From the NCBI GenBank assembly GCA_947492955.1, contig CANLOV010000006.1:186001-250000 (forward strand): a DNA stretch of 64,000 nucleotides, given 5' to 3'. The stretch's first letter is position 1; each line of letters opens with the position of its first letter. Below the pieces are notes generated by a model. It did no database searches. It was not told the origin of the DNA and saw only the letters and a program-made list of their open reading frames with translations. The translations under genes were made by a program, and so were the position numbers. This document shows, piece after piece, positions 1-64,000 of the stretch. The DNA comes from an uncultured Cellulophaga sp. GTDB taxonomy: Bacteria; Bacteroidota; Bacteroidia; Flavobacteriales; Flavobacteriaceae.

Positions 1-1201
1 TATTTATTTCTCCTAAGTCCACCTCAGCTCCAGCTCTTTTCAGGAATTCTTTTTCTGCCTTATGTAGATTATCTATATCATTGTTATACTTATTATATGC
101 TTCTTCTAACCAATTAGGCCCATATACCCCTCCTAAAAGTCGCGTTAATTTGGCTTCTAAACTTTTTTTATAACTATGACCAGAAGTATGAATTATATAC
201 CTTTTAAGACGATAATCGTTAATTAACATATTGTGCAACACCTCTACTGCGGACTTTGTTTTAGAAACAATAAGTACGGATTGACCTCTAAGAATACAAT
301 CTACCGTAACAGCGCAAATAGTATATGACTTTCCTGTTCCTGGAGGACCAACGATAACACTATTATGATATTTCTGCACATTTTGCAATGCTTTAAATTG
401 ATCACTATTAAGTTGATGTTTTAATACGCTATCAACATCTTGTTCCAATATTTTGGACTGTTTATTAAGTAATTCAGTTATTGGCTTACCAAAATAAGGT
501 TGTTCTTCTATTTTTTTAAGGTCTGTAATTACCTTTAGAGCATTATTTATTTTTGGAACTAAGCTGACTAAGGCACCAGGGATAATTTTAAATATGCCTT
601 TTTGATTTGAATTTCTTAAATACTTTGTGATTTTAGCTTGAGACCAAACCTTAGGAAAATACATTAATTCTTCTGCATCCACATTTTTAAAATACTTTTC
701 TAAAGATCGCTTTAGTAAAAAAGCGTCTGTTATATCTTCATAAAAAAAACGTTCACAATCGTTTATAAAACCTTCAATACTAGATTTTATAGAATAAGGC
801 AGAAACTTGTTTAGTACTAACCTATTTACAATACCTTCTTGTTTATTAATCCTTATATAACTTGTGTTGTCCTCTCCCTTTTCTATTGTAGCTGGATATA
901 ATATTAAAGGAGCAAAAAGATTTTTATTTTTTGATAATGTATTTTCATTAACGCCAAGTACAAAAAAGGTTGCATAATACAGTTGTTTTTCTAGCTTATA
1001 TAAAGTTATATCTGCTAGTAATTCTTCTTCCTTTTTATGAAAAAGAGGAAGTATAGGATATTGCCCAGTAAGCAGTTCTTCTTTCTCCTTTATAAAATGT
1101 TTGTATTGGTATTTAGCTTGCCCTAGATTCTCTACAGAAAATCGATTATTATCTATTTCATAACATTTTCTAAAATATTCATGAAAAGCTTTTGGTTCCA
1201 T
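1..1201 (-). CDS. Superfamily 1 DNA/RNA helicase, N-terminal part (runs off left edge)
   Basis: Reading frame on the minus strand from ATG at 1201 to the window edge, about 400 codons with no stop, so the C-terminus is outside. The first ~270 residues match nothing I can name. They are followed by a Walker A motif, GPPGTGKS (encoded near 330-355), then a run resembling the Q-motif and motif Ia region of Upf1/Dna2-type SF1 helicases (…SVLIVSKTKSAVEVL…). Proteins of this class use ATP to unwind or translocate on nucleic acid. Many large bacterial members, fused to nuclease domains, belong to defence or repair loci. The missing motifs II-VI and any C-terminal nuclease prevent a finer call. The start is the first ATG after an AT-rich upstream region. 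Family assignment rests on the P-loop and its context only. Confidence 0.7.
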   Translation of the reverse strand, partial: MEPKAFHEYFRKCYEIDNNRFSVENLGQAKYQYKHFIKEKEELLTGQYPILPLFHKKEEELLADITLYKLEKQLYYATFFVLGVNENTLSKNKNLFAPLILYPATIEKGEDNTSYIRINKQEGIVNRLVLNKFLPYSIKSSIEGFINDCERFFYEDITDAFLLKRSLEKYFKNVDAEELMYFPKVWSQAKITKYLRNSNQKGIFKIIPGALVSLVPKINNALKVITDLKKIEEQPYFGKPITELLNKQSKILEQDVDSVLKHQLNSDQFKALQNVQKYHNSVIVGPPGTGKSYTICAVTVDCILRGQSVLIVSKTKSAVEVLHNMLINDYRLKRYIIHTSGHSYKKSLEAKLTRLLGGVYGPNWLEEAYNKYNNDIDNLHKAEKEFLKRAGAEVDLGEIN

Positions 1202-1413
1202 CGATAAACAGTCGTAGGTTATGGTATAAGTAATTAGTTGATAAATATAACTTTTATATTAAGGTTTTACACTAAAACTTAAAATCGATTTTAAAAATCA
1301 CCTGAAAACCAATTATTTTATCAAAACGAATAGAATTTATTTTCTCATATATGGCTAATACATTAAGGAGGATTAAATTTACCGGTATGTAAAACTTTTA
1401 TATTGAAAAACAA

Positions 1414-1755
1414 GTGACAAAAGAAGACTTAATAGGCACATATAACATAATGGGTAGCAACCAAGATGCAGAAGAAAATAAATACAAAGGAACACTTACG
1501 TTATCTTTAGATACAAACAATAGGTTTTTAGCTAAATGGCGTATAAATAATGAACAAGAGCAACTGGGCGAAGGTTTCTTTAAGAATAATATTCTAGTCC
1601 TAAATTTCAAATACATTGGTCACGATAAGCAAACCTACAAAGGTATTGTTGTATACAAATGCTTAACTAAAAATATTCTAGAAGGTTTTTGGTCCGAAGA
1701 ACACGGAAACCCTTTATTCCTAGGAGAAGAAAATTGTTTTAGAATTCAAATTTAG
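1414..1755 (+). CDS. Small conserved hypothetical protein, possibly beta-barrel; start uncertain
   Basis: A 113-residue frame if GTG at 1414 is used. The body (GTYNIMG…YKGTLTLSLD…AKWRI…GEGFFKNNILVLNF) alternates short beta-like strands with glycines, as in small lipocalin-like or META-like barrels. I do not recognise the exact family, and no signal peptide or catalytic motif is visible. The start is odd. The same frame is open from ATG 1351, passes an AAGGAGG sequence (1365-1371) and reads MANTLRRIKFTGM, then hits TAA at 1390 just before the usable region. Either translation begins at GTG 1414 (or ATG 1450), or the native N-terminus has been cut off by a nonsense change. It converges with the next gene across a 43-bp gap that has no clear terminator. 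Confidence 0.6.
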   Translation: MTKEDLIGTYNIMGSNQDAEENKYKGTLTLSLDTNNRFLAKWRINNEQEQLGEGFFKNNILVLNFKYIGHDKQTYKGIVVYKCLTKNILEGFWSEEHGNPLFLGEENCFRIQI

Positions 1756-1798
1756 TAGTATTTTACTAAGCACCTTAATATATCTTTCTATTAATCTG

Positions 1799-2146
1799 TT
1801 ATTGTTTTTTTTTAAACTGATTGTATATAAACTGTATTTCTTCAATAGTAAACTCTTTAGCTTCAAACCAATCGTGAGCTTCTATTTTAGCATTTTCTAT
1901 TTGAGCGTTTCTAATTGCGTTTATAGAAACTAAATGCCAATGTGTACTTTTATCTCTATTTACCGAGTAGCCAACATCACTCATTATATAAGATTCTTTA
2001 GGGTAATTAATTAATCTAATTCCGTTTTTTAAAACTGCTAAAGTTTTAGTTAGTGCTACTACTTCTGAAAAAGTATAACGAGCAAAATCTGCAAAACCAT
2101 TCTGTTTTACATTATACAATTTATCTCCTACCTCCAATTTCCTCAT
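1799..2146 (-). CDS. Hypothetical protein, 115 aa
   Basis: A cytoplasmic-looking protein with no signal peptide or TM segment. The N-terminus (MRKLEVGDKLYNVKQNGF) reads like a small SH3/KOW-like barrel start, with the phrase VGDKLY followed by beta-prone stretches. The C-terminus is helical and charged (EAKEFTIEEIQFIYNQFKKKQ). I do not recognise the family and assign no function. It converges with the hypothetical gene on its left. The 254-bp region upstream, up to the epimerase gene at 2401, is AT-rich and shows no gene and no convincing promoter match. Confidence 0.65.
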   Translation of the reverse strand: MRKLEVGDKLYNVKQNGFADFARYTFSEVVALTKTLAVLKNGIRLINYPKESYIMSDVGYSVNRDKSTHWHLVSINAIRNAQIENAKIEAHDWFEAKEFTIEEIQFIYNQFKKKQ

Positions 2147-2400
2147 ATAAACTAATAAGGCTGCTAAAATAAAATGTGTTGTACTTATAAATGTGATTAG
2201 AAGAAAATAATTATTAACAATAATTATTTTTTCACTAACGATTATACTTCTAAAAATAAAATTAATTTAATTACAACATAAATCAATTTTTATAGTTATG
2301 TAAGTAATCTATTACTTTTTGAAAATTAAAATTAAAATTAGTGGTAGTTTTTCATGGGAAATAAAATCTTTTACCCATATTAGTACTTTTAAAAACTTAT

Positions 2401-3414
2401 ATGGATATATCTTATTTAAACTTTAATTCAAATTTTAATGTACTTGTTACTGGTGGTGCTGGGTTCATAGGCTCTAACCTATGTGAAGCATTGGTGAAAA
2501 ATGGAAATAAAGTTACGTGTTTAGATAATTTTGCTACAGGTAAAAAAGAAAATATTAATCACTTAATAGGTAATTCTAAATTTACATTAATAGAAGGAGA
2601 TATTAGAAACCTTGATGATTGTAAAAAAGCATGCAGCAACATAGATTATGTATTACATCAGGCAGCTTTAGGTTCTGTTCCTAGATCTATAAATGATCCT
2701 ATTACGAGTAATGATGTAAATGTATCTGGGTTTTTAAATATGCTGGTAGCCTCTAGAGATACTAATGTAAAACGTTTTATTTATGCAGCTAGTTCATCTA
2801 CCTACGGAGATTCTGAAAGCTTACCTAAAATAGAGGATAATATTGGAAAACCTTTATCTCCATATGCTATTACAAAATATGTAAATGAATTATACGCTGA
2901 TATTTTTTCTAAAACCTATGGTATAGAAACTATAGGCTTAAGATATTTTAATGTATTTGGTAGAAAACAAGATCCTAACGGTGCATATGCAGCTGTAATA
3001 CCAAAATTTGTAATGCAATTAATAGCTCATAAATCACCTAAAATTAATGGAGACGGGTCTTTTTCTAGGGATTTTACATACATTGATAATGTTATACAAA
3101 TGAACATTTTATCAATGCTAACAAATAAAAAAGATGCCGTAAATACCGTTTATAATGTAGCATATGGTGAAAGAACAACTTTAAATGAATTAATTAATTT
3201 ACTAAAAGATTCTTTAAGCATTTTTGACTCCCATATTCCTAATATAAATATTGAATACGGCCCTAATAGACAAGGAGATGTACCCCACTCTTTAGCCTCT
3301 ATTGAAAAAGCTAAAAAATTATTAAACTACAACCCTAAATTCAATATAAAAAATGGTTTAAAAGAAGCTATTAATTGGTATTGGGAAAATTTAAATAAAA
3401 ACGTATCAATATAA
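2401..3414 (+). CDS. wbpP: UDP-N-acetylglucosamine 4-epimerase (WbpP/TviC family)
   Basis: Short-chain dehydrogenase/reductase, 337 aa, that interconverts UDP-GlcNAc and UDP-GalNAc (or the uronic acid forms) for surface polysaccharide. The Rossmann glycine motif GGAGFIG is at residues 18-24. The catalytic Ser lies in SSSTYGD and the catalytic pair is Tyr155-xxx-Lys159. Signature stretches VLHQAALGSVPRSINDP and GLRYFNVFGRKQDPNGAYAA match my memory of Pseudomonas WbpP and Salmonella TviC much better than GalE. Length is normal for the family. The gene is followed after 82 bp by a TviB-type dehydrogenase, the pairing found in Vi-antigen and O-antigen loci that make UDP-GalNAcA. The start is the first ATG that gives a short N-terminal extension before the first beta strand. 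Confidence 0.9.
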   Translation: MDISYLNFNSNFNVLVTGGAGFIGSNLCEALVKNGNKVTCLDNFATGKKENINHLIGNSKFTLIEGDIRNLDDCKKACSNIDYVLHQAALGSVPRSINDPITSNDVNVSGFLNMLVASRDTNVKRFIYAASSSTYGDSESLPKIEDNIGKPLSPYAITKYVNELYADIFSKTYGIETIGLRYFNVFGRKQDPNGAYAAVIPKFVMQLIAHKSPKINGDGSFSRDFTYIDNVIQMNILSMLTNKKDAVNTVYNVAYGERTTLNELINLLKDSLSIFDSHIPNINIEYGPNRQGDVPHSLASIEKAKKLLNYNPKFNIKNGLKEAINWYWENLNKNVSI

Positions 3415-3496
3415 AATTAAAAAATAAATTTAAAAGTAGACCATATTGTACCTAATACACCGATATAACACAAACATCTCTTTTAAATAAAAAAAA

Positions 3497-4777
3497 ATGA
3501 ATAACATTAAAATAGCAGTAATAGGATTAGGTTATGTAGGGTTACCTTTAGCTCGTTTGTTTGCCACAAAATACCCAGTAATTGGTTTTGATATTAATTC
3601 TAACAGAATTGCTGAACTACAGTCTGGAGAGGATAGTACACTAGAAATCTCTAATAAAATGTTACAAAGTGTGTTACAAAAAACACCAAATATAAATACT
3701 GGTCTTTTTTGTACCAATGAAATAGACAATTTAAAAGATTGCAACTATTTTGTTATAACAGTTCCTACTCCAGTAGATAAAAACAACAGACCTAACCTTA
3801 CTCCTCTTTATAAATCTAGCGAAACCGTTGGTAAGGTATTAAAAAAAGGAGATATAGTTATATACGAGTCTACCGTGTATCCCGGAGTTACAGAAGAAGA
3901 ATGTATACCTGTATTAGAAAAAGTTAGTGGCTTACAATTTAATAAAGATTTCTATGCTGGTTATTCTCCTGAGCGTATTAACCCAGGTGATAAAGAACAT
4001 ACGGTAGAAAAAATATTAAAAGTGACTTCTGGTTCTACACCAGAAATTGGAATAAAAGTAGACAACTTATATAAATCTGTGATTACTGCTGGCACTCATC
4101 TTGCTCCTACAATTAAAGTAGCCGAAGCTGCAAAAGTTATTGAAAATTCGCAACGAGATATTAATATTGCTTTTGTAAATGAGCTTGCTAAGATTTTTAA
4201 TTTAATGGATATTGACACCCATGCTGTTTTAGAAGCTGCGGGTACTAAATGGAATTTTTTACCTTTTAAACCAGGACTAGTAGGTGGTCATTGTATTGGA
4301 GTAGACCCCTACTATTTAGCGCAACGTGCTCAGGAATTTGGTTATCATCCAGAAATAATTTTAGCAGGAAGACGACTAAACGATAGCATGGGAGAACATA
4401 TTGCTGCCGAGGTCATAAAGTTAATGGTTCAAAAAGACATTCATATTAAGAATGCTAAAATATTAGTACTAGGGATTACTTTTAAAGAAAATTGCCCTGA
4501 TGTTAGAAATACAAAAGTGGTTGATGTAATTGCTAATTTAAAAAGTTTTGGTACGGATATAACGGTGTACGATCCTTGGGCTAATCCTTCTGAAGTATTG
4601 CATGAATATAATATTGAATCTACTAACGATTTACCAGAGCATAAATTTGACGCTATAGTCCTATCTGTGGCTCATAAAAAATTCTTAAATATAAATTTTA
4701 AATCGTTATTAACACCCAATGGTATTTTATACGATGTAAAAGGTGTATTAAAAGAAAAGGTAAATGGAAGATTATAA
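3497..4777 (+). CDS. tviB: UDP-N-acetyl-hexosamine 6-dehydrogenase (TviB/WbpO type)
   Basis: Nucleotide-sugar dehydrogenase, 426 aa, that oxidises the C6 hydroxyl of UDP-GlcNAc or UDP-GalNAc twice with NAD+ to give the uronic acid. The NAD-binding motif GLGYVG is at residues 10-15. The central domain carries KVAEAAKVIENSQRDINIAF, and the catalytic cysteine is Cys266 in GGHCIGVDPYY. The C-terminal UDP-binding domain contains GITFKENCPDVRN. The sequence follows TviB of the Vi capsule nearly motif for motif, and UDP-Glc dehydrogenases (Ugd) less well. With the preceding epimerase it would supply UDP-GalNAcA for the polysaccharide whose export genes lie at 8200-14464. A bidirectional terminator follows immediately. 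Confidence 0.9.
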   Translation: MNNIKIAVIGLGYVGLPLARLFATKYPVIGFDINSNRIAELQSGEDSTLEISNKMLQSVLQKTPNINTGLFCTNEIDNLKDCNYFVITVPTPVDKNNRPNLTPLYKSSETVGKVLKKGDIVIYESTVYPGVTEEECIPVLEKVSGLQFNKDFYAGYSPERINPGDKEHTVEKILKVTSGSTPEIGIKVDNLYKSVITAGTHLAPTIKVAEAAKVIENSQRDINIAFVNELAKIFNLMDIDTHAVLEAAGTKWNFLPFKPGLVGGHCIGVDPYYLAQRAQEFGYHPEIILAGRRLNDSMGEHIAAEVIKLMVQKDIHIKNAKILVLGITFKENCPDVRNTKVVDVIANLKSFGTDITVYDPWANPSEVLHEYNIESTNDLPEHKFDAIVLSVAHKKFLNINFKSLLTPNGILYDVKGVLKEKVNGRL

Positions 4778-4778
4778 A

Positions 4779-4823
4779 AAATAAAAGCCTCTATATTTTT
4801 AAATATAGAGGCTTTTATTTTTT
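4779..4823. terminator. Bidirectional intrinsic terminator
   Basis: A perfect inverted repeat with arms AAAAGCCTCTATATTT and AAATATAGAGGCTTTT and a two-base loop, with A- and T-runs on the two sides. It sits between the 3' end of the TviB-type gene (+) and the 3' end of the membrane protein gene (-), so it can serve both. Confidence 0.9.
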
Positions 4824-4852
4824 ATCCTACATAACTACTATTTTAACAAATA

Positions 4853-5344
4853 CTAGTTCATCCCTTTTAGTGTAAGTAAAGTCATTACCCAAACAATTAC
4901 TGAAGAGAAAAAAATACCAACTACATTAGCCAAAAATGCCTTTTTCTTTTCAATTTTAAACAAATATGCAGCTATACTACCTGCATATACACCTGTACCA
5001 GGAACAGGAATCATTACAAAAAACATTAATCCTAAAAAACCATATTTCTTTATTTTTTCTCCAGAACCCACTTTTGCTTTTCTAGCTACATAAATAGCAG
5101 CTTTTTTATAAAATTTCCATCGAAGTAAATAAGTGTTTACTTTTTCTAAAAAAAACATCATTAAAGGAAATACCAAAACATTTGCTATAAAGCAAACTAA
5201 AAACACTAAGTATATATTAACCCCGTTAAGCATACCATAAGGTATACCAACTTTTGCCTCACCAAAAGGAGATATACTCCACAAAGCCGCTATAATAATA
5301 TCTTTAATCAAAATTTTCTTTTTACAAGCGGGCAAAGTTAGCAT
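4853..5344 (-). CDS. Small multidrug export-like membrane protein (COG2426)
   Basis: Integral membrane protein of 163 aa with four predicted membrane segments (about 15-35, 45-65, 105-130 and 138-160). The loop motif MIPVPGTGVYAGSIAAYLF, with the conserved P-G-G spacing, together with the early FGEAKVGIPYG stretch, is the hallmark of the family named putative small multi-drug export protein (PF06695). Transport of drugs is only a family label and the true substrate is unknown. The gene is alone on its strand, between the polysaccharide genes and phnA, and shares the terminator at 4779-4823. Confidence 0.8.
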   Translation of the reverse strand: MLTLPACKKKILIKDIIIAALWSISPFGEAKVGIPYGMLNGVNIYLVFLVCFIANVLVFPLMMFFLEKVNTYLLRWKFYKKAAIYVARKAKVGSGEKIKKYGFLGLMFFVMIPVPGTGVYAGSIAAYLFKIEKKKAFLANVVGIFFSSVIVWVMTLLTLKGMN

Positions 5345-5442
5345 TCTATATGATTTTATTTGTATTTAAAATCATAAAAAAGCATTAAATTATAACTACC
5401 TTTTGCTTACGGAGTAAATAATCTCTGTTATATAATTATATG

Positions 5443-5450
5443 TATTTTTG
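5443..5450 (+). promoter_or_regulatory. Promoter -7 box for phnA
   Basis: TATTTTTG matches the Bacteroidota -7 consensus TAnnTTTG. It lies 21 bp upstream of ATG 5472 and overlaps the in-frame TTG at 5448, which makes that TTG an unlikely start. No clear -33 TTG was found at the expected distance. Confidence 0.5.
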
Positions 5451-5471
5451 TATATAAGCTTAAAAAGAGAT

Positions 5472-6044
5472 ATGAATATTGTACGTGAGTTACATAAACG
5501 CAGTGAATCTAAGTGTGAATTATGTGGAAATCAAGAAAATTTAACTGCTTATGAGGTACTTCCTAAAAACAATATAGAGAATAATATACTAGCATGTAAT
5601 ATATGTATTGAGCAAATAGAATATCCAGAAAAAACTGATGCAAACCATTGGCGTTGTTTAAACGATAGCATGTGGAGCGAGTATACTTCGGTACAAGTAA
5701 TAGCTTGGAGGATACTTAATAGGCTTCGTAATGAAGGTTGGCCTAAAGATTTATTAGATATGTTATATTTAGAAGAAGATACTTTAAAATGGGCTGCTGC
5801 AACAGGAGAAGGCGAAGAGCCTGAAGATAAAATAATACACAAGGATAGCAATGGTGTTATTATAAATGCAGGTGATAGTGTTGTTCTTATTAAAGATTTA
5901 CCTGTTAAAGGTTCTAGTATGATTGCAAAAAGAGGCACTGCTGTACGAAGAGTATCTTTAGACCATGAGAATGCAGAATATATTGAAGGGAAAGTAGATG
6001 GACAGCAAATTGTTATTATTACTAAATATGTAAAAAAGCTTTAA
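5472..6044 (+). CDS. phnA: PhnA domain protein (YjdM-like zinc-ribbon protein)
   Basis: A 190-residue protein from ATG 5472. An upstream in-frame TTG (5448) is rejected because it sits inside a -7 promoter box. The N-terminus has a four-cysteine zinc ribbon, CELCG (near residue 15) and CNIC (near 43). The C-terminus is the PhnA/YjdM domain (DSNGVIINAGDSVVLIKDLPVKGSSMIAKRGT…VRRVSL). Despite the historical name alkylphosphonate utilization protein, no phosphonate genes are nearby and the biochemical role is not established. A 53-codon lysine-rich ORF follows after 21 bp and may be cotranscribed. Confidence 0.85.
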   Translation: MNIVRELHKRSESKCELCGNQENLTAYEVLPKNNIENNILACNICIEQIEYPEKTDANHWRCLNDSMWSEYTSVQVIAWRILNRLRNEGWPKDLLDMLYLEEDTLKWAAATGEGEEPEDKIIHKDSNGVIINAGDSVVLIKDLPVKGSSMIAKRGTAVRRVSLDHENAEYIEGKVDGQQIVIITKYVKKL

Positions 6045-6065
6045 CATAAAAAGTTTACTTTTATT

Positions 6066-6227
6066 ATGGCTAAAAAAGGAAAAGAAAAAAACACTAAAAA
6101 TAAAGCTAAGCATACGAAATTACTAAACAGAAAAATTTCTAAATCTAAGAAAGAAAAAGAAATAAGAAAAGAACGCTTAAAAGCTATTATAAATAAAGTA
6201 AACAATCAAAATAATACATCTACATAA
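6066..6227 (+). CDS. Small lysine-rich basic protein, 53 aa
   Basis: ATG 6066 to TAA 6225-6227, starting MAKKGKEKNTKNKAKHTKLL and ending NNQNNTST. More than a third of the residues are Lys or Arg, with no hydrophobic core and no cysteine. It lies 21 bp after phnA and ends 3 bp before the ATG of the aldo/keto reductase, a spacing typical of genes in one transcript, so I accept it as a probable gene. Very basic short proteins of this type often bind nucleic acid or ribosomes, but nothing specific can be claimed. An A-rich stretch translating to Lys codons by chance is the alternative. Confidence 0.5.
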   Translation: MAKKGKEKNTKNKAKHTKLLNRKISKSKKEKEIRKERLKAIINKVNNQNNTST

Positions 6228-6230
6228 ATT

Positions 6231-7244
6231 ATGCATATAAACGATAAAGCTAATACAGAAACTTATTTAGCTTCTGCCCAAAGATATGATACCATGAAAT
6301 ACAATCGTTGTGGTGAAAGTGGTGTATTATTACCTGCTATTTCTCTTGGTTTATGGCATAATTTTGGGTTTATAGATTCAATTCAAAATAGCAGAAATAT
6401 CCTTAGAACTGCTTTTGATTTAGGCATTACACATTTTGATTTAGCTAATAATTATGGCCCACCATATGGATCAGCTGAAGAAAACTTTGGAACAATCTTT
6501 AATAAAGATTTTAAATCTTATAGAGATGAATTATTTATTGCAACAAAAGCTGGTTACGATATGTGGCCTGGACCATATGGCAATTGGGGATCCAGAAAAT
6601 ATTTAATATCTAGTCTAGATCAGAGCCTTAAACGTATGAAACTAGATTATGTAGATATTTTTTATCATCATAGACCTGACCCTAATACACCTTTAGAGGA
6701 AACTATGCTAGCTTTAGCAGACATCGTAAGACAGGGAAAAGCTTTATACATTGGTATCTCTAATTACAGACCTGAAGAAACAAAAAAAGCTGCATCCTTA
6801 TTAAAAGAACTAAATGTTCCATTTATTTTACACCAAGCTCGTTATTCTCTTTTTGACCGTTGGGTAGAAGATGGTTTACTAAATACATTACAAGATAATG
6901 GAGTTGGCTGTATAGCTTTCTCTCCTTTAGCTCAAGGAATGTTAACGGATAAGTATTTAAACGGAATACCAAAAGGCTCTAGAGCTTATAAAAACCTTAC
7001 TTATTTAGATAAAGAAAATGTAAACCAAAATATAGATAGAATTAAAAAACTTAATGAAATAGCCAAAAGTAGAAATCAGAAACTTTCACAAATGGCAATT
7101 TCGTGGTTATTGTTTCAAAAAGGAATTTCTTCTGTATTAATAGGAGCTAGTTCCCCTGTACAATTAAAAGAAAATGTAGCTTCATTACAAAACTTAACAT
7201 TTAGTGATGAAGAATTAAGTATAATCAAAAAAGTAATTTCTTAA
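6231..7244 (+). CDS. Aldo/keto reductase, YghZ/Gpr-like
   Basis: NADPH-dependent aldo/keto reductase of 337 aa. The catalytic tetrad is visible: Asp70 and Tyr75 in HFDLANNYG, Lys106 in ATKAGY, and His146 or His147 in FYHHRPDP. The conserved phrases PPYGSAEENFG, MWPGPYGNWGSRKYL and IGISNYRPE match the AKR14 group (E. coli YghZ, L-glyceraldehyde 3-phosphate reductase), which detoxifies aldehydes. The NADPH-binding C-terminus (LIGASSPVQLKENV) is complete. An in-frame ATG at 6294, just before KYNRCGESGV, would remove about 21 residues of N-terminal extension and is a plausible alternative start. The CpsB-type gene follows after 33 bp. Confidence 0.85.
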   Translation: MHINDKANTETYLASAQRYDTMKYNRCGESGVLLPAISLGLWHNFGFIDSIQNSRNILRTAFDLGITHFDLANNYGPPYGSAEENFGTIFNKDFKSYRDELFIATKAGYDMWPGPYGNWGSRKYLISSLDQSLKRMKLDYVDIFYHHRPDPNTPLEETMLALADIVRQGKALYIGISNYRPEETKKAASLLKELNVPFILHQARYSLFDRWVEDGLLNTLQDNGVGCIAFSPLAQGMLTDKYLNGIPKGSRAYKNLTYLDKENVNQNIDRIKKLNEIAKSRNQKLSQMAISWLLFQKGISSVLIGASSPVQLKENVASLQNLTFSDEELSIIKKVIS

Positions 7245-7277
7245 AATTATTATATCAAATAAAATTCTGCCAAATCT

Positions 7278-8021
7278 ATGTTTGAAATTTTTGTGAAGAA
7301 AAAATTCTTAGTTGACTATTTAAAAGGATTTATAGACATACACAATCATATACTTCCTGGTATTGATGATGGTGCTAAAACTGTAGAAGACTCTATTGCG
7401 TTAATAAAAGGATTCTCAGAATTTGGAGTAACTAATTTCATTGCTACACCACATATAATGCATGAATATTACCCTAACGGACCAAATACTATATACAAAG
7501 CTTTAGGAGAAGTAAAAAATGAATTATTAAAAATAAAATTAAAAAATATTTCCATAGATGCCGCCGCTGAACATATGATTGATTCTAATTTTGAAAATAT
7601 TTTAGAAACAGGAAGTATTATGCCAATTAAAAAAAAGTATCTATTAATTGAGATGTCTTATTTACAACCTTCTATCAATTTTGATGATGCAATAATTAAA
7701 ATAGCTCGCAACAAATACTTTCCTATTTTAGCACATCCTGAAAGGTACTTGTATCTACATAATAGATTTAATATTTATAAAAAATATAAAGATGAAAAAG
7801 GAATATTTTTTCAATTAAATATACTTTCTCTTTGTGAATATTATGGTAAATCCGTTCAAAAAATGGCTATAAAACTTATCAATGAAGAAATGATTGATTT
7901 TATTGCTACCGATATTCATAATGAAAGACAATTAAGTTATCTAAAAGAATTAAAAATATCCGATAAACAATTAAAAAAAATTATACCTATAATAGAAAAT
8001 ACAATGAATAGCTTTTATTAA
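7278..8021 (+). CDS. CpsB/YwqE-type tyrosine-protein phosphatase (PHP domain)
   Basis: PHP-family metal-dependent phosphatase, 247 aa. Metal ligands are in the family motifs: FIDIHNHILPGIDDGAK (residues ~18-34), ATPHIMHEYYP, a central AAEHM, AHPERYLYL, and the C-terminal IATDIHNERQL. In Gram-positive and Bacteroidota capsule systems this enzyme removes phosphate from the tyrosine-rich tail of the BY-kinase that controls polysaccharide chain export. Its likely substrate is the Wzc-like kinase encoded convergently at 8200-10581, whose C-terminus is Tyr-rich. It shares orientation with the aldo/keto reductase upstream, so it may not be transcribed with the export operon. The start gives a short hydrophilic lead before the PHP core. 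Confidence 0.88.
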   Translation: MFEIFVKKKFLVDYLKGFIDIHNHILPGIDDGAKTVEDSIALIKGFSEFGVTNFIATPHIMHEYYPNGPNTIYKALGEVKNELLKIKLKNISIDAAAEHMIDSNFENILETGSIMPIKKKYLLIEMSYLQPSINFDDAIIKIARNKYFPILAHPERYLYLHNRFNIYKKYKDEKGIFFQLNILSLCEYYGKSVQKMAIKLINEEMIDFIATDIHNERQLSYLKELKISDKQLKKIIPIIENTMNSFY

Positions 8022-8130
8022 CTACATAAAATTAAAATTATAAAACACGCATTTAACACACCAAAATTAATATATTTTAAATTCTTAAGTTTATTGCAGA
8101 AAAATAATCTGACTAAATACTCCTAATTAC

Positions 8131-8169
8131 ACAAAAAAAGGTTTTAACTATTAAATAAGTTAAAACCTT
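8131..8169 (-). terminator. Intrinsic terminator of the wza-wzc operon
   Basis: Perfect 12-bp inverted repeat AAGGTTTTAACT / AGTTAAAACCTT with an 8-base loop. Read on the minus strand it ends in a run of T (the A-run at 8132-8139 on the plus strand), just beyond the wzc stop codon. Confidence 0.85.
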
Positions 8170-8199
8170 GAAGTTTATACTTTACAAAGCTATTGCCTA

Positions 8200-10581
8200 T
8201 TAAGAAAACTTCCACCATTTTTTCAAAGATTTCCCGTAACCGTAACCATACTTACCACCATAACCTAAATTAGATTCTTTCACATCATTAACAACAAAAG
8301 ATAAACTTGGTAACTTTCCTTCTTCTTTTAATTTTATAGGAAAATCTATAACTTTTGTCTCTGTTACACCAGCCCTAGTTACATAAACAACATGACTTGC
8401 ATATTTCGTTATTAGTAATGTATCCGTAACCACCATTAAAGGTGCAGTATCTACAATTACATAATCATATATATCAGATACATCATCTAATAATTGTTTT
8501 ATTCTATCACTCATTAATAATTCTGCAGGATTAGGAGCTATCTTTCCTGAATAAATAACATCTACAGTATTCGTATGTACTAACATTGGATTTATTATAT
8601 CTTGTGATAGTATCGATTGATCATTCAAATATTCTGTTAACCCTAAACCTTTATTTCTTTTGGGTTTACCTATTAAGTCCACATCTTTACTACTAAAAAA
8701 AGTATAAATTTTAGGATTCCTAATATCTGCTCCTATCAGTAATACTTTTTTATTTGTGTTTGCCAAAATCATAGATAGATTAGAAGATAAAAAAGTTTTT
8801 CCTTCCCCTGGAACACTAGATGTAATATAAATGATATTTCCTTTTTTATCATTCATTTTTTTAGGCTTAACAAGGTAATCTAGATTAGTCCTTATAATAC
8901 GTAGAGACTCTGCTAATATTGAGCGATCATCTTTATGTATTAATTTATTTCCTTTTCTACTTAACTTTGGTAATTCTCCCAGTACTGGTATATTAATTTT
9001 ACTTAGTGATTCTTCTAAAGTTGTTTTATTATGTACTTTATTATCTAGTAACTGATTTATATATATAATTGAAAACGGCATTAATAAGCCTAATATTATC
9101 GAAGCTAAAATAACAAGAGGCTTCTTAGGAGAAACAGGGAATTCACTAGCTTTATATGCTAAATCTAGTATCTTTGATTTTGGTGAAGCAGAAGCAAATG
9201 TAATTTGTGACTCTTCTCTTTTTTGTAGTAGATATAAATATAAAGATTCTTTAGTTTGTTGTTGTCTGGTAATATCTCTTAAAGCTCTTTCATTCTTTGG
9301 TGCTGAGTATATTTTAGAATTAATTTGAGACAATTGAGTACTCAAACTATTAACCTGTAAGTTTAAATTATTGGTCATACTATTTAAACTCGATTGCATT
9401 CCCTTTTTTAAGCTTGATAGCTCTTGGTCTATATTAACAATTATCGGATTTTTCTCATTAGAACTTTTTAACAACCTATTTCTTTCCGAAACTAGTTCAT
9501 TGTATCTTACTGTTGTTGTGGCAATTGAAGCGTCTGCTAAACCTACATTAGAAGGAAGAATGTCATATGTAGATTGGTTTTCTACTAAATCCTTCATTGA
9601 TGCTGCTATATTTAACTGTACCTGAGCATTCTGAAGTTCTTGTTTACTAGCAGCTCCTACATTTAGATTTAAACTTGCTTCTGATGCTAAATCTGTTAAG
9701 CCTTTACCTGTTTTAAAATCTTGAGCCGTTTGATCAGTTGATGATAAATCTGTAGATATTTCTTTAATTCGTTCATTTATGAATTTAGAAGTTTTATCTG
9801 CTATTGCTTTTTTATCATTTACTGCATTTTTATTATATATTTCTATTAATTTATTTATGATATCATTAGCTTTTCTAGGTATGACATCATTTAAAGAAAT
9901 ATTAATAATACTAGAACCATCGCCTGCCGGAGAAATAGCTATTTTTTTCTTATACTCTTCAGCTACAGACGAAACAGTTTTAATGGATACCATGTACTTC
10001 TTTTCATTATAACTTTCTAAATTTTCGTTATTAGGCAATATTATAATACCCCCTATTGGAGATTCAATACTTTCTCCATAAGAATATTTTTTTTCAGGTT
10101 TATCTTCTTCTTCTCTATAACCAAAAGTAGTAGCATTGTGTAAATTAATATAAAAATCAAATTTAGAATTTTGTATTAAAGAATCAGAATCTAAAAATTT
10201 AATATTAAATAGTCTAGGGCTATCATATAGCTCTGTATTAACTATCTTTCCAATGGAAACTACTTTAACATTTAAATTCAATTGTTTTACTAAGTCTATA
10301 AAATTTGATCTACTTTTTAATATTTCGATTTCATCTTCAATTTTATTTTCTGAACCAGAAAACACATCCAAATCTTTGAAGACACTTAATTCTGGGCCAG
10401 AACTATCATCTTCTAAAATTTGAATTTTAGCTAAAGATTGATATTGAGATTGCGTATATCTCAAATAAAGAAATGCGAAAATTAAAAATATAATAACACT
10501 TACTATAAACCACTTCCAATTTCTAGTGTATCTATATAATAAGGCTCTAATGTCTAATTGTTTTTCAGAAGAAATATTCAT
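8200..10581 (-). CDS. wzc: Polysaccharide co-polymerase / BY-type tyrosine kinase (Wzc-like)
   Basis: Inner-membrane protein of 793 aa that controls capsule or exopolysaccharide chain length and export. Order: short cytoplasmic N-terminus, TM1 at ~20-40, Wzz-type periplasmic domain, long coiled-coil region (~270-440), conserved PKNERALRDITRQQQ stretch, TM2 near 490 (VSPKKPLVILASIILGLLMP), then the BY-kinase. Kinase motifs: Walker A SSVPGEGKT with Lys595, Walker A' VLLIGADIRNPKI, Walker B YDYVIVDTAPLMV. The C-terminal tail has four closely spaced tyrosines (GYGGKYGYGYG), the usual autophosphorylation cluster. It lies 21 bp downstream of wza in the same operon and converges with the CpsB-type phosphatase that probably acts on it. 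Confidence 0.92.
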   Translation of the reverse strand: MNISSEKQLDIRALLYRYTRNWKWFIVSVIIFLIFAFLYLRYTQSQYQSLAKIQILEDDSSGPELSVFKDLDVFSGSENKIEDEIEILKSRSNFIDLVKQLNLNVKVVSIGKIVNTELYDSPRLFNIKFLDSDSLIQNSKFDFYINLHNATTFGYREEEDKPEKKYSYGESIESPIGGIIILPNNENLESYNEKKYMVSIKTVSSVAEEYKKKIAISPAGDGSSIINISLNDVIPRKANDIINKLIEIYNKNAVNDKKAIADKTSKFINERIKEISTDLSSTDQTAQDFKTGKGLTDLASEASLNLNVGAASKQELQNAQVQLNIAASMKDLVENQSTYDILPSNVGLADASIATTTVRYNELVSERNRLLKSSNEKNPIIVNIDQELSSLKKGMQSSLNSMTNNLNLQVNSLSTQLSQINSKIYSAPKNERALRDITRQQQTKESLYLYLLQKREESQITFASASPKSKILDLAYKASEFPVSPKKPLVILASIILGLLMPFSIIYINQLLDNKVHNKTTLEESLSKINIPVLGELPKLSRKGNKLIHKDDRSILAESLRIIRTNLDYLVKPKKMNDKKGNIIYITSSVPGEGKTFLSSNLSMILANTNKKVLLIGADIRNPKIYTFFSSKDVDLIGKPKRNKGLGLTEYLNDQSILSQDIINPMLVHTNTVDVIYSGKIAPNPAELLMSDRIKQLLDDVSDIYDYVIVDTAPLMVVTDTLLITKYASHVVYVTRAGVTETKVIDFPIKLKEEGKLPSLSFVVNDVKESNLGYGGKYGYGYGKSLKKWWKFS

Positions 10582-10602
10582 TTATAATATATATATGCTA
10601 AT

Positions 10603-11373
10603 TTAATTTCTCGTTATGAGTAATACCGTTGAAGTAATCAGAACTGATGCAATAGATACAGCTATACTTGCTCTATTGTCTAAATTTGAAGATGTAACCG
10701 CTGATTTGTTTGGTTCTACATAAACAACATCATTTTGAGTAAGATAATACACTGAAGATTTCATTGCTTCTTTACTAGTTAAATCAATCCTTGTATAAGT
10801 CTTAGTTCCTTTAAAATCTCTTATTACTAATATGTTTTCTCTAATACCTTTTATATTCAAATCACCCGCAAGACCTAAAGCTTCTAATATAGTTATTTGT
10901 TCTCCATTTACTTGATATGCACCAGGTCTCATTACTTCTCCTAAAATAGTTACTGTAAAATTTCGTAACCTTATATTAATTATGGGGTTTTTCAAATAAT
11001 CTGATAATTTTTCACGCAAAAGTTTCTTAGTTTCTTCTGGAGACAACCCTAATACTTTAATTTTTCCAATAACAGGGAAATCTATTTCTCCATTACCATC
11101 CACCAAATAATCTACTTGTTCTGCTCTAATACCTCCTTCAGATGCACCTCTATATAAATTAAATGGAGCACTTGCTTCTGGATTAAGAGTAGACACATAA
11201 ATCCCTATTAAATCATCTACTTTAAATTTAGGAACAAACGATTCTTTATTAATTATAGTTTCATACTCTCCTGCATTTTGAAAATAAACAACATCTTTTT
11301 TGGATCCACAAGAAGAAAATATTAAAGTGAAAATTATAAAAGCTGTAAAAAAATAATGGTTAATTTTTAGCAT
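10603..11373 (-). CDS. wza: Polysaccharide export outer-membrane lipoprotein (Wza-like)
   Basis: A 256-residue lipoprotein with a signal peptide and lipobox (…TLIFSSCGSKKD, Cys at ~22). It has a Poly_export domain (FKVDDLIGIYVSTLNPEAS, then YLVDGNGEIDFPVIGKIKVLGLSPEE) and a SLBB segment (NFTVTILGEVMRPGAYQV). A hydrophobic helix near the end (ASIAVSIASVLITSTVLLITRN) fits the C-terminal transmembrane helix of Wza-type channels. It forms the outer-membrane exit channel through which polymer leaves, working with Wzc. It sits between the dehydratase gene (26 bp upstream) and wzc (21 bp downstream). Confidence 0.92.
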   Translation of the reverse strand: MLKINHYFFTAFIIFTLIFSSCGSKKDVVYFQNAGEYETIINKESFVPKFKVDDLIGIYVSTLNPEASAPFNLYRGASEGGIRAEQVDYLVDGNGEIDFPVIGKIKVLGLSPEETKKLLREKLSDYLKNPIINIRLRNFTVTILGEVMRPGAYQVNGEQITILEALGLAGDLNIKGIRENILVIRDFKGTKTYTRIDLTSKEAMKSSVYYLTQNDVVYVEPNKSAVTSSNLDNRASIAVSIASVLITSTVLLITRN

Positions 11374-11399
11374 AATAAATTGTGTTTAGTAAAATACAT

Positions 11400-13331
11400 T
11401 TAAGGTTGTAAAATTTTATTTTCCAAAGTTTTTTTTGATTCTTTTTTATCATCTAACTCGCATAAATCAGAATTATTAGAAATATATTCTGGCACTATTT
11501 CTTTCATTAACTTAACCGTGTCTGAATTAAAAAATAAATTATTAACGCATAACTCATCTATTTTCGACCTAACTAAAGAATAATCTAAACTCCTAACCTT
11601 ACTTATCATAATTTTTTTATGATAAGTTGGAAGTGTATTTTCACCATTAGCTAATAATTCTTCGTATAATTTTTCTCCTGGTCTCAATCCTGTTAGCTTA
11701 ATATCTACATCTTCAGGAAAACGTAAACCAGATAGTTTTATCATATTCTTAGCTAAATCATATATCTTAACAGATTCTCCCATATCAAAAATAAATATTT
11801 CTCCTCCTTCTCCCATAGCACCTGCTTCTAATACTAATTGAGAAGCTTCTGGTATAGTCATAAAAAAACGAGTAATATCCTTGTGAGTAACTGTTAATGG
11901 CCCTCCTTTCTCCATTTGCTTTTTAAATAATGGAATCACAGAACCGTTAGAACCCAAAACATTTCCAAATCTAGTAGTTATATATTTTGTTTTACCTAAT
12001 TGTTGCTTACAACTAATATACATCTCTGCAATACGTTTAGTCGCTCCCATTACATTAGTAGGGTTAACAGCTTTATCCGTAGAAACAAACACAAACTTAT
12101 CTACATCATAATTATAAGCTAAATCCACAATTGTTTTAGTTCCTGCTACGTTTATCTTTATTGCTTCATAGGAATTATATTCCATCAATGGAACATGTTT
12201 ATAAGCTGCGGCATGAAAAACAATATTAGGGCTATATTCTTGAAAAATTAAATTCATCTTATTTTTATCCCTAATATCACTAACTATCGGGATAAAATTA
12301 TGAAAACCATTTTGTTTTAATTCTTGTTGCAAATCATATAATGGTGATTCAGCTTGATCAATAACAATAAGTGATTTATAATCATATGTACATATTTGAC
12401 GGACAATTTCACTCCCTATTGACCCAGCTCCTCCAGTAACAAAAATCACTTTATCTTTTAATTCTTGACTAATTTTTGAGTTTTTTATACTTATCGGAGC
12501 TCTGTCCAATAAATCTTCAATTTGTATTTGTTTTATTTGTGAAACTTTTAATTCTCCATTAATCCAATCCTCAACTGGAGGCACAATTTTAACCAATACT
12601 GGAAAATCAACCATTCCTTCAACCAAACCCATTAATTCTTTATGGCCTATATTTTGAATAGAAAATATAACCTCTGAAACTTCTCTTTTTAAGAGGAAGC
12701 TTTCATTCAATTCTTCCTTCCCATAGACTTTAACTCCATTAATTAATTTTCCAACTTTTTGCTTGTCTTGATCAATATAACCAACTACTCTTACATTAGA
12801 TTTTAAATGAGCTGTTAATGCATTGTAAGTTAAAATACCAGATTCTCCAGCTCCATATATAATAATATTTTTAGAACTATTATAACTTTCAGTTAAAACA
12901 CTATGATACAAAGCTTTAAATATATATCTAGATGCAACTAAACCTATAAAAGCAAGTAAACTATGTATAATTATGATAGATAAAGGTATAGTAAAATCAT
13001 CAACATAATTCAACTTTCTATTTCCCAATATTAGTAAAATAGTAAGAATACTAGATAAACAAATCGCATTAAAAATATTATATACATCTCTAACCCCTGT
13101 ATGCCTAATAACCCCTTTATAAGAGCCCGTAATAAAAAAAGTAATCATAGCTATTATTGCCACAATAGGCAACTGTAACATCAAATGATTAACCTCAAAG
13201 TTTAGTGTTAAATTAAAACGAATAAAATATGATAATCCAAATGAAATAGCTACTATTAATATATCAATTAATAAAACTAACCATTTAGATGCATATTTAT
13301 GTACTGAATTGGCTAAGTATTTATTCATCAT
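11400..13331 (-). CDS. Membrane UDP-GlcNAc 4,6-dehydratase (CapD/WbpM/PglF family)
   Basis: A 643-residue inner-membrane enzyme that converts UDP-GlcNAc to the UDP-4-keto-6-deoxy sugar, the first step toward bacillosamine or QuiNAc/FucNAc-type sugars. Four TM helices occupy ~15-140, followed by a CoA-binding-like Rossmann domain (IIYGAGESGIL). The C-terminal catalytic SDR domain begins VTGGAGSIGSEIVRQI. As in other large membrane dehydratases, the usual YxxxK is replaced by Met: STDKAVNPTNVMGATKR shows the D-K pair and M-xxx-K. The next gene upstream is a DegT aminotransferase only 2 bp away, the PglF-PglE pairing. A stretch of ~30 charged residues extends the C-terminus. Confidence 0.9.
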   Translation of the reverse strand: MMNKYLANSVHKYASKWLVLLIDILIVAISFGLSYFIRFNLTLNFEVNHLMLQLPIVAIIAMITFFITGSYKGVIRHTGVRDVYNIFNAICLSSILTILLILGNRKLNYVDDFTIPLSIIIIHSLLAFIGLVASRYIFKALYHSVLTESYNSSKNIIIYGAGESGILTYNALTAHLKSNVRVVGYIDQDKQKVGKLINGVKVYGKEELNESFLLKREVSEVIFSIQNIGHKELMGLVEGMVDFPVLVKIVPPVEDWINGELKVSQIKQIQIEDLLDRAPISIKNSKISQELKDKVIFVTGGAGSIGSEIVRQICTYDYKSLIVIDQAESPLYDLQQELKQNGFHNFIPIVSDIRDKNKMNLIFQEYSPNIVFHAAAYKHVPLMEYNSYEAIKINVAGTKTIVDLAYNYDVDKFVFVSTDKAVNPTNVMGATKRIAEMYISCKQQLGKTKYITTRFGNVLGSNGSVIPLFKKQMEKGGPLTVTHKDITRFFMTIPEASQLVLEAGAMGEGGEIFIFDMGESVKIYDLAKNMIKLSGLRFPEDVDIKLTGLRPGEKLYEELLANGENTLPTYHKKIMISKVRSLDYSLVRSKIDELCVNNLFFNSDTVKLMKEIVPEYISNNSDLCELDDKKESKKTLENKILQP

Positions 13332-13333
13332 AA

Positions 13334-14464
13334 TTATATTGATTTAATAATGTTTGTAATCCTTTTTAAATCTTCATGAGTTAAATCAGAACCACTAGGT
13401 AAGCATAAACCTCTTTCAAATAAATCCGCTGACGTATCATCAGTATATGCTGGATATTTTTCAAAAATAGGTTGTTGATGCATTGGTTTCCACAATGGTC
13501 TTGACTCTATATTTTGCTTTAATAAACTCAACCTTATTTTTTCTCTCTTTTCAAAAGATGGTGTTAATATACATGTTAACCATCTATTAGAATAAAAATC
13601 TAATGGTTCATCTAGAAACGATATTTCAGATAAATTATTTAATTCCTGGAAATAAAATTTATAATTATTTCTTCTAGCTTTAACTCTTTCATCTAAAACT
13701 TCCATCTGTCCCCTACCAATTCCCGCCAAAATATTACTCATTCTATAATTATATCCTACAGAAGAATGCAAATAATGAGGAGCTTGATCCCTAGCTTGAG
13801 TTGCTAAAAAAATAGCCTTTTTCTTAAACTCTTTATTCTTAGTAACTAATGCTCCTCCTCCAGACGTAGTTATTATTTTATTCCCATTAAAAGAAAAAAC
13901 ACCTAAATCTCCAAAACTACCACATTTAATTCCTTTATAATCACTACCCAATGCTTCTGCACTATCCTCTACTACAGGAATTTGATATTTTTCAGATATT
14001 TTTTGGATTTCATTAACTTTATATGGCATACCATAAAGATGAACAGCTACTATTGCTTTTGGTTTTTTACCTCTCTTTATTCTATCTATAATAGCTTCTT
14101 CTAATAATATTGGTGAAATATTCCATGTTTCTTTTTCGCTATCAATAAATACAGGAGTAGCACCTAAGTACATTATTGGGTTGGCTGAACCACAAAAAGT
14201 AAAACTCTGACATAATACTTCATCTCCATTTGACACACCTAGTATCTGCAAAGCTAAATGTATTGCAGCTGTACCAGAGCTTAATGCTGCCACATATGAA
14301 TTTAAACCAACATAATTTTCTATAGATTTTTCAAAACCATCAACATTAGGTCCTAATGGAGCTACCCAATTAGTATCAAAAGCCTCTTTCACATATTTTT
14401 CTTCATTCATTCCTATGTGAGGAGAAGAAAGCCAAATTTTATTTTTTTTGATTACTGTATCCAA
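13334..14464 (-). CDS. PLP-dependent sugar aminotransferase (DegT/DnrJ/EryC1, PglE-like)
   Basis: Fold-type I aminotransferase of 376 aa acting on a UDP-4-keto-6-deoxy-sugar to give the 4-amino sugar. Motifs: LSSPHIGMNEEKYV and TNWVAPLGPNV at the N-terminus, ALSSGTAAIHLAL, VVEDSAEALGSDYKG, and the PLP-lysine motif FSFNGNKIITTSGGGAL. The C-terminus RPLWKPMHQQP…LCLPSGSDLT is diagnostic of the PglE/WecE-type group. It is the first gene of the minus-strand operon aminotransferase-dehydratase-wza-wzc, and it precedes the dehydratase by 2 bp. A TAAATTTG -7 box lies ~40 bp upstream. No acetyltransferase (PglD) is present to finish bacillosamine, so the final sugar is unknown. Confidence 0.9.
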   Translation of the reverse strand: MDTVIKKNKIWLSSPHIGMNEEKYVKEAFDTNWVAPLGPNVDGFEKSIENYVGLNSYVAALSSGTAAIHLALQILGVSNGDEVLCQSFTFCGSANPIMYLGATPVFIDSEKETWNISPILLEEAIIDRIKRGKKPKAIVAVHLYGMPYKVNEIQKISEKYQIPVVEDSAEALGSDYKGIKCGSFGDLGVFSFNGNKIITTSGGGALVTKNKEFKKKAIFLATQARDQAPHYLHSSVGYNYRMSNILAGIGRGQMEVLDERVKARRNNYKFYFQELNNLSEISFLDEPLDFYSNRWLTCILTPSFEKREKIRLSLLKQNIESRPLWKPMHQQPIFEKYPAYTDDTSADLFERGLCLPSGSDLTHEDLKRITNIIKSI

Positions 14465-14501
14465 TATTTATCTTTTAAATTAAAAGTAGTTTTAATAAAA
14501 A

Positions 14502-14509
14502 CAAATTTA
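14502..14509 (-). promoter_or_regulatory. Promoter -7 box for the polysaccharide export operon
   Basis: On the minus strand TAAATTTG (plus strand CAAATTTA) matches TAnnTTTG exactly, 38 bp from the aminotransferase ATG. No good -33 TTG is seen at 19 bp, so this is a moderate call. Confidence 0.4.
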
Positions 14510-14682
14510 TAACAAATGTTTTCTTTTAAATTAACTTTCTTTATTAATTCGCTATTAAGTTTTAAATAATCGATTAAAAACACATATTAATAATTACTTT
14601 AAATAGTGATTCTTTATTAATCTTTGCATTTAAATAAATCACTATAAATTAAAAGCGCCATAGTTTTTGTTACGACTGAAAG

Positions 14683-15116
14683 TCATTCTAATATGAAAAT
14701 TGAACCATCATCATCTGGCTTTCTATGATGTTCTAGATATTCATTTACCATTTCACCTGTGATATTACCTGTACTCCAACATCCATAATCTATACTCCAG
14801 AAAGACAACCTCAGTAACGTTTATTTAATTCAGGAAACTCTTGCTGTAATCTCCTTGAGCTCCTACCCTTTAACCTCTTAACCAAATCACTAACTGATAA
14901 CGAAGGACGATATTCAACATGTATGTGAACAAGATTCTTTAAAATGACTCCTTTCAAAATATGAACATTTTCAGACTCACAAACCTGTTTCAAAATGGTT
15001 CGACATCTTATTTTAATATCTCCATACAAAACATCATACCGATACTTAGTACTCCAAACTATATGAACGATTAAACGACTTACTGAATGGCTATTACTTC
15101 TTTGAATAACTGACAT
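14683..15116 (-). mobile_element. IS200/IS605-family element remnant with broken tnpA
   Basis: The frame from ATG 15116 encodes a Y1-type TnpA start: RLIVHIVWSTKYRYDVLYGD, then the HUH motif VHIHVEY, then LVKRLKGRSSRRLQQEFPEL. Where the family reads RYWG, codon TGG has become TGA (14811-14813). Just after it a one-base deletion shifts the frame, and the rest continues as WSIDYGCWSTGNITGEMVNEYLEHH, ending at TGA 14683-14685. The catalytic Tyr of the helix (NEYLEH) is therefore present but out of frame. With one nonsense and one frameshift the single-strand transposase is dead. A 7-bp hairpin at 15155-15170 may mark the left end and a short hairpin at 14674-14684 the right end. No tnpB is present. 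The remainder of the 346-bp gap upstream of the aminotransferase shows nothing else but a -7 box. Confidence 0.85.
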
Positions 15117-15154
15117 TCCATAAATGTAACGAAAGTTTTAGAAGCTAAAGCGAG

Positions 15155-15170
15155 ATGCACTAAAGTGCAT
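15155..15170. repeat. Subterminal hairpin of the IS200-like remnant
   Basis: ATGCACT-AA-AGTGCAT, a perfect 7-bp palindrome 39 bp upstream of the tnpA start. IS200/IS605 ends are recognised as single-stranded hairpins of this kind. The exact element boundary cannot be set from one copy. Confidence 0.45.
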
Positions 15171-15296
15171 AACTTCAACTATTTTTGAGACCAATAAAAA
15201 GTTTTGGCTATGTCTTAATCAAAAGTTCGTCACTTTTTATTCCAATACTAATCTTATACAAAACCGTTGGCTGTAATGTTAAAACTAATAGAATAA

Positions 15297-15920
15297 ATGG
15301 TAGATATATTTTTAAAAGCCAAACATTGGCAATTATTTATAGTAATGCTTGGAATCCCATTGTTGTTTCAATTCTATACAATGTTTAGTATGTTCTCGGA
15401 GTTTGAAATGGAATCGAATCCTAACCCTGAGAATGTTATGAATATGTTTCATGTGTTTCCTATAATTATGATTCTTTTTACAGGAGTCTTTTTTGGTTGG
15501 TTTTGGTCAATCGCAATTGGACTTCAAAAAAACATTCCAGAGAAAATTAAAATGAAAGTAAGTAAGTTCAAAGTTTTATTCTTTATCCCTCTAATCTATA
15601 TCATTTTGCTAATGATATATATGGTCGGACTATTTTCTGGAATGGGAAATACTGGATTTACAAATAGTGGTTGGATTATTGTAATTATTTTACCACTACA
15701 CCTGTTTTCTATGTTTTGTATTTTTTATTCATTGTATTTTGTTTCGAAAACAATTAAAACCGCAGAATTACAAAGAAAAGTCGAGTTTGGAGATTTTGCT
15801 GGGGAATTTTTCCTGTTGTGGTTTTATTTCATTGGAATCTGGATTGTTCAACCAAAAATCAATAAGCTTTACGGAAAAGAAAACACTTCAACCAACAAAA
15901 CCTACTATGAAAAACCTTAG
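15297..15920 (+). CDS. Hypothetical multi-pass membrane protein, 207 aa
   Basis: Five hydrophobic segments are visible (about 11-30, 50-72, 92-112, 122-150 and 166-186), with short charged loops. The C-terminal stretch FFLLWFYFIGIWIVQPKINKL recurs, as I remember, in an uncharacterised membrane family common in flavobacteria. No catalytic or transport motif is evident and I assign no function. The start ATG 15297 follows the sequence TACAAAACCGTTGGCTG at 15257-15273. The gene stands alone beside the broken IS element, which suggests an acquired single gene. A terminator lies just downstream. Confidence 0.7.
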   Translation: MVDIFLKAKHWQLFIVMLGIPLLFQFYTMFSMFSEFEMESNPNPENVMNMFHVFPIIMILFTGVFFGWFWSIAIGLQKNIPEKIKMKVSKFKVLFFIPLIYIILLMIYMVGLFSGMGNTGFTNSGWIIVIILPLHLFSMFCIFYSLYFVSKTIKTAELQRKVEFGDFAGEFFLLWFYFIGIWIVQPKINKLYGKENTSTNKTYYEKP

Positions 15921-15975
15921 TCTAAATTTTAGGCTATAATAGATACAACATTTTTTCTTGAACTAAATAAGTAAC

Positions 15976-16015
15976 AAAAAGGCACAATCTATATATTAAT
16001 AAATTGTGCCTTTTT
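15976..16015. terminator. Bidirectional intrinsic terminator
   Basis: Arms AAAAAGGCACAAT and ATTGTGCCTTTTT form a perfect 13-bp stem with a 14-base loop. It separates the orphan membrane protein gene (+) from pgl (-) and can stop both. Confidence 0.9.
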
Positions 16016-16029
16016 ACTTAAAAAAACAA

Positions 16030-16746
16030 TTATTTTATACTTACTGCCGCATCTTCATCTAAAAGCCATAGTAACTTTTCTGATGTTGGAGCAACTAATG
16101 TTGCTGGATACGAAGTATAATCTCCTTCTTTTTTTACAATCTCTTTTACTTTTGGGGCTTTACCAGCTCCTGTAACTAAGAATGCCACTTCTTTAGCGTT
16201 ATTAATTACTTTACCCGTAATGGTAATTCTTTTTTGTCCAGATTCTGGATGTACAGCTACTTCACAATTATTTTTAGAATCCCACAAGTGTATTTCGTGC
16301 GGAAAAATAGAAGCCGTATGCCCATCATCTCCCATTCCTAAAATAACAACATCAAACCGAGGAATTCCATTTACTTTTTCTAAATTTTTATCTAAGACTT
16401 CACCATAGGCTACAGCTTCATCTACAGGAGTATTTTCTCCTTTTACTCGGTGTATATTTGCCTCAGGAAAATCTATTTTAGATAATAAATGATCAACTGT
16501 CATTTTATAGTTACTTTCTGCATCTGTAGGCAATACACAACGCTCGTCTCCCCAGTATAAATGTAATTTACTCCATTGTATACTAGATGCGTAATTCTCT
16601 GCCATATAATCAAATATAGCTTTAGGTGTACTTCCTCCAGAAAGGGCTACATGTATAGCTCCTGTTGAAGTTTCTATTTTTTCTTTTAAATATTCAGAAA
16701 AGGCAACTGCTACCTCTTGTTTATTTGCTAATATGTTTAATTTCAT
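16030..16746 (-). CDS. pgl: 6-phosphogluconolactonase (DevB type)
   Basis: Hydrolyses 6-phosphogluconolactone to 6-phosphogluconate, the second step of the oxidative pentose phosphate pathway, in the cytoplasm. The protein is 238 aa, the usual length. Family motifs: HVALSGGSTPKAIFDYM near the N-terminus, LYWGDERCVLPTDAESN, VILGMGDDGHTASIFPH in the middle, and VTGAGKAPKVKEIV at the C-terminus. It starts 9 bp after the zwf stop, so the two are certainly one transcript, and it is followed by the terminator at 15976-16015. Confidence 0.95.
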   Translation of the reverse strand: MKLNILANKQEVAVAFSEYLKEKIETSTGAIHVALSGGSTPKAIFDYMAENYASSIQWSKLHLYWGDERCVLPTDAESNYKMTVDHLLSKIDFPEANIHRVKGENTPVDEAVAYGEVLDKNLEKVNGIPRFDVVILGMGDDGHTASIFPHEIHLWDSKNNCEVAVHPESGQKRITITGKVINNAKEVAFLVTGAGKAPKVKEIVKKEGDYTSYPATLVAPTSEKLLWLLDEDAAVSIK

Positions 16747-16755
16747 TCTATTAAT

Positions 16756-18270
16756 TTATAATTCGCAATAATCTTCTGTATCGGCTAAATTTGGTCCTGG
16801 ATTACGCCACCCTCTTTTTCCATCAATTAAATTATCTGCAAATTGTGGTCCCCAAGTCCCTGCCGGATATCCGTGCATTTTCTCTCGCTTTGTTTTCCAT
16901 TCTTGTATAATAGGGTCGACAAAAGCCCATGCAGCCTCAACTTCATCGGCACGTGCATACAATGTAGCGTCTCCTTGCATAGCATCTAAAAGTAATCTTT
17001 CATATGCTTCCATTACATAAGCATCTACCAAATCTGTATAATAAAAATCTAGATTTGCTGTTTCTACTTTAAATCCTAAGCCAGGTACTTTTACTCCAAA
17101 TTTCATTAATACACCTTCGTCTGGTTGTATTCTTAAAATTAACCTATTATCTGTATTGGTACCTTCGAATAAACGGTGATGACTTGGTTTAAAATGTATT
17201 ACAACTTCGGTAACCTTTGTAGGCATACATTTTGCTGTACGCACATAAAAAGGAACATCTTTCCAACGCCAGTTATCTATATAAAATTTAATAGCGGCAT
17301 ACGTTTCTGTCATAGAATCATTTGCAACACCTTCTTCTTCTCTATATCCTTTTACTTTTTTTCCGTTAATAGTAGATGCTAAATATTGTCCTCTTGTAGT
17401 ATTAGAGTAAAAAGTATTTTCATCTAAATGACGAATAGATTGTAATGCTTTTACTTTTTCATTCCTAATAGATTCTGGTTTTGCATCTATAGGCGGTTCC
17501 ATAGCTACTAAAGAAACTATTTGCATTAAATGGTTTTGAAACATATCTCTTAATGCTCCAGACTTATCATAATATCCACCTCTATTTCCTACACCAACAC
17601 TTTCTGCATTGGTAATTTCTATATGGTGAATGTAATTTCTATTCCATAATGGCTCAAAAATACTATTAGAAAAACGTGTTACTAATAAATTCTGAACTGT
17701 TTCTTTACCTAAGTAATGATCAATTCTATAAATCTGAGATTCATCAAAATACTTCTGTAAACCTTTATTTAAATTTCTTGCGGTTTCTAAACTATATCCA
17801 AAAGGTTTTTCTACAATAATTCGTTTCCAACCATCTTCTTGCTTTGTAAGCCCTTGCTCAGAAAGGTTTTTTGCTATAACCTCATATAAGCTTGGGGGTG
17901 TAGACAAGTAGAAAATATAATTGTTCTCGGTTCTAAACTTTGTATTTAAATCCGATATTCTTTTACTTAACCTTCCATAATAAGTATCATAATCGCTCCC
18001 TAAATCTTCATAAAAGAATTTATCTGAAAATGATTTTATAAAATCTTCTACATCTTCTTTAAGCTTATCTTTTAAAAACGAGCTCTCTTGTATTACTTTT
18101 CTACGGAACTCACCATCTGTTAAGTTACTTCTACTAGCACCTAAAACCACAAAGTTTTCAGGAATATAGCCTCCTTTATATAGATTATACAATGCTGGCA
18201 CTAATTTTCTGGCTGTAAGATCACCAGAAGCACCAAATATAATTAGCATTTGATTTTGCGTATTACTCAT
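16756..18270 (-). CDS. zwf: Glucose-6-phosphate 1-dehydrogenase
   Basis: Oxidises glucose 6-phosphate to the 6-phosphogluconolactone with NADP+. It is 504 aa with the dinucleotide motif FGASGDLTARKLVPALYNL at ~12-30. The active-site signature RIDHYLGKETVQNLLVTRF (~182-200) includes the catalytic His-Asp environment and the substrate Lys. IIVEKPFGYSLETARNL is also present. The C-terminus is complete (KRGWRNPGPNLADTEDY). It is the first gene of the zwf-pgl pair and is divergent from gnd, so the three enzymes of the oxidative branch share one 223-bp intergenic control region. Confidence 0.96.
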   Translation of the reverse strand: MSNTQNQMLIIFGASGDLTARKLVPALYNLYKGGYIPENFVVLGASRSNLTDGEFRRKVIQESSFLKDKLKEDVEDFIKSFSDKFFYEDLGSDYDTYYGRLSKRISDLNTKFRTENNYIFYLSTPPSLYEVIAKNLSEQGLTKQEDGWKRIIVEKPFGYSLETARNLNKGLQKYFDESQIYRIDHYLGKETVQNLLVTRFSNSIFEPLWNRNYIHHIEITNAESVGVGNRGGYYDKSGALRDMFQNHLMQIVSLVAMEPPIDAKPESIRNEKVKALQSIRHLDENTFYSNTTRGQYLASTINGKKVKGYREEEGVANDSMTETYAAIKFYIDNWRWKDVPFYVRTAKCMPTKVTEVVIHFKPSHHRLFEGTNTDNRLILRIQPDEGVLMKFGVKVPGLGFKVETANLDFYYTDLVDAYVMEAYERLLLDAMQGDATLYARADEVEAAWAFVDPIIQEWKTKREKMHGYPAGTWGPQFADNLIDGKRGWRNPGPNLADTEDYCEL

Positions 18271-18369
18271 ATTTTATATTAAAATCGACATTAATTTAAC
18301 AAAAACACCCTTTATAGACCCATTACCAGTTTCTAAAAACAATAACACCAAAAAGTCGATATTTTGAAT

Positions 18370-18377
18370 TATTTTTG
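18370..18377 (+). promoter_or_regulatory. Candidate -7 box for gnd
   Basis: TATTTTTG on the plus strand fits TAnnTTTG. It lies 116 bp upstream of the gnd ATG, implying a leader of about 110 nt if used. No obvious -33 partner was found. Confidence 0.35.
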
Positions 18378-18399
18378 GGGCTCAATTTGTATAAGCAAG

Positions 18400-18407
18400 C
18401 AAATATA
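18400..18407 (-). promoter_or_regulatory. Candidate -7 box for zwf-pgl
   Basis: TATATTTG on the minus strand (plus strand CAAATATA) fits TAnnTTTG, about 130 bp upstream of the zwf start. It lies only 22 bp from the opposing candidate box for gnd, so the two promoters would be back to back. Confidence 0.4.
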
Positions 18408-18493
18408 GAGCTTATTTCAATTATATTTTTTATAACTAAAAATACTTAACATAAGATTGATGAATGTGGTTAATTCACAACAAAAAATAATAT

Positions 18494-19906
18494 ATGGAGC
18501 ATAATAATTACGATTTTGGATTAGTAGGGTTAGGCGTTATGGGGCGCAATTTTATTTTAAACGTAGCCGATAATAATTTTTCTGCATTTGGATTTGATTT
18601 AGATGAAGAAAAAGTAAACGCATTAAAAGAAGAAGGTGGTAACCTAGAAAAAGTAAGCGCATCTACAGAAATAACTACTTTTATTGATGCTTTAGCTACA
18701 CCAAGAAAAATTATGCTTTTAGTACCTGCAGGTAAAATTGTAGATGCTGTGATAGAAAATTTACTTCCGCATTTAGAAAAAGGAGATATTATTATAGACG
18801 GTGGTAACTCTTTCTTTACAGATACAGACCGTAGAGATGCTTATTTAGCAGAAAAAGGAATTCATTTCTTTGGTTCTGGTGTTTCTGGTGGTGCTAAAGG
18901 TGCCAGAAAAGGACCAAGCATTATGCCTGGAGGTAATAGAGAAGCATATAAAGAGGTTAAACCTATCTTTGAAGCTGTTTCTGCTAAATTTAAAGGAGAA
19001 CCATGTGTAGCGTACTTAGGCCCAAAATCTGCTGGTAATTATGTAAAAATGGTACATAATGGTATTGAATACGGTTTAATGCAGTTAACTTCTGAAATTT
19101 ATGATTTACTTAAAAAAGCAGGTGGATTAACTAACGAAGAACTACATAAAGTTTTTAACGATTGGAATAAAGGTAGATTACAATCTTTCTTAGTTGAAAT
19201 TACAGCTGAAATATTTAACCAAAAAGATGATAAAGGTGATGGTGATTTAGTTGATAAAATTTTAGACAAAGCAAAACAAAAAGGTACTGGAAAATGGACA
19301 TCGCAAAATGCAATGGATTTAGGTATTCCTGTTCCTTCTATTGATGTTGCTGTTAGTATGCGAGAAATCTCTGCATTAAAAGAAGAACGTGTTGTTGCCG
19401 ATGAATTATATGGCAGACCTACTCCTGCTCCTATTGATAAAGCTGAATTAATAAAATTAGCTGAAGAAGCTTTATACTTTGCTTTTATAAATACATATGC
19501 ACAAGGTTTACATCAGTTAGCAGATGCATCTGCTGAATATGGTTATGAATTAGATATGTCTGTAATTGCTAAAATATGGAGAGCCGGTTGTATTATACGT
19601 GCTGGTTTATTAGAAGATATTTCTACTGCGTATACTAATGATAAAAAATTACCTAATTTATTATTAGCGCCTACTTTTGCAGAAAAAGTACAAGCTACAG
19701 TACCTTCTGCCAGAGAAGTTGTTGCCTATGCTGCTAAGAGTGGTATTCCTTTACCAGCAGTATCTAATTCTTTAACATATTTTGATGCGTATACTTCTAG
19801 TAAATTACCCTTAAACTTAATACAAGCGCAAAGAGATCATTTTGGCTCTCATACCTACGAAAGAAACGACATGGAAGGTATTTTCCATACAGAATGGGGA
19901 GCATAA
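18494..19906 (+). CDS. gnd: 6-phosphogluconate dehydrogenase, decarboxylating
   Basis: Converts 6-phosphogluconate to ribulose 5-phosphate and CO2 with reduction of NADP+. It is 470 aa, the long dimeric form. The N-terminal Rossmann motif is GLVGLGVMGRNFILN. The 6PGDH signature is VSGGAKGARKGPSIMPGG. The catalytic lysine lies in YVKMVHNGIEYGLMQL, and the C-terminal tail contains QAQRDHFGSHTYER. E. coli Gnd has SGGEEGARYGPS where this protein has SGGAKGARKGPS, a normal variation. It is divergent from zwf-pgl and is followed by its own terminator. Confidence 0.96.
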   Translation: MEHNNYDFGLVGLGVMGRNFILNVADNNFSAFGFDLDEEKVNALKEEGGNLEKVSASTEITTFIDALATPRKIMLLVPAGKIVDAVIENLLPHLEKGDIIIDGGNSFFTDTDRRDAYLAEKGIHFFGSGVSGGAKGARKGPSIMPGGNREAYKEVKPIFEAVSAKFKGEPCVAYLGPKSAGNYVKMVHNGIEYGLMQLTSEIYDLLKKAGGLTNEELHKVFNDWNKGRLQSFLVEITAEIFNQKDDKGDGDLVDKILDKAKQKGTGKWTSQNAMDLGIPVPSIDVAVSMREISALKEERVVADELYGRPTPAPIDKAELIKLAEEALYFAFINTYAQGLHQLADASAEYGYELDMSVIAKIWRAGCIIRAGLLEDISTAYTNDKKLPNLLLAPTFAEKVQATVPSAREVVAYAAKSGIPLPAVSNSLTYFDAYTSSKLPLNLIQAQRDHFGSHTYERNDMEGIFHTEWGA

Positions 19907-19930
19907 TTGCTTTTTAAAATATAAATAACA

Positions 19931-19966
19931 AAAATCCCGGATTTATAAATTCGGGATTTTTTATTT
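19931..19966 (+). terminator. Intrinsic terminator after gnd
   Basis: Stem AAAAATCCCGGATTT / AAATTCGGGATTTTT (one internal mismatch) followed by a long T-rich run, starting 25 bp after the gnd stop. Confidence 0.88.
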
Positions 19967-20077
19967 TTTACAATAATATATACACGAATATAGTTTTATT
20001 ATTATCAAATATAAAACGAAGCCTCTGAACAAAAAGCAATTAAAGTATTTTTATATCCTAAACTTATATTTCAAATT

Positions 20078-21916
20078 ATGAAACTCTATATTTCCATATT
20101 TCTATTATTATTTTCTACAGTTATAGTTACTGGACAAAAAACTTCTTTTTCTTCTCTTAGTGAAGCATTAAAAAATCCTGAACATGCATTGTCACTAGAT
20201 TTATCAGGGCAAAACTTAACCGAAATACCTGAGTCTATTGGAAATTTAAAAAACTTAAAAACACTATATTTAGATAAAAACCATATTACAAGTTTACCCA
20301 AAAGCATAGGGAACTTAAAAAAATTAGAACGGTTATATCTAGACAAAAATAAGCTTACCAAACTCCCAGAAACATTAGGTAATTTAACACTGTTAAAACA
20401 TTTATCAGCTAAAAAAAACAACCTCACAAGTCTTCCAAAATCTATTGGCAACTTATCTAAGTTAACAATGTTAATATTAGATAAAAACAAACTAACAAGC
20501 CTACCCGAAACTATAAGTAAACTAAGCAACCTTACTTTTTTAGATGTAAGCAATTCTGAACTTACACAACTTCCAAAAGCTATAGGTAATTGTAAAAACT
20601 TAACTTACCTTAATACAAATAAAAATCAATTAAAAGAACTACCACAATCTATTGGTGATTTAAAAAAACTGGAAGACCTTATTTTAACAAACAACAAACT
20701 AACCAATTTACCAAAAACAATAGGTGATTTAACAACATTAGAAAAACTAGATTTAAGAAAAAACGAACTTAAAATACTACCAGAAAGTATTTACAACCTA
20801 AACAATCTAAAAAAACTAAATTTAACAGATAACAAGTTAACTAAAATATCTAAAAACATAAGTAAACTAACTTCTCTTGAAGATTTACAAGTACAAAGCA
20901 ATGAAAATATAACGAGTATACCAGATGTTATAGGAGATTTAAAGAACTTAAAAACACTCTGGTTAAATAAAAATAAACTTACAACAATTCCTTCCTCCAT
21001 AGGAAAACTTTCTAATTTAGAACGCCTTAGCGTAGGTTATAATAATATTACTAAAATACCCGAATCTATAGGGAATTTAACAAAACTTAAAAACCTTTCT
21101 TTCAGTAAAAATCAACTAAAAACTATTCCTGAAACCATAGGTAATTTAACTAATTTAAGTTTTTTAAGTTTAGATAAAAACTTATTAACCGCTATCCCTG
21201 CATCTATGAGTAATTTAAATAGAGCTCAAATAAATTTAAAAGAGAATAAAATAATCTCTTTGCCTAAAGAGTTTGTAGACTCTGGTATTATGCACGTTAA
21301 AGTAGATAAACATGTATATTACCCTTCTAGAAAAGAATTACTGGCAAAAGACAGAGAACGTATAAAAGCAAGAATGGCAAAACGAGAAGCAGAACGCTCT
21401 CCTGCAGAAAAACAACAACTTGCTGCATTTGAAAAAAATAGGCTAGAAGCCTTAAAAAAAGAAAAAAGTCATCGTTTATATCATAATGTACAAACAGATA
21501 TAATTAGAAAAAATTTAAAAGAACTATTAAAATATGAACCATTTAAATCTAATAAAACATTTAACGTTAAAGTAAATAACCTTACTGAAACTCTAGAAAG
21601 GTATACTATAGATAAGCATATTGAAGTATTAACCTATTTTATGAAAAATACTACCATTCCCAATAATTATGAAACAAAATATTATTTAAGAGAAAGAGAA
21701 ATAAATGAGTATAAAAACATAAGTCACCTATCTGCACATGCGCTAGGTGATATTTATATGAATAAAAAGGATTACAAAAAAGCTATAGAATACTTTAATT
21801 TAGCACTCACTAAATACCCATATGAAACATTTAGTGGTACCACCTATAGTAATGATAAAAAAAGAATTATAAGAGATATAGAAGAAGCTAATAGTTATAT
21901 AACTAAAGGAAAATAG
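20078..21916 (+). CDS. Secreted leucine-rich-repeat protein with C-terminal TPR-like segment
   Basis: A 612-residue protein. Residues 1-20 form a signal peptide ending near VTGQ. From ~40 to ~415 there are 16 LRRs of 23 residues, with the consensus LxxLPxSIGNLxxLxxLxLxxNxL. They are very regular and of the plant-like or ROCO-like type. The next ~60 residues are a charged helix (RERIKARMAKREAERSPAEK). The end carries a TPR-like hairpin (ALGDIYMNKKDYKKAIEYFN). No lipobox, transmembrane anchor or type IX sorting domain is seen, so the protein is probably periplasmic. LRR proteins mediate protein-protein contacts and no target can be named. The GyrI-like gene starts 1 bp after its stop, so the two are cotranscribed. 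Confidence 0.85.
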   Translation: MKLYISIFLLLFSTVIVTGQKTSFSSLSEALKNPEHALSLDLSGQNLTEIPESIGNLKNLKTLYLDKNHITSLPKSIGNLKKLERLYLDKNKLTKLPETLGNLTLLKHLSAKKNNLTSLPKSIGNLSKLTMLILDKNKLTSLPETISKLSNLTFLDVSNSELTQLPKAIGNCKNLTYLNTNKNQLKELPQSIGDLKKLEDLILTNNKLTNLPKTIGDLTTLEKLDLRKNELKILPESIYNLNNLKKLNLTDNKLTKISKNISKLTSLEDLQVQSNENITSIPDVIGDLKNLKTLWLNKNKLTTIPSSIGKLSNLERLSVGYNNITKIPESIGNLTKLKNLSFSKNQLKTIPETIGNLTNLSFLSLDKNLLTAIPASMSNLNRAQINLKENKIISLPKEFVDSGIMHVKVDKHVYYPSRKELLAKDRERIKARMAKREAERSPAEKQQLAAFEKNRLEALKKEKSHRLYHNVQTDIIRKNLKELLKYEPFKSNKTFNVKVNNLTETLERYTIDKHIEVLTYFMKNTTIPNNYETKYYLREREINEYKNISHLSAHALGDIYMNKKDYKKAIEYFNLALTKYPYETFSGTTYSNDKKRIIRDIEEANSYITKGK

Positions 21917-21917
21917 T

Positions 21918-22400
21918 ATGTTCTTAAAAACAGAAACTTTAGCTAAAAAAATGATGATAGGAAAATCTATTCAAATGTCATTGGCAGAAGATAAAAGTTT
22001 CGAATTATGGCAAAGTTTTATGATAGATAGAAGTACTATAGAATACACTATAAATTCGGACTTATATTCTATTCAGATATATGATAGTTCTATAGATTTT
22101 AATTCTTTCAATCCATCTACAGAATTTAAAAAAATTGCGGCTGCCGAAGTATCTAGTTTAGATTTAATTCCTAATAACATGGAAGCTTTTATTTTAGAAA
22201 AAGGTTTATACGCTGTCTTTACACATAAAGGACCTGCATCAGAATTTCATAAAACATTTCAATATATTTTTAATAGCTGGCTTCCTTCCTCCGATTATCA
22301 ATTAGACAATAGACCTCACTTTGAACTTTTGGGGGATAAATACAAAAATAATGCTTCGGATTCTGAGGAAGAAGTTTGGATTCCAATTAAAAGCAAATAA
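21918..22400 (+). CDS. GyrI-like small-molecule binding domain protein
   Basis: A stand-alone effector-binding domain of 160 aa (GyrI/AraC effector-binding family, SOUL-like fold). The strongest evidence is the C-terminal half: LEKGLYAVFTHKGPAS, FQYIFNSWLPSSDYQLDNRP, HFELLGDKY and EEEVWIPIK. Family members bind hydrophobic small molecules, and some act as cyclopropanoid cyclohydrolases. There is no DNA-binding domain attached, so it is not by itself a regulator. It begins 1 bp after the LRR gene. Confidence 0.8.
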   Translation: MFLKTETLAKKMMIGKSIQMSLAEDKSFELWQSFMIDRSTIEYTINSDLYSIQIYDSSIDFNSFNPSTEFKKIAAAEVSSLDLIPNNMEAFILEKGLYAVFTHKGPASEFHKTFQYIFNSWLPSSDYQLDNRPHFELLGDKYKNNASDSEEEVWIPIKSK

Positions 22401-22533
22401 TCCATATATCAATAGTAGAGCGTACAACAATAAAAAGAAAAAATCGTTATTTTTTATAACCAGATAAAATAAATTATTCCTTTTTATTAAGGTTTTTATA
22501 ATTTATAAGTCCAATATAGTATTACTAAAAAAG

Positions 22534-22893
22534 ATGAAAATGAAAAAACTGTACATTTTATTAGGATTAGTCTCTACAGGATTATTATATAATTGCTCTA
22601 GTGATAGTGGTTCTCCTGAAGAAGAAGAACCTATAGGAACTGTTATTACCTATAATGCAAATATTAAATCTATAATTACAGCAAATTGTTATCCATGCCA
22701 TAACAACCCAACAACTAATGCTGCTCCGTTTTCTATGACTACTTTTGCAGAAACAGTTAATGCTGTAAATACAAGACCATTAAGAGCCGCAATAAACGAC
22801 CCTATAAATCCAATGCCAGAAGCAGGTTTAATGTCTCAACAAAATAGGGACTTAATTGGTAAATGGATAGATCAAGGATTAAAAGAAAAATAA
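22534..22893 (+). CDS. Lipoprotein with a single c-type heme motif
   Basis: A 119-residue protein with a lipoprotein signal peptide (LLGLVSTGLLYNCSSDSG, Cys at ~21) and an acidic linker EEEE. Its heme c attachment motif is CYPCH (CxxCH) inside ITANCYPCHNNPT. A later NPMPEAG supplies a likely axial Met, and the spacing (about 50 residues) is that of small class I cytochrome c domains found in Bacteroidota. It would sit in the periplasm, anchored to a membrane, with an electron-transfer role. No partner oxidase or dehydrogenase is adjacent. Two ATGs (22534, 22540) are possible starts. It converges with pepD without a clear terminator. Confidence 0.8.
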   Translation: MKMKKLYILLGLVSTGLLYNCSSDSGSPEEEEPIGTVITYNANIKSIITANCYPCHNNPTTNAAPFSMTTFAETVNAVNTRPLRAAINDPINPMPEAGLMSQQNRDLIGKWIDQGLKEK

Positions 22894-22954
22894 ATTTTAT
22901 TAAATTAATAAACTGTAAACTTATTTTAGGATTGCTAAATATATTGATAACGAA

Positions 22955-24415
22955 TTATACTTTCGGAATATCTTTAAGAACTTCTAGAATAAAACTCCAA
23001 AATTTTTGAACAGAGGAAATAGAAACTCTTTCGTCTGGTGAATGTGCTCCTTTTATTGTAGGTCCAAAGCTAATCATATCCATATTTGGATAATTTTGAC
23101 CTAAAATACCGCACTCTAAACCTGCATGGCAAGCCACTACTCTAGGTTCTTCTTTAAACAATAACTCGTACTTTTCTTTTAATACTTTTAAAATATCTGA
23201 ATTAGGATTAGGATTCCAACCTGGGTAATCTCCATTCAATTCAACTTCAAAACCTGCTAATTCGAAAGCTGATTGTAAAGATTTAGCTAAATCTAATTTT
23301 GCAGAATTTACAGAAGACCTAGTAAGACACTGTACTTCTATTTTCCCTTCTTTAACTACCACACGTGCTAAATTATTAGAAGTTTCTACTAAATTATCCA
23401 TAGATGCGCTCATAGCATACACCCCATTGTAAGTTGCATATATAGATTTTAACAATTTATCCTGAGCACCTAAACCCATAACTGTTTTAGGCTTGTTTAC
23501 CTTATCTAAATTTACTATTAAATCGGGTTCCGTTATTGCTAGTTCATTTTTAATAATGGAACTCCACTCATTTAAAGAGGCTTTAAAAGAATCTATGTGC
23601 GCTTTATCTACTATTACAACAGCAAAACTTTCTCTAGGAATAGCATTTCTTAAGCTACCTCCATTAATAGAGGCTATACGAATATTATATGCATTAGAGC
23701 TTAAATACAATAACCTATTCATTATTTTATTAGCATTACCCAATCCTTTATGAATATCTATTCCACTATGCCCCCCTTTAAAACCTGTAACACTTATTTT
23801 AAAGGCTTTTACACTAGTTTTTATAGGCTTTTCGTTATATTCTCTTGTAGCAGTAATATCTATACCTCCTGCGCAACCTATATCAATTTCATCATCTTCT
23901 TCTGTATCTAAGTTTAAAAGAATATCGCCTTTTAAGATATTAGCTTCTAATCCCATTGCCCCTGTCATACCCGTTTCTTCATCAATAGTAAATAAGGCTT
24001 CTAACGGTGGGTGTACTATATCTTTACTTTCTAACAAAGCCATAATAGTTGCCACTCCCAAGCCATTATCTGCACCCAAAGTAGTGCCTTTAGCTTTAAC
24101 CCAATCATCATCAATATACATTTGAATTCCTTGAGTATCGAAATTAAAAGTGGTATCCGCATTTTTCTGATGCACCATATCTAAATGAGACTGAAGCGTT
24201 ACTATTTTTCGGTCTTCCATACCTTTAGATGCTGGCTTTCTTATAATAACATTCCCCACAGTATCTTTAAAAGTCTCTAATTTGTTAGAAGCTCCAAAAT
24301 CTAGCATAAACTGTATTACACGTTCTTCTTTTTTAGACGGACGCGGCACCTTATTTAAATCTGCAAACTTATTCCAAACAGCTTGTGGCTGTAATTTACG
24401 TACTTCGTTACTCAT
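22955..24415 (-). CDS. pepD: Aminoacyl-histidine dipeptidase (M20C)
   Basis: Cytoplasmic dizinc dipeptidase of 486 aa that cleaves Xaa-His and other dipeptides. Zinc ligands and catalytic residues are visible: LQSHLDMVHQKN (His and Asp), TTLGADNGLGVA (bridging Asp), FTIDEETGMTGA (catalytic Glu and ligand Glu), LLNLDTEEDDE (Asp), and the C-terminal CHAGLECGILGQ (His). The lid domain contains GFKGGHSGIDIHKG. The length and the N-terminus QAVWNKFADLNKVPRPS are standard for PepD. It is divergent from the DUF3810 gene. Confidence 0.94.
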   Translation of the reverse strand: MSNEVRKLQPQAVWNKFADLNKVPRPSKKEERVIQFMLDFGASNKLETFKDTVGNVIIRKPASKGMEDRKIVTLQSHLDMVHQKNADTTFNFDTQGIQMYIDDDWVKAKGTTLGADNGLGVATIMALLESKDIVHPPLEALFTIDEETGMTGAMGLEANILKGDILLNLDTEEDDEIDIGCAGGIDITATREYNEKPIKTSVKAFKISVTGFKGGHSGIDIHKGLGNANKIMNRLLYLSSNAYNIRIASINGGSLRNAIPRESFAVVIVDKAHIDSFKASLNEWSSIIKNELAITEPDLIVNLDKVNKPKTVMGLGAQDKLLKSIYATYNGVYAMSASMDNLVETSNNLARVVVKEGKIEVQCLTRSSVNSAKLDLAKSLQSAFELAGFEVELNGDYPGWNPNPNSDILKVLKEKYELLFKEEPRVVACHAGLECGILGQNYPNMDMISFGPTIKGAHSPDERVSISSVQKFWSFILEVLKDIPKV

Positions 24416-24434
24416 ATTTTTTTAATTCTAAGCT

Positions 24435-24442
24435 CAAAAATA
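24435..24442 (-). promoter_or_regulatory. -7 box for pepD
   Basis: TATTTTTG on the minus strand (plus strand CAAAAATA), 20 bp before the pepD ATG. It is an exact fit to TAnnTTTG. Confidence 0.5.
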
Positions 24443-24475
24443 CACATAGAAAAAGAATCCTGAGATATAATTAGT

Positions 24476-24483
24476 TATTTTTG
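24476..24483 (+). promoter_or_regulatory. -7 box for the DUF3810 gene
   Basis: TATTTTTG on the plus strand, ending 5 bp before the ATG at 24489. With a start site about 4-7 nt past the box, the transcript would be nearly leaderless. Confidence 0.5.
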
Positions 24484-24488
24484 AGTTA

Positions 24489-25556
24489 ATGAATTCTAAA
24501 ATTAAAAATAGTATTGCTATTGCGCTTATTCCTCAGATATGCATCGTAAAATTATTAGGGTACTTTCCAGAATTTATTGAAAAATATTACAGCTTAAGTA
24601 TATATCCTATTATTTCTATGTTCTCTAGGAGTATTTTAGGAAATATTCCCTTTTCTATAGGTGATATCACATATGGTATTCTTTTATTTTTAATGTTCAG
24701 ATTTCTTATTCTTAAGCGAAAAAACATAAAAAAAAATCCCAAATTATTTTTTAGAGATATAGCAATGGTATGCTCTATTTTTTATTTCTTTTTTCATTTA
24801 TTATGGGGTTTTAATTACTACCGCGAACCAATTTCTAAAAAACTTAATATTACAGAAAAACACACAAAAGAGGAACTAATAAGCTTTGTTAATGAACTAA
24901 TTATAAAAACAAATACAATACAACATTCTATAACACAGGATAGCACAGCCATAGTAGTAATACCATACACAAAAAAGGAAATTTTTAATATTACAATTAG
25001 TGGGTATCAACAGTTAAAAGAAACCATGCCTTTTTTAACCTACGAAAAAACAAGCCTGAAAAAATCATTATTTAGCACACTATTAACATATATGGGCTAC
25101 GGTGGTTACTTAAACCCTTTTACAAATGAAGCGCAAGTAAATGGACTTATACCTAATTTTAGATATTCTGTAGTTGCTGGGCACGAGATAGGGCACCAAA
25201 TAGGTTATTCTGCTGAAAACGAAACTAATTTCATTGGTTACATAGTTACTTCTAACAATTCTGACATCTATTTTAAGTATTCTGCATATGCCTACGCTTT
25301 ACGTTATTGCTTAGCAAGCATAAAAAAACAAGATGAGTTTGCTTTTGAAGAACTGTATTGTAAAGTTAACCAAGGTGTAAAAGAAAATTATTTAGAAACA
25401 TCTAATTTTTGGAAAGCACACGAAAACCCTCTAGAGCCTATTTTTAAGAGTATTTTTAACACCTTTTTAAAAGCTAACAATCAAGAAGACGGTATCAAAA
25501 GCTATAGAGGAGTAGTTTCCTTATTGGTTAATTATCACAAAAAACATCCATTATAA
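24489..25556 (+). CDS. DUF3810 membrane metallopeptidase-like protein
   Basis: A 355-residue protein with three N-terminal hydrophobic segments (~8-25, 55-75, 90-110) and then a large domain. That domain contains a gluzincin-like zinc motif, VVAGHEIGHQIGYSAENETN: HEIGH supplies two His and a Glu, and the downstream ENETN can supply the third ligand. The phrase LLWGFNYYREPISKKLN and the overall layout match DUF3810 (PF12725), a Bacteroidota family predicted to be membrane-bound metallopeptidases. The substrate is unknown. It is followed after 55 bp by the rRNA methylase gene, which has its own -7 box. Confidence 0.85.
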   Translation: MNSKIKNSIAIALIPQICIVKLLGYFPEFIEKYYSLSIYPIISMFSRSILGNIPFSIGDITYGILLFLMFRFLILKRKNIKKNPKLFFRDIAMVCSIFYFFFHLLWGFNYYREPISKKLNITEKHTKEELISFVNELIIKTNTIQHSITQDSTAIVVIPYTKKEIFNITISGYQQLKETMPFLTYEKTSLKKSLFSTLLTYMGYGGYLNPFTNEAQVNGLIPNFRYSVVAGHEIGHQIGYSAENETNFIGYIVTSNNSDIYFKYSAYAYALRYCLASIKKQDEFAFEELYCKVNQGVKENYLETSNFWKAHENPLEPIFKSIFNTFLKANNQEDGIKSYRGVVSLLVNYHKKHPL

Positions 25557-25598
25557 AAATCAACCTTAAGTTTAAAAAACTATTTAATGGGATTAGGT

Positions 25599-25606
25599 TA
25601 TTTTTG
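25599..25606 (+). promoter_or_regulatory. -7 box for the SpoU methyltransferase gene
   Basis: TATTTTTG, an exact TAnnTTTG match, ending 5 bp upstream of ATG 25612. It predicts a very short or absent 5' leader. Confidence 0.5.
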
Positions 25607-25611
25607 CAATA

Positions 25612-26421
25612 ATGAAAGAAATAAAACTCATTAGTAGCTTACAAAATCCACTAGTAAAAAAAATTGTTTTACTAAAAGAAAAATCTCGTGAACGTAAAAA
25701 AACAGGGCTTTTTATTATTGAAGGTATAAGAGAATTACAATTAGCTTTAAAAGCTGATTATACTATAGATACAATATTCTTTTATGCCAATATTATTTCT
25801 ACAGATAAAGTAACTTCTTTATTTAATACCACGGACAAACCTATTACGTTTATTGAAGTATCTAAGGAAGTATATCAAAAAATAGCCTACAGAGAAACCA
25901 CAGAAGGAGTATTAGCAATTGCATTTTCTAAATTACATACGTTAGAAGAACTTGTATTAGAAAATAAAAAACCTTTAATTTTAGTTGCAGAAGCACCCGA
26001 AAAACCTGGAAATATAGGAGCGCTACTACGTACTGCTGATGCCGCAAATATAGATGCTGTTATTATAGCTAACCCTAAAAGTGATATTTACAATCCAAAC
26101 ATAATTAGATCCAGCGTTGGATGTGTTTTTACCAATACAATTGCCATAGGAGATACAAAAGAAATTATTAGTTTTTTAGTAAAACAAAACATTAATATCT
26201 ATTGTGCAGCACTATCTGCCTCTAAAAACTATATAGAAACAAACTTTAACGCAAGTAGTGCAATTGTAGTAGGCACTGAAGCCACAGGCCTTTCTAATGA
26301 ATGGCTAGACAACTCTAATCAGAATATTATTATACCTATGGAAGGGGAAATAGATTCCATGAATGTATCTGTATCCGCAGCAATACTTATCTTTGAAGCT
26401 AAACGACAGCGTAGTTTATAA
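25612..26421 (+). CDS. TrmH/SpoU-family RNA 2'-O-ribose methyltransferase
   Basis: SPOUT-class, SAM-dependent methyltransferase of 269 aa acting on tRNA or rRNA. The N-terminal substrate-binding domain reads ISSLQNPLVKKIVLLKEKSRERKKTGLFIIEG. The catalytic domain has the three SpoU motifs: KPGNIGALLRTADAAN (motif 1), VVGTEATGLSNEWLD (motif 2) and IPMEGEIDSMNVSVSAAI (motif 3, forming the trefoil knot). The substrate position cannot be told from sequence. It resembles RlmB and TsnR paralogues that methylate 23S rRNA. The M48 protease gene follows after 32 bp. Confidence 0.9.
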   Translation: MKEIKLISSLQNPLVKKIVLLKEKSRERKKTGLFIIEGIRELQLALKADYTIDTIFFYANIISTDKVTSLFNTTDKPITFIEVSKEVYQKIAYRETTEGVLAIAFSKLHTLEELVLENKKPLILVAEAPEKPGNIGALLRTADAANIDAVIIANPKSDIYNPNIIRSSVGCVFTNTIAIGDTKEIISFLVKQNINIYCAALSASKNYIETNFNASSAIVVGTEATGLSNEWLDNSNQNIIIPMEGEIDSMNVSVSAAILIFEAKRQRSL

Positions 26422-26453
26422 AAAAACGCCTCCAAACTTTCTATACCATAAAA

Positions 26454-27683
26454 ATGAATACAAATTTATTTTATATAATAATCGCCATACTTGTTATTCA
26501 GTTTATAATTGAAACAGTATTAGATTATTTAAATGCTAAAAAATATAACGACCCAGTTCCCGAGGAATTAAACGATGTTTTTAACTTAGAGGAATACAAA
26601 AAATCTCAAGAGTACAAAAAAGCAAATTATACATTCGGAATAATTTCATCTAGCTTTTCGCTTATTATCACTATTCTTTTTTTACTATTTGGAGGGTTTA
26701 ATTGGGTAGATACTATAGCCAGAAGCTTTACGGATAATCCAATTTTAATAGCTTTAATATTTTTTGGAATTATTATGCTTGGGTCAGATATTATAACCAC
26801 GCCTTTATCTTACTACAATACTTTTGTGATAGAAGAAAAATTTGGTTTTAATAAATCTACAAAAAAGTTGTTTTTTTTAGACAAGATAAAAGGCTGGGGA
26901 ATGACAATAATTCTTGGTGGAGCTATTTTATCCCTTATTATATGGTTTTTTCAGTGGGCTGGGACTAATTTTTGGATATATACATGGGCGGTTATTGCAC
27001 TATTCTCTGTATTTATGAATATGTTTTACAGCAAACTAATTGTTCCTTTATTTAATAAACAAACTCCATTAGAAGACGGTTCTTTAAAAACAAAAATAGA
27101 GGCATATGCAAAAAAAGTAGGCTTTGAGCTTCAAAATATTTTTGTGATAGATGGTTCTAAAAGATCTACAAAAGCTAACGCTTACTTTTCTGGTTTTGGG
27201 AAAGAAAAGAGAATAACTCTTTACGACACATTAATTAATGATTTAGATGAAGATGAAATTGTAGCAGTTTTAGCCCATGAGGTTGGCCATTATAAACGAA
27301 AACACATTGTTTTTAACTTAATAACATCCATTTTATTAACTGGTTTAACATTATTTATTTTATCAATTTTTATAAATAACCCACAAATATCCTTGGCTAT
27401 TGGCGTTGCAACTCCAAGTTTTCATGCTGCATTAATAAGTTTTGGAATTTTATATAGCCCCATTTCTGAAATTACAGGGTTGGTAATGAATTATTTATCA
27501 AGAAAATTTGAATACCAAGCAGATAATTATGCTAAGGATACATTTGCCGCTACTCCACTAATAACATCGCTAAAAAAATTATCAAAAAACAGCTTAAGTA
27601 ACCTTACGCCGCACTCGGCATATGTATTTATGCACTATTCTCACCCACCACTCATTGCTAGAATACACAATTTAAAGGCATAA
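26454..27683 (+). CDS. M48 family zinc metalloprotease (Ste24/CaaX protease type)
   Basis: Polytopic membrane protease of 409 aa. The catalytic zinc motif HEVGH lies in VAVLAHEVGHYKRKH (~275-290), and the distal Glu ligand lies in LSRKFEYQADNYAKD (~350). DGSKRSTKANAYFSGFGKEKRI and YDTLI are the conserved stretch before the zinc site in Ste24-like M48A proteases. Six or seven hydrophobic segments enclose the site, including the N-terminal one (LFYIIIAILVIQFIIETVL). Bacterial homologues degrade or process membrane proteins, and no prenylated CaaX substrates are expected in bacteria. The rel gene follows after 40 bp on the same strand. Confidence 0.9.
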   Translation: MNTNLFYIIIAILVIQFIIETVLDYLNAKKYNDPVPEELNDVFNLEEYKKSQEYKKANYTFGIISSSFSLIITILFLLFGGFNWVDTIARSFTDNPILIALIFFGIIMLGSDIITTPLSYYNTFVIEEKFGFNKSTKKLFFLDKIKGWGMTIILGGAILSLIIWFFQWAGTNFWIYTWAVIALFSVFMNMFYSKLIVPLFNKQTPLEDGSLKTKIEAYAKKVGFELQNIFVIDGSKRSTKANAYFSGFGKEKRITLYDTLINDLDEDEIVAVLAHEVGHYKRKHIVFNLITSILLTGLTLFILSIFINNPQISLAIGVATPSFHAALISFGILYSPISEITGLVMNYLSRKFEYQADNYAKDTFAATPLITSLKKLSKNSLSNLTPHSAYVFMHYSHPPLIARIHNLKA

Positions 27684-27723
27684 ATATTGTTGTATACTAA
27701 TAAAGATTATGCTATTTTAGTTT

Positions 27724-29931
27724 ATGATGACAGAAGCTGCCATAGAAAAAGAAAACAAAGAAATTGCACAGCAATATAAAGAGCTATTACGCATAAGCTA
27801 TCAAAGTCTTACTGATGATGATAAAAAACTTATACGCTCTGCTTTTGATACTGCTGTAGATGCTCATAAAGAACAAAGAAGAAAATCGGGCGAAGCATAT
27901 ATATTTCATCCCATTGCTGTAGCTAAAATTGTAGCTTCAGAAATTGGGTTAGATGCTGTTTCTATTGCATCCGCTTTACTACATGATGTTGTTGAAGACA
28001 CCGAATATACTTTAGATGATATTGAACGTATGTTTGGGGAAACTGTTGCTAGAATTGTAGACGGACTCACCAAAATTGCGCACCTTAAAAAGGACATGAA
28101 TATCTCTCAGCAAGCAGAGAATTTTAGAAAAATGCTCCTTACACTTAATGATGATATTAGAGTTATAATTATAAAAATTGCTGATCGCTATCACAATATG
28201 CTTACTATGGATTCTATGCCAGAACATAAGCAAGTAAAAATAGCATCGGAAACACTTTATATTTATGCTCCATTAGCGCATAGAATTGGTTTATATAATA
28301 TTAAAACCGAATTAGAAGACTTAAGTTTAAAATATACAGAACCGAATGTTTACAGAGACATTTCGGATAAAATAGAAGAAACAAAAGAAGAGCAACAAGC
28401 ATATATTGATGCTTTTACTGGTACAATTCAGAATTCTTTAGATAGGGAAGGTTTAGATTACATTATTAAAGGAAGAATGAAATCTATCTATTCTATCCGG
28501 CGAAAAATGAAGGTTCAAAATGTTCCTTTTGAACAAATCTATGATAAGTTTGCTATTCGTGTTATATACAAATCGGACAGGCCAAACGAAAAATTCTTAG
28601 CTTGGAAAATCTACTCTATAGTTACAGATAACTTTACCCCCAATCCTGTACGTTTAAGAGATTGGATTTCTTCTCCTAAATCTACAGGTTATGAAGCCTT
28701 ACACATTACTGTAATGGGGCCAAAAGGTAAATGGGTAGAAGTACAAATACGCAGTGAACGTATGCACGAAATTGCAGAAAAAGGTTATGCTGCGCATTTT
28801 AAATACAAACATGGCGACCAAAAAGAACAGGGAATAGAAATTTGGTTAAATAGACTACAAGAAGCTTTAGAAAATGCCAATACAAATGCTGTTGATTTTG
28901 TAGAGGAATTTAAGCTTAATTTATATTCTAAAGAAATTTTTGTATTTACGCCTCAGGGAGAATTAAAATCGTTACCTAAAGGAGCTACGCCATTAGATTT
29001 TTCTTTTAACATACACACAGAAGTAGGTATGCGTACCCGTGGTGCAAAAGTAAACGGAAAATTAGTTCCGTTAAATACTGTACTACACAGTGGAGACCAA
29101 GTAGAAATTATAACTTCTGAACAAGCAAGGCCAAACCAAAACTGGTTAGATTATGCAACTACGGCTAGGGCCAGAGCAAAAATAAAATCATCTTTACGAG
29201 AAGAAAAGAAAAATGTAGCTTTAGAAGGAAAAGAAATTCTTAGAAGAAAATTAAAGTCGCAAAAAATAACACTTAACGAAGATACTATAAACAAAATGGT
29301 TGTCTTTTTTAAGTTAAAAACTAGCTTGGACCTTTTTTACAGAGTTGGTATAGGCGCTATAGACAACCAAAGGTTAAAAGATTTTGCTGCTACCTATAAT
29401 AACGCATTTATAAGTTTCTTTAAAAATAAAATAAGAAGAAACCCTGTTCCTAAAGAAATAGATAAGGAAGAAATTACTGCTAAATACAATTTATTAGTAT
29501 TTGGTGGCGAAGAAGAAAAATTACCATACATACTATCTCAATGTTGTAATCCAATACCTGGAGATGATGTTTTTGGTTTTGTAAGTGTTAACGAAGGCAT
29601 TAAAGTACACTCCAAAAATTGTCCTAATGCTATTTCTTTACAATCGAACTATGCTTATCGAATTATTTCTGCAAAGTGGATAGACTCATCGCAACAAGAA
29701 TTTTCTTCTGAAATAACTTTAAGTGGTATAGATAACCTTGGTATTGTAAGTGAAATTACTGATATTATTTCTGGAAACATGCATGTAAACATGCGATCCA
29801 TTAATTTTACTACAGATGGCGGTACTTTTTCTGGAAAAATAACGGTTGTTGTAAAGAATAATGCTACGCTTAAAAAGCTAGTAGACAACCTAAAAAGAAT
29901 TAACGGTATAGACAAAGTTACTAGAATTTAA
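27724..29931 (+). CDS. rel: Bifunctional (p)ppGpp synthetase/hydrolase (Rel/SpoT)
   Basis: Stringent-response enzyme of 735 aa that makes and degrades (p)ppGpp. Domains in order: HD hydrolase (~50-200) with intact SALLHDVVEDTEYTLDD and ADRYHNMLTM, so hydrolase activity is expected. Then the synthetase (~240-370) with GRMKSIYSIRRKM, YDKFAIRVIY and SSPKSTGYEALHITVMG. Then TGS (~400-460; EIFVFTPQGELKSLPKGATP), a helical linker with a CCNPIPGDDVFGFV zinc-finger-like stretch, and a C-terminal ACT domain (EITLSGIDNLGIVSEITDIIS). Both active sites look intact, so it is probably the main long RSH of the cell. Two adjacent ATGs (27724, 27727) are possible starts. The Fur-family gene follows after a separate -7 box. 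Confidence 0.95.
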   Translation: MMTEAAIEKENKEIAQQYKELLRISYQSLTDDDKKLIRSAFDTAVDAHKEQRRKSGEAYIFHPIAVAKIVASEIGLDAVSIASALLHDVVEDTEYTLDDIERMFGETVARIVDGLTKIAHLKKDMNISQQAENFRKMLLTLNDDIRVIIIKIADRYHNMLTMDSMPEHKQVKIASETLYIYAPLAHRIGLYNIKTELEDLSLKYTEPNVYRDISDKIEETKEEQQAYIDAFTGTIQNSLDREGLDYIIKGRMKSIYSIRRKMKVQNVPFEQIYDKFAIRVIYKSDRPNEKFLAWKIYSIVTDNFTPNPVRLRDWISSPKSTGYEALHITVMGPKGKWVEVQIRSERMHEIAEKGYAAHFKYKHGDQKEQGIEIWLNRLQEALENANTNAVDFVEEFKLNLYSKEIFVFTPQGELKSLPKGATPLDFSFNIHTEVGMRTRGAKVNGKLVPLNTVLHSGDQVEIITSEQARPNQNWLDYATTARARAKIKSSLREEKKNVALEGKEILRRKLKSQKITLNEDTINKMVVFFKLKTSLDLFYRVGIGAIDNQRLKDFAATYNNAFISFFKNKIRRNPVPKEIDKEEITAKYNLLVFGGEEEKLPYILSQCCNPIPGDDVFGFVSVNEGIKVHSKNCPNAISLQSNYAYRIISAKWIDSSQQEFSSEITLSGIDNLGIVSEITDIISGNMHVNMRSINFTTDGGTFSGKITVVVKNNATLKKLVDNLKRINGIDKVTRI

Positions 29932-29941
29932 ATATTAACAT

Positions 29942-29949
29942 TACATTTG
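29942..29949 (+). promoter_or_regulatory. -7 box for the Fur-family gene
   Basis: TACATTTG fits TAnnTTTG. It overlaps the in-frame TTG at 29947 and so argues for ATG 29965 as the translational start, 15 bp downstream. Confidence 0.5.
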
Positions 29950-29964
29950 CAAAATATCGTAGTA

Positions 29965-30420
29965 ATGACTAAAATGGGTAGTAATAATAATCAGGAAATT
30001 GTAAAAAATGTATTCACTTCTTTTTTAGAGGAGAACGGGCATAGAAAAACACCGGAACGTTACGCTATTCTACAAGAAATATATGATAGCGAAGATCATT
30101 TTGATATAGAATCTCTCTATATTAATATGAAAAATAAAAACTACAGAGTTAGTAGAGCTACGTTATACAACACTATAGAACTTTTAATGGATTGCAAATT
30201 GGTTAGAAAACATCAATTTGGAAAAAACCAGGCTCAGTATGAGAAATCATATTTTGACAGACAACACGATCATGTTATCTTAACAGATACAGGAAAAGTA
30301 ATAGAGTTCTGTGACCCAAGAATACAATCAATAAAAAAAACTATCGAAGAAGTGTTTGATATTAAAATTAATAATCACTCATTATACTTTTACGGTACTA
30401 AGAATAAAGAAGAAGAATAG
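29965..30420 (+). CDS. Fur-family transcriptional regulator lacking the CxxC zinc site
   Basis: A winged-helix metalloregulator of 151 aa from ATG 29965 (ATG 29974 is also possible). The DNA-binding domain contains [20 protein letters not shown], then [12 protein letters not shown], then the recognition helix [16 protein letters not shown]. The dimerisation half has [20 protein letters not shown], in which the usual first CxxC (as in HLICxxCGK) is replaced by ILTDT. Only two isolated cysteines remain in the protein, so the classical structural Cys4 zinc site is missing. The His-rich regulatory site (HDH) is kept. Which metal or peroxide signal it senses is open. purA follows after 29 bp. Confidence 0.85.
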
Positions 30421-30449
30421 ATTAACTAATTAATTCAATTACAAACTAC

Positions 30450-31721
30450 ATGGCAGTAGATTTACTACTAGGACTACAGTGGGGAGACGAAGGAAAAGGA
30501 AAAATCGTTGACGTATTAACCAAAGATTACGGCATAATCGCTAGATTTCAAGGAGGACCAAATGCCGGACACACACTAGAATTTGACGGAATAAAACATG
30601 TTTTAAGAACTATACCTTCAGGTATTTTTCATAAGGAATCTATGAACATCATTGGTAATGGTGTAGTTATAGACCCTGTGGTTTTTGTAAAAGAACTAGA
30701 AGGTTTAGATAAATTCGGAATAGACTACAAAAAAACATTAATTGTATCTCGTAAAGCTCATGTTATTTTACCAACACATCGCTTATTAGATGCTGCAAGC
30801 GAAGCTAGTAAAGGCAAAGCTAAAATAGGTTCTACATTAAAAGGTATTGGCCCAACGTATATGGACAAAACTGGTAGAAACGGTATTAGAATTGGTGATT
30901 TAGAATTAGCTAATTGGGAAGAAAAATACAGAAGCCTTGCCGATAAGCACGAAGCTATGATTAAGTTTTATGATGTAGCTATAGAATACGATTTAAACGA
31001 ATTAGAAAAAGAATTCTTTGAAGCTGTTAAAGCTCTTAAAGAACTTACCTTTATTGATAGTGAAGAATACTTAAACACTGCCATAAAAAATGGTACTACA
31101 ATTTTAGCAGAAGGTGCTCAAGGTTCTCTATTAGATATAGATTTTGGAACATATCCATTTGTAACATCTTCTAACACTACAGCTGCAGGAGCATGTACTG
31201 GTTTAGGTATTGCGCCTAATAAAGTAAAAGAAGTTTACGGTATTTTTAAAGCTTATACAACTCGTGTAGGCTCAGGACCATTCCCAACAGAATTGTTTGA
31301 TGAAACTGGTGCTAAAATGGCTAAAATAGGGAATGAATTTGGTGCCGTTACTGGTAGACCAAGACGTTGTGGCTGGTTAGATTTAGTTGCCTTAAAGTAT
31401 GCCGTACAAGTAAATGGTGTTACACAATTAATGATGATGAAAGGTGATGTTCTTTCTGGGTTTGATACTTTAAAAATTTGTACGCAATACAAATATAAAG
31501 GAGAAACTATTAGTCATTTACCATACAATATAGAGCCAGAAAATGTAACTCCTATATACACTGAAGTAAAAGGTTGGAAAGAAGATTTAACAGGTATGAC
31601 AGAAGCTTCTCAACTTCCAAAAGCTCTAAATGATTATATAGATTTCTTAGAAAAAGAATTAGAAGTTCCTATTAAAATTGTTTCTGTAGGGCCAGACAGA
31701 ACACAAACAATACATAGATAA
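30450..31721 (+). CDS. purA: Adenylosuccinate synthetase
   Basis: Joins IMP and aspartate with GTP hydrolysis to make adenylosuccinate, the first committed step to AMP. It is 423 aa. The N-terminal GTP-binding motif is LLLGLQWGDEGKGKIVDVL, with the catalytic Asp and Lys. The switch region is RFQGGPNAGHTL. The IMP-binding part includes GIGPTYMDKTGRNGIRIGD, and the signature GSGPFPTEL follows TTRV. The C-terminal base-recognition motif is SVGPDRTQTI. It sits directly after the Fur-family gene, a neighbourhood I recall in other flavobacteria. A strong bidirectional terminator ends the transcript. Confidence 0.97.
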   Translation: MAVDLLLGLQWGDEGKGKIVDVLTKDYGIIARFQGGPNAGHTLEFDGIKHVLRTIPSGIFHKESMNIIGNGVVIDPVVFVKELEGLDKFGIDYKKTLIVSRKAHVILPTHRLLDAASEASKGKAKIGSTLKGIGPTYMDKTGRNGIRIGDLELANWEEKYRSLADKHEAMIKFYDVAIEYDLNELEKEFFEAVKALKELTFIDSEEYLNTAIKNGTTILAEGAQGSLLDIDFGTYPFVTSSNTTAAGACTGLGIAPNKVKEVYGIFKAYTTRVGSGPFPTELFDETGAKMAKIGNEFGAVTGRPRRCGWLDLVALKYAVQVNGVTQLMMMKGDVLSGFDTLKICTQYKYKGETISHLPYNIEPENVTPIYTEVKGWKEDLTGMTEASQLPKALNDYIDFLEKELEVPIKIVSVGPDRTQTIHR

Positions 31722-31723
31722 AA

Positions 31724-31760
31724 AAAATAACGGCTCATTAATATGAGCCGTTTATTTTTT
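31724..31760. terminator. Bidirectional intrinsic terminator
   Basis: Stem AAATAACGGCTCAT / ATGAGCCGTTTATTT with a 4-base loop and flanking A- and T-runs. It separates purA (+) from the last gene of the TonB receptor operon (-). Confidence 0.9.
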
Positions 31761-31763
31761 ACC

Positions 31764-33521
31764 TTATTTGGGAACTGAGAAATATATAATATCCTTAACA
31801 TATTTTCCAGAGTTAGAGAACCCCAGTAGCTCAATTTTATACCTACCAGAATCGTCTGACGTAAAAAACTCCACTTGCATATCATTATCTTGATTATTAT
31901 CCCGAATTACAATGTTTGGATTCCATAATAATTGAGTTCTAAAATCTGGTATTCTATTATTATTACTTTTACTATAATTAGCGGTATAATAATCTTTTTT
32001 ATTAAATATTTTATTAATCTCAAAGGATTTATAAAAACTACTTTTAGATGAAACTTTAAAATCTCCTTTTTTAGTTTTCATAGCGATAATACCTTTATAA
32101 ATTTTTGGTCCGTATAAATAGTTCCCCATTACAACATCAATACTTTCAATATTTATTGCTTTATACTCTAAAATATTATCATAATCTTGAATTAAAAAAC
32201 CATCTACCAATACCAAAGCATTTATAGTATTATTTAAATTAGTATCGATAACATTATCGACATTATCACTTACGTAAAAATTATACATCCCATTACTTTT
32301 TCTAAATGAGGCTCCATTAATAATTTCTATAAAAGTTTCTTTGATTGTTTTAAAACGAGTATAATCATCAAGTACGTAAGTTTTTACTTTACTAGAATCA
32401 TAGAATGGTAGAGCCAAATCATTTAGCTTTACAACATTATCTTTTTTCACTTCATGATACGCATTTTCTATTTGATTATTAATACTCTCAGTAATTAACC
32501 AATCATTAATATTTGGAGATAGTTTAATATCAGAAAAAAATAAAAAATCATAATCATGAATTTTTTTTTCATCAATACTTACTTTATAATCTAACCTATT
32601 AGGCTCATATACTTGAACTATAGCTTCGCTTAGTGTACTATAATCCTCATTAATAGAAAAAAAGAATTGACCAAAACTATTTGTCTTTACTGTTTTAAAT
32701 ATATAATCATTACCAATCATAGATAATGCAATTACTTTATTCTCTATAGAATTCGCCTTGATAGGTTCTATTTTTCCTGATATAATTTCCCCCCTTAATT
32801 CTGGCAAATACATTATATCATTTTTAAATGTAGATTTATTAGATTCTTTTAAGGGATTCTCTTTTTTTAAAATACTTACAGAATCAACTTTTCTAACTGA
32901 TAAAGAATAATTTCCTGCACTAGTTTTATTGCTAATATTTACAATAACTTTCTCTCGTTTATTATATACGTTTTTTGTAACGGATATTATGTTAGATATT
33001 TGTTTTGCTCTTGGATTGATTTTTATAGTATCATTAATTTTAATCATTACAGTATCAACTACACCTTTAATATTTGTAATAATTTGTTTATTTCTAACAT
33101 AAGGGTTTATAATATAAACGTCTTTTTCTTCAAAACTATTTTCATTTTTAGACCAGTTTGTATAGGCTATTATTTTATAATTTCCAGTTAACACATCTGT
33201 AGGTAACAAAAAATCTCCATACGCAATACCATTTTCTAATTTAAGCTTATGTTTAAAAACAATATTATTATCAATACCAACTAATTCTACATATATCAAT
33301 TTACTTAATGTACTATATCTATTCGTTTTTTCATTAAAACAAAATACTTTATAATAGATAGACTCTCCTGTTAAAAATAAATCCGAATTTAATAGAACAT
33401 CTATTCTTTCTTGAGGAATATTTAGTCCTATTTTATTATTCAAATCCAGTTTTATCTGCGCCAGTAATGGATTATATATAATAAATGATAGAAGTAATAA
33501 TATTTTTATATAAGTTTTCAT
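31764..33521 (-). CDS. Secreted MG2-like protein of a TonB receptor operon
   Basis: About 585 aa from ATG 33521, directly after the DUF4249 stop codon. The ATG at 33536 would overlap that gene and is less likely. A signal peptide ends near NPLLAQ. Residues ~35-165 resemble an alpha-2-macroglobulin MG2-type beta sandwich (LNSDLFLTGESIYYKVFCFN, then LLPTDVLTGNYKIIAYTNW). A later segment (LVLVDGFLIQDYDNILEYKAINIESIDVV) recalls the plug domain of TonB-dependent receptors. No barrel follows. It is probably periplasmic or outer-membrane attached and works with the receptor two genes upstream. The exact function is unknown. Last gene of the four-gene operon. Confidence 0.75.
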   Translation of the reverse strand: MKTYIKILLLLSFIIYNPLLAQIKLDLNNKIGLNIPQERIDVLLNSDLFLTGESIYYKVFCFNEKTNRYSTLSKLIYVELVGIDNNIVFKHKLKLENGIAYGDFLLPTDVLTGNYKIIAYTNWSKNENSFEEKDVYIINPYVRNKQIITNIKGVVDTVMIKINDTIKINPRAKQISNIISVTKNVYNKREKVIVNISNKTSAGNYSLSVRKVDSVSILKKENPLKESNKSTFKNDIMYLPELRGEIISGKIEPIKANSIENKVIALSMIGNDYIFKTVKTNSFGQFFFSINEDYSTLSEAIVQVYEPNRLDYKVSIDEKKIHDYDFLFFSDIKLSPNINDWLITESINNQIENAYHEVKKDNVVKLNDLALPFYDSSKVKTYVLDDYTRFKTIKETFIEIINGASFRKSNGMYNFYVSDNVDNVIDTNLNNTINALVLVDGFLIQDYDNILEYKAINIESIDVVMGNYLYGPKIYKGIIAMKTKKGDFKVSSKSSFYKSFEINKIFNKKDYYTANYSKSNNNRIPDFRTQLLWNPNIVIRDNNQDNDMQVEFFTSDDSGRYKIELLGFSNSGKYVKDIIYFSVPK

Positions 33522-33523
33522 AA

Positions 33524-34789
33524 TTAATCTTCCCAAAAATCAGGTTTTATGTTAGATGAAAATGAAGTACAATCTCCACATCTAGGTGACACCACATAAT
33601 ACACACCAAATTGATTTGATCTATATATAAATCCTCTATCATTTATTAGCTCATATAAAGCAACTCTTTCATCAAGATCTGGACCTAACACACCATAATC
33701 TAGTCTAACATGATTAGGATTTAAATTCTTATTTAATTCCTCATCATAAATAAGATTACAATCTGTAAAATAAGGAGGTTTTGCTATATCAAAATCGTTA
33801 TAGTTAAAATAAATCCTTCTTTCAGATACAGATGACACCTCGAAAAAACCAAGTACTTTATCATTTATATTATCAGAAGTAATATTACCCGAAATAAAAC
33901 CCGGTTGACTCTCTGATAAAATACTTCCTATATTACCCAAATCGTTTAATTGTTTATAAAACGTAAATGCCTCTACATTTTGCACATACTGTTTTACTAG
34001 AATGCTGTAACGTTCTCTAATAATACTACTTTCTACATCAATTGTTCTTATCGGAAATCTGAAAACATTATTTTCTGTTAATTCATTAGTAGAAGTCTGT
34101 TTAAGTCCAAAAGATTTGGCTGTTGTAAAACATACTTTTTTATTTTCTTTTGTTAATTCATTAAATATAACATATTCAAAAAGAGGCCCTAAACCTACAT
34201 TGCCATTTATAATATCTATTTTTGTTTCATCAATAAAATAAGATCTAAAAGAAATAGCTTCTGGAGCAACAATTTTATATGTTTCTTCATATTCATATCT
34301 AAAAAACTGTACTTCTTGATTCTCATTATTACTGTCAACTAACACACTTATACTATTTTCTTTAGAATTTAATTCAGTGTATAAATTATCTATTTGTGAT
34401 CTAGGTGTTAATTCACTTTTTTTAGATTTATATCGTTTGCCGTCAGCTGTCGTTATAAATAACTGGTATAACAAATTATCTTGAGCTTTAAAAGCCACAT
34501 CAGAAATATATTTACCTGTACTTTCTTCCATTGAAAATGAATATCTATTACTATCACTATCAACAATGATTACTTCAGCATTATTTTCTATAATTGGTTC
34601 AGTACCATTTAATGATGAAGTTCTTGAAAGAATAATTTCTTGATTTTTAAATTCATTTGTAACTGTACCTTCTACCACCAATACACTCTCAAACACATCT
34701 ATACCATCTATATCAAAAGGTTCTCTACAACTTATTATTGTACATAGCAATAAAAAATATAATATTCTGTATTTTAAATTAGTATACAT
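33524..34789 (-). CDS. DUF4249 lipoprotein
   Basis: A 421-residue lipoprotein with signal peptide and lipobox CTIISCREPFDI (Cys at ~21). The body starts VFESVLVVEGTVTNEFKNQEI, the conserved opening of DUF4249, and ends with a CGDC pair (VSPRCGDCTSFSS). In Bacteroidota, DUF4249 genes are nearly always directly downstream of a TonB-dependent receptor and are thought to be its outer-membrane partner, by analogy with SusD. That is the arrangement here: it begins 2 bp after the receptor and is followed 2 bp later by the MG2-like gene. The ligand is unknown. Confidence 0.88.
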   Translation of the reverse strand: MYTNLKYRILYFLLLCTIISCREPFDIDGIDVFESVLVVEGTVTNEFKNQEIILSRTSSLNGTEPIIENNAEVIIVDSDSNRYSFSMEESTGKYISDVAFKAQDNLLYQLFITTADGKRYKSKKSELTPRSQIDNLYTELNSKENSISVLVDSNNENQEVQFFRYEYEETYKIVAPEAISFRSYFIDETKIDIINGNVGLGPLFEYVIFNELTKENKKVCFTTAKSFGLKQTSTNELTENNVFRFPIRTIDVESSIIRERYSILVKQYVQNVEAFTFYKQLNDLGNIGSILSESQPGFISGNITSDNINDKVLGFFEVSSVSERRIYFNYNDFDIAKPPYFTDCNLIYDEELNKNLNPNHVRLDYGVLGPDLDERVALYELINDRGFIYRSNQFGVYYVVSPRCGDCTSFSSNIKPDFWED

Positions 34790-34791
34790 TT

Positions 34792-37545
34792 TTAAAATTT
34801 AAAATTATACGTTATTGTAGGAATAGCTACAGAAAAAATTGAAGTTTTATAGGCCTGTATTTTTCCATTATCTTCAGTTACAAAAAATACTGAATAAGGG
34901 TTATTTCTTCCCAATATATTATAAATTGATATATTCCAAAAGCTATGAGCTAATTTTTTTATTTTATGATTTCCCTCAATATTAACACCTATATCAAAAC
35001 GATAATAGTCGGGAATTCTAAATTGATTTCTATTACTGAATAAAACACGTTCTTCACCTCCAAAAACATATTTGCCTACAGGAAAAGTAATTGGCCTCCC
35101 TGTTTGGTATATAAAATTAGTAGAAATACTATAACGTTTTGTTAATTTATAATTAGCAACCAAACTTATATCATGAGGTTTATCATAATTAGCAGAAAAA
35201 AAGTTTCCGTTATTTATTCGTTCTTGTTGTATCTCACTATCAAGCTTAACTAATGCCCTTGAGTATGTATATCCAAGCCAACCATTAAGTCTTCCTTTTT
35301 TCTTTTTAAGTAATAATTCTACACCATAGGCTTTCCCTTCTCCTTGTAAAAGTTCCTGTTCTACATTATCATTAAGAATAAGATTTGCTCCAACTTTATA
35401 GTCAAGAAGGTTTTCCATTTTTTTATAATACCCCTCAAGACTTAACTCTAAACTAGAATCTTCAATATTTTTATAAACACCTAAAGTATATTGATTTGCC
35501 TTTTGCGGCTTTATATTTAAATCTGATAATTTCCATGTATCAGTTGGCGATACAGTTGTATTACTAGATAGTAAATGTAAAAATTGAAATGTTCTATTGT
35601 AACTAGCTTTAATAGATGTATTAGGTGATATAAAATACCTTAAAGATACACGCGGTTCTATACCGCCATATGATTTTATTTTTTCATTATTACTAAATTC
35701 TAAAACATTAGTAATTGAAGATGTATTTCTAGATACTCCTGACTGGTAAACATTTTGAGTTGCTTCTCCTAAAGCTGTGAAAACAGAATATCTCAAACCT
35801 AAATTCAAAACAAACTTATCATTTATTTCAAATAAATCTGAAATATATGCAGCCGATTCTAATCCTTTTTCTTTATTTATTTTTTTCTCTTCTATAATAG
35901 ACATATCACCCAAGGGTTTAATATTTCCAGGGTTAACCTGATACAACTTACTACTTAAACCATAATAAATTTTATGTTTTCTATTATATAAATAATTTAG
36001 ATTGAGTTTAACCTGTGTTTCATTGATCCTATAATCAAAATCAAAATTTCCGTTAGAATCTCCTTCATAATTTATACCGTAAGTATAATTACTATTTACA
36101 GCTATTAATTCTGCGCTATTTTTACTATTAAACTCATGCTTCCACTTAAAAGAAGCAAGTATATTATTATAGTTGTATATTGAATCTGTAGTTATACTAA
36201 AATCATCATTACTATAATAAAAAGTGGTTTTAACACTATTTTTATCATTTACTTTATGGTTATATTTTACTATTCCATCATAAAATGATGCTTCACTATT
36301 TTTTAAAGACGGCTCATCTAATGATTTTAAAATCCAATTAGAATAAGTAGCTCTAACTCCTGCTATTAAAGATGATTTATTTTTAATTATTGGCATCTCT
36401 ACACTCAAATTTGCTGTAATAGGACCAACAGATCCTTCTCCAGAAACTTTTTCCACATTTCCATCTTTTGTTTTTATATCAAATACAGATGAAAGTCTTC
36501 CTCCAAACATAACAGGTATACTTGCTTTATAAATATCTACATCACCAGTAGTAAACTGATTAATTGCAGAGAAAAAACCTAAAAAATGAGAAGGACTATA
36601 TAGTATAGCATCATCTAATAAAATTAAATTTTGATCTGCTCTTCCTCCTCTAACATTATAGCCATTGGCGCCTTCGCCAGCTGTTGTAATTCCGGGTAAT
36701 GTTGTTGCTACTTTTAAAAGATCTCTTTCTCCCAAAACGATGGGTACATTTTTTATCCCAGCACTAGTGATATTAGTAACACCAACAACCGCATCTTCAA
36801 TATTTTTATTTTTATTTGCTTCTACTACAATTTCATCTAATTCTTCAATATTTTCTGTAACAAATAAGTTTACCATTCCATTACCATAGATTACAATTGT
36901 TCTTTTTAACGATTCATATCCTAGTAATTTTGTTTCTAATATATTTTCTCCTACTGGAACTTGTAGCTTAAAAAAACCTTTATCATCAGTTATCGTATTT
37001 TGGTTTTTAATTGATATAACAACATTAGATACAGGGTTTCTTCCATTAATATCTTTAACAATACCTTTAAGAGTATATGTTGATTGATTAGAATTTTTAT
37101 TTTGTTTCCCTATGATAATTACTTTATCATCATGTTTATTTTTAATTTTTTCATTTTTATTTACATAAAAAACAGGTGTTTTATTTACATTTTTATATGA
37201 AGAAGTAATTTTTTGTTCAAAATAATTTTTTGGGAGTTTATCATATATAACCTTATTTAAAGTTAGTATGATTTTATCATTATAAATGGAATAATTTAAA
37301 GGAGTATGCTTAAATATATCGTCCAAAATAAACTCCAAATTATTATCATAAGACTTTGTTATTGTTGCAAGCCCTTCTAACCAAGAGTCTTGAAAATAAA
37401 AGGTATAGTTAACAATTTTCTCTAATTCAATAATAGCCTCTTTTGGTGTAACTGAATTAAACTCAACAGTAACAGACTTATCTGATTGACAAAAAGCATT
37501 TTGTAATGCTAAAAACAAAAAAAATGAAATTATTTTCTTCATCAT
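34792..37545 (-). CDS. TonB-dependent outer-membrane receptor with STN and carboxypeptidase-regulatory-like domains
   Basis: A 917-residue receptor. Signal peptide to ~19 (LALQNAFCQ). STN domain ~25-95 (ITKSYDNNLEFILDDIFKHT), which normally contacts an anti-sigma factor or senses substrate, though none is encoded nearby. A CarboxypepD_reg-like fold ~160-240 (LKGIVKDINGRNPVSNVVIS). Plug domain ~260-360 (TTAGEGANGYNVRGGRADQNLILLDD). The remainder is a beta-barrel with strand-turn repeats ending in TITYNFKF, a typical C-terminal aromatic residue. It takes up a large ligand using TonB energy. The start overlaps the upstream gene by 4 bp (ATGA), and DUF4249 follows by 2 bp. Confidence 0.92.
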   Translation of the reverse strand: MMKKIISFFLFLALQNAFCQSDKSVTVEFNSVTPKEAIIELEKIVNYTFYFQDSWLEGLATITKSYDNNLEFILDDIFKHTPLNYSIYNDKIILTLNKVIYDKLPKNYFEQKITSSYKNVNKTPVFYVNKNEKIKNKHDDKVIIIGKQNKNSNQSTYTLKGIVKDINGRNPVSNVVISIKNQNTITDDKGFFKLQVPVGENILETKLLGYESLKRTIVIYGNGMVNLFVTENIEELDEIVVEANKNKNIEDAVVGVTNITSAGIKNVPIVLGERDLLKVATTLPGITTAGEGANGYNVRGGRADQNLILLDDAILYSPSHFLGFFSAINQFTTGDVDIYKASIPVMFGGRLSSVFDIKTKDGNVEKVSGEGSVGPITANLSVEMPIIKNKSSLIAGVRATYSNWILKSLDEPSLKNSEASFYDGIVKYNHKVNDKNSVKTTFYYSNDDFSITTDSIYNYNNILASFKWKHEFNSKNSAELIAVNSNYTYGINYEGDSNGNFDFDYRINETQVKLNLNYLYNRKHKIYYGLSSKLYQVNPGNIKPLGDMSIIEEKKINKEKGLESAAYISDLFEINDKFVLNLGLRYSVFTALGEATQNVYQSGVSRNTSSITNVLEFSNNEKIKSYGGIEPRVSLRYFISPNTSIKASYNRTFQFLHLLSSNTTVSPTDTWKLSDLNIKPQKANQYTLGVYKNIEDSSLELSLEGYYKKMENLLDYKVGANLILNDNVEQELLQGEGKAYGVELLLKKKKGRLNGWLGYTYSRALVKLDSEIQQERINNGNFFSANYDKPHDISLVANYKLTKRYSISTNFIYQTGRPITFPVGKYVFGGEERVLFSNRNQFRIPDYYRFDIGVNIEGNHKIKKLAHSFWNISIYNILGRNNPYSVFFVTEDNGKIQAYKTSIFSVAIPTITYNFKF

Positions 37546-38264
37546 TCAATACTATACTGTATATCTATGTTTGTAATTAATTTTATCATAAATAAATCAT
37601 TATTGTTTTTATATAATTTCCTATATGACTCATATGAAGCTTTTATTTCTTTTTTCTTATTAGAAAAAATTTTCTTCAAAGATTTTAATGATTGAATCTT
37701 AAAAAATTTATCATTGTATAATAAAAAATATGTGTTATTTGATAAGAATTTATAAAACGCCCCCCTATCAATACTTGTAAGTTCAACCTTATTTTTTTTA
37801 TGCTTAATATACAATGTTAATAGTGGACTAACATAAGCTTGCTCAAAAAAACCATTCCCATAATAAGGTTTTAAAACTTCATTATTATCTAACTTAATAA
37901 ACTTATGTGTATCTAATGAGAATTTCTCTATTTTGTCTGAAATTAATTTTATATAAAAAAAAGCATGTTCATTGTCTGGTTTAAAAACCAAAAAATCTTC
38001 ATTTATATTATATTTCAATTGTAATTTAGAATAAAACTGATTGTTGTAATTAACTGACCCTTTAATGAAGTTAGCAGAATTAAAATAAGGAAAATGATTA
38101 TCAATAGTATTAGTGTAAGTATTATAATACCTTATTCCATTATAAATTTCATTGTTTTCAACACCTATTATTGAATCAAACTTTATGTAATGGTCAGTTT
38201 GACAAAAAATAGCCGTAATACTCTGAACATAAAGATATATATATATGATTTTCTTGATGATGAT
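37542..38264 (-). CDS. Secreted hypothetical protein heading the TonB operon; no standard start codon
   Basis: The conventional frame starts with TTG at 38018 (158 aa), but the frame stays open upstream to a TAA near 38292. In that extension it encodes a clear signal peptide (KKIIYIYLYVQSITAIFCQ) followed by mature sequence TDHYIKFDSIIGVENNEIYN that joins smoothly to the rest. So the real protein is about 235 aa. There is no ATG, GTG or TTG between the stop and the signal peptide, only ATC ATC ATC AAG AAA at 38250-38264. Either it uses a rare AUC/AUU-type start, or the start codon was mutated (or misread). The body resembles an uncharacterised Bacteroidota family of ~220-aa secreted proteins. 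It overlaps the receptor gene by 4 bp. The end is certain and the start is not. Confidence 0.6.
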   Translation of the reverse strand: MIIKKIIYIYLYVQSITAIFCQTDHYIKFDSIIGVENNEIYNGIRYYNTYTNTIDNHFPYFNSANFIKGSVNYNNQFYSKLQLKYNINEDFLVFKPDNEHAFFYIKLISDKIEKFSLDTHKFIKLDNNEVLKPYYGNGFFEQAYVSPLLTLYIKHKKNKVELTSIDRGAFYKFLSNNTYFLLYNDKFFKIQSLKSLKKIFSNKKKEIKASYESYRKLYKNNNDLFMIKLITNIDIQYSIE

Positions 38265-38430
38265 TTTTCTTTTCTTATTAACAAATACAGATTATAAAAT
38301 TATAAGAATTTTATTTCTTTATAATAAAGATAGAAAATATTTTGTTAGTAAAAATGAACATAACTATAATTTATGAAGCATCCAATAAAATTATTACTTA
38401 ATACTGTTTATGTATATTACTAAAATCTCA

Positions 38431-38468
38431 AAAAAAAAGCCTATAAATATAAATTTATAGGCTTTTAA
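38431..38468 (-). terminator. Intrinsic terminator after the TPR gene
   Basis: Stem AAAAGCCTATAAATT / AATTTATAGGCTTTT with a small loop. On the minus strand it is followed by a long T-run (plus-strand A-run 38430-38438). It ends the gyrA-TPR transcript. Confidence 0.85.
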
Positions 38469-38490
38469 ATTATTGAACAGGAAGTTTAAT

Positions 38491-39756
38491 TTACTCTCCT
38501 AATAACTTTTTGTATTTCATGAAGTTTTCATTATCACCTAAAGCTCCATATATATTTTTTAACTGCGATAATATACCTTGGTTTCCAGGATTTAATTTTA
38601 AAGCATCTTCTAATATTTGTGCTCCTTGCACAAATAAATTATCTTTTTGTTGCTTAAGCTCGTCATACTTTGCGATATCAGCTCTTGAGCTACCTAAAGC
38701 ATTCATTTGATCAACTAACCCATTTCCTTCATTAACATAAGTTGTAGATAAGTTTAATTGTGCATTAACATATCCTGGATTAATTTCTATTGCTTTTCTG
38801 TACGATTCTCTAGCTTCTTTAACATTACCTTGCTCTCCATTAATAACAGCTATGTTATAGTGTAAATCTGCATTTTCTGGTGCAATCTGTGTAGCTTCTG
38901 CCATTAGAGACTTAAACTTATCTTTATCTCCTTGCTTAAAATATAAATTAGCTTGGTTTAATATAAGGTTAACATCATTAGGGTCACTAACTCTTGCATC
39001 TTCGTATGCCTGCATTGCTTTATCATCCTGACCTAATTGAGTGTATATTAAAGCAATATTTTTAATTATTTCTCCTTTTCTAGAAGGTGTTTTTTCATCC
39101 TTAGGGTCTTTATACTTTTTAGACTTAACCATTAAATCTCTTTGTTGTTTAGCGCCTAAGTTTTCTACCTCTCCCGTTTCAATATTTACCGCAGTATACT
39201 TTAATTCACTTCCATCATAATTTAAATCTTTTAATTCATTATAGTAAGTAAGTGCTTTTTCATAGTGACGTCCATTAACAGCACTACTCGCAGCATAATA
39301 AAGATATACGGTGTCTTTTTTGCTTAAAGTATACCCCATGTATAACTTTTCTGCTGCATCTTCAAAGTTTTTGCTTTCATTATCTTTTATTGCAGAATTT
39401 ATTAATTTTCCGCTTATTGCAGCTAAACTCTTTTTTGCTTCTACAGTATATTTTATTTTTCCTGCTTCTTCTACTGCTAATAATTTGTTATATGACTCAA
39501 TAGCCTTTTTGTAACCTTCTACAGCTCCACTTTTATTAGAAATTTCATTATGTACATTTCCTTGTAAAAAGTAGTACTGTGCTTTTAATTTAGCATCAGC
39601 TCCGTCAATAAGAGAAGAAGCTCCGTCTAATGCTGTTTTAGCAGCTTCAAAATCACCGCTTTTAAATGCTTTATCTGCAGTTTTAATCTCATCCTTCTGA
39701 GAAAATCCAGCTATAGAAAAAGTCATAGCTGCTGCAATTAAAATTTTACTTTTCAT
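38491..39756 (-). CDS. Periplasmic tetratricopeptide-repeat protein
   Basis: A 421-residue protein with a signal peptide ending at FSIAGFSQ (~20). TPR units follow throughout: DKAFKSGDFEAAKTALDGA (~27-45), the KAIESYNKLL region, HYEKALTYYNELKDL, IALIYTQLGQDDKAMQAYED, ANLYFKQGDKDKFKSLM, and NGEQGNVKEARESYRKAIEI. The last part has an alpha-helical linker and a final pair (LEDALKLNPGNQGILSQLKN). TPRs make protein-protein contacts and the partner is unknown. The gene lies 25 bp downstream of gyrA in one transcript, an arrangement I recall across flavobacteria, so a link with growth or envelope expansion is possible but unproven. Confidence 0.88.
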   Translation of the reverse strand: MKSKILIAAAMTFSIAGFSQKDEIKTADKAFKSGDFEAAKTALDGASSLIDGADAKLKAQYYFLQGNVHNEISNKSGAVEGYKKAIESYNKLLAVEEAGKIKYTVEAKKSLAAISGKLINSAIKDNESKNFEDAAEKLYMGYTLSKKDTVYLYYAASSAVNGRHYEKALTYYNELKDLNYDGSELKYTAVNIETGEVENLGAKQQRDLMVKSKKYKDPKDEKTPSRKGEIIKNIALIYTQLGQDDKAMQAYEDARVSDPNDVNLILNQANLYFKQGDKDKFKSLMAEATQIAPENADLHYNIAVINGEQGNVKEARESYRKAIEINPGYVNAQLNLSTTYVNEGNGLVDQMNALGSSRADIAKYDELKQQKDNLFVQGAQILEDALKLNPGNQGILSQLKNIYGALGDNENFMKYKKLLGE

Positions 39757-39781
39757 TTTTAATTTAATTAATGTTATTTAT

Positions 39782-42313
39782 TTATTCTTCTGTTTCTGGA
39801 GTATTATTATCAATTGCCGTGCCATCTTCTTCAGTTACATCCATATCAAGAATATCTGCATCTTCTACAGCATCTTCTTCTTTCATAACTTTTGCTACAG
39901 CCGCAATAGAATCGTTCCCCTTTATGTTTATAAGTTTAACTCCTTGTGTTGCTCTACCCATTACTCTTAAATCTTCTACAGACATACGAATAGCAATACC
40001 AGATTTATTAATAATCATTAAATCATCTGAATCTGATACATTTTTAATTGCTACAAGGCCTCCTGTTTTTTCTGTAATAGATATTGTTTTAACTCCTTTA
40101 CCACCTCTATTGGTAATTCTGTAATCATCTATACTTGATCGTTTTCCATAACCATTTTCAGAAACTACTAAAATTTCTTCTTCAAAATCATGAACAGCAA
40201 CCATACCTATAACCTCATCATTCTCATGAGCTAAACTAACACCTCTTACCCCAGAAGCATTTCTTCCCATTGGTCTTGTTTTACTCTCCTCGAACCTAAT
40301 TGCTTTTCCAGATTTAAGTCCTAAGAAAATTTGACTTGTTCCTGTAGTTAACTTAGCCTCTAATAACTCATCACCTTCTTTAATACCAATAGCATTAATA
40401 CCATTCTGTCTTGGTCTAGAATATTGCTCTAATGATGTTTTCTTAACGGTACCTTTCTTAGTCGCCATTATTACATAATGACTGTTTACATACTCTTCGT
40501 CTTTTAAATCTTGAGTACATATAAATGCTTTAACAGCATCTCCAGGCTCAATATTTATAAGATTTTGTATAGCACGCCCTTTAGATGTTCTTGTTCCTTC
40601 AGGGATTTCATATACACGCATCCAGAAACATTTTCCTTTTTGTGTAAAGAATAACATGTATTGGTGATTTGTTCCTACAAAAAGATGCTCTAAGAAATCT
40701 TCATTTCTAGTAGAAGAGGCTTTTTGCCCTACTCCTCCTCTATTTTGTGTTTTGTACTCAGATAAAGGTGTTCTTTTGATATAACCTGCATGAGAAATAG
40801 TAATTACTACTTGCTCATTAGGAATCATATCTTCCATACTTAAATCACCACCAGCAAAATTAATTTCAGAACGTCTTTCATCACCGTACTTATCTTTAAT
40901 TACAAGAAGCTCGTCTTTTATAATTTGCATTCTTCTAGCTTTGTCTGCTAAAATATCTTTTAAGTCTGCAATGGTTTTTACAATTTCATCGTACTCAGCC
41001 CTTAACTTATCTTGTTCCAGACCTGTTAACTGGCGTAAGCGCATCTCTACAATAGCTTTAGCCTGTATTTCTGAAAGTTTAAAACGCTCTATTAAATTTG
41101 CTCTTGCCTCATCTGCATTAGAAGATGCTCTAATAATAGCTATAACTTCATCTATATTATCAGATGCTATAATAAGACCTTCTAATATATGTGCTCTTTC
41201 TTCTGCTTTTCTTAACTCATACTTGGTACGCCTAACAACTACCTCATGTCTATGCTCCACAAAATAGTGAATCATTTCTTTAACATTTAATAACTGTGGT
41301 CTACCGTTAACTAAAGCAATATTATTTACACTAAAAGAAGATTGTAAAGCCGTGTACTTATATAACATATTAAGTACAATATTAGGAATAGCGTCTCTTT
41401 TAAGAATATAAACAATACGCATACCATTTCTATCCGACTCGTCTCTGATTGTAGAAATACCTTCTATTTTTTTATCATTAACTAAATCAGCCGTCTTCTT
41501 GATCATATCAGCTTTATTCACCTGATATGGAATTTCGGTAACAATAATACATTCTCTACCCTGAACTTCTTCAAAAGTAGCTTTCGCACGCATTACAACT
41601 CTACCCCTACCCGTTTTAAAAGCTTCTTTAACACCATCGTAACCATAAATGATTCCTCCTGTTGGAAAATCTGGCGCTTTTATATGTGTAATTATCTCAT
41701 CAATCTCGATATCATTATTATCAATATAAGCAACAGTACCATCTATAACCTCGGAAAGGTTATGTGGTGGCATATTCGTTGCCATACCAACAGCAATACC
41801 AGATGCCCCATTTACTAATAATTGAGGGACTCTTGTAGGAAGTACAGTTGGTTCCTGAAGAGAATCATCAAAGTTTAACTGATGATCTACTGTTTCTTTA
41901 TCAATATCTGCCAACATGTCATCAGCAATCTTACGCATACGTGCTTCCGTATAACGCATTGCTGCTGGGCTATCACCATCAATAGAACCAAAGTTACCTT
42001 GCCCATCTACAAGCATATATCTTAAACTCCATTCCTGAGCCATACGAACCATAGAATCGTATACAGAAGTATCTCCATGTGGGTGATACTTACCTAAAAC
42101 TTCTCCAACTATTCTGGCAGATTTTTTATGTGCACTATTAGAACGAACTCCCAATTCGTGCATTCCAAATAAAACCCTTCTATGTACTGGCTTTAAACCA
42201 TCTCTAACATCTGGCAAAGCACGTGACACAATAACTGACATTGAATAATCAATGTAAGCAGATTTCATCTCATCTTCAATATTAATAGGAATTAGTTTCT
42301 CTCCTTCAGCCAT
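39782..42313 (-). CDS. gyrA: DNA gyrase subunit A
   Basis: Type IIA topoisomerase subunit that cuts and rejoins DNA while GyrB supplies ATP energy. It is 843 aa. The N-terminus has MSVIVSRALPDVRDGLKPVHRRVLFGM. The winged-helix catalytic site has Tyr121 in AMRYTEARM. The quinolone-determining stretch reads HPHGDTSVYDSMVRMAQEW, so the residue equivalent to E. coli Ser83 is Thr while Asp87 is retained. The GyrA-box-like motif QNRGGVGQKAS near 530 and the six-bladed C-terminal domain (repeats ending near GRATQGVKLINI) mark gyrase rather than ParC. The tail is acidic. It is transcribed with the downstream TPR gene. Confidence 0.96.
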   Translation of the reverse strand: MAEGEKLIPINIEDEMKSAYIDYSMSVIVSRALPDVRDGLKPVHRRVLFGMHELGVRSNSAHKKSARIVGEVLGKYHPHGDTSVYDSMVRMAQEWSLRYMLVDGQGNFGSIDGDSPAAMRYTEARMRKIADDMLADIDKETVDHQLNFDDSLQEPTVLPTRVPQLLVNGASGIAVGMATNMPPHNLSEVIDGTVAYIDNNDIEIDEIITHIKAPDFPTGGIIYGYDGVKEAFKTGRGRVVMRAKATFEEVQGRECIIVTEIPYQVNKADMIKKTADLVNDKKIEGISTIRDESDRNGMRIVYILKRDAIPNIVLNMLYKYTALQSSFSVNNIALVNGRPQLLNVKEMIHYFVEHRHEVVVRRTKYELRKAEERAHILEGLIIASDNIDEVIAIIRASSNADEARANLIERFKLSEIQAKAIVEMRLRQLTGLEQDKLRAEYDEIVKTIADLKDILADKARRMQIIKDELLVIKDKYGDERRSEINFAGGDLSMEDMIPNEQVVITISHAGYIKRTPLSEYKTQNRGGVGQKASSTRNEDFLEHLFVGTNHQYMLFFTQKGKCFWMRVYEIPEGTRTSKGRAIQNLINIEPGDAVKAFICTQDLKDEEYVNSHYVIMATKKGTVKKTSLEQYSRPRQNGINAIGIKEGDELLEAKLTTGTSQIFLGLKSGKAIRFEESKTRPMGRNASGVRGVSLAHENDEVIGMVAVHDFEEEILVVSENGYGKRSSIDDYRITNRGGKGVKTISITEKTGGLVAIKNVSDSDDLMIINKSGIAIRMSVEDLRVMGRATQGVKLINIKGNDSIAAVAKVMKEEDAVEDADILDMDVTEEDGTAIDNNTPETEE

Positions 42314-42482
42314 ATTAAATTTTATATGTTTAATTAGTTAAAAAATCATGACAATATACGTAAAAACGAATGTTATTATAGCATAAATAAATACTTTATA
42401 AAAGAATTTATTAACACTTTAACAAGCTCATTTAGTTAATAATTAATTGAAATTTTCTTTGTAATTCATTCTTTTTTTCGTC

Positions 42483-42505
42483 TATTCGAATAAGTTTATC
42501 GAATA
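42483..42505. promoter_or_regulatory. Palindromic element upstream of clpC
   Basis: TATTCGAATA followed after 4 bp by TATCGAATA. The first half is itself a perfect palindrome and the outer TATTCG and CGAATA arms pair. It lies 66 bp before the clpC ATG and may be an operator for a stress regulator. No CtsR-type GGTCAAA repeat is present. Confidence 0.35.
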
Positions 42506-42570
42506 TAGGTACGGTATTTGACGTTATTATAGATAGATTTAGTATTTTTAATGATGAAAAGGAATAGCAT

Positions 42571-45123
42571 ATGGATGATAATTTTTCACCTAGAGTAAAA
42601 GATGTAATTGCTTATAGCAAGGAAGAAGCATTAAGACTTGGCCACGATTTCATTGGTACGGAGCATTTAATGCTTGGTTTATTACGAGATGGAAGCGGCA
42701 AAGCAATAAATATATTAGACGCATTAGACGTGGATTTAGACCACCTAAGAAGAAAGGTTGAAATTTTAAGTCCTGCCAATCCAAGCGCTAATAATTTACA
42801 AAAAGATAAAAAAAACCTGCATTTAACCAGACAAGCTGAACGTGCACTAAAAACAACATTTTTAGAAGCCAAGTTATTTCAGAGTTCTGCAATTAATACA
42901 GCGCATTTATTACTTTGTATTTTAAGAAATGAAAATGACCCAACTACAAAACTACTTCATAAGTTAAAAGTAGATTATGATGGTGTAAAGGATCAGTTTA
43001 AATCTATGATTACAAGTGATGATGATTATATAGATATACCTAGAGCAGAATCTTTCCCTAATGAATCGGAAGATGGTAATGATGGAAAAGAAAATACTTT
43101 TGGATCTACTGGTGGAGGGCAACAAGCTAATAAAAAATCTAAAACACCTGTATTAGATAATTTTGGTAGAGACCTTACCAAAATGGCAGAAGAAAACAAA
43201 TTAGACCCTGTTGTTGGTAGAGAGAAAGAAATAGAGCGTGTATCTCAAATATTAAGTAGAAGAAAAAAGAACAACCCTTTACTTATTGGAGAACCTGGTG
43301 TTGGTAAAAGTGCCATTGCAGAAGGACTTGCTCTAAGAATTATTAATAAAAAAGTATCTCGTATACTATACAACAAAAGAGTTGTAACATTAGATTTAGC
43401 TTCTTTGGTTGCTGGCACAAAATATCGTGGACAGTTCGAGGAACGTATGAAAGCTGTAATGAATGAATTAGAAAAGAATGATGATATTATTCTTTTTATT
43501 GATGAAATACATACCATCGTAGGAGCTGGTGGTGCCACAGGTAGTTTAGACGCTTCTAACATGTTTAAACCTGCATTAGCAAGAGGCGAAATTCAATGTA
43601 TAGGAGCAACAACATTAGACGAGTACAGACAATATATAGAAAAAGATGGTGCATTAGAACGTCGTTTTCAGAAAGTAATTGTTGAACCCACATCTGTTGA
43701 AGAAACTATAGAAATACTTAAAAATATAAAAGGTAAATACGAAGACCACCATAATGTTAATTATACAGATGAAGCTTTAGTTGCTTGTGTAAAATTAACA
43801 AATAGGTATATGACTGATCGCTTTTTACCAGACAAGGCTATTGATGCTTTAGATGAGGCTGGTTCTAGAGTACATATTGTAAATATGGATGTCCCTAAAC
43901 AAATATTAGAGCTAGAAAAGCAACTAGAAGATGTTAGAGATTTAAAAAACTCTGTAGTAAAAAAACAACGTTACGAAGAAGCAGCTAAATTAAGAGACGA
44001 CGAAAAGAGATTAGAAAAAGAATTAGCTGTTGCACAAGAAAAATGGGAAGAAGATAGTAGCTTACATAGAGAAACCGTATCAGAAGAAAATGTAGCCGAT
44101 GTTGTTTCTATGATGAGTGGTATCCCTGTAAATAGAATTGCACAAACAGAAAGCAAAAAACTAGTTAAATTACCTGCTTTAATTAAAGGAAATGTAATTG
44201 GCCAAGATGATGCTGTTGCTAAAGTTGCCAAAGCAATACAAAGAAACAGAGCTGGTTTAAAAGACCCTAACAAACCTATTGGTTCCTTTATATTTTTAGG
44301 ACAAACAGGAGTAGGAAAAACACAATTAGCTAAGGTTTTAGCCAAAGAACTATTTGATTCTGAAGATGCATTAATACGCATTGATATGAGCGAGTATATG
44401 GAGAAATTTGCCATCTCTCGTTTAGTAGGAGCTCCTCCAGGGTATGTTGGTTATGAAGAAGGTGGGCAGTTAACCGAAAAAGTTAGACGCAAGCCATACT
44501 CAGTTGTATTATTAGACGAAGTAGAAAAAGCACATCCAGATGTATTTAACATGCTCTTACAAGTATTGGATGATGGTTTCCTTACTGATAGCCTTGGACG
44601 CAAAATAGACTTTAGAAATACAATTATAATAATGACATCCAATATAGGTGCCCGCCAATTAAAAGACTTTGGACAGGGTGTTGGTTTTGGAACTGCCGCT
44701 AAAAAAGCGCAATCTGATAGTCATCAAAAAAGTGTAATTGAAAATGCTCTTAAAAAAGCTTTTGCTCCTGAATTTTTAAATAGAATTGATGATGTAATTG
44801 TATTTAACGCTCTAGAAAGAGGTGATATCCATAAAATTATTGATATTGAATTAAATAAATTATTCAAAAGAATTAAAGATATTGGATACACTCTTAACTT
44901 AACAGATAGTGCAAAAGATTATATTGCCGATAAAGGGTTTGACAAGCAGTATGGTGCTAGACCTTTAAAAAGAGCTATTCAGAAATATATTGAAGATGCA
45001 CTTGCCGAAGAGATTGTAAATTCTAAATTAGACGAAGGAGATACCATAAACATGGATTTAGATAAGAAAAAAGAAGAACTTACAATAGAAATTAAAAAAG
45101 AAGAAAAATCATCTGAAGCATAA
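42571..45123 (+). CDS. clpC: ATP-dependent Clp protease ATPase subunit ClpC
   Basis: HSP100 unfoldase of 850 aa that feeds substrates to ClpP. The N domain (1-150) has two Clp_N repeats (FIGTEHLMLGLLRDGSGKA and INTAHLLLCILRNEND). D1 AAA+ has Walker A GEPGVGKS (Lys246) and Walker B ILFIDEIHTIVGAG. The middle domain has a UVR-like motif (KKQRYEEAAKLRDDEKRL), which separates ClpC from ClpB. D2 AAA+ has Walker A GQTGVGKTQ (Lys583). The VGFG motif after KDFGQGVGFGT is the ClpP-docking loop, so protease coupling is expected. The gene is isolated, with a palindrome upstream and a terminator downstream. Confidence 0.95.
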   Translation: MDDNFSPRVKDVIAYSKEEALRLGHDFIGTEHLMLGLLRDGSGKAINILDALDVDLDHLRRKVEILSPANPSANNLQKDKKNLHLTRQAERALKTTFLEAKLFQSSAINTAHLLLCILRNENDPTTKLLHKLKVDYDGVKDQFKSMITSDDDYIDIPRAESFPNESEDGNDGKENTFGSTGGGQQANKKSKTPVLDNFGRDLTKMAEENKLDPVVGREKEIERVSQILSRRKKNNPLLIGEPGVGKSAIAEGLALRIINKKVSRILYNKRVVTLDLASLVAGTKYRGQFEERMKAVMNELEKNDDIILFIDEIHTIVGAGGATGSLDASNMFKPALARGEIQCIGATTLDEYRQYIEKDGALERRFQKVIVEPTSVEETIEILKNIKGKYEDHHNVNYTDEALVACVKLTNRYMTDRFLPDKAIDALDEAGSRVHIVNMDVPKQILELEKQLEDVRDLKNSVVKKQRYEEAAKLRDDEKRLEKELAVAQEKWEEDSSLHRETVSEENVADVVSMMSGIPVNRIAQTESKKLVKLPALIKGNVIGQDDAVAKVAKAIQRNRAGLKDPNKPIGSFIFLGQTGVGKTQLAKVLAKELFDSEDALIRIDMSEYMEKFAISRLVGAPPGYVGYEEGGQLTEKVRRKPYSVVLLDEVEKAHPDVFNMLLQVLDDGFLTDSLGRKIDFRNTIIIMTSNIGARQLKDFGQGVGFGTAAKKAQSDSHQKSVIENALKKAFAPEFLNRIDDVIVFNALERGDIHKIIDIELNKLFKRIKDIGYTLNLTDSAKDYIADKGFDKQYGARPLKRAIQKYIEDALAEEIVNSKLDEGDTINMDLDKKKEELTIEIKKEEKSSEA

Positions 45124-45140
45124 ACTCAGATTTATTTCAC

Positions 45141-45176
45141 AAAAAAAGGAGTCAACTAAAATTGGCTCCTTTTTTG
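45141..45176 (+). terminator. Intrinsic terminator after clpC
   Basis: Stem AAAAAGGAGTCAA / TTGGCTCCTTTTT (one G-T wobble) with a 6-base loop and a T-run, 20 bp past the clpC stop. Confidence 0.85.
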
Positions 45177-45286
45177 TATCCAAAATACAAGTGTAAAAAT
45201 TACAATTTAAAAAAACCGTTTAAAAGTAATACATACGATATTTAGGCTTTTTGTCTATTATTTTTCACCACTGCTCACCATAAAAC

Positions 45287-45294
45287 TACATTTG
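45287..45294 (+). promoter_or_regulatory. -7 box for the 135-aa conserved protein
   Basis: TACATTTG fits TAnnTTTG, 31 bp upstream of ATG 45326. No -33 TTG at the ideal spacing. Confidence 0.4.
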
Positions 45295-45325
45295 TCTTGA
45301 GACACACTGTATAAATAATATATTA

Positions 45326-45733
45326 ATGAGAATTAAACGACAATCAAAGAAAACGATTATCGTTAGGGAATACGAATTGGAAGTTGGAAAAATCCAAGTG
45401 TACAATGACTATATGGTAACTACGTTTGACGAAGGAGCCACGCTAACACTAGAAAGAGCATACCAAATTATTGGAATCGCTGAAATACATTTTAGAGATA
45501 AAAACTTTGGTTTTATAAGCCTTAGAAGAAACTCTTATGCTGTTGACCCTTCCATATACAATTACTTAAGAGAATTAGATAACCTTAAAGCATTTGCTAT
45601 CGTATCTATTAAAGAAATAGATATGCATAATTTTAAGGTTGAAAAAATGTTTTATAAAAAACCTATGAAATTTTTTATAGAATATACTAACGCATTAGCT
45701 TGGGTAAAAAGACGCGTTAAAAGCAGTAAATAA
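45326..45733 (+). CDS. Conserved flavobacterial hypothetical protein, 135 aa (SpoIIAA/STAS-like layout)
   Basis: The sequence has no signal peptide. It opens with REYELEVGKIQVYNDYMVTTFDEG and continues with FGFISLRRNSYAVDPSIYNYL and VEKMFYKKPMKFFIEYTNALAWVK. The alternation and length resemble the small STAS/SpoIIAA-like proteins of Bacteroidota, but I have no firm family name. It is probably cytoplasmic. Its last codons, AAAAGCAGTAAATAA, are nearly the same as the last codons of the second hybrid kinase at 57969-57983. This is part of a longer direct repeat described separately. It is the last ordinary gene before the accessory island. Confidence 0.7.
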   Translation: MRIKRQSKKTIIVREYELEVGKIQVYNDYMVTTFDEGATLTLERAYQIIGIAEIHFRDKNFGFISLRRNSYAVDPSIYNYLRELDNLKAFAIVSIKEIDMHNFKVEKMFYKKPMKFFIEYTNALAWVKRRVKSSK

Positions 45734-45803
45734 ACCTACTTCTCTTTTATCCTTCCTCCTGTTGCCCCTCAACAACAGGGTTTTCAGGAACTGTACATAA
45801 ATC
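45719..45803 (+). repeat. Left copy of an imperfect ~85-bp direct repeat flanking the accessory island
   Basis: Two aligned blocks: AAAAGCAGTAAATAAA (45719-45734), 15 of 16 bases equal to 57969-57984; and 45767-45803, 31 of 37 equal to 58015-58051, including an identical CCTCAACAACAGG. The gap between stop codon and second block is 34 and 32 bp in the two copies. Most mismatches are transitions. Confidence 0.6.
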
Positions 45804-45839
45804 ATAGCATACTCCCCATGTACTTACACCAATAAAAAT
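45747..45839 (-). pseudogene. Remnant of the 3' end of nnr
   Basis: Read on the minus strand, the frame between TAA 45840-45842 and TAA 45747-45749 gives IFIGVSTWGVCYDLCTVPEN followed by PVVEGQQEEG. The intact nnr gene at 58001-59542 ends DFIGGAYLDLFAVPESPVVE followed by EEEA. The match covers the last ~25 codons only. The rest of the gene is absent and the upstream frame is closed by the stop at 45840. It is too diverged for a very recent duplication but too similar for chance. Confidence 0.6.
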
Positions 45840-45872
45840 TTAATTATTATTAAAAATAACAAATTTAAAGTT

Positions 45873-46255
45873 TTATAATTTCTCAATTTTTAAATATACT
45901 TTCCAATGATGTCTTTGAGACCCAGCAATTAAACCTGAATCAAAAAAGGCTTCTTTACTACTTAATTGGTTTTTAAACAAATCACTTTTAATTCTATAAA
46001 ACTTATACTTATCTATCGGCTTATCATTTGGCATTTTCACATTACAGTTCCAACCAGAAATACCATCATTTTTATGACATGATTTGAAATATAAATTTAA
46101 CAAATCATTATTTTCGAAATCTGGATCTATACAAAAAGTAAGCGACTCTCGCTGTAAGCGTAGTTTATCTTGGTTATATTTGTTACCTTAAAAGTATTAT
46201 TAACTGCTTCATGGTGCCTTTTTGCCCATTCATTACTATTACGGTTTCCCCACTC
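45873..46255 (-). pseudogene. C-terminal fragment of an unrecognised protein, frameshifted
   Basis: The end (…FFDSGLIAGSQRHHWKVYLK) is an open frame back to about 46175 (RLQRESLTFCIDPDFENNDL…YFKSCHKNDGISGWNCNVKM). There the sense continues only in another frame as LVEWGNRNSNEWAKRHHEAV. One frameshift near 46165 and no usable start mean this is debris. A 76-codon piece starting at TTG 46103 could be mistaken for a gene. Nothing in it identifies a family. It is fused to the LRR remnant just upstream. Confidence 0.55.
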
Positions 46256-46621
46256 TACCAATTTGTTATTTGTCCAATTTCAGAAGGAATTGAAGTAATA
46301 TTATTATATGATAAACCTAAACTTGTAAGATTGGTTAATTGTCCAATACTGCTTGGTAATGTTGTAAGGTCAGAAAAATCTAATGATAATCTAATTAATA
46401 TACTATTCTAATCTAAGAATACACCTTGCCAATTTTCTATATTTTCACTATTAATATCCCAACCTAAGGTATTATTTGGGTTGGCATTATAGATGTCTAG
46501 TAAAATGTCTCTTGTACTAAGATTTGTATTAAAGTTATCATCGTCATTACTGCAGCTAAATAATAGATACGATTATTGTTAATAAAAGTAGTATGCTTAG
46601 CATGTTGTTTTTTGTTTTCAT
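46255..46621 (-). pseudogene. Decayed leucine-rich-repeat lipoprotein
   Basis: From ATG 46619-46621 the signal peptide reads MKTKNNMLSILLLLTIIVSI. A one-base frameshift then separates it from the lipobox FSCSNDDDNFN. The body RDILLDIYNANPNNTLGWDI is the standard opening of flavobacterial LRR lipoproteins, and it is followed by LRR text (LTTLPSSIGQLTNLTSLGL, then NNITSIPSEIGQ). An in-frame TAG at 46408-46410 and another at 46255-46257 break it further. At least three lesions make it non-functional. It is a relative of, but not the same as, the intact LRR gene at 20078. Confidence 0.75.
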
Positions 46622-46632
46622 TTTTTTAAATA

Positions 46633-47697
46633 TTATTGTTTCTTAATTAACTCAATTTCAATTGGATTAAATAGTATTTGTAATATGCGTGTATCATCTT
46701 TACAATTGTTATCAGTACTAATATCCCAACCGCCAGTATCTCCAACAACTTCTAATAAGGCAACGTGTCCTTTATTGTCAAGACCGTTTCCTACAGATAA
46801 ACTATGAGGAGAGCCATCACCTCCTCCAAAAATTTGATTTTGTCCTCCGCCTTGAAGCACTTTATTAAAGGTTGTTTCGGAGAAAGGTTTATCTACAATA
46901 CCATTTATGTATGTGCCGTAAGGAGCTTTGTATATAGGGATTTCCCAATAGCCTTTTACTTCAGATCTACCAGTTAATCCATCACTTTTAGTTTCCTGAG
47001 CATTAAAACGTATACGTGCTATAAGTTCTTTATTGTTTTTACTAGGATATAAAAAAACAGAGCCAAATACCTTTGGACCATTACCAGCAAACTCAAAGTC
47101 TCCGCCAACTAAAGTGCTTGGGCATAGGTCTTTTATAGGGTTAGCCTTTATTGATTTTTTAAATACTTCTACCTTACCAGCAAGTACTTGTTTTAATGTA
47201 GGTTCTGGTTTTAATCTTTTAAGCCTCCATTTTTGAGCGTTTCCACCATTAAGTTCCCACATCCAAATGGGAGTTCCATCTTTAGATTTGCCCCATTGTA
47301 CATCTAAAAATGTACCTATTTTAGATTTTATATAAAAATAACCGTCAGGGCCTTTAATAAATTTCCATTTAAGATTGTTTTGATTTACTTTATCCCAAAG
47401 TGTAACTATTTCTTTTGGTACACCAGTACCTTTATATACATGTACATACTTACCCAATGCTGATTTAATGTAGAAATAGCCGTCACCTGCATTTTCTAAT
47501 GTAAATTTTTGAGCAATTTTGCCATTATAAGGCCATAAATGTAATGGTGTACCATTTTTATTTTTTGCCCATTGTACATCTAAATATTTACCAGCTATTG
47601 CAGATTGTATGTAATACGTTTCTCCTGCTTTTTGAGCATAAGAAAAACTTATAACTAAAAAAAATGCTAATTTTATAATTGATTGTATTGATTTCAT
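46633..47697 (-). CDS. Secreted ricin-type (beta-trefoil) lectin-domain protein
   Basis: A 354-residue protein. Signal peptide to ~21 (FSYAQ). Residues ~25-165 hold three beta-trefoil units: GKYLDVQWAKNKNGTPLHLW, then DGYFYIKSALGKYVHVYKG, then DGYFYIKSKIGTFLDVQWGK, closing with the QxW-like NGGNAQKWRLKR. This is a RICIN-like carbohydrate-binding module. The C-terminal ~190 residues (VEVFKKSIKANPIKDLCPST…WEIPIYKAPYGTYINGIVDK) form a separate domain I do not recognise, with two cysteines. No lipobox and no sorting tail, so it is periplasmic or released. It belongs to the minus-strand surface gene cluster of the island. Confidence 0.8.
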   Translation of the reverse strand: MKSIQSIIKLAFFLVISFSYAQKAGETYYIQSAIAGKYLDVQWAKNKNGTPLHLWPYNGKIAQKFTLENAGDGYFYIKSALGKYVHVYKGTGVPKEIVTLWDKVNQNNLKWKFIKGPDGYFYIKSKIGTFLDVQWGKSKDGTPIWMWELNGGNAQKWRLKRLKPEPTLKQVLAGKVEVFKKSIKANPIKDLCPSTLVGGDFEFAGNGPKVFGSVFLYPSKNNKELIARIRFNAQETKSDGLTGRSEVKGYWEIPIYKAPYGTYINGIVDKPFSETTFNKVLQGGGQNQIFGGGDGSPHSLSVGNGLDNKGHVALLEVVGDTGGWDISTDNNCKDDTRILQILFNPIEIELIKKQ

Positions 47698-47716
47698 TTT
47701 TGTAAGTGTTTAATAA

Positions 47717-48373
47717 TTAATTCTCTAATCCAAAATAATTAGCTACCTGTTGGTAATTATTGATATCTACACCTTTGTCTTTAAAATAAACAGAAAAATC
47801 TTTACTGCTTTTGGCGCTTATTTCACTGTCAATTTTCAAGAGCAAAACTCTCGCATTACCGGCACCACATCCCACTGGTATAGTTCTATTAAAATCACTA
47901 TCATAAAAATCTATCCAAACTTCAGAAAGAGACAGATAAGGACTAATGTTTGCATAATATTTGCCACATAAAATTCCTGGATAAAGACTAAAAACAGGAC
48001 CTACAGTTGAAAAATAACTACCCATGTAAACCAATACAGCAATTTCTCTACTCTCTTCATCGGTAAATTTATCCGGGATTAGTAATGTTATCCTATTCTT
48101 ATCAAATTTATTAGAAATATTAAATTCATAGAAAGCTAATAAACTATTTTCACCATCTTGTCCATCAGTTCCGTCTTCTCCGTCTTCTCCGTCTTCTCCA
48201 TCCTCGCCATCTATTCCATCTTGTCCAGGTTCTCCTTGTGGCCCTACAAGACCTTGCTCTCCATCGATACCATTGATACCGTTCTCCCCATCCAAACCAT
48301 CCTCACCAGAGCAAGACGCTACTAAAATTGCAAATATTAGTAAGCCTGTTTTAAAAAATTGCTTTGTTTTCAT
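47717..48373 (-). CDS. Collagen-like repeat lipoprotein
   Basis: A 218-residue lipoprotein. Signal peptide with lipobox ILVASCSG (Cys at 21). Immediately after it come 18 uninterrupted Gly-X-Y triplets (GEDGLDGENGINGIDGEQG … GEDGEDGEDGTDGQDGEN), very acidic, encoded by 9-bp DNA repeats. The C-terminal ~140 residues (LLAFYEFNISNKFDKNRITL…VLLLKIDSEISAKSSKDFSV) form a globular domain seen in other Bacteroidota collagen-like lipoproteins. Collagen-like stretches form trimeric rods. Here they would hold the C-terminal head away from the membrane. Repeat number is likely to vary by slippage. Confidence 0.85.
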   Translation of the reverse strand: MKTKQFFKTGLLIFAILVASCSGEDGLDGENGINGIDGEQGLVGPQGEPGQDGIDGEDGEDGEDGEDGTDGQDGENSLLAFYEFNISNKFDKNRITLLIPDKFTDEESREIAVLVYMGSYFSTVGPVFSLYPGILCGKYYANISPYLSLSEVWIDFYDSDFNRTIPVGCGAGNARVLLLKIDSEISAKSSKDFSVYFKDKGVDINNYQQVANYFGLEN

Positions 48374-48507
48374 GTTTAAAAATTTATTTATTAATAATTA
48401 CGTTGTTTAAAATGAAACTCTAGTTAAATTAACAGTATCAAAATTGTACTTAGGTTTTAAAGTTTGTTTTTCTAGTAATATTTAATATTCCTAATATTTA
48501 TTTCACA

Positions 48508-49200
48508 TTAAATGGCTTTTAGTATTATTTCTCCATCTCCCATTAATATTAATTCTTTACCATCCTTCATAAAATTGGCTGTTTTAGGAAATAAGCTGAA
48601 TAACAATTCTTCAAAAAAACTAGCTCCTGCTATTTCTGTACAAGCAGTATTACTAATAGATATATTCAAGTTATCTTCAGTCATATAATTAAATACACAT
48701 GTATTAGTCCCTGATACAACACAAGTACCATCTGTCTTAAATTCAATACTATATCCTTTATCTGCGTTTGTAAAAATTGATGCGTCTTTTTCTTTCAATT
48801 TTATGACCTCCCAAGTCTTTGATGATAAATCAATACTTACTTTTTCTACAACTACAGTTATTGTAGACCTTGTAGTTAATTCACCATCGAAAACCTCTAA
48901 GGCTATTATATGGGTAGTTGCTGTTTCAAAGTCTAAATTTTTACCTTCAACTAAACTTAATTCTCCTGTATTATTTATTGTAAATAAATCGTTGCTATTG
49001 GTAGTAATGGTAAACGTAAGTTCGTTTTCATCGGTAGCTACTACAGTAGCAAAGGGTGTGTTACTAGCAATATCCTCTGCTACACTAAAGGTTTGGTCTG
49101 CTACTATTGGGGCTATATTTGCTGGGGCATCGTCTTTTTTACATGCTATTATTGCTAATATTATTGTAAAGAGTACTAATTTTAGAAGTGTCTTTTTCAT
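48508..49200 (-). CDS. Chimeric lipoprotein: shared cadherin-like N-terminal module with a different C-terminal domain
   Basis: A 230-residue lipoprotein. Residues 1-~115 are almost identical to the N-termini of the three DUF285 genes upstream: lipobox IIACKKDDAPAN (the CKKDD fits the Bacteroidota surface lipoprotein export signal), then a cadherin-like domain (VADQTFSVAEDIASNTPFAT, then NNTGELSLVEGKNLDFETAT). After TITVVVEKV the sequence switches to an unrelated domain (LSSKTWEVIKLKEKD…CVFNYMTEDNLNISISN…GDGEIILKAI) that resembles small META/lipocalin-like beta domains. It has no PKD and no DUF285 repeats. The 45-bp gap upstream is the same as those inside the array, so it is a member of the tandem family with a swapped 3' end. 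Confidence 0.8.
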   Translation of the reverse strand: MKKTLLKLVLFTIILAIIACKKDDAPANIAPIVADQTFSVAEDIASNTPFATVVATDENELTFTITTNSNDLFTINNTGELSLVEGKNLDFETATTHIIALEVFDGELTTRSTITVVVEKVSIDLSSKTWEVIKLKEKDASIFTNADKGYSIEFKTDGTCVVSGTNTCVFNYMTEDNLNISISNTACTEIAGASFFEELLFSLFPKTANFMKDGKELILMGDGEIILKAI

Positions 49201-49245
49201 GTTTATTTAAAATTTAATAACATATTTAGTTTGTTTTTATATGCG

Positions 49246-50778
49246 TTATGGGGTACAACTGGTAAAATTGGGTAGGTCTGTTGGGCTTAAACCAGAATTA
49301 TCACTAAAACCTACACATAAGTTAACATTACTTACATCCCAACCAGAGAGATTTTGGTTAAAGGATGTTGCTCCTGAGAACATAATTTCCATATCAGTAA
49401 CATTACTTACATCCCAACCAGAGATATCTTGGTTAAAACTTGTAGCTCCATCGAACATACTCCCCATATCAGTAACATTACTTACATCCCAACCAGAGAT
49501 ATCTTGGTTAAAACTTGTAGCTCCATCGAACATACTCCACATATCAGTAACATTACTTACATCCCAACCAGAGATATCTTGGTTAAAACTTATAACTCCT
49601 GAGAACATACTCCACATACTAGTTACATTACTTACATTCCAAGCAGAGACATCTTGGTTAAAACTTATAGCTTCTGAGAACATACTCCACATATTAGTAA
49701 CATTACTTACATCCCAAGTAGAGATATCTTGGTTAAAACTTGTAGCTCCCCAAAACATACTCTCCATATTAGTAACATTACTTACATCCCAACCAGAGAT
49801 GTCTTGATTAAAACCAGTACTCTCAAACATTCTGTACATACTAAAAACATTACTCACGTCCCAAGAAGAGATATCTTGGTTAAAATTTGTAGCTCCCAAA
49901 AACATACCTGCCATAGAAACCACCTTACTTACATTCCAAGCAGAGATTTCTTGGTTAAAGGATGTAGCACGTTCAAACATCTCACCCATATTAGTAACAT
50001 TACTTACATCCCAACCAGAGATATCTTGGTTAAAACTTGTAGCTCCTGAGAACATACCACCCATATTGGTAACTAATGATAAATCAGGAATATCTGTTGT
50101 ATTCAGCTTTAGGTTAGAGCACCCTCTAAAAGCATCCTCCATACTTTCCCATTTAATAGTTCCCCATTGGGTAACTTCTAATAGTTTTTCTCTTTCACTA
50201 GTAGGTATTACAATTTGTGGGTATACCCCAGAAATTTTAATGGTATGCTTTCCGGCCACTGTGTAACTATGAGTAGCTTCTGTGGTTTGGTTTGTAGCAA
50301 CAGTACCATCTCCCCAATCTATGGTATAATTATATGTATTGGAAAGAGTAGCTATAGTTATAGTTTCATTTGCTGTAGTAGTTTGCCAAGTGGTTATAAA
50401 AGGTCTGTTTTCATTTATATCTTCTATATTTATAGTAATAATAGTTTTTGTAGTTAATTCGCCATCAAAAACCTTTACAGCTATTATATGGGTAGTTGCT
50501 GTTTCAAAATCTAAATTTTTACCCTCAACTAAACTTAATTCTCCTGTATTATTTATTGTAAATAAATCGTTGCTATTGGTAGTAATGGTAAACGTAAGTT
50601 CGTTTTCATCGGTAGCTACTACAGTAGCAAAGGGTGTGTTACTAGCAATATCCTCTGCTACAGTAAATGTTTGGTCTGCTACTATTGGTGCTATATTTGC
50701 TGGGGCATCGTCTTTTTTGCAAGATATTATTGCTATAATTATAAAAAGTGATATTAATTTTAGAAGTGTCTTTTTCAT
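49246..50778 (-). CDS. Surface lipoprotein with cadherin-like, PKD-like and ten DUF285/BspA repeats
   Basis: A 510-residue lipoprotein. Lipobox ends at Cys20 and is followed by KKDDAPAN (surface export signal type). Cadherin-like module ~30-125. PKD-like module ~130-200 with YNYTIDWGDGTVATNQ and AGKHTIKISGVYP. From ~215 there are ten 25-residue repeats of the type FNQDISxWDVSNVTxM followed by MFxGATS. The fourth is one residue short (FESTGFNQD). The C-terminal cap is GLSPTDLPNFTSCTP. DUF285 (PF03382) repeats resemble the BspA-type LRRs used in adhesion. The gene is third in the array. Long antisense open frames across the repeats are side effects of the periodicity. Confidence 0.88.
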   Translation of the reverse strand: MKKTLLKLISLFIIIAIISCKKDDAPANIAPIVADQTFTVAEDIASNTPFATVVATDENELTFTITTNSNDLFTINNTGELSLVEGKNLDFETATTHIIAVKVFDGELTTKTIITINIEDINENRPFITTWQTTTANETITIATLSNTYNYTIDWGDGTVATNQTTEATHSYTVAGKHTIKISGVYPQIVIPTSEREKLLEVTQWGTIKWESMEDAFRGCSNLKLNTTDIPDLSLVTNMGGMFSGATSFNQDISGWDVSNVTNMGEMFERATSFNQEISAWNVSKVVSMAGMFLGATNFNQDISSWDVSNVFSMYRMFESTGFNQDISGWDVSNVTNMESMFWGATSFNQDISTWDVSNVTNMWSMFSEAISFNQDVSAWNVSNVTSMWSMFSGVISFNQDISGWDVSNVTDMWSMFDGATSFNQDISGWDVSNVTDMGSMFDGATSFNQDISGWDVSNVTDMEIMFSGATSFNQNLSGWDVSNVNLCVGFSDNSGLSPTDLPNFTSCTP

Positions 50779-50823
50779 ATTTATTTAAAATTTAACAACA
50801 TATTTAGTTTGTTTTTATATGCG

Positions 50824-52143
50824 TTATGGGGTACAACTGGTAAAATTGGGTAGGTCTGTTGGGCTTAAACCAGTATTATCGCTAAAACTCGTACATGAGG
50901 TAACATTACTTACATCCCAACCAGAGATATCTTGGTTAAAGGATGTAGCTCCTGAGAACATACTCCACATATTAGTAACATTACTTACATCCCAAGCAGA
51001 GATATCTTGGTTAAAACTTGTAGCTCCATCGAACATAAAACCCATATTTGTTACTTTACTTACATCCCAATCAGAGATATCTTGATTAAAGGATGTTGCT
51101 CCTGAGAACATTGCACTAAGATCAATAACATTACTTATATCCCAATCAGAGATATCTTGGTTAAAACTTGTGGCAATTTCAAACATACCAAACATATCAG
51201 TAACATTACTCACATCCCAAGTAGAGATATCTTGGTTAAAGGATGTTGCTCCTGAGAGCATTACAGACATATTGGCAACATTACTTACATCCCAAGTAGA
51301 GATATCTTGGTTAAAATTTGTGGCATCAAAGAACATTGCAGTCATATCAGTAACATTACTTACATCCCAAGTAGAGATATCTTGGTTAAAACTTCTAGCT
51401 TCCCTAAACATACCAGCCATATTGGTAACCAATGAGATATCAGGAATATCTGTTGTATTCAGCTTTAGGTTAGAGCATCCTAAAAAAGCATTCTCCATAC
51501 TTTCCCATTTAATAGTTCCCCATTGGGTAACTTCTAATAGTTTTTTAGCATTATCAACGCTACGATACGAACTAATAGCTGGGAATTTTCCTGAGATTTT
51601 TATTATATGCTCGCCTGCTGTAGTATAGCTATGTGTAGCATCTGTGGTTTGGTTTGTTGCAACAGTACCATCTCCCCAATCTATAGTGTAATTATATGTA
51701 TTGGAAGTGTTAGTAGCTATAGTTATAGTTTCATTTGCTGTAGTAGTTTGCCAAGTGGTTATAAAAGGACGTTCTTCTATTACATCGTCTATATTTATGG
51801 TTATTATGGCTTTGGCACTTAACTCACCATCAGAGACTTCTACTGCTATTATATGGGTAGTTGCTGTTTCAAAATCTAAATTTTTACCCTCAACTAAACT
51901 TAATTCTCCTGTATTATTTATTTTAAATAAATCGTTGCTATTGGTAGTAATGGTAAACGTAAGTTCGTTTTCATCGGTAGCTACTACAGTAGCAAAGGGT
52001 GTGTTACTAGCAATATTTTCTGTAACTGTAAATGTTTGGTCTGCTACTATTGGTGCTATATTTGCTGGGGCATCGTCTTTTTTGCAAGATATTATTGCTA
52101 TAATTATAAAAAGTGATATTAATTTTAGAAGTGTCTTTTTCAT
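50824..52143 (-). CDS. Surface lipoprotein with cadherin-like, PKD-like and seven DUF285/BspA repeats
   Basis: A 439-residue paralogue of the neighbouring genes. It has the same signal peptide and CKKDDAPAN anchor, then a cadherin-like module with one changed residue group (TVTENIASNTPF). The PKD-like module includes SNTYNYTIDWGDGTVATNQT and AGEHIIKISGKFPAISSYRS; the last part (YRSVDNAKK) differs from the other two copies, which have IVIPTSEREK. Seven 25-residue repeats follow (motif FNQDISTWDVSNVTDM), then the common cap. The local difference inside an otherwise near-identical module suggests segmental exchange. Second gene of the array. Confidence 0.88.
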   Translation of the reverse strand: MKKTLLKLISLFIIIAIISCKKDDAPANIAPIVADQTFTVTENIASNTPFATVVATDENELTFTITTNSNDLFKINNTGELSLVEGKNLDFETATTHIIAVEVSDGELSAKAIITINIDDVIEERPFITTWQTTTANETITIATNTSNTYNYTIDWGDGTVATNQTTDATHSYTTAGEHIIKISGKFPAISSYRSVDNAKKLLEVTQWGTIKWESMENAFLGCSNLKLNTTDIPDISLVTNMAGMFREARSFNQDISTWDVSNVTDMTAMFFDATNFNQDISTWDVSNVANMSVMLSGATSFNQDISTWDVSNVTDMFGMFEIATSFNQDISDWDISNVIDLSAMFSGATSFNQDISDWDVSKVTNMGFMFDGATSFNQDISAWDVSNVTNMWSMFSGATSFNQDISGWDVSNVTSCTSFSDNTGLSPTDLPNFTSCTP

Positions 52144-52188
52144 GTTTATTTAAAATTTAACAACATATTTAGTTTGTTTTTATATGCG

Positions 52189-53499
52189 TTATGGGGTACA
52201 ACTGGTAAAATTGGGTAGATCTGTTGGACTTAAACCAGTATTATCGCTAAAACGCCCACATGAGGTAACATTACTTACATCCCAAGAAGAGATATCTTGA
52301 TTAAAAGGTCCAGCACCCTCAAACATTCTTGACATACTAACAACATTACTCACATCCCAAATAGAGATATCTTGATTAAACCTTTCAGCTTCCCGAAACA
52401 TACTTTCCATATTAGTTACCTTACTTACATTCCAAGCAGAGATATCTTGGTTAAAACTTATAGCTTCTGAGAACATTCCCCCCATATCAGTTACCTTACT
52501 TACGTCCCAAGCAGAGATATCTTGGTTAAACCTTTTAGCTTGCCAAAACATTCTTTCCATATCAGTAACATTACTTACATCCCAAGTAGAGATATCTTGA
52601 TTAAAACTTGTGGCTCCAAAGAACATACGAGACATATCGGTAACATTACTCACATCCCAAGCAGAGAGATTTTGGTTAAATGATCTAGCATATTCAAACA
52701 TACTTTCCATATCAGAAACATTACTCACATCCCAAGTAGAGATATCTTGGTTAAAACTTGTAGCTTCTGAGAACATACCAGCCATATTGGTAACTAATGA
52801 TAAATCAGGAATATCTGTTGTATTCAGCTTTAGGTTAGAGCATTCTCTAAAAGCATCAAACATACTTTCCCATTTAATAGTTCCCCATTGGGTTAGCTCT
52901 AATAGTTTTTCTCTTTCACTAGTAGGTATTACAATATGAGGGTATACTCCAGAAATTTTAATGGTATGCTTTCCGGCCATTGTGTACCTATGAGTAGCTT
53001 CTGTGGTTTGGTTTGTAGTAACAGTACCATCTCCCCAATCTATAGTGTAATTATATGTATTGGAAGGGTTAGTAGCTATAGTTATAGTTTCATTTGCTGT
53101 AGTTTGCCAAATGGTTATAAAAGGACGTTCTTCTATTACATCGTCTATATTTATGGTTATTATGGCTTTGGCACTTAACTCACCATCAGATACTTCTACT
53201 GCTATTATATGGGTAGTTGCTGTTTCAAAATCTAAATTTTTACCCTCAACTAAACTTAATTCTCCTGTATTATTTATTGTAAATAAATCGTTGCTATTGG
53301 TAGTAATGGTAAACGTAAGTTCGTTTTCATCTGTAGCTACTACAGTAGCAAAGGGTGTGTTACTAGCAATATCTTCTGCTACACTAAAGGTTTGGTCTAC
53401 TACTACTGGGGCTATATTTGCTGGGGCATCGTCTTTTTTGCAAGATATTATTGCTATAATTATAAAAAGTGATACTAATTTTAGAAGTGTTTTTTTCAT
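52189..53499 (-). CDS. Surface lipoprotein with cadherin-like, PKD-like and seven DUF285/BspA repeats (first in array)
   Basis: A 436-residue paralogue. N-terminus MKKTLLKLVSLFIIIAIISC then KKDDAPANIAPVVVDQTFS, cadherin-like, then a PKD-like module one residue shorter (WQTTANET). Seven repeats with more variable faces (YARSFNQNLSAWDVSNVT, QAKRFNQDISAWDVSKVT, EAERFNQDISIWDVSNVV), then the shared cap. It is nearest the regulatory region at 53500-53776 and divergent from the first hybrid kinase. It probably carries the main promoter of the array, although no clean TAnnTTTG box was found. Confidence 0.88.
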   Translation of the reverse strand: MKKTLLKLVSLFIIIAIISCKKDDAPANIAPVVVDQTFSVAEDIASNTPFATVVATDENELTFTITTNSNDLFTINNTGELSLVEGKNLDFETATTHIIAVEVSDGELSAKAIITINIDDVIEERPFITIWQTTANETITIATNPSNTYNYTIDWGDGTVTTNQTTEATHRYTMAGKHTIKISGVYPHIVIPTSEREKLLELTQWGTIKWESMFDAFRECSNLKLNTTDIPDLSLVTNMAGMFSEATSFNQDISTWDVSNVSDMESMFEYARSFNQNLSAWDVSNVTDMSRMFFGATSFNQDISTWDVSNVTDMERMFWQAKRFNQDISAWDVSKVTDMGGMFSEAISFNQDISAWNVSKVTNMESMFREAERFNQDISIWDVSNVVSMSRMFEGAGPFNQDISSWDVSNVTSCGRFSDNTGLSPTDLPNFTSCTP

Positions 53500-53600
53500 A
53501 ATATCTTAATTTTTATTTTTTTAATAATTGTTTTTCTAGGATATTATGTACTCTGTTTATTGTATGTAATCGCGATGCTAATATAGAATAGAGCCTATAT

Positions 53601-53707
53601 CAATAATTAGTCAACAGAACTCACAAATCAATCAATTTCAATATTTTACTGTTTTTTAATGTTTTTATAGCACAAATCAATCAATCGATATCACAAATTG
53701 GTCAAAT
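53601..53707. promoter_or_regulatory. Regularly spaced direct repeats between the lipoprotein array and the hybrid kinases
   Basis: CACAAATCAATCAAT occurs exactly at 53622-53636 and 53671-53685. A related CACAAATTGGTCAAAT is at 53692-53707 and a weaker CAATAATTAGTCAAC at 53601-53615. The TCAA cores lie at 53611, 53632, 53681 and 53702. They form two pairs, each spaced 21 bp, with the pairs 70 bp apart. Spacing of two helical turns suits a dimeric AraC-type protein. The region is the only long gap (277 bp) between the divergent array and sensor genes. No other gene is seen in it. Confidence 0.6.
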
Positions 53708-53776
53708 AGAGAAAGGCTTAATTAAAAAAAAGAAAAAACATCGAGGTTTGTAGATGTAAACACATATGTCTACTAT

Positions 53777-55855
53777 ATGAAAAATACTATATTATTAAAA
53801 TTTATAGCTGTATGTAATAGCTTAATTAATTTAGGAAGTAAAAAAAATGACTCGCTTACGCAACTAAAACGTATAAGACTATTAAACATCTTTTGTTTAG
53901 TATGGCATATTAGAACATTGTTAGAATGGATCGAAGATTTTTTTATTCCTGGAAAAACAATCCTGGCCTCTCTATTTGATGTTCTCATAATGCTTTTTGT
54001 TGTAATTACAATACAATTGTTACAATACAAAAGAAAATTTATTGCTGCTCGTTTATGCTTTGTTTTATCTATTATGCTTCTTGTTTTCCTCTATGCAAAT
54101 TTTATATATACGCAAGAGCTATTAGAGTATTATTTTCTATTAGTTCCAGGAACAGCTTTAATTTTTATAGATAATAAAAAAATTAACTTTAGTATTGTTT
54201 CATTAGCATTTCTTCTAATGCTTATTCCTAATTATTATTATAATCATTATCCAGATGGATCATTTAGTGATCTTAGTATAATTTTTTTATTCTTTGGAGT
54301 TTTTATCATGATTAACTATTTTAAAAACTTAAATTCAAAAAACGAAAAAGCCCTAGAAGAAAAAACAGAGGAGCTTAAAAATATAAATACTTTTCAATCT
54401 CAATTTTTTATTAATATTTCTCATGAAATACGTACGCCTATTACACTTATAAACGGGCAAATAGAAAGGTTACCAGCAAGCTCTAAAGGAGAAAGTTTAC
54501 TCATTAAAAAAGCTCTAAACGAACAGGTGTACAAAATAACACAGTTGGTAAATGATGTTTTAGACTTAGCCAAAATAGAATCTTCAACTTTTACTATAAA
54601 CAAACAACCTTTAAATTTTTCTGTGCTTATAGATAATTTACACACAAATTTTTTGCCTTTATTTAAACAAAAAAATATCTTATTTACTATAACAAAAAAT
54701 AACAAAGATTACTATACAAAAGGTAACCTACCCTATTTAGAAAAAGCAATTACAAACATTATAATTAATGCTTTAAAATACACCCATAAAGGTGGTAGTG
54801 TTACCCTCTCTGTAACAAAAAACAATAAAGAAGTAATAGTGAATATAAAAGATTCTGGCATAGGGATAGAGAATAAAAATTTAAATAAAATATTTAACAG
54901 GTTTTTCCAAATAGATACTAAAGAAAATAGTGCCGGCGGCACAGGCATAGGACTGGCATTTACTAAAGAAATAATTACTTTACACAATGGTAGAATAACG
55001 GTTAAGAGTAAAATAAATGAAGGCAGTAACTTTAGAATAAAACTTCCCTTAATAAAAGGCATTACTACAAACGAAAAAAAACTAATAGATAATGCAACGC
55101 CCATAAATAACATTAAACAAACTAACATTAATTTTAATAAAGATTCTGCTATACTTTTAGTTGATGATCATAAAGAAATGCGTTCTTATTTAAAACGCAC
55201 TTTAGGATACCATAACTATATTGAAGCAAATAATGGAGCAGAGGCATTACAAAAATTAAAGGAAAATAAAATTGGTTTAATAATTACAGATTATATGATG
55301 CCAAAAATGGATGGTTTAAAATTTGTAAAAGAATTAAAAACAGAAAATTATGATATTCCTATTGTAATGCTAACCGCCAGAGGAGACACACAAAGTAAAT
55401 TAGATGTATTACGCTTAGGAATAGACGACTACTTAAGAAAACCCTTTAACAGTGAAGAATTAATAATTAAAATTAAACATATATTAAAAAATCATAAAGA
55501 AAAGAGCAATTATATAGAAGAAAATTTAGCTACAACTAACACAAGTAATGATGAAAATATTTTAGATAAAATTGAAAAATATGTAACAAGTAATTCATCT
55601 AACAGTAATTTAAACCAAAATGATATCACAGCTTTTTTACAACTATCTCAAAGCTCATTATACCGAAAAATAAAAACAAAAACAGGTTTAACTCCCAATG
55701 AATTTATTACGGAAATAAAATTACAAAAGGCAAGACAAACACTAGAAAAGTACCCTAATACAACTGCAAAACAACTTGCAAAAGAAGTTGGTTTTAAACA
55801 TAGCAATTATTTTTCTAAACTATATACCTCTAGGTTTGGAGTAAAACCAAAATAA
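53777..55855 (+). CDS. Hybrid sensor kinase/response regulator with AraC-type HTH (one-protein two-component system)
   Basis: A 692-residue membrane regulator. Six hydrophobic segments (~35-185) form a membrane sensor domain without a large periplasmic part. A short coiled coil (EKALEEKTEELKNIN) leads to HisKA with phospho-acceptor His216 (FFINISHEIRTP). HATPase_c follows (NIIINALKYT, DSGIGIENK, GTGIGLAF). The REC domain has acceptor Asp505 (LIITDYMMPKMDGL), VMLTARGD and a Lys in YLRKPFN. The end is an AraC-type HTH (LSQSSLYRKIKTKTGLTPNE, then LAKEVGFKHSNYFSKLYTSR). All catalytic residues appear intact. Being divergent from the lipoprotein array and next to the repeats at 53601-53707, it is the likely regulator of that array. 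Confidence 0.92.
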   Translation: MKNTILLKFIAVCNSLINLGSKKNDSLTQLKRIRLLNIFCLVWHIRTLLEWIEDFFIPGKTILASLFDVLIMLFVVITIQLLQYKRKFIAARLCFVLSIMLLVFLYANFIYTQELLEYYFLLVPGTALIFIDNKKINFSIVSLAFLLMLIPNYYYNHYPDGSFSDLSIIFLFFGVFIMINYFKNLNSKNEKALEEKTEELKNINTFQSQFFINISHEIRTPITLINGQIERLPASSKGESLLIKKALNEQVYKITQLVNDVLDLAKIESSTFTINKQPLNFSVLIDNLHTNFLPLFKQKNILFTITKNNKDYYTKGNLPYLEKAITNIIINALKYTHKGGSVTLSVTKNNKEVIVNIKDSGIGIENKNLNKIFNRFFQIDTKENSAGGTGIGLAFTKEIITLHNGRITVKSKINEGSNFRIKLPLIKGITTNEKKLIDNATPINNIKQTNINFNKDSAILLVDDHKEMRSYLKRTLGYHNYIEANNGAEALQKLKENKIGLIITDYMMPKMDGLKFVKELKTENYDIPIVMLTARGDTQSKLDVLRLGIDDYLRKPFNSEELIIKIKHILKNHKEKSNYIEENLATTNTSNDENILDKIEKYVTSNSSNSNLNQNDITAFLQLSQSSLYRKIKTKTGLTPNEFITEIKLQKARQTLEKYPNTTAKQLAKEVGFKHSNYFSKLYTSRFGVKPK

Positions 55856-55928
55856 CCAATTTCACAAAAATTAAACTTACATTTATAGACGTATTTTTTT
55901 ATATATCTTTATTAAATAATGTTAGTAA

Positions 55929-57983
55929 ATGAATTTTAATACTTCTAAAAACAATAAAATAGTACCTAAAAACATAAAAGAAAAAAGAGCTACTATTTTT
56001 AATAAATTTTGTTTTCTATGGTACGGAGCTGCTACTTTTCTTATTCTAGGCAGAGCATATAAGTATAAAATTTTTATAGATTTAGATATTGCCATGCACT
56101 TATTATTTTGCAGTGTAATTGCTATTTTACAGGTTATACATTATAAAGGTTACAGACAAACTGCTTATATTTTATTTAATCTTTGCCTTATTATAGCTAT
56201 TTATGCTTTTTGCAACTTTATGATGCCTGGTAAAATGCGCGAATTTTATTTTCTTTTGTGCCCCCCTATAACTTTAGTTTTTATTGATAAAAAAATACTT
56301 AAATACCTTTTAGTTGTTATTGCATTTTTATGTTTTACCATACCTAATTTAATATACCATTATTACGATTTTTGGAGTTTTAATGATCCTACACAATCTT
56401 TATTATTTTTTAGTATATACTTTATTGTTAATTATTTTAAAAAAATAAACTTTAAAAATGAGCTTGCTTTAGAACAAAAAACAGAAGAATTAAAAAATAT
56501 AAATGATTTTCAATCTCAGTTTTTTATTAATATTTCTCATGAAATTAGAACTCCGTTAACCCTTATAAAAGGCTACCTAACCGATTTAAAGGAATTAAAA
56601 AACATTAAAAGCCAAGCTATTGAAAAAAAATTAGAGGATCAAACTAATAAAATTAATTATTTAGTAAATGATGTTATAGATTTAGCAAAAATAGAAAGCT
56701 CTAAGTTTAAAATAAATACTAGTCCTATAAAAATTTCTACTATAATAAGAGAAGTATTTATAAATTTTGAATCTCTTTTTGCCCAAAAAAAAATAAACTT
56801 TAAACTAAAATGTAATAGTAATTCTGTAATCCTTGCTGACCAAAAATACCTAGAAAGAGCCTTAGAAAATATTTTAACTAATGCCTTAAAATATACTAAC
56901 ACCAATGGTTTTGTAGATATATGCGTAAATACAGAAAATACCAACATCATTATAAGTATAAATGATACTGGTATAGGAATATCCGAAAAAGATACTCAAA
57001 AAATATTTAAAAGATTTTACCAAGCCAGTAATACTATTAATAAAACAGGAGGAAGCGGAGTAGGTCTTGCTTTTACTAAAGAAATAATAAAATTACACAA
57101 AGGGGCTATAAGCGTAAAAAGTAAAAAAAACAAAGGAAGTTCTTTTCTAATAACATTACCAGTAACACACCAAAAAATTGATACTAATTTAAATGCGAGT
57201 ATAGTAACAAATAATGATGAAACCTATAACAAAACAAGCTTAATAAAAAGTGACTGTTCTATTTTAATTGTAGATGATACTACAGAAATGAGACTATACT
57301 TAAAACGTATTTTAAAAAAATATAAATGTATTGAAGCTGAAAACGGCGTTGAAGCACTAGAGATATTAAAAAAACAACCCGTAGATTTTATTATAACAGA
57401 TTATATGATGCCGCATATGAATGGGTATGAATTTATAAAAAAATTAAAACAAAAAAAAGATACCACTCCAATACTAATGCTTACTGCAAGAGGTGATACT
57501 AAAAGTAAATTAGATGTTCTTAAACTGGGGATTGATGACTATATTCAAAAACCTTTTGATCAAAAAGAATTATACTTAAGAATAGAAAATGGCATAAAAA
57601 ACTATCAGAATAGAAAACAATATTTAGAAAACAATAATGTATCCACAACTGAAATAGAAGAAAATATATCTTACATATCTAAAATAAAAAAATTTATAGA
57701 CCATAATTGTAACAAAACAGACTTTAACCAAGCAAATATCTGTGATAACTTTCACCTTTCTCAAAGTTCATTATACAGAAAAATAAAAAGTGAAACAGGC
57801 TTATCTCCAAACAATTTAATTAACGAAATAAAGCTACAAAAAGCAAGAAAAATAATTGATAACAATCCAAATATGTCGTTAAAACAATTATCCTTAGAAA
57901 TGGGATTTTCTAATAGTTTTTATTTTTCAAAACTATTTACAACTCGTTTCGGATACAAACCTACTAATAAAAGTAGTAAATAA
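55929..57983 (+). CDS. Second hybrid sensor kinase/AraC-type regulator, paralogue of the preceding gene
   Basis: A 684-residue protein with the same architecture: six TM segments (~30-170), coiled coil ALEQKTEELKNIN, HisKA with His204 (NISHEIRTPLTLIKG), HATPase_c (NILTNALKYTN, DTGIGISEK, GGSGVGLAFTKE), REC with Asp491 (FIITDYMMPHMNGYEF) and a C-terminal HTH (LSQSSLYRKIKSETGLSPNN, then EMGFSNSFYFSKLFTTR). It begins 73 bp after its paralogue, so it arose by tandem duplication. Its tail runs TNKSSK beyond the point where the first paralogue stops (KPK). Those extra codons fall in the direct repeat shared with 45719-45734 and may have been added at the recombination junction. Confidence 0.92.
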   Translation: MNFNTSKNNKIVPKNIKEKRATIFNKFCFLWYGAATFLILGRAYKYKIFIDLDIAMHLLFCSVIAILQVIHYKGYRQTAYILFNLCLIIAIYAFCNFMMPGKMREFYFLLCPPITLVFIDKKILKYLLVVIAFLCFTIPNLIYHYYDFWSFNDPTQSLLFFSIYFIVNYFKKINFKNELALEQKTEELKNINDFQSQFFINISHEIRTPLTLIKGYLTDLKELKNIKSQAIEKKLEDQTNKINYLVNDVIDLAKIESSKFKINTSPIKISTIIREVFINFESLFAQKKINFKLKCNSNSVILADQKYLERALENILTNALKYTNTNGFVDICVNTENTNIIISINDTGIGISEKDTQKIFKRFYQASNTINKTGGSGVGLAFTKEIIKLHKGAISVKSKKNKGSSFLITLPVTHQKIDTNLNASIVTNNDETYNKTSLIKSDCSILIVDDTTEMRLYLKRILKKYKCIEAENGVEALEILKKQPVDFIITDYMMPHMNGYEFIKKLKQKKDTTPILMLTARGDTKSKLDVLKLGIDDYIQKPFDQKELYLRIENGIKNYQNRKQYLENNNVSTTEIEENISYISKIKKFIDHNCNKTDFNQANICDNFHLSQSSLYRKIKSETGLSPNNLINEIKLQKARKIIDNNPNMSLKQLSLEMGFSNSFYFSKLFTTRFGYKPTNKSSK

Positions 57984-58051
57984 ATTAATCTATGATTTAC
58001 TTATGCTTCTTCCTCCTCAACAACAGGACTCTCAGGGACTGCAAATAAATC
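57969..58051 (+). repeat. Right copy of the imperfect direct repeat flanking the accessory island
   Basis: Contains AAAAGTAGTAAATAAA at 57969-57984 (end of the second kinase gene) and 58015-58051 (3' end of nnr), matching 45719-45734 and 45767-45803. The overlap with two gene ends in both places and the similar internal spacing are what distinguish it from chance. Confidence 0.6.
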
Positions 58052-59542
58052 TAAATACGCACCTCCAATAAAGTCAATAATATCGCTAGCTATTAATGCC
58101 TGATAACCACTTTTTTCTACTGCAATATCTCCACTTTTTCCATGTAAATAAACACCAAAAATAGCCGCTTTTAAAGGCTCATAACCTTGCGCTATTAACC
58201 CTGTAATAATTCCTGTAAGAACATCTCCGCTACCAGCTGTTGCCATTCCAGGATTTCCTGTTGTATTTACATAGCCTACACCATTATAAACAACAATTGT
58301 ATTAGCTCCTTTTATTATTAAAACACAGTTGTACTCTTTAGAAAATTTCTTTGCCTTATCTAACTTATCAAAATCGTTTTTCCAACTACCAATTAGTCTT
58401 TCTAGTTCTTTTGGATGTGGTGTTAAAACTGTTTGAGCTGGTAGTTTTTTTAGTAATTCTTTATTTTCAGCTAAAATATTTAATCCATCAGCATCTATAA
58501 CCAAAGGAGTTTTATTTTTCTTTATAAAAGAAGCAAATGCTTTTTGGGTAATTGCATCTGTTCCTAATCCTACCCCAATACCTATTACCGTTGGCTCAAT
58601 GTTGTACGTTATTTTAGAAATAATATTATCATTAGCGTCTGTTAGTACCATTAACTCTGGTAAACCAGTCTGCAAAGGAATATAACCACATTTTGGCACA
58701 TAAGAAGTTACTAAACCACTACCTATTTTTAAACAAGCCTTAGTTGCCAAGCTTACTGCCCCTATTTTACCATAACTACCTCCTACAATTAAAGCATGCC
58801 CATAAGTTCCCTTGTGTGTAAATTTCTCTCTAGGAATATAAAAAGGCAACACTTCGTTCTTTCCTATAAGCTCATAAGCACTTTGCGCATTCATTAAATA
58901 TTCTACATCTAAACCAATATCTAACACTTCCCATTGGTTACTATAAATTCCTGTTTCTGGAAGGAAAAAAATTAATTTAGGTGCCTGAAAACTTAACACA
59001 TAATTAGAATTTATAATTGCTTCTTTATTTTCTGGAAGCTTATCTATAAATAAGCCAGATGGCATATCTACAGATAATATAAATGCCTGACTTTGATTTA
59101 AATACTTAATTATTTCTGCAACCCAATTATCAGGAGTTCTATTTAAACCTATACCAAAAATAGCATCAACAATAATATCATCTTTATGTATTTGTGGTAG
59201 TTCTTTTTCATTATTTAAAAAATGAGGCCAAATTTTACGATCTTTTAATCTATCTAAATTCAGTAAAAAATCTTGCGAACGTTTTTCGCTATAATTTACT
59301 ACATAAACTTCTATATTATATCCATGTTCTTGTAAATGTCTTGCCAAAGCAATACCATCTCCCCCATTATTTCCTATACCACAAAACAAATGAATTTTTA
59401 CTTGCGCACCCTGCATTCTTAAATGCATCCAATTAAAAATCTGTGTTGCAGCTCTTTCCATTAAATCGCTAGATTTAATTCCTTGCTTTTCAATTGTAAA
59501 TTTATCAGCTTCGTATATCTGTTCGGCAGTAAAAATCTTCAT
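58001..59542 (-). CDS. nnr: Bifunctional NAD(P)H-hydrate epimerase / ADP-dependent dehydratase
   Basis: Repairs hydrated NADH and NADPH. It is 513 aa and two enzymes in one chain. NnrE epimerase (1-~215) has MERAATQIFNWM, GIGNNGGDGIALARHL and VDAIFGIGLNR. NnrD dehydratase (~235-500, ribokinase fold) has GTYGHALIVGGSYGKIGAVS, VIDADGLNIL, LTPHPKELERL, LIIKGANTIV and NPGMATAGSGDVLTGIITGL. The short acidic tail VPESPVVEEEEA is duplicated as a remnant at 45747-45839. It is convergent with the second hybrid kinase (18-bp gap) and divergent from the thr operon. Confidence 0.94.
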   Translation of the reverse strand: MKIFTAEQIYEADKFTIEKQGIKSSDLMERAATQIFNWMHLRMQGAQVKIHLFCGIGNNGGDGIALARHLQEHGYNIEVYVVNYSEKRSQDFLLNLDRLKDRKIWPHFLNNEKELPQIHKDDIIVDAIFGIGLNRTPDNWVAEIIKYLNQSQAFILSVDMPSGLFIDKLPENKEAIINSNYVLSFQAPKLIFFLPETGIYSNQWEVLDIGLDVEYLMNAQSAYELIGKNEVLPFYIPREKFTHKGTYGHALIVGGSYGKIGAVSLATKACLKIGSGLVTSYVPKCGYIPLQTGLPELMVLTDANDNIISKITYNIEPTVIGIGVGLGTDAITQKAFASFIKKNKTPLVIDADGLNILAENKELLKKLPAQTVLTPHPKELERLIGSWKNDFDKLDKAKKFSKEYNCVLIIKGANTIVVYNGVGYVNTTGNPGMATAGSGDVLTGIITGLIAQGYEPLKAAIFGVYLHGKSGDIAVEKSGYQALIASDIIDFIGGAYLDLFAVPESPVVEEEEA

Positions 59543-59595
59543 TCAATAAAAATATTTGGTAATTGCTGTTTTTTTGGTAAAAATAACAGGAAACA

Positions 59596-59626
59596 TTTGA
59601 TTAAGAAGCCAAAAATACTAAATTTG
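59596..59626 (+). promoter_or_regulatory. Promoter of the thr operon
   Basis: TTTG (59596-59599), exactly 19 bp, then TAAATTTG (59619-59626), an almost ideal Bacteroidota -33/-7 promoter. It lies 16 bp upstream of the leader-peptide ATG at 59643 and 181 bp upstream of the thrA ATG. Confidence 0.75.
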
Positions 59627-59642
59627 GAACTTTATTAGAGAA

Positions 59643-59735
59643 ATGCATATTTACAATACAGACATATATACTAATATTACTACTTTCTTCAATGGCTGTG
59701 CTACAACTACGGCTACTATTACCCCATTGGGGTAA
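59643..59735 (+). CDS. thrL: Threonine-rich leader peptide of the thr operon
   Basis: A 30-codon ORF, ATG 59643 to TAA 59733-59735, reading MHIYNTDIYTNITT then FFNGCATTTATITPLG. Nine of 30 residues are Thr, with a run ACA ACT ACG GCT ACT ATT ACC near the end, and four are Ile. Leader peptides rich in Thr and Ile codons control thrABC in enterobacteria by ribosome stalling. Here the ORF sits just behind a good promoter and ahead of thrA, so the same kind of control is inferred. Its own stop codon lies inside the hairpin at 59712-59740. Confidence 0.7.
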   Translation: MHIYNTDIYTNITTFFNGCATTTATITPLG

Positions 59736-59740
59736 TAAGC
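59712..59740 (+). promoter_or_regulatory. Candidate attenuator hairpin in the thr leader
   Basis: TATTACCCC-ATT-GGGGTAATA (59717-59737), a perfect 9-bp stem, extended by GCT/AGC (59712-59714 with 59738-59740) past a 2-base bulge. CAATGG at 59690-59695 can pair instead with CCATTG at 59724-59729, which would disrupt the stem. No U-run follows, so this is not a standard intrinsic terminator. Confidence 0.5.
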
Positions 59741-59807
59741 TATATATTCGTCTATTTCCTGCATTATATTTATTAAATAATAAATTACATTTTAACCAAC
59801 ATACGTA

Positions 59808-62249
59808 ATGAAAGTTCTAAAATTCGGAGGTACTTCTGTAGCCAACGCAAAAAATATAGCCTTAGTAAAAAATATTGTTGCTAATAACAGTAACAAAACA
59901 GTTGTAGTAGTATCTGCTCTTGGGGGTGTTACCGACTTATTGTTACAAGCAGCAACATTAGCATCAAAACAAGATAAGACCTATAAAGAACAGCTTCAAG
60001 AAATTGAAAACAGACACATAGAAACTATTAAAGATTTTATTCCTATTAGTTCTCAAAGTAAAGTTCTTAGTAAAGTAAAAAGTGAATTAAACACTTTAGA
60101 AGATTTATTAGAAGGTGCTTTTTTAATAGGTGAAATAACACCACAACTATCAGACAAAATAGTAAGCTTTGGCGAGTTGTTATCTTCTTATATTATAAGC
60201 GAGTATTTTATTTCTGAGCAAATGAATGCTAGTTATAAAGATAGTAGAGAACTTATAAAAACAAATGACAATTACGGAAAAGCTGCTGTAGATTTTAAAA
60301 TCACAAATGCTAATTGTAAAGATTTTTTCTTAAACAATACTAGTAAAATAACAGTAGTAGCTGGTTTTATTTCTTCTTCTGTAAATAACAACCCTACTAC
60401 ATTAGGTCGTGGTGGTTCAGATTATACGGCTGCTATTATTGCTGCTGCTACAGATGCAGAAGCATTAGAAATATGGACAGATGTAAGTGGTATGTATACT
60501 GCAAACCCTAAATTGGTAAAACAAGCCGTTGCTATTCCTCATATATCATATGAAGAAGCTATGGAATTATCACATTTTGGAGCTAAAGTACTATACCCTC
60601 CTACGATACAACCTGTTTTATCTAAAGGAATTTCAATTGTTATAAAAAATACTTTTAAACCAGAAGATAATGGTACTTTAATTACCAAAAATAAAAACGA
60701 AAAAGGAAAAACAGTAAGAGGCATTAGTCATGTAGAAAATATTGCTTTATTATCTTTAGAAGGTCCTGGAATGGTTGGTATTCCTGGTATCTCTAAACGT
60801 TTTTTCGAAGTATTATCTAATTCAGAAATTAGTGTAGTTCTTATTACACAAGCATCTTCTGAACACTCTATATGTATAGGTGTTGCTGATAATGATGCAA
60901 AAAATGCAGCTACCATTATCAACGAAGCTTTTGAATACGAAATATCTTTAGGTAAAATAAACCCAATAGCTATTGAAAAAGATTTAGCTATTATAGCTTT
61001 GGTTGGCGACAACATGAAAAGTCACCAAGGTTTAAGCGGAAAAATGTTTAGTACTTTAGGTAAAAACAATGTAAATATTAGAGTTATAGCGCAAGGAGCA
61101 TCTGAACGTAATATTTCTGCCGTTATCGCTAAAAACGACGTAAAAAAAGCGCTAAATGCATTGCATGAAGAGTTTTTTGAAGAAAACATAAAACAACTAA
61201 ACCTATTTGTAATGGGGGTTGGTAATGTTGGTGCTAAATTTTTAAATCAGATAAAACAACAGAAAAAATTCTTAAAAGAAAATCTAAAACTAAATATTAG
61301 AGTTATTGGAATAAGTAATTCTAGAACTATGTTTTTTGATGAATCTGGAATATCTCTTAAAAATTGGAAAACAGAATTAGCAAGCGGACAAAAAGCTAAT
61401 AAAGACAAATTCTTTGAAACAGTACAAAAATTAAATTATCGCAACAGTATTTTTGTAGATAATACCGCCAGTGCAGATGTGGCAGATAATTATGCATCAT
61501 ACTTAGGAAATAGCATATCTATTGTTACTTGTAATAAAATTGCATGTTCTTCTGAATATGACAACTATAAAAATTTAAAAGACTTATCTAGAAAATACAA
61601 TGCTCCTTTCCTATTCGAAACTAATGTAGGTGCAGGTTTACCAATTATAGACACACTTAAACATTTAATAGCTTCGGGTGATAAAGTATTAAAAATACAA
61701 GCTGTGTTATCTGGTAGTTTAAATTTCGTTTTTAATAATTTTAATAACAAAACTACCTTCCACGATATTGTAAAAGAAGCGCAAGCAGAAGGTTATACAG
61801 AACCAGACCCAAAAATAGATTTAAGTGGTATAGATGTAATGCGAAAAATATTAATCTTGGCTCGTGAAAGCGGAAACAAGATTGCAATTGAAGAAATAGA
61901 AAACAAATCGTTTTTGCCACAAGAAAGTTTAGACACTACAAATAACGAAGATTTCTTTGCTTCTTTAGTTAAGCATGAAGCATCGTTCCAAGAAATATAT
62001 AAAAGTGCCGCAGATAAAGATTGTAAATTAAAATATGTTGCACAGTACGAAAACGGAAAAGCTAGTGTTGGTTTACAAGAAATACCTAAAGGCCACGATT
62101 TTTATAACCTAGAGGGTAGTGATAATATTGTATTATTTTACACAGAAAGGTATCCTAACCAACCAATGATTATAAAAGGTGCTGGTGCTGGTGCAGATGT
62201 TACAGCTTCTGGTATCTTTGCAGATATTATTAGAATTGGAAACTTTTAA
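59808..62249 (+). CDS. thrA: Bifunctional aspartokinase / homoserine dehydrogenase
   Basis: An 813-residue enzyme catalysing the first and third steps from aspartate to threonine and methionine. Aspartokinase (1-~300) has KFGGTSVANAKNI, then TLGRGGSDYTAAI and GAKVLYPPTI. Two ACT domains (~315-465) bind regulatory threonine (GMVGIPGISKRFFEVLSNSE and GKMFSTLGKNNVNIRVIAQG). Homoserine dehydrogenase (~465-813) has the NADPH motif VMGVGNVGAKFL, then FETNVGAGLPIIDTLKHL and the catalytic Lys region with EGYTEPDPKIDLSGIDVMRK. Length and order match E. coli ThrA. It is the first structural gene after the leader peptide. Confidence 0.96.
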   Translation: MKVLKFGGTSVANAKNIALVKNIVANNSNKTVVVVSALGGVTDLLLQAATLASKQDKTYKEQLQEIENRHIETIKDFIPISSQSKVLSKVKSELNTLEDLLEGAFLIGEITPQLSDKIVSFGELLSSYIISEYFISEQMNASYKDSRELIKTNDNYGKAAVDFKITNANCKDFFLNNTSKITVVAGFISSSVNNNPTTLGRGGSDYTAAIIAAATDAEALEIWTDVSGMYTANPKLVKQAVAIPHISYEEAMELSHFGAKVLYPPTIQPVLSKGISIVIKNTFKPEDNGTLITKNKNEKGKTVRGISHVENIALLSLEGPGMVGIPGISKRFFEVLSNSEISVVLITQASSEHSICIGVADNDAKNAATIINEAFEYEISLGKINPIAIEKDLAIIALVGDNMKSHQGLSGKMFSTLGKNNVNIRVIAQGASERNISAVIAKNDVKKALNALHEEFFEENIKQLNLFVMGVGNVGAKFLNQIKQQKKFLKENLKLNIRVIGISNSRTMFFDESGISLKNWKTELASGQKANKDKFFETVQKLNYRNSIFVDNTASADVADNYASYLGNSISIVTCNKIACSSEYDNYKNLKDLSRKYNAPFLFETNVGAGLPIIDTLKHLIASGDKVLKIQAVLSGSLNFVFNNFNNKTTFHDIVKEAQAEGYTEPDPKIDLSGIDVMRKILILARESGNKIAIEEIENKSFLPQESLDTTNNEDFFASLVKHEASFQEIYKSAADKDCKLKYVAQYENGKASVGLQEIPKGHDFYNLEGSDNIVLFYTERYPNQPMIIKGAGAGADVTASGIFADIIRIGNF

Positions 62250-62252
62250 TGT

Positions 62253-63176
62253 ATGAGTAACGAAATACGTATTTTTTGCCCTGCTACTATTGCTAATGTC
62301 TCTTGTGGGTTCGATGTTCTTGGACTTGCCTTAGATGCTGTTGGCGACGAAATGGTTATTCGTAAAACCAAAGAAAAAGGTATAAAAATTACAAAACTAG
62401 AAGGACAAAATCTTCCTATGGAAACGCTAAACAATGTAGCTGGTGTAGCTGGCTTAGCATTATTAGCAGAAAGTGATTACCAAGGCGGATTTGAAATTGA
62501 AATTTACAAGAAAATTAAAGCCGGTAGCGGCATTGGTAGTAGTGCAGCAAGCTCTACAGGTGCAGTATGGGCTATGAATGAACTTTTAGGAAAGCCCTTT
62601 TCTTCTTTAGAATTGGTACAATTTGCTATGGAAGGAGAGCGTTTAGCTAGCGGAGTGGCACACGCAGATAATGTAGCACCTGCCATCTACGGTGGTTTTA
62701 CATTGGTAAGAAGCTATGCTCCTTTAGATATTATAAAAATACATACGCCTAGCGAATTATACGCAACTGTAATTCATCCGCAGATAGAAGTAAAAACTGC
62801 AGACTCTAGAAAAATATTAAAAACATCCATTGAATTAAAAGACGGAATTAAACAATGGGGAAATGTTGGTGGGTTAATCGCTGGTTTATATACAGAAGAC
62901 TATGATTTAATCGGCAGATCTCTAGAAGACCATATTGTAGAACCTATACGCTCTATACTAATTCCAGGTTTTGATAAGTTAAAGTCAGAAAGTTTAAAAG
63001 CTGGCGCATTAGGATGTAGCATCTCTGGCTCTGGACCTTCAGTATTTACCTTAAGTAGAGGAGAAAAAACGGCTCTTAAAGTAGCAGATAGCATGCGTAA
63101 GGTTTACAATAATTTTGGAATTGATTTTGATATTCATGTATCAAAAATTAATCTAGAGGGAATAAAGCAATTATAG
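62253..63176 (+). CDS. thrB: Homoserine kinase
   Basis: Phosphorylates homoserine to O-phosphohomoserine, the substrate of threonine synthase. It is a GHMP kinase of 307 aa. It opens with IFCPATIANVSCGFDVLGLA, has the ATP motif KIKAGSGIGSSAASSTGAVW, then GVAHADNVAPAIYGGFTLV, and the C-terminal GALGCSISGSGPSVFTL. It starts 3 bp after the thrA stop, so the genes are translationally close. Confidence 0.96.
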   Translation: MSNEIRIFCPATIANVSCGFDVLGLALDAVGDEMVIRKTKEKGIKITKLEGQNLPMETLNNVAGVAGLALLAESDYQGGFEIEIYKKIKAGSGIGSSAASSTGAVWAMNELLGKPFSSLELVQFAMEGERLASGVAHADNVAPAIYGGFTLVRSYAPLDIIKIHTPSELYATVIHPQIEVKTADSRKILKTSIELKDGIKQWGNVGGLIAGLYTEDYDLIGRSLEDHIVEPIRSILIPGFDKLKSESLKAGALGCSISGSGPSVFTLSRGEKTALKVADSMRKVYNNFGIDFDIHVSKINLEGIKQL

Positions 63177-63177
63177 C

Positions 63178-63627
63178 ATGCAAAATAAGGTACTTTTATT
63201 TTTTACTATATTGTTTTCTACTCTTACTAGCGCGCAAGGAATTAAAAAAGAAAGTTTATTTCAAGGTTCTTTTAACGATAAAGTAATTCAAATGTACATT
63301 CAAAGTTTTGAGCAAGAATGTACAGGAGTAATTTATTACAAAAGCATGGTAAGGTATTTAGACCATAAAATAGATGAAACAATATGGCGAAAATTTCAAA
63401 TTTTTGCTAACGATAATAATGGTTATATTTTAATTGATGATACTTGGCATACCGGCAGATACAATAATTACATTTTTATAACACAAGATGGCGCCAATTT
63501 AAATGGCTTTATTAAAAACGAAAAAATTAAAGAAAAAGCAATACATCTAGAAAAGGTATTAAATATTGACGACTTTTCTAAACATCGAAAACGAATGGAA
63601 GAATTTGATGATATGGATGATTGCTAA
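63178..63627 (+). CDS. Small secreted hypothetical protein inside the thr operon
   Basis: A 149-residue protein starting 1 bp after the thrB stop. The signal peptide ends at LTSAQG (~19). The mature part (ESLFQGSFNDKVIQMYIQSF, then ECTGVIYYKSMVRYLDHKID) reads as a beta-rich domain with two cysteines, one at the very C-terminus (DDMDDC), and an acidic tail. I do not recognise a family. Its place between thrB and thrC, with 33 bp to thrC, shows that it is cotranscribed. A role in threonine synthesis is unlikely for an exported protein. Confidence 0.75.
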   Translation: MQNKVLLFFTILFSTLTSAQGIKKESLFQGSFNDKVIQMYIQSFEQECTGVIYYKSMVRYLDHKIDETIWRKFQIFANDNNGYILIDDTWHTGRYNNYIFITQDGANLNGFIKNEKIKEKAIHLEKVLNIDDFSKHRKRMEEFDDMDDC

Positions 63628-63660
63628 TCTTACTTTTACAAAATAACACACAAGAATAAA

Positions 63661-64000
63661 ATGAATTTTTACAGTCTAAATAAAAAAGCTCCTAACGTAT
63701 CATTTGCAGATGCTGTTGTAAAAGGTATAGCACCAGACCGTGGATTGTATTTCCCAGAAAGCATTACACCACTATCAGCTTCTTTTTTTAAAGAAATAGA
63801 AAACCTGTCTAACGAAGAAATTGCGCTTACAGCAATTCGTCAATTTGTAAATGATGCTATTCCTGAAGAAAAATTAAAAATAATCTTAGCCGAAGTTTTA
63901 GATTTCAATTTCCCAGTAGTAGAGCTAGAAGAAAATATAGCTACACTAGAGCTTTTTCATGGACCAACCATGGCATTTAAGGATGTGGGTGCTCGTTTTA
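63661..64000 (+). CDS. thrC: Threonine synthase, N-terminal part (runs off right edge)
   Basis: 113 codons visible from ATG 63661. They read MNFYSLNKKAPNVSFADAVV, then GIAPDRGLYFPESI, and close to the edge LELFHGPTMAFKDVGAR, which holds the PLP-binding lysine (FKD). These are the standard N-terminal features of the threonine synthase that converts O-phosphohomoserine to threonine. It completes the thrA-thrB-thrC order. Confidence 0.95.
   Translation, partial: MNFYSLNKKAPNVSFADAVVKGIAPDRGLYFPESITPLSASFFKEIENLSNEEIALTAIRQFVNDAIPEEKLKIILAEVLDFNFPVVELEENIATLELFHGPTMAFKDVGARF

Follow-up and report, generated by a model that had tools for sequence, protein, structure and literature searches.

A conserved threonine-rich leader ORF ending at a stop-codon hairpin upstream of thrA in Flavobacteriaceae: a candidate attenuator without an intrinsic terminator

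In enterobacteria, the thr operon is preceded by an attenuator (thrL; Thr_leader in Rfam), which is composed of a leader ORF with Thr and Ile codons, a terminator, and an antiterminator. In the trp and his leaders, a hairpin-stabilised pause synchronises the ribosome and the RNA polymerase, and tnaC combines a conserved arrest peptide with Rho dependence. As for the phylum considered here, a comparative study by Vitreschak and others, which appeared in FEMS Microbiol Lett in 2004, is said to have predicted amino-acid attenuators in Bacteroidetes/Chlorobi as well. In the portions of the published reports consulted, toiL-topAI of E. coli provides a precedent for a regulatory upstream ORF (uORF) with Rho-dependent termination (PMC12121999), and Flavobacterium psychrophilum, a member of the same family as the genome studied here, gives strong clues of leader-peptide attenuation before amino-acid operons, with pheA and hisG named among the conserved structured 5' elements (PMC9723704). 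From the portions consulted as well, the B. thetaiotaomicron map reports, in long 5' UTRs, sORFs that recall leader peptides (PMC7366714), a leader-gene survey covers Bacteroidetes (PMC4833913), and the ribosome profiling text on F. johnsoniae makes, in the part consulted, no mention of an upstream ORF/uORF, attenuation, or threonine (PMC6847099). No description of the thrA element presented here was found for flavobacteria in the open-access literature among the matches listed.

The element studied here lies on the forward strand of a 64-kb window (the whole stretch of DNA that was analysed), directly upstream of two thr genes in the order thrA, thrB. The thrA gene (59808-62249) encodes a fused bifunctional aspartokinase/homoserine dehydrogenase I (NF006959, 1060 bits against a cut-off of 726), and thrB (62253-63176) encodes homoserine kinase (NF002288, 399 bits against a cut-off of 194). 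A promoter of the form TTG-N19-TAAATTTG was read from the sequence at 59597-59626, with TTG at 59597-59599, a gap of 19 nt, and TAAATTTG at 59619-59626; it agrees with the Bacteroidota consensus and we take it to be a promoter of the Bacteroidota type. A TAnnTTTG element was found at the expected position in 130 of 167 loci (150 family loci and 17 congeners) and is very similar in near relatives. The leader ORF (59643-59735) encodes MHIYNTDIYTNITTFFNGCATTTATITPLG, whose 30 codons include 9 for Thr and 4 for Ile, and its end is separated from thrA by 72 nt. The stop codon TAA (59733-59735) is inside the 3' arm of a hairpin, P1 (59717-59737), in which 59717-59725 pair with 59729-59737 to form 9 bp around the loop ATT and which also includes the last Thr codon, ACC; an outer extension adds 3 bp (59712-59714 with 59738-59740). 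The promoter, the 30-codon ORF with its Thr and Ile codons, and the 9+3 bp hairpin had been proposed from the sequence-only reading, and all of them are present.

In many relatives, an extended inverted repeat resembling AAAAGTANTACWTTTG runs across the -7 element of the thrA promoter (59611-59626 in the window). The extended pattern gave 18 matches in 17 of 60 genomes, and by coordinates 10 of these matches are at thrA; the window's own copy of the repeat is degenerate, and the extended pattern does not match there. The inverted repeat may be a candidate operator.

The locus resembles the enterobacterial thrL in having a short Thr/Ile-rich leader ORF before thrA-thrB, with the stop codon near hairpins. 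It differs from thrL in that no U-run terminator and no conserved antiterminator pairing were found, the stop codon is inside or beside a hairpin, and Rfam gives no match. Rfam reported no gathering-score match anywhere in the 64-kb window, Thr_leader and T-box included, and at E <=5 only three weak matches in 59560-59830, all to unrelated families; at E <=10, no NCBIfam family was matched by the 30-aa leader peptide. Since two defining features fail, namely the intrinsic terminator and a conserved antiterminator pairing (judged by eye and from the covariation list of group B, described below), the element was not filed as a member of the classic attenuators. It had been suggested from the sequence alone that the hairpin holds the stop codon and is without a U-run, with which the sequence and the terminator scan agree, and that the control is therefore unlike that by the enterobacterial terminator. 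The latter view also fits the wider survey, as the T-run terminator scan of the window found none between the leader and thrA, and a terminator-like site between P1 and thrA is seen in only 5 of 114 comparable family loci (type II, defined below), against 1.5 expected.

For the comparison with relatives, 199 genomes of the family were sampled, one per genus, of which 170 had a thrA match; the 150 listed loci were used, and the other 20 genomes were not. The set of 150 includes the window itself (L001), and 17 other genomes of its genus were added. A locus was called type II when it matched the expressions for P1, a hairpin formed by a C-run and a G-run, and had an ORF with at least 2 Thr codons that stops within P1 or no more than 15 nt behind it. 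Such leaders were found at 114 of 150 family thrA loci and at 17 of 17 congeneric ones, so the alignment of thrA upstream regions that had been proposed as a check shows both the Thr-rich ORF and the stop-codon hairpin to be conserved. Although the type II rule itself partly selects the Thr figures and the stop position, a chance test on Thr within 15 codons is free of that selection. When the hairpin was ignored, 71 of the 150 family loci had an ORF of 12-60 codons upstream of thrA in which a stretch of 15 codons carries 5 Thr or more; shuffles predict 2.4 such loci, and the antisense strand has 0. Applied to other residues, the test was passed by 54 of the 150 loci for Leu, 29 for Ile, and 16 or fewer for each of the rest; Thr-codon repeats read in another frame may be the source of the Leu excess.

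Wider samples of the order and of the phylum comprised 118 genomes each, of which 54 and 51, some from the same family, had a match; together with 20 further stretches they yielded 67 loci, 62 of them from genomes new to the set. Type II leaders occurred in 20 of these 62, that is, in 9 of 10 from the same family and 11 of 52 from outside it. Four of them (L199, L202, L203, L204) come from another class of the phylum and have the stop codon in the hairpin loop. Many outgroup loci, for example those of the small genomes L186-L196, had no such leader, and the outgroup row L232, which was anchored at the wrong place, was counted as a miss. The 234 rows in all contain five genomes twice (L173, L180, L183, L184, L185); with three type II loci among the repeats, the 154 type II rows represent 151 distinct loci. 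Counts across genera are inflated by the relatedness of the loci, and the statistics are not corrected for the tree. Inspection by eye of three loci from another family of the class (L210, L214, L216), which were left uncounted, revealed hairpins with swapped arms, the G-run coming first (ACGGG..CCCGU), whose loop holds the stop codon.

An in-frame ACC Thr codon forms the start of P1 in 154 of 154 type II rows. The stop codon varies in position: 33 rows have it in the loop, 59 at the end of the second arm, and 62 at 1-14 nt behind the hairpin. The idea that P1 is kept in different reading frames was thus wrong; only the bases behind ACC differ. In the type II rows, the median leader has 33 codons and 7 Thr, the median distance from P1 to thrA is 83 nt, and Thr makes up 32% of the last 15 codons vs 12% of those before. 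The peptide C-termini vary across the 154 rows, TPLG (40 rows) and LWGC (18 rows) being the commonest, with TITP and PFGV also found, and a conserved arrest peptide was ruled out by this variation. By eye, the leader peptide of the window is nearer to those of Maribacter-like genera than to those of its own genus-mates (L033-L049), many of which start with MDS or LDN.

The segment around P1 folds more stably than expected: 59686-59765 has a predicted energy of -19.3 kcal/mol and a z of -2.63, and none of 200 shuffles was equally stable. The z of the whole leader (59626-59810) is modest (-1.87; 7 of 200 shuffles equally stable). Over the 114 type II family loci, the structure z was -1.12 within <=75 nt before P1 and -1.34 in the P2 region, compared with -0.09 in a far-upstream control. 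In the minimum free energy (MFE) fold of the window, a hairpin H1 (59693-59715) with Thr codons in its loop forms within the leader ORF, and a second hairpin, P2 (59768-59785; ATTTATT AAAT AATAAAT), which consists of A+T only in the window and is without a U-run behind it, forms before thrA. The sequence AUUUUUAUUUUU comes after P2 in some congeners. Between P1 and P2 there is a motif with an AU-rich core, M (CTATATATTCGTCTA, 59740-59754). In 122 of 154 type II rows, a core of the ATAT type lies no more than 24 nt from P1, mostly 6-11 nt away, against 32.3 rows expected from mononucleotide shuffles. Common forms of the core are TATATATTCGTCCG for the Maribacter-Cellulophaga group and TATATATTCTTCAGG for group B, while CATATCATCC recurs across several further genera and families. 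Groups A, B, and C were set by likeness of the leader and not as clades.

Three helices were tested for covariation in group B. There, the ORF hairpin (helix X), which sits further upstream than H1, has two-sided changes in 7 of 8 pairs; P2, the position of which covaries, has them in 4 of 8 pairs; and P1, with 93.3% of cells paired and 3 of 6 pairs invariant, has them in 1 of 6. When X, P1, and P2 were taken together, 90.6% of cells pair vs 37-54% in slid controls, and 39 cells carry two-sided changes vs 10.0 in shuffles. On these alignments, covariation is strong in two of the three helices across the 30 genera of group B. Among the congeners, the ORF hairpin occurs in two registers, so it was not counted on one alignment. 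The P1 loop varies in length and is mostly of 3 or 4 nt.

Two long-range pairings were considered. A possible helix P0, in which AGAC at 59660-59663 pairs with GTCT at 59750-59753 and thus joins the start of the leader with M, appeared in MFE folds and seemed convincing locus by locus; nevertheless, it passed the swap test in the Maribacter-like group only, where 23 of 2000 permutations were as good, against 828 in the congeners, 323 in group B, and 1577 in group C, and it was set aside. The mutually exclusive pairing that had been proposed from the window alone was borne out as far as the letters go, since CAATGG at 59690-59695 can pair with CCATTG at 59724-59729. However, both strands are found in only 3 of 154 type II rows, and the pair is kept in 2 of 22 Maribacter-like rows and in 0 of 17 congeners, so that its conservation failed.

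We then asked where else such an element occurs, using a covariance model of P1-M that was built partly from the same loci and has training loci among its matches. Its best match was just upstream of thrA in 18 of 18 genomes of the genus. In 40 relatives it gave 30 matches at E <=0.5 in 25 genomes, of which 20 lay, by coordinates, immediately before thrA; the 10 elsewhere were weaker (E 0.04-0.43), and three that were inspected were not leaders of the P1 kind. In 100 genomes of the family it gave 46 matches at E <=0.05 in 45 genomes, of which 43 lay before an aspartokinase gene (42 at thrA by coordinates, 1 by sequence), 1 before thrB, and 2 elsewhere. The match before thrB (L350, about 200-400) has a Thr leader, a hairpin, and an M-like motif before thrB instead of thrA, and the sole aspartokinase/homoserine dehydrogenase match of that genome is weak (E 3.0e-126). 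Judging from these searches, the P1-M element is almost confined to thr genes. Because of the training overlap, and since only 45 of the 100 genomes were found, the search speaks for specificity and not for sensitivity or independent discovery. The genome has a further aspartokinase/homoserine dehydrogenase (L031), which shares 37% identity with thrA and stands directly behind another reading frame; no leader of the P1 kind was found in the 600 bases before it.

Classic-looking leaders also occur in these bacteria. A Thr leader with a U-run terminator was found in the family at L159, L164, and L168 by the scan and at L158 by eye, and outside it at L212, L215, L225, and L228 by eye; a terminator-like site is present at 6 of the 36 non-type II loci of the family. 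In the window's own genome, hisG (L170, reverse strand, about 1195-1320) is preceded by a short leader, MRNKNTHHHFNTCYQAS, with three His codons, followed, as seen by eye, by an 11-bp hairpin and a T-run, which suggests that leader-peptide attenuators are in use in this genome. Since the same genome seems to use classic attenuators, the missing terminator is particular to the thrA element. The element shares with these U-run leaders an amino-acid-rich peptide before the matching operon; it differs from them in that P1 at the stop codon, M, and P2 take the place of a hairpin and T-run before the gene.

The effect of a leader ribosome on the RNA was estimated with a footprint model in 140 of the 154 type II rows, in which the ribosome makes the RNA unavailable for pairing between -17 and +12 of the A-site codon, an E. 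coli-like assumption. With the ribosome on a middle Thr codon, the mean P1 score was 0.49 and exceeded the at-stop score in 119 of 140 rows; the at-stop score of 0.00 follows from the assumed footprint, which covers P1. Access to the thrA start was predicted to be 0.55 with a stalled ribosome vs 0.56 with one at the stop codon, the P2 region to have 9.79 vs 10.18 pairs, and M to have 3.17 vs 1.96 pairs with upstream RNA. These scores point to P1 as the part that would feel the ribosome and disfavour a control of the thrA start.

The stretch from P1 to thrA has a skewed base content, with 17.2% C and 7.2% G in the 114 type II family loci, compared with 13.9% C and 12.5% G in the 80 nt before family thrA genes that lack the element. 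C exceeded G in 112 of 114 type II loci vs 19 of 36 other family loci (Mann-Whitney p 1.9e-9, uncorrected for relatedness). A Rho RNA-binding domain is encoded in the window's own genome. Because of the C-over-G bias between P1 and thrA and the presence of Rho, factor-dependent premature termination is favoured as the output; the bias is no proof of a rut site, as the C content is only 17%.

From these observations, we propose that the element regulates the thr operon in response to threonine, as a leader that would work in three steps. When charged Thr-tRNA is scarce, the ribosome would slow on the Thr-codon cluster of the leader, a step for which the comparison speaks well; a stalled leader ribosome would thus very probably report threonine shortage, as far as this can be read from the conserved leaders. 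The position of the ribosome would then set whether P1 forms beside the RNA polymerase as it crosses M. The geometry of this second step is seen in the loci, for a ribosome on the stop codon covers P1, which often remains free when the ribosome is halted earlier, at the Thr codons; the effect on the polymerase is what we infer. In the last step, which is the weakest, enough threonine would have the ribosome released inside P1, and the naked, G-poor RNA from P1 to thrA would be open to a termination factor, most likely Rho, so that transcription would not reach thrA or would end early within it. When threonine is short, the ribosome would be held on the Thr-codon stretch, P1 would stay folded, and the polymerase would enter thrA. 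P1 and M would together be a ribosome-sensitive pause module of an attenuator without an intrinsic terminator. Factor-dependent premature termination, perhaps by Rho, fits best as the output, and the P1-M distance, variable between loci, would roughly suit a hairpin-stabilised pause, by analogy with the trp and his leaders. As in E. coli tnaC and toiL-topAI, ribosome stalling in an upstream ORF would decide premature termination without an intrinsic terminator. Unlike tnaC, the C-terminus varies here, and stalling would be by codons. toiL, in the part of its report consulted, changes access to the ribosome-binding site (PMC12121999), whereas the footprint model shows no such change at thrA. 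Some points stand against the scheme: the placing of the stop codon at P1 is in part a product of how rows were chosen, Leu also passes the chance test in 54 of the 150 family loci, P1 could refold after the ribosome departs, no conserved alternative pairing that would tie P1 to a later event was seen by eye or in the group B covariation list, and the Rho step alone does not account for the conservation of M and P2. On balance, we regard the three-step scheme as a whole as having slightly less than an even chance of being right.

An unlikely but serious alternative is an intrinsic attenuator with a non-canonical terminator, in which P1 or P2 would halt the polymerase without a U-run and the ribosome position would decide whether that hairpin forms. 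P2 is conserved and covaries before thrA in group B, AUUUUUAUUUUU follows it in some congeners, true intrinsic terminators stand at thrA in the four family loci named above (that of L158 by eye) and at hisG of the same genome (by eye), and the 5 terminator-like sites among the 114 type II loci exceed expectation. However, the other 109 of these loci have no such site, the P2 of the window is A+T only, and pairing in the P2 region is nearly constant in the footprint model. Somewhat less probable again is translational control, in which the leader ribosome would alter access to the thrA start or an overlapping second frame would couple its translation to thrA. Such a frame is present at 59692-59808: its 38 codons begin with an ATG inside the leader and run through P1, M, and P2, and its stop codon overlaps the thrA ATG. 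Between P1 and thrA, 71 of 154 rows have at least one uninterrupted frame vs 50.8 in shuffles; in group B, a single frame stays open as far as -12 in 27 of 30 rows vs 5.8, and in 20 of the 30 rows stop-making changes are rare (2 vs 10.4). The higher pairing of M with upstream RNA in the stalled state also agrees with this reading. The group B frame, in contrast, shows no third-position excess in those 20 rows and scarcely any excess of synonymous changes (40 vs 36.3), the open frame differs between groups A and B and is present in no more than 15 of 23 group A rows and 11 of 17 congeners, against 7.9 and 5.9 expected, and the predicted access to the thrA start is equal whether the ribosome is stalled or terminating.

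We consider it improbable that P1 or the promoter palindrome is a DNA operator bound by a threonine repressor, with the leader ORF of little weight. P1 is a near-perfect palindrome whose core pairs are invariant in group B, and AAAAGTANTACWTTTG-like promoter sequences occur in many relatives, with more than half of the extended-pattern matches (10 of 18) at thrA. Nevertheless, the P1 loop is variable in length, one outer pair in group B changes on both sides and G-U pairs are present, and an operator has no need for an in-frame Thr codon at the start of P1 in every type II row or for a place at the end of a Thr-rich ORF, as in 114 of the 150 loci of the family. An operator acting on initiation could still add to control by the leader. 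That the ORF and the hairpin arose by accident and are without function is scarcely credible; little beyond the modest z of the whole leader speaks for it, and it is refuted by the comparison, in which conservation, covariation, and Thr enrichment all count against it.

Leader-peptide control is textbook in enterobacteria and thinly described in Bacteroidota. In the part of the F. psychrophilum report consulted, the main text never mentions threonine, and the section on attenuation contains no thrA, stop-codon hairpin, or M (PMC9723704). The conserved threonine leader described here, which extends across many genera and beyond a single class, retains the sensor and dispenses with the terminator. 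It is quite possible, with slightly less assurance than for the scheme itself, that many thr leaders of Bacteroidota form a distinct class of amino-acid attenuators without a terminator-antiterminator pair, in which a hairpin that carries the last sensor codon and contains or adjoins the stop codon is followed by the conserved M, a motif nearly confined to thr genes that the polymerase or an unknown factor may read. If the output is factor-dependent, the element would offer a natural and easily assayed system for transcription-translation coupling and Rho, which are little studied in the phylum, and the classic-looking His leader in the same genome would serve as a built-in control.
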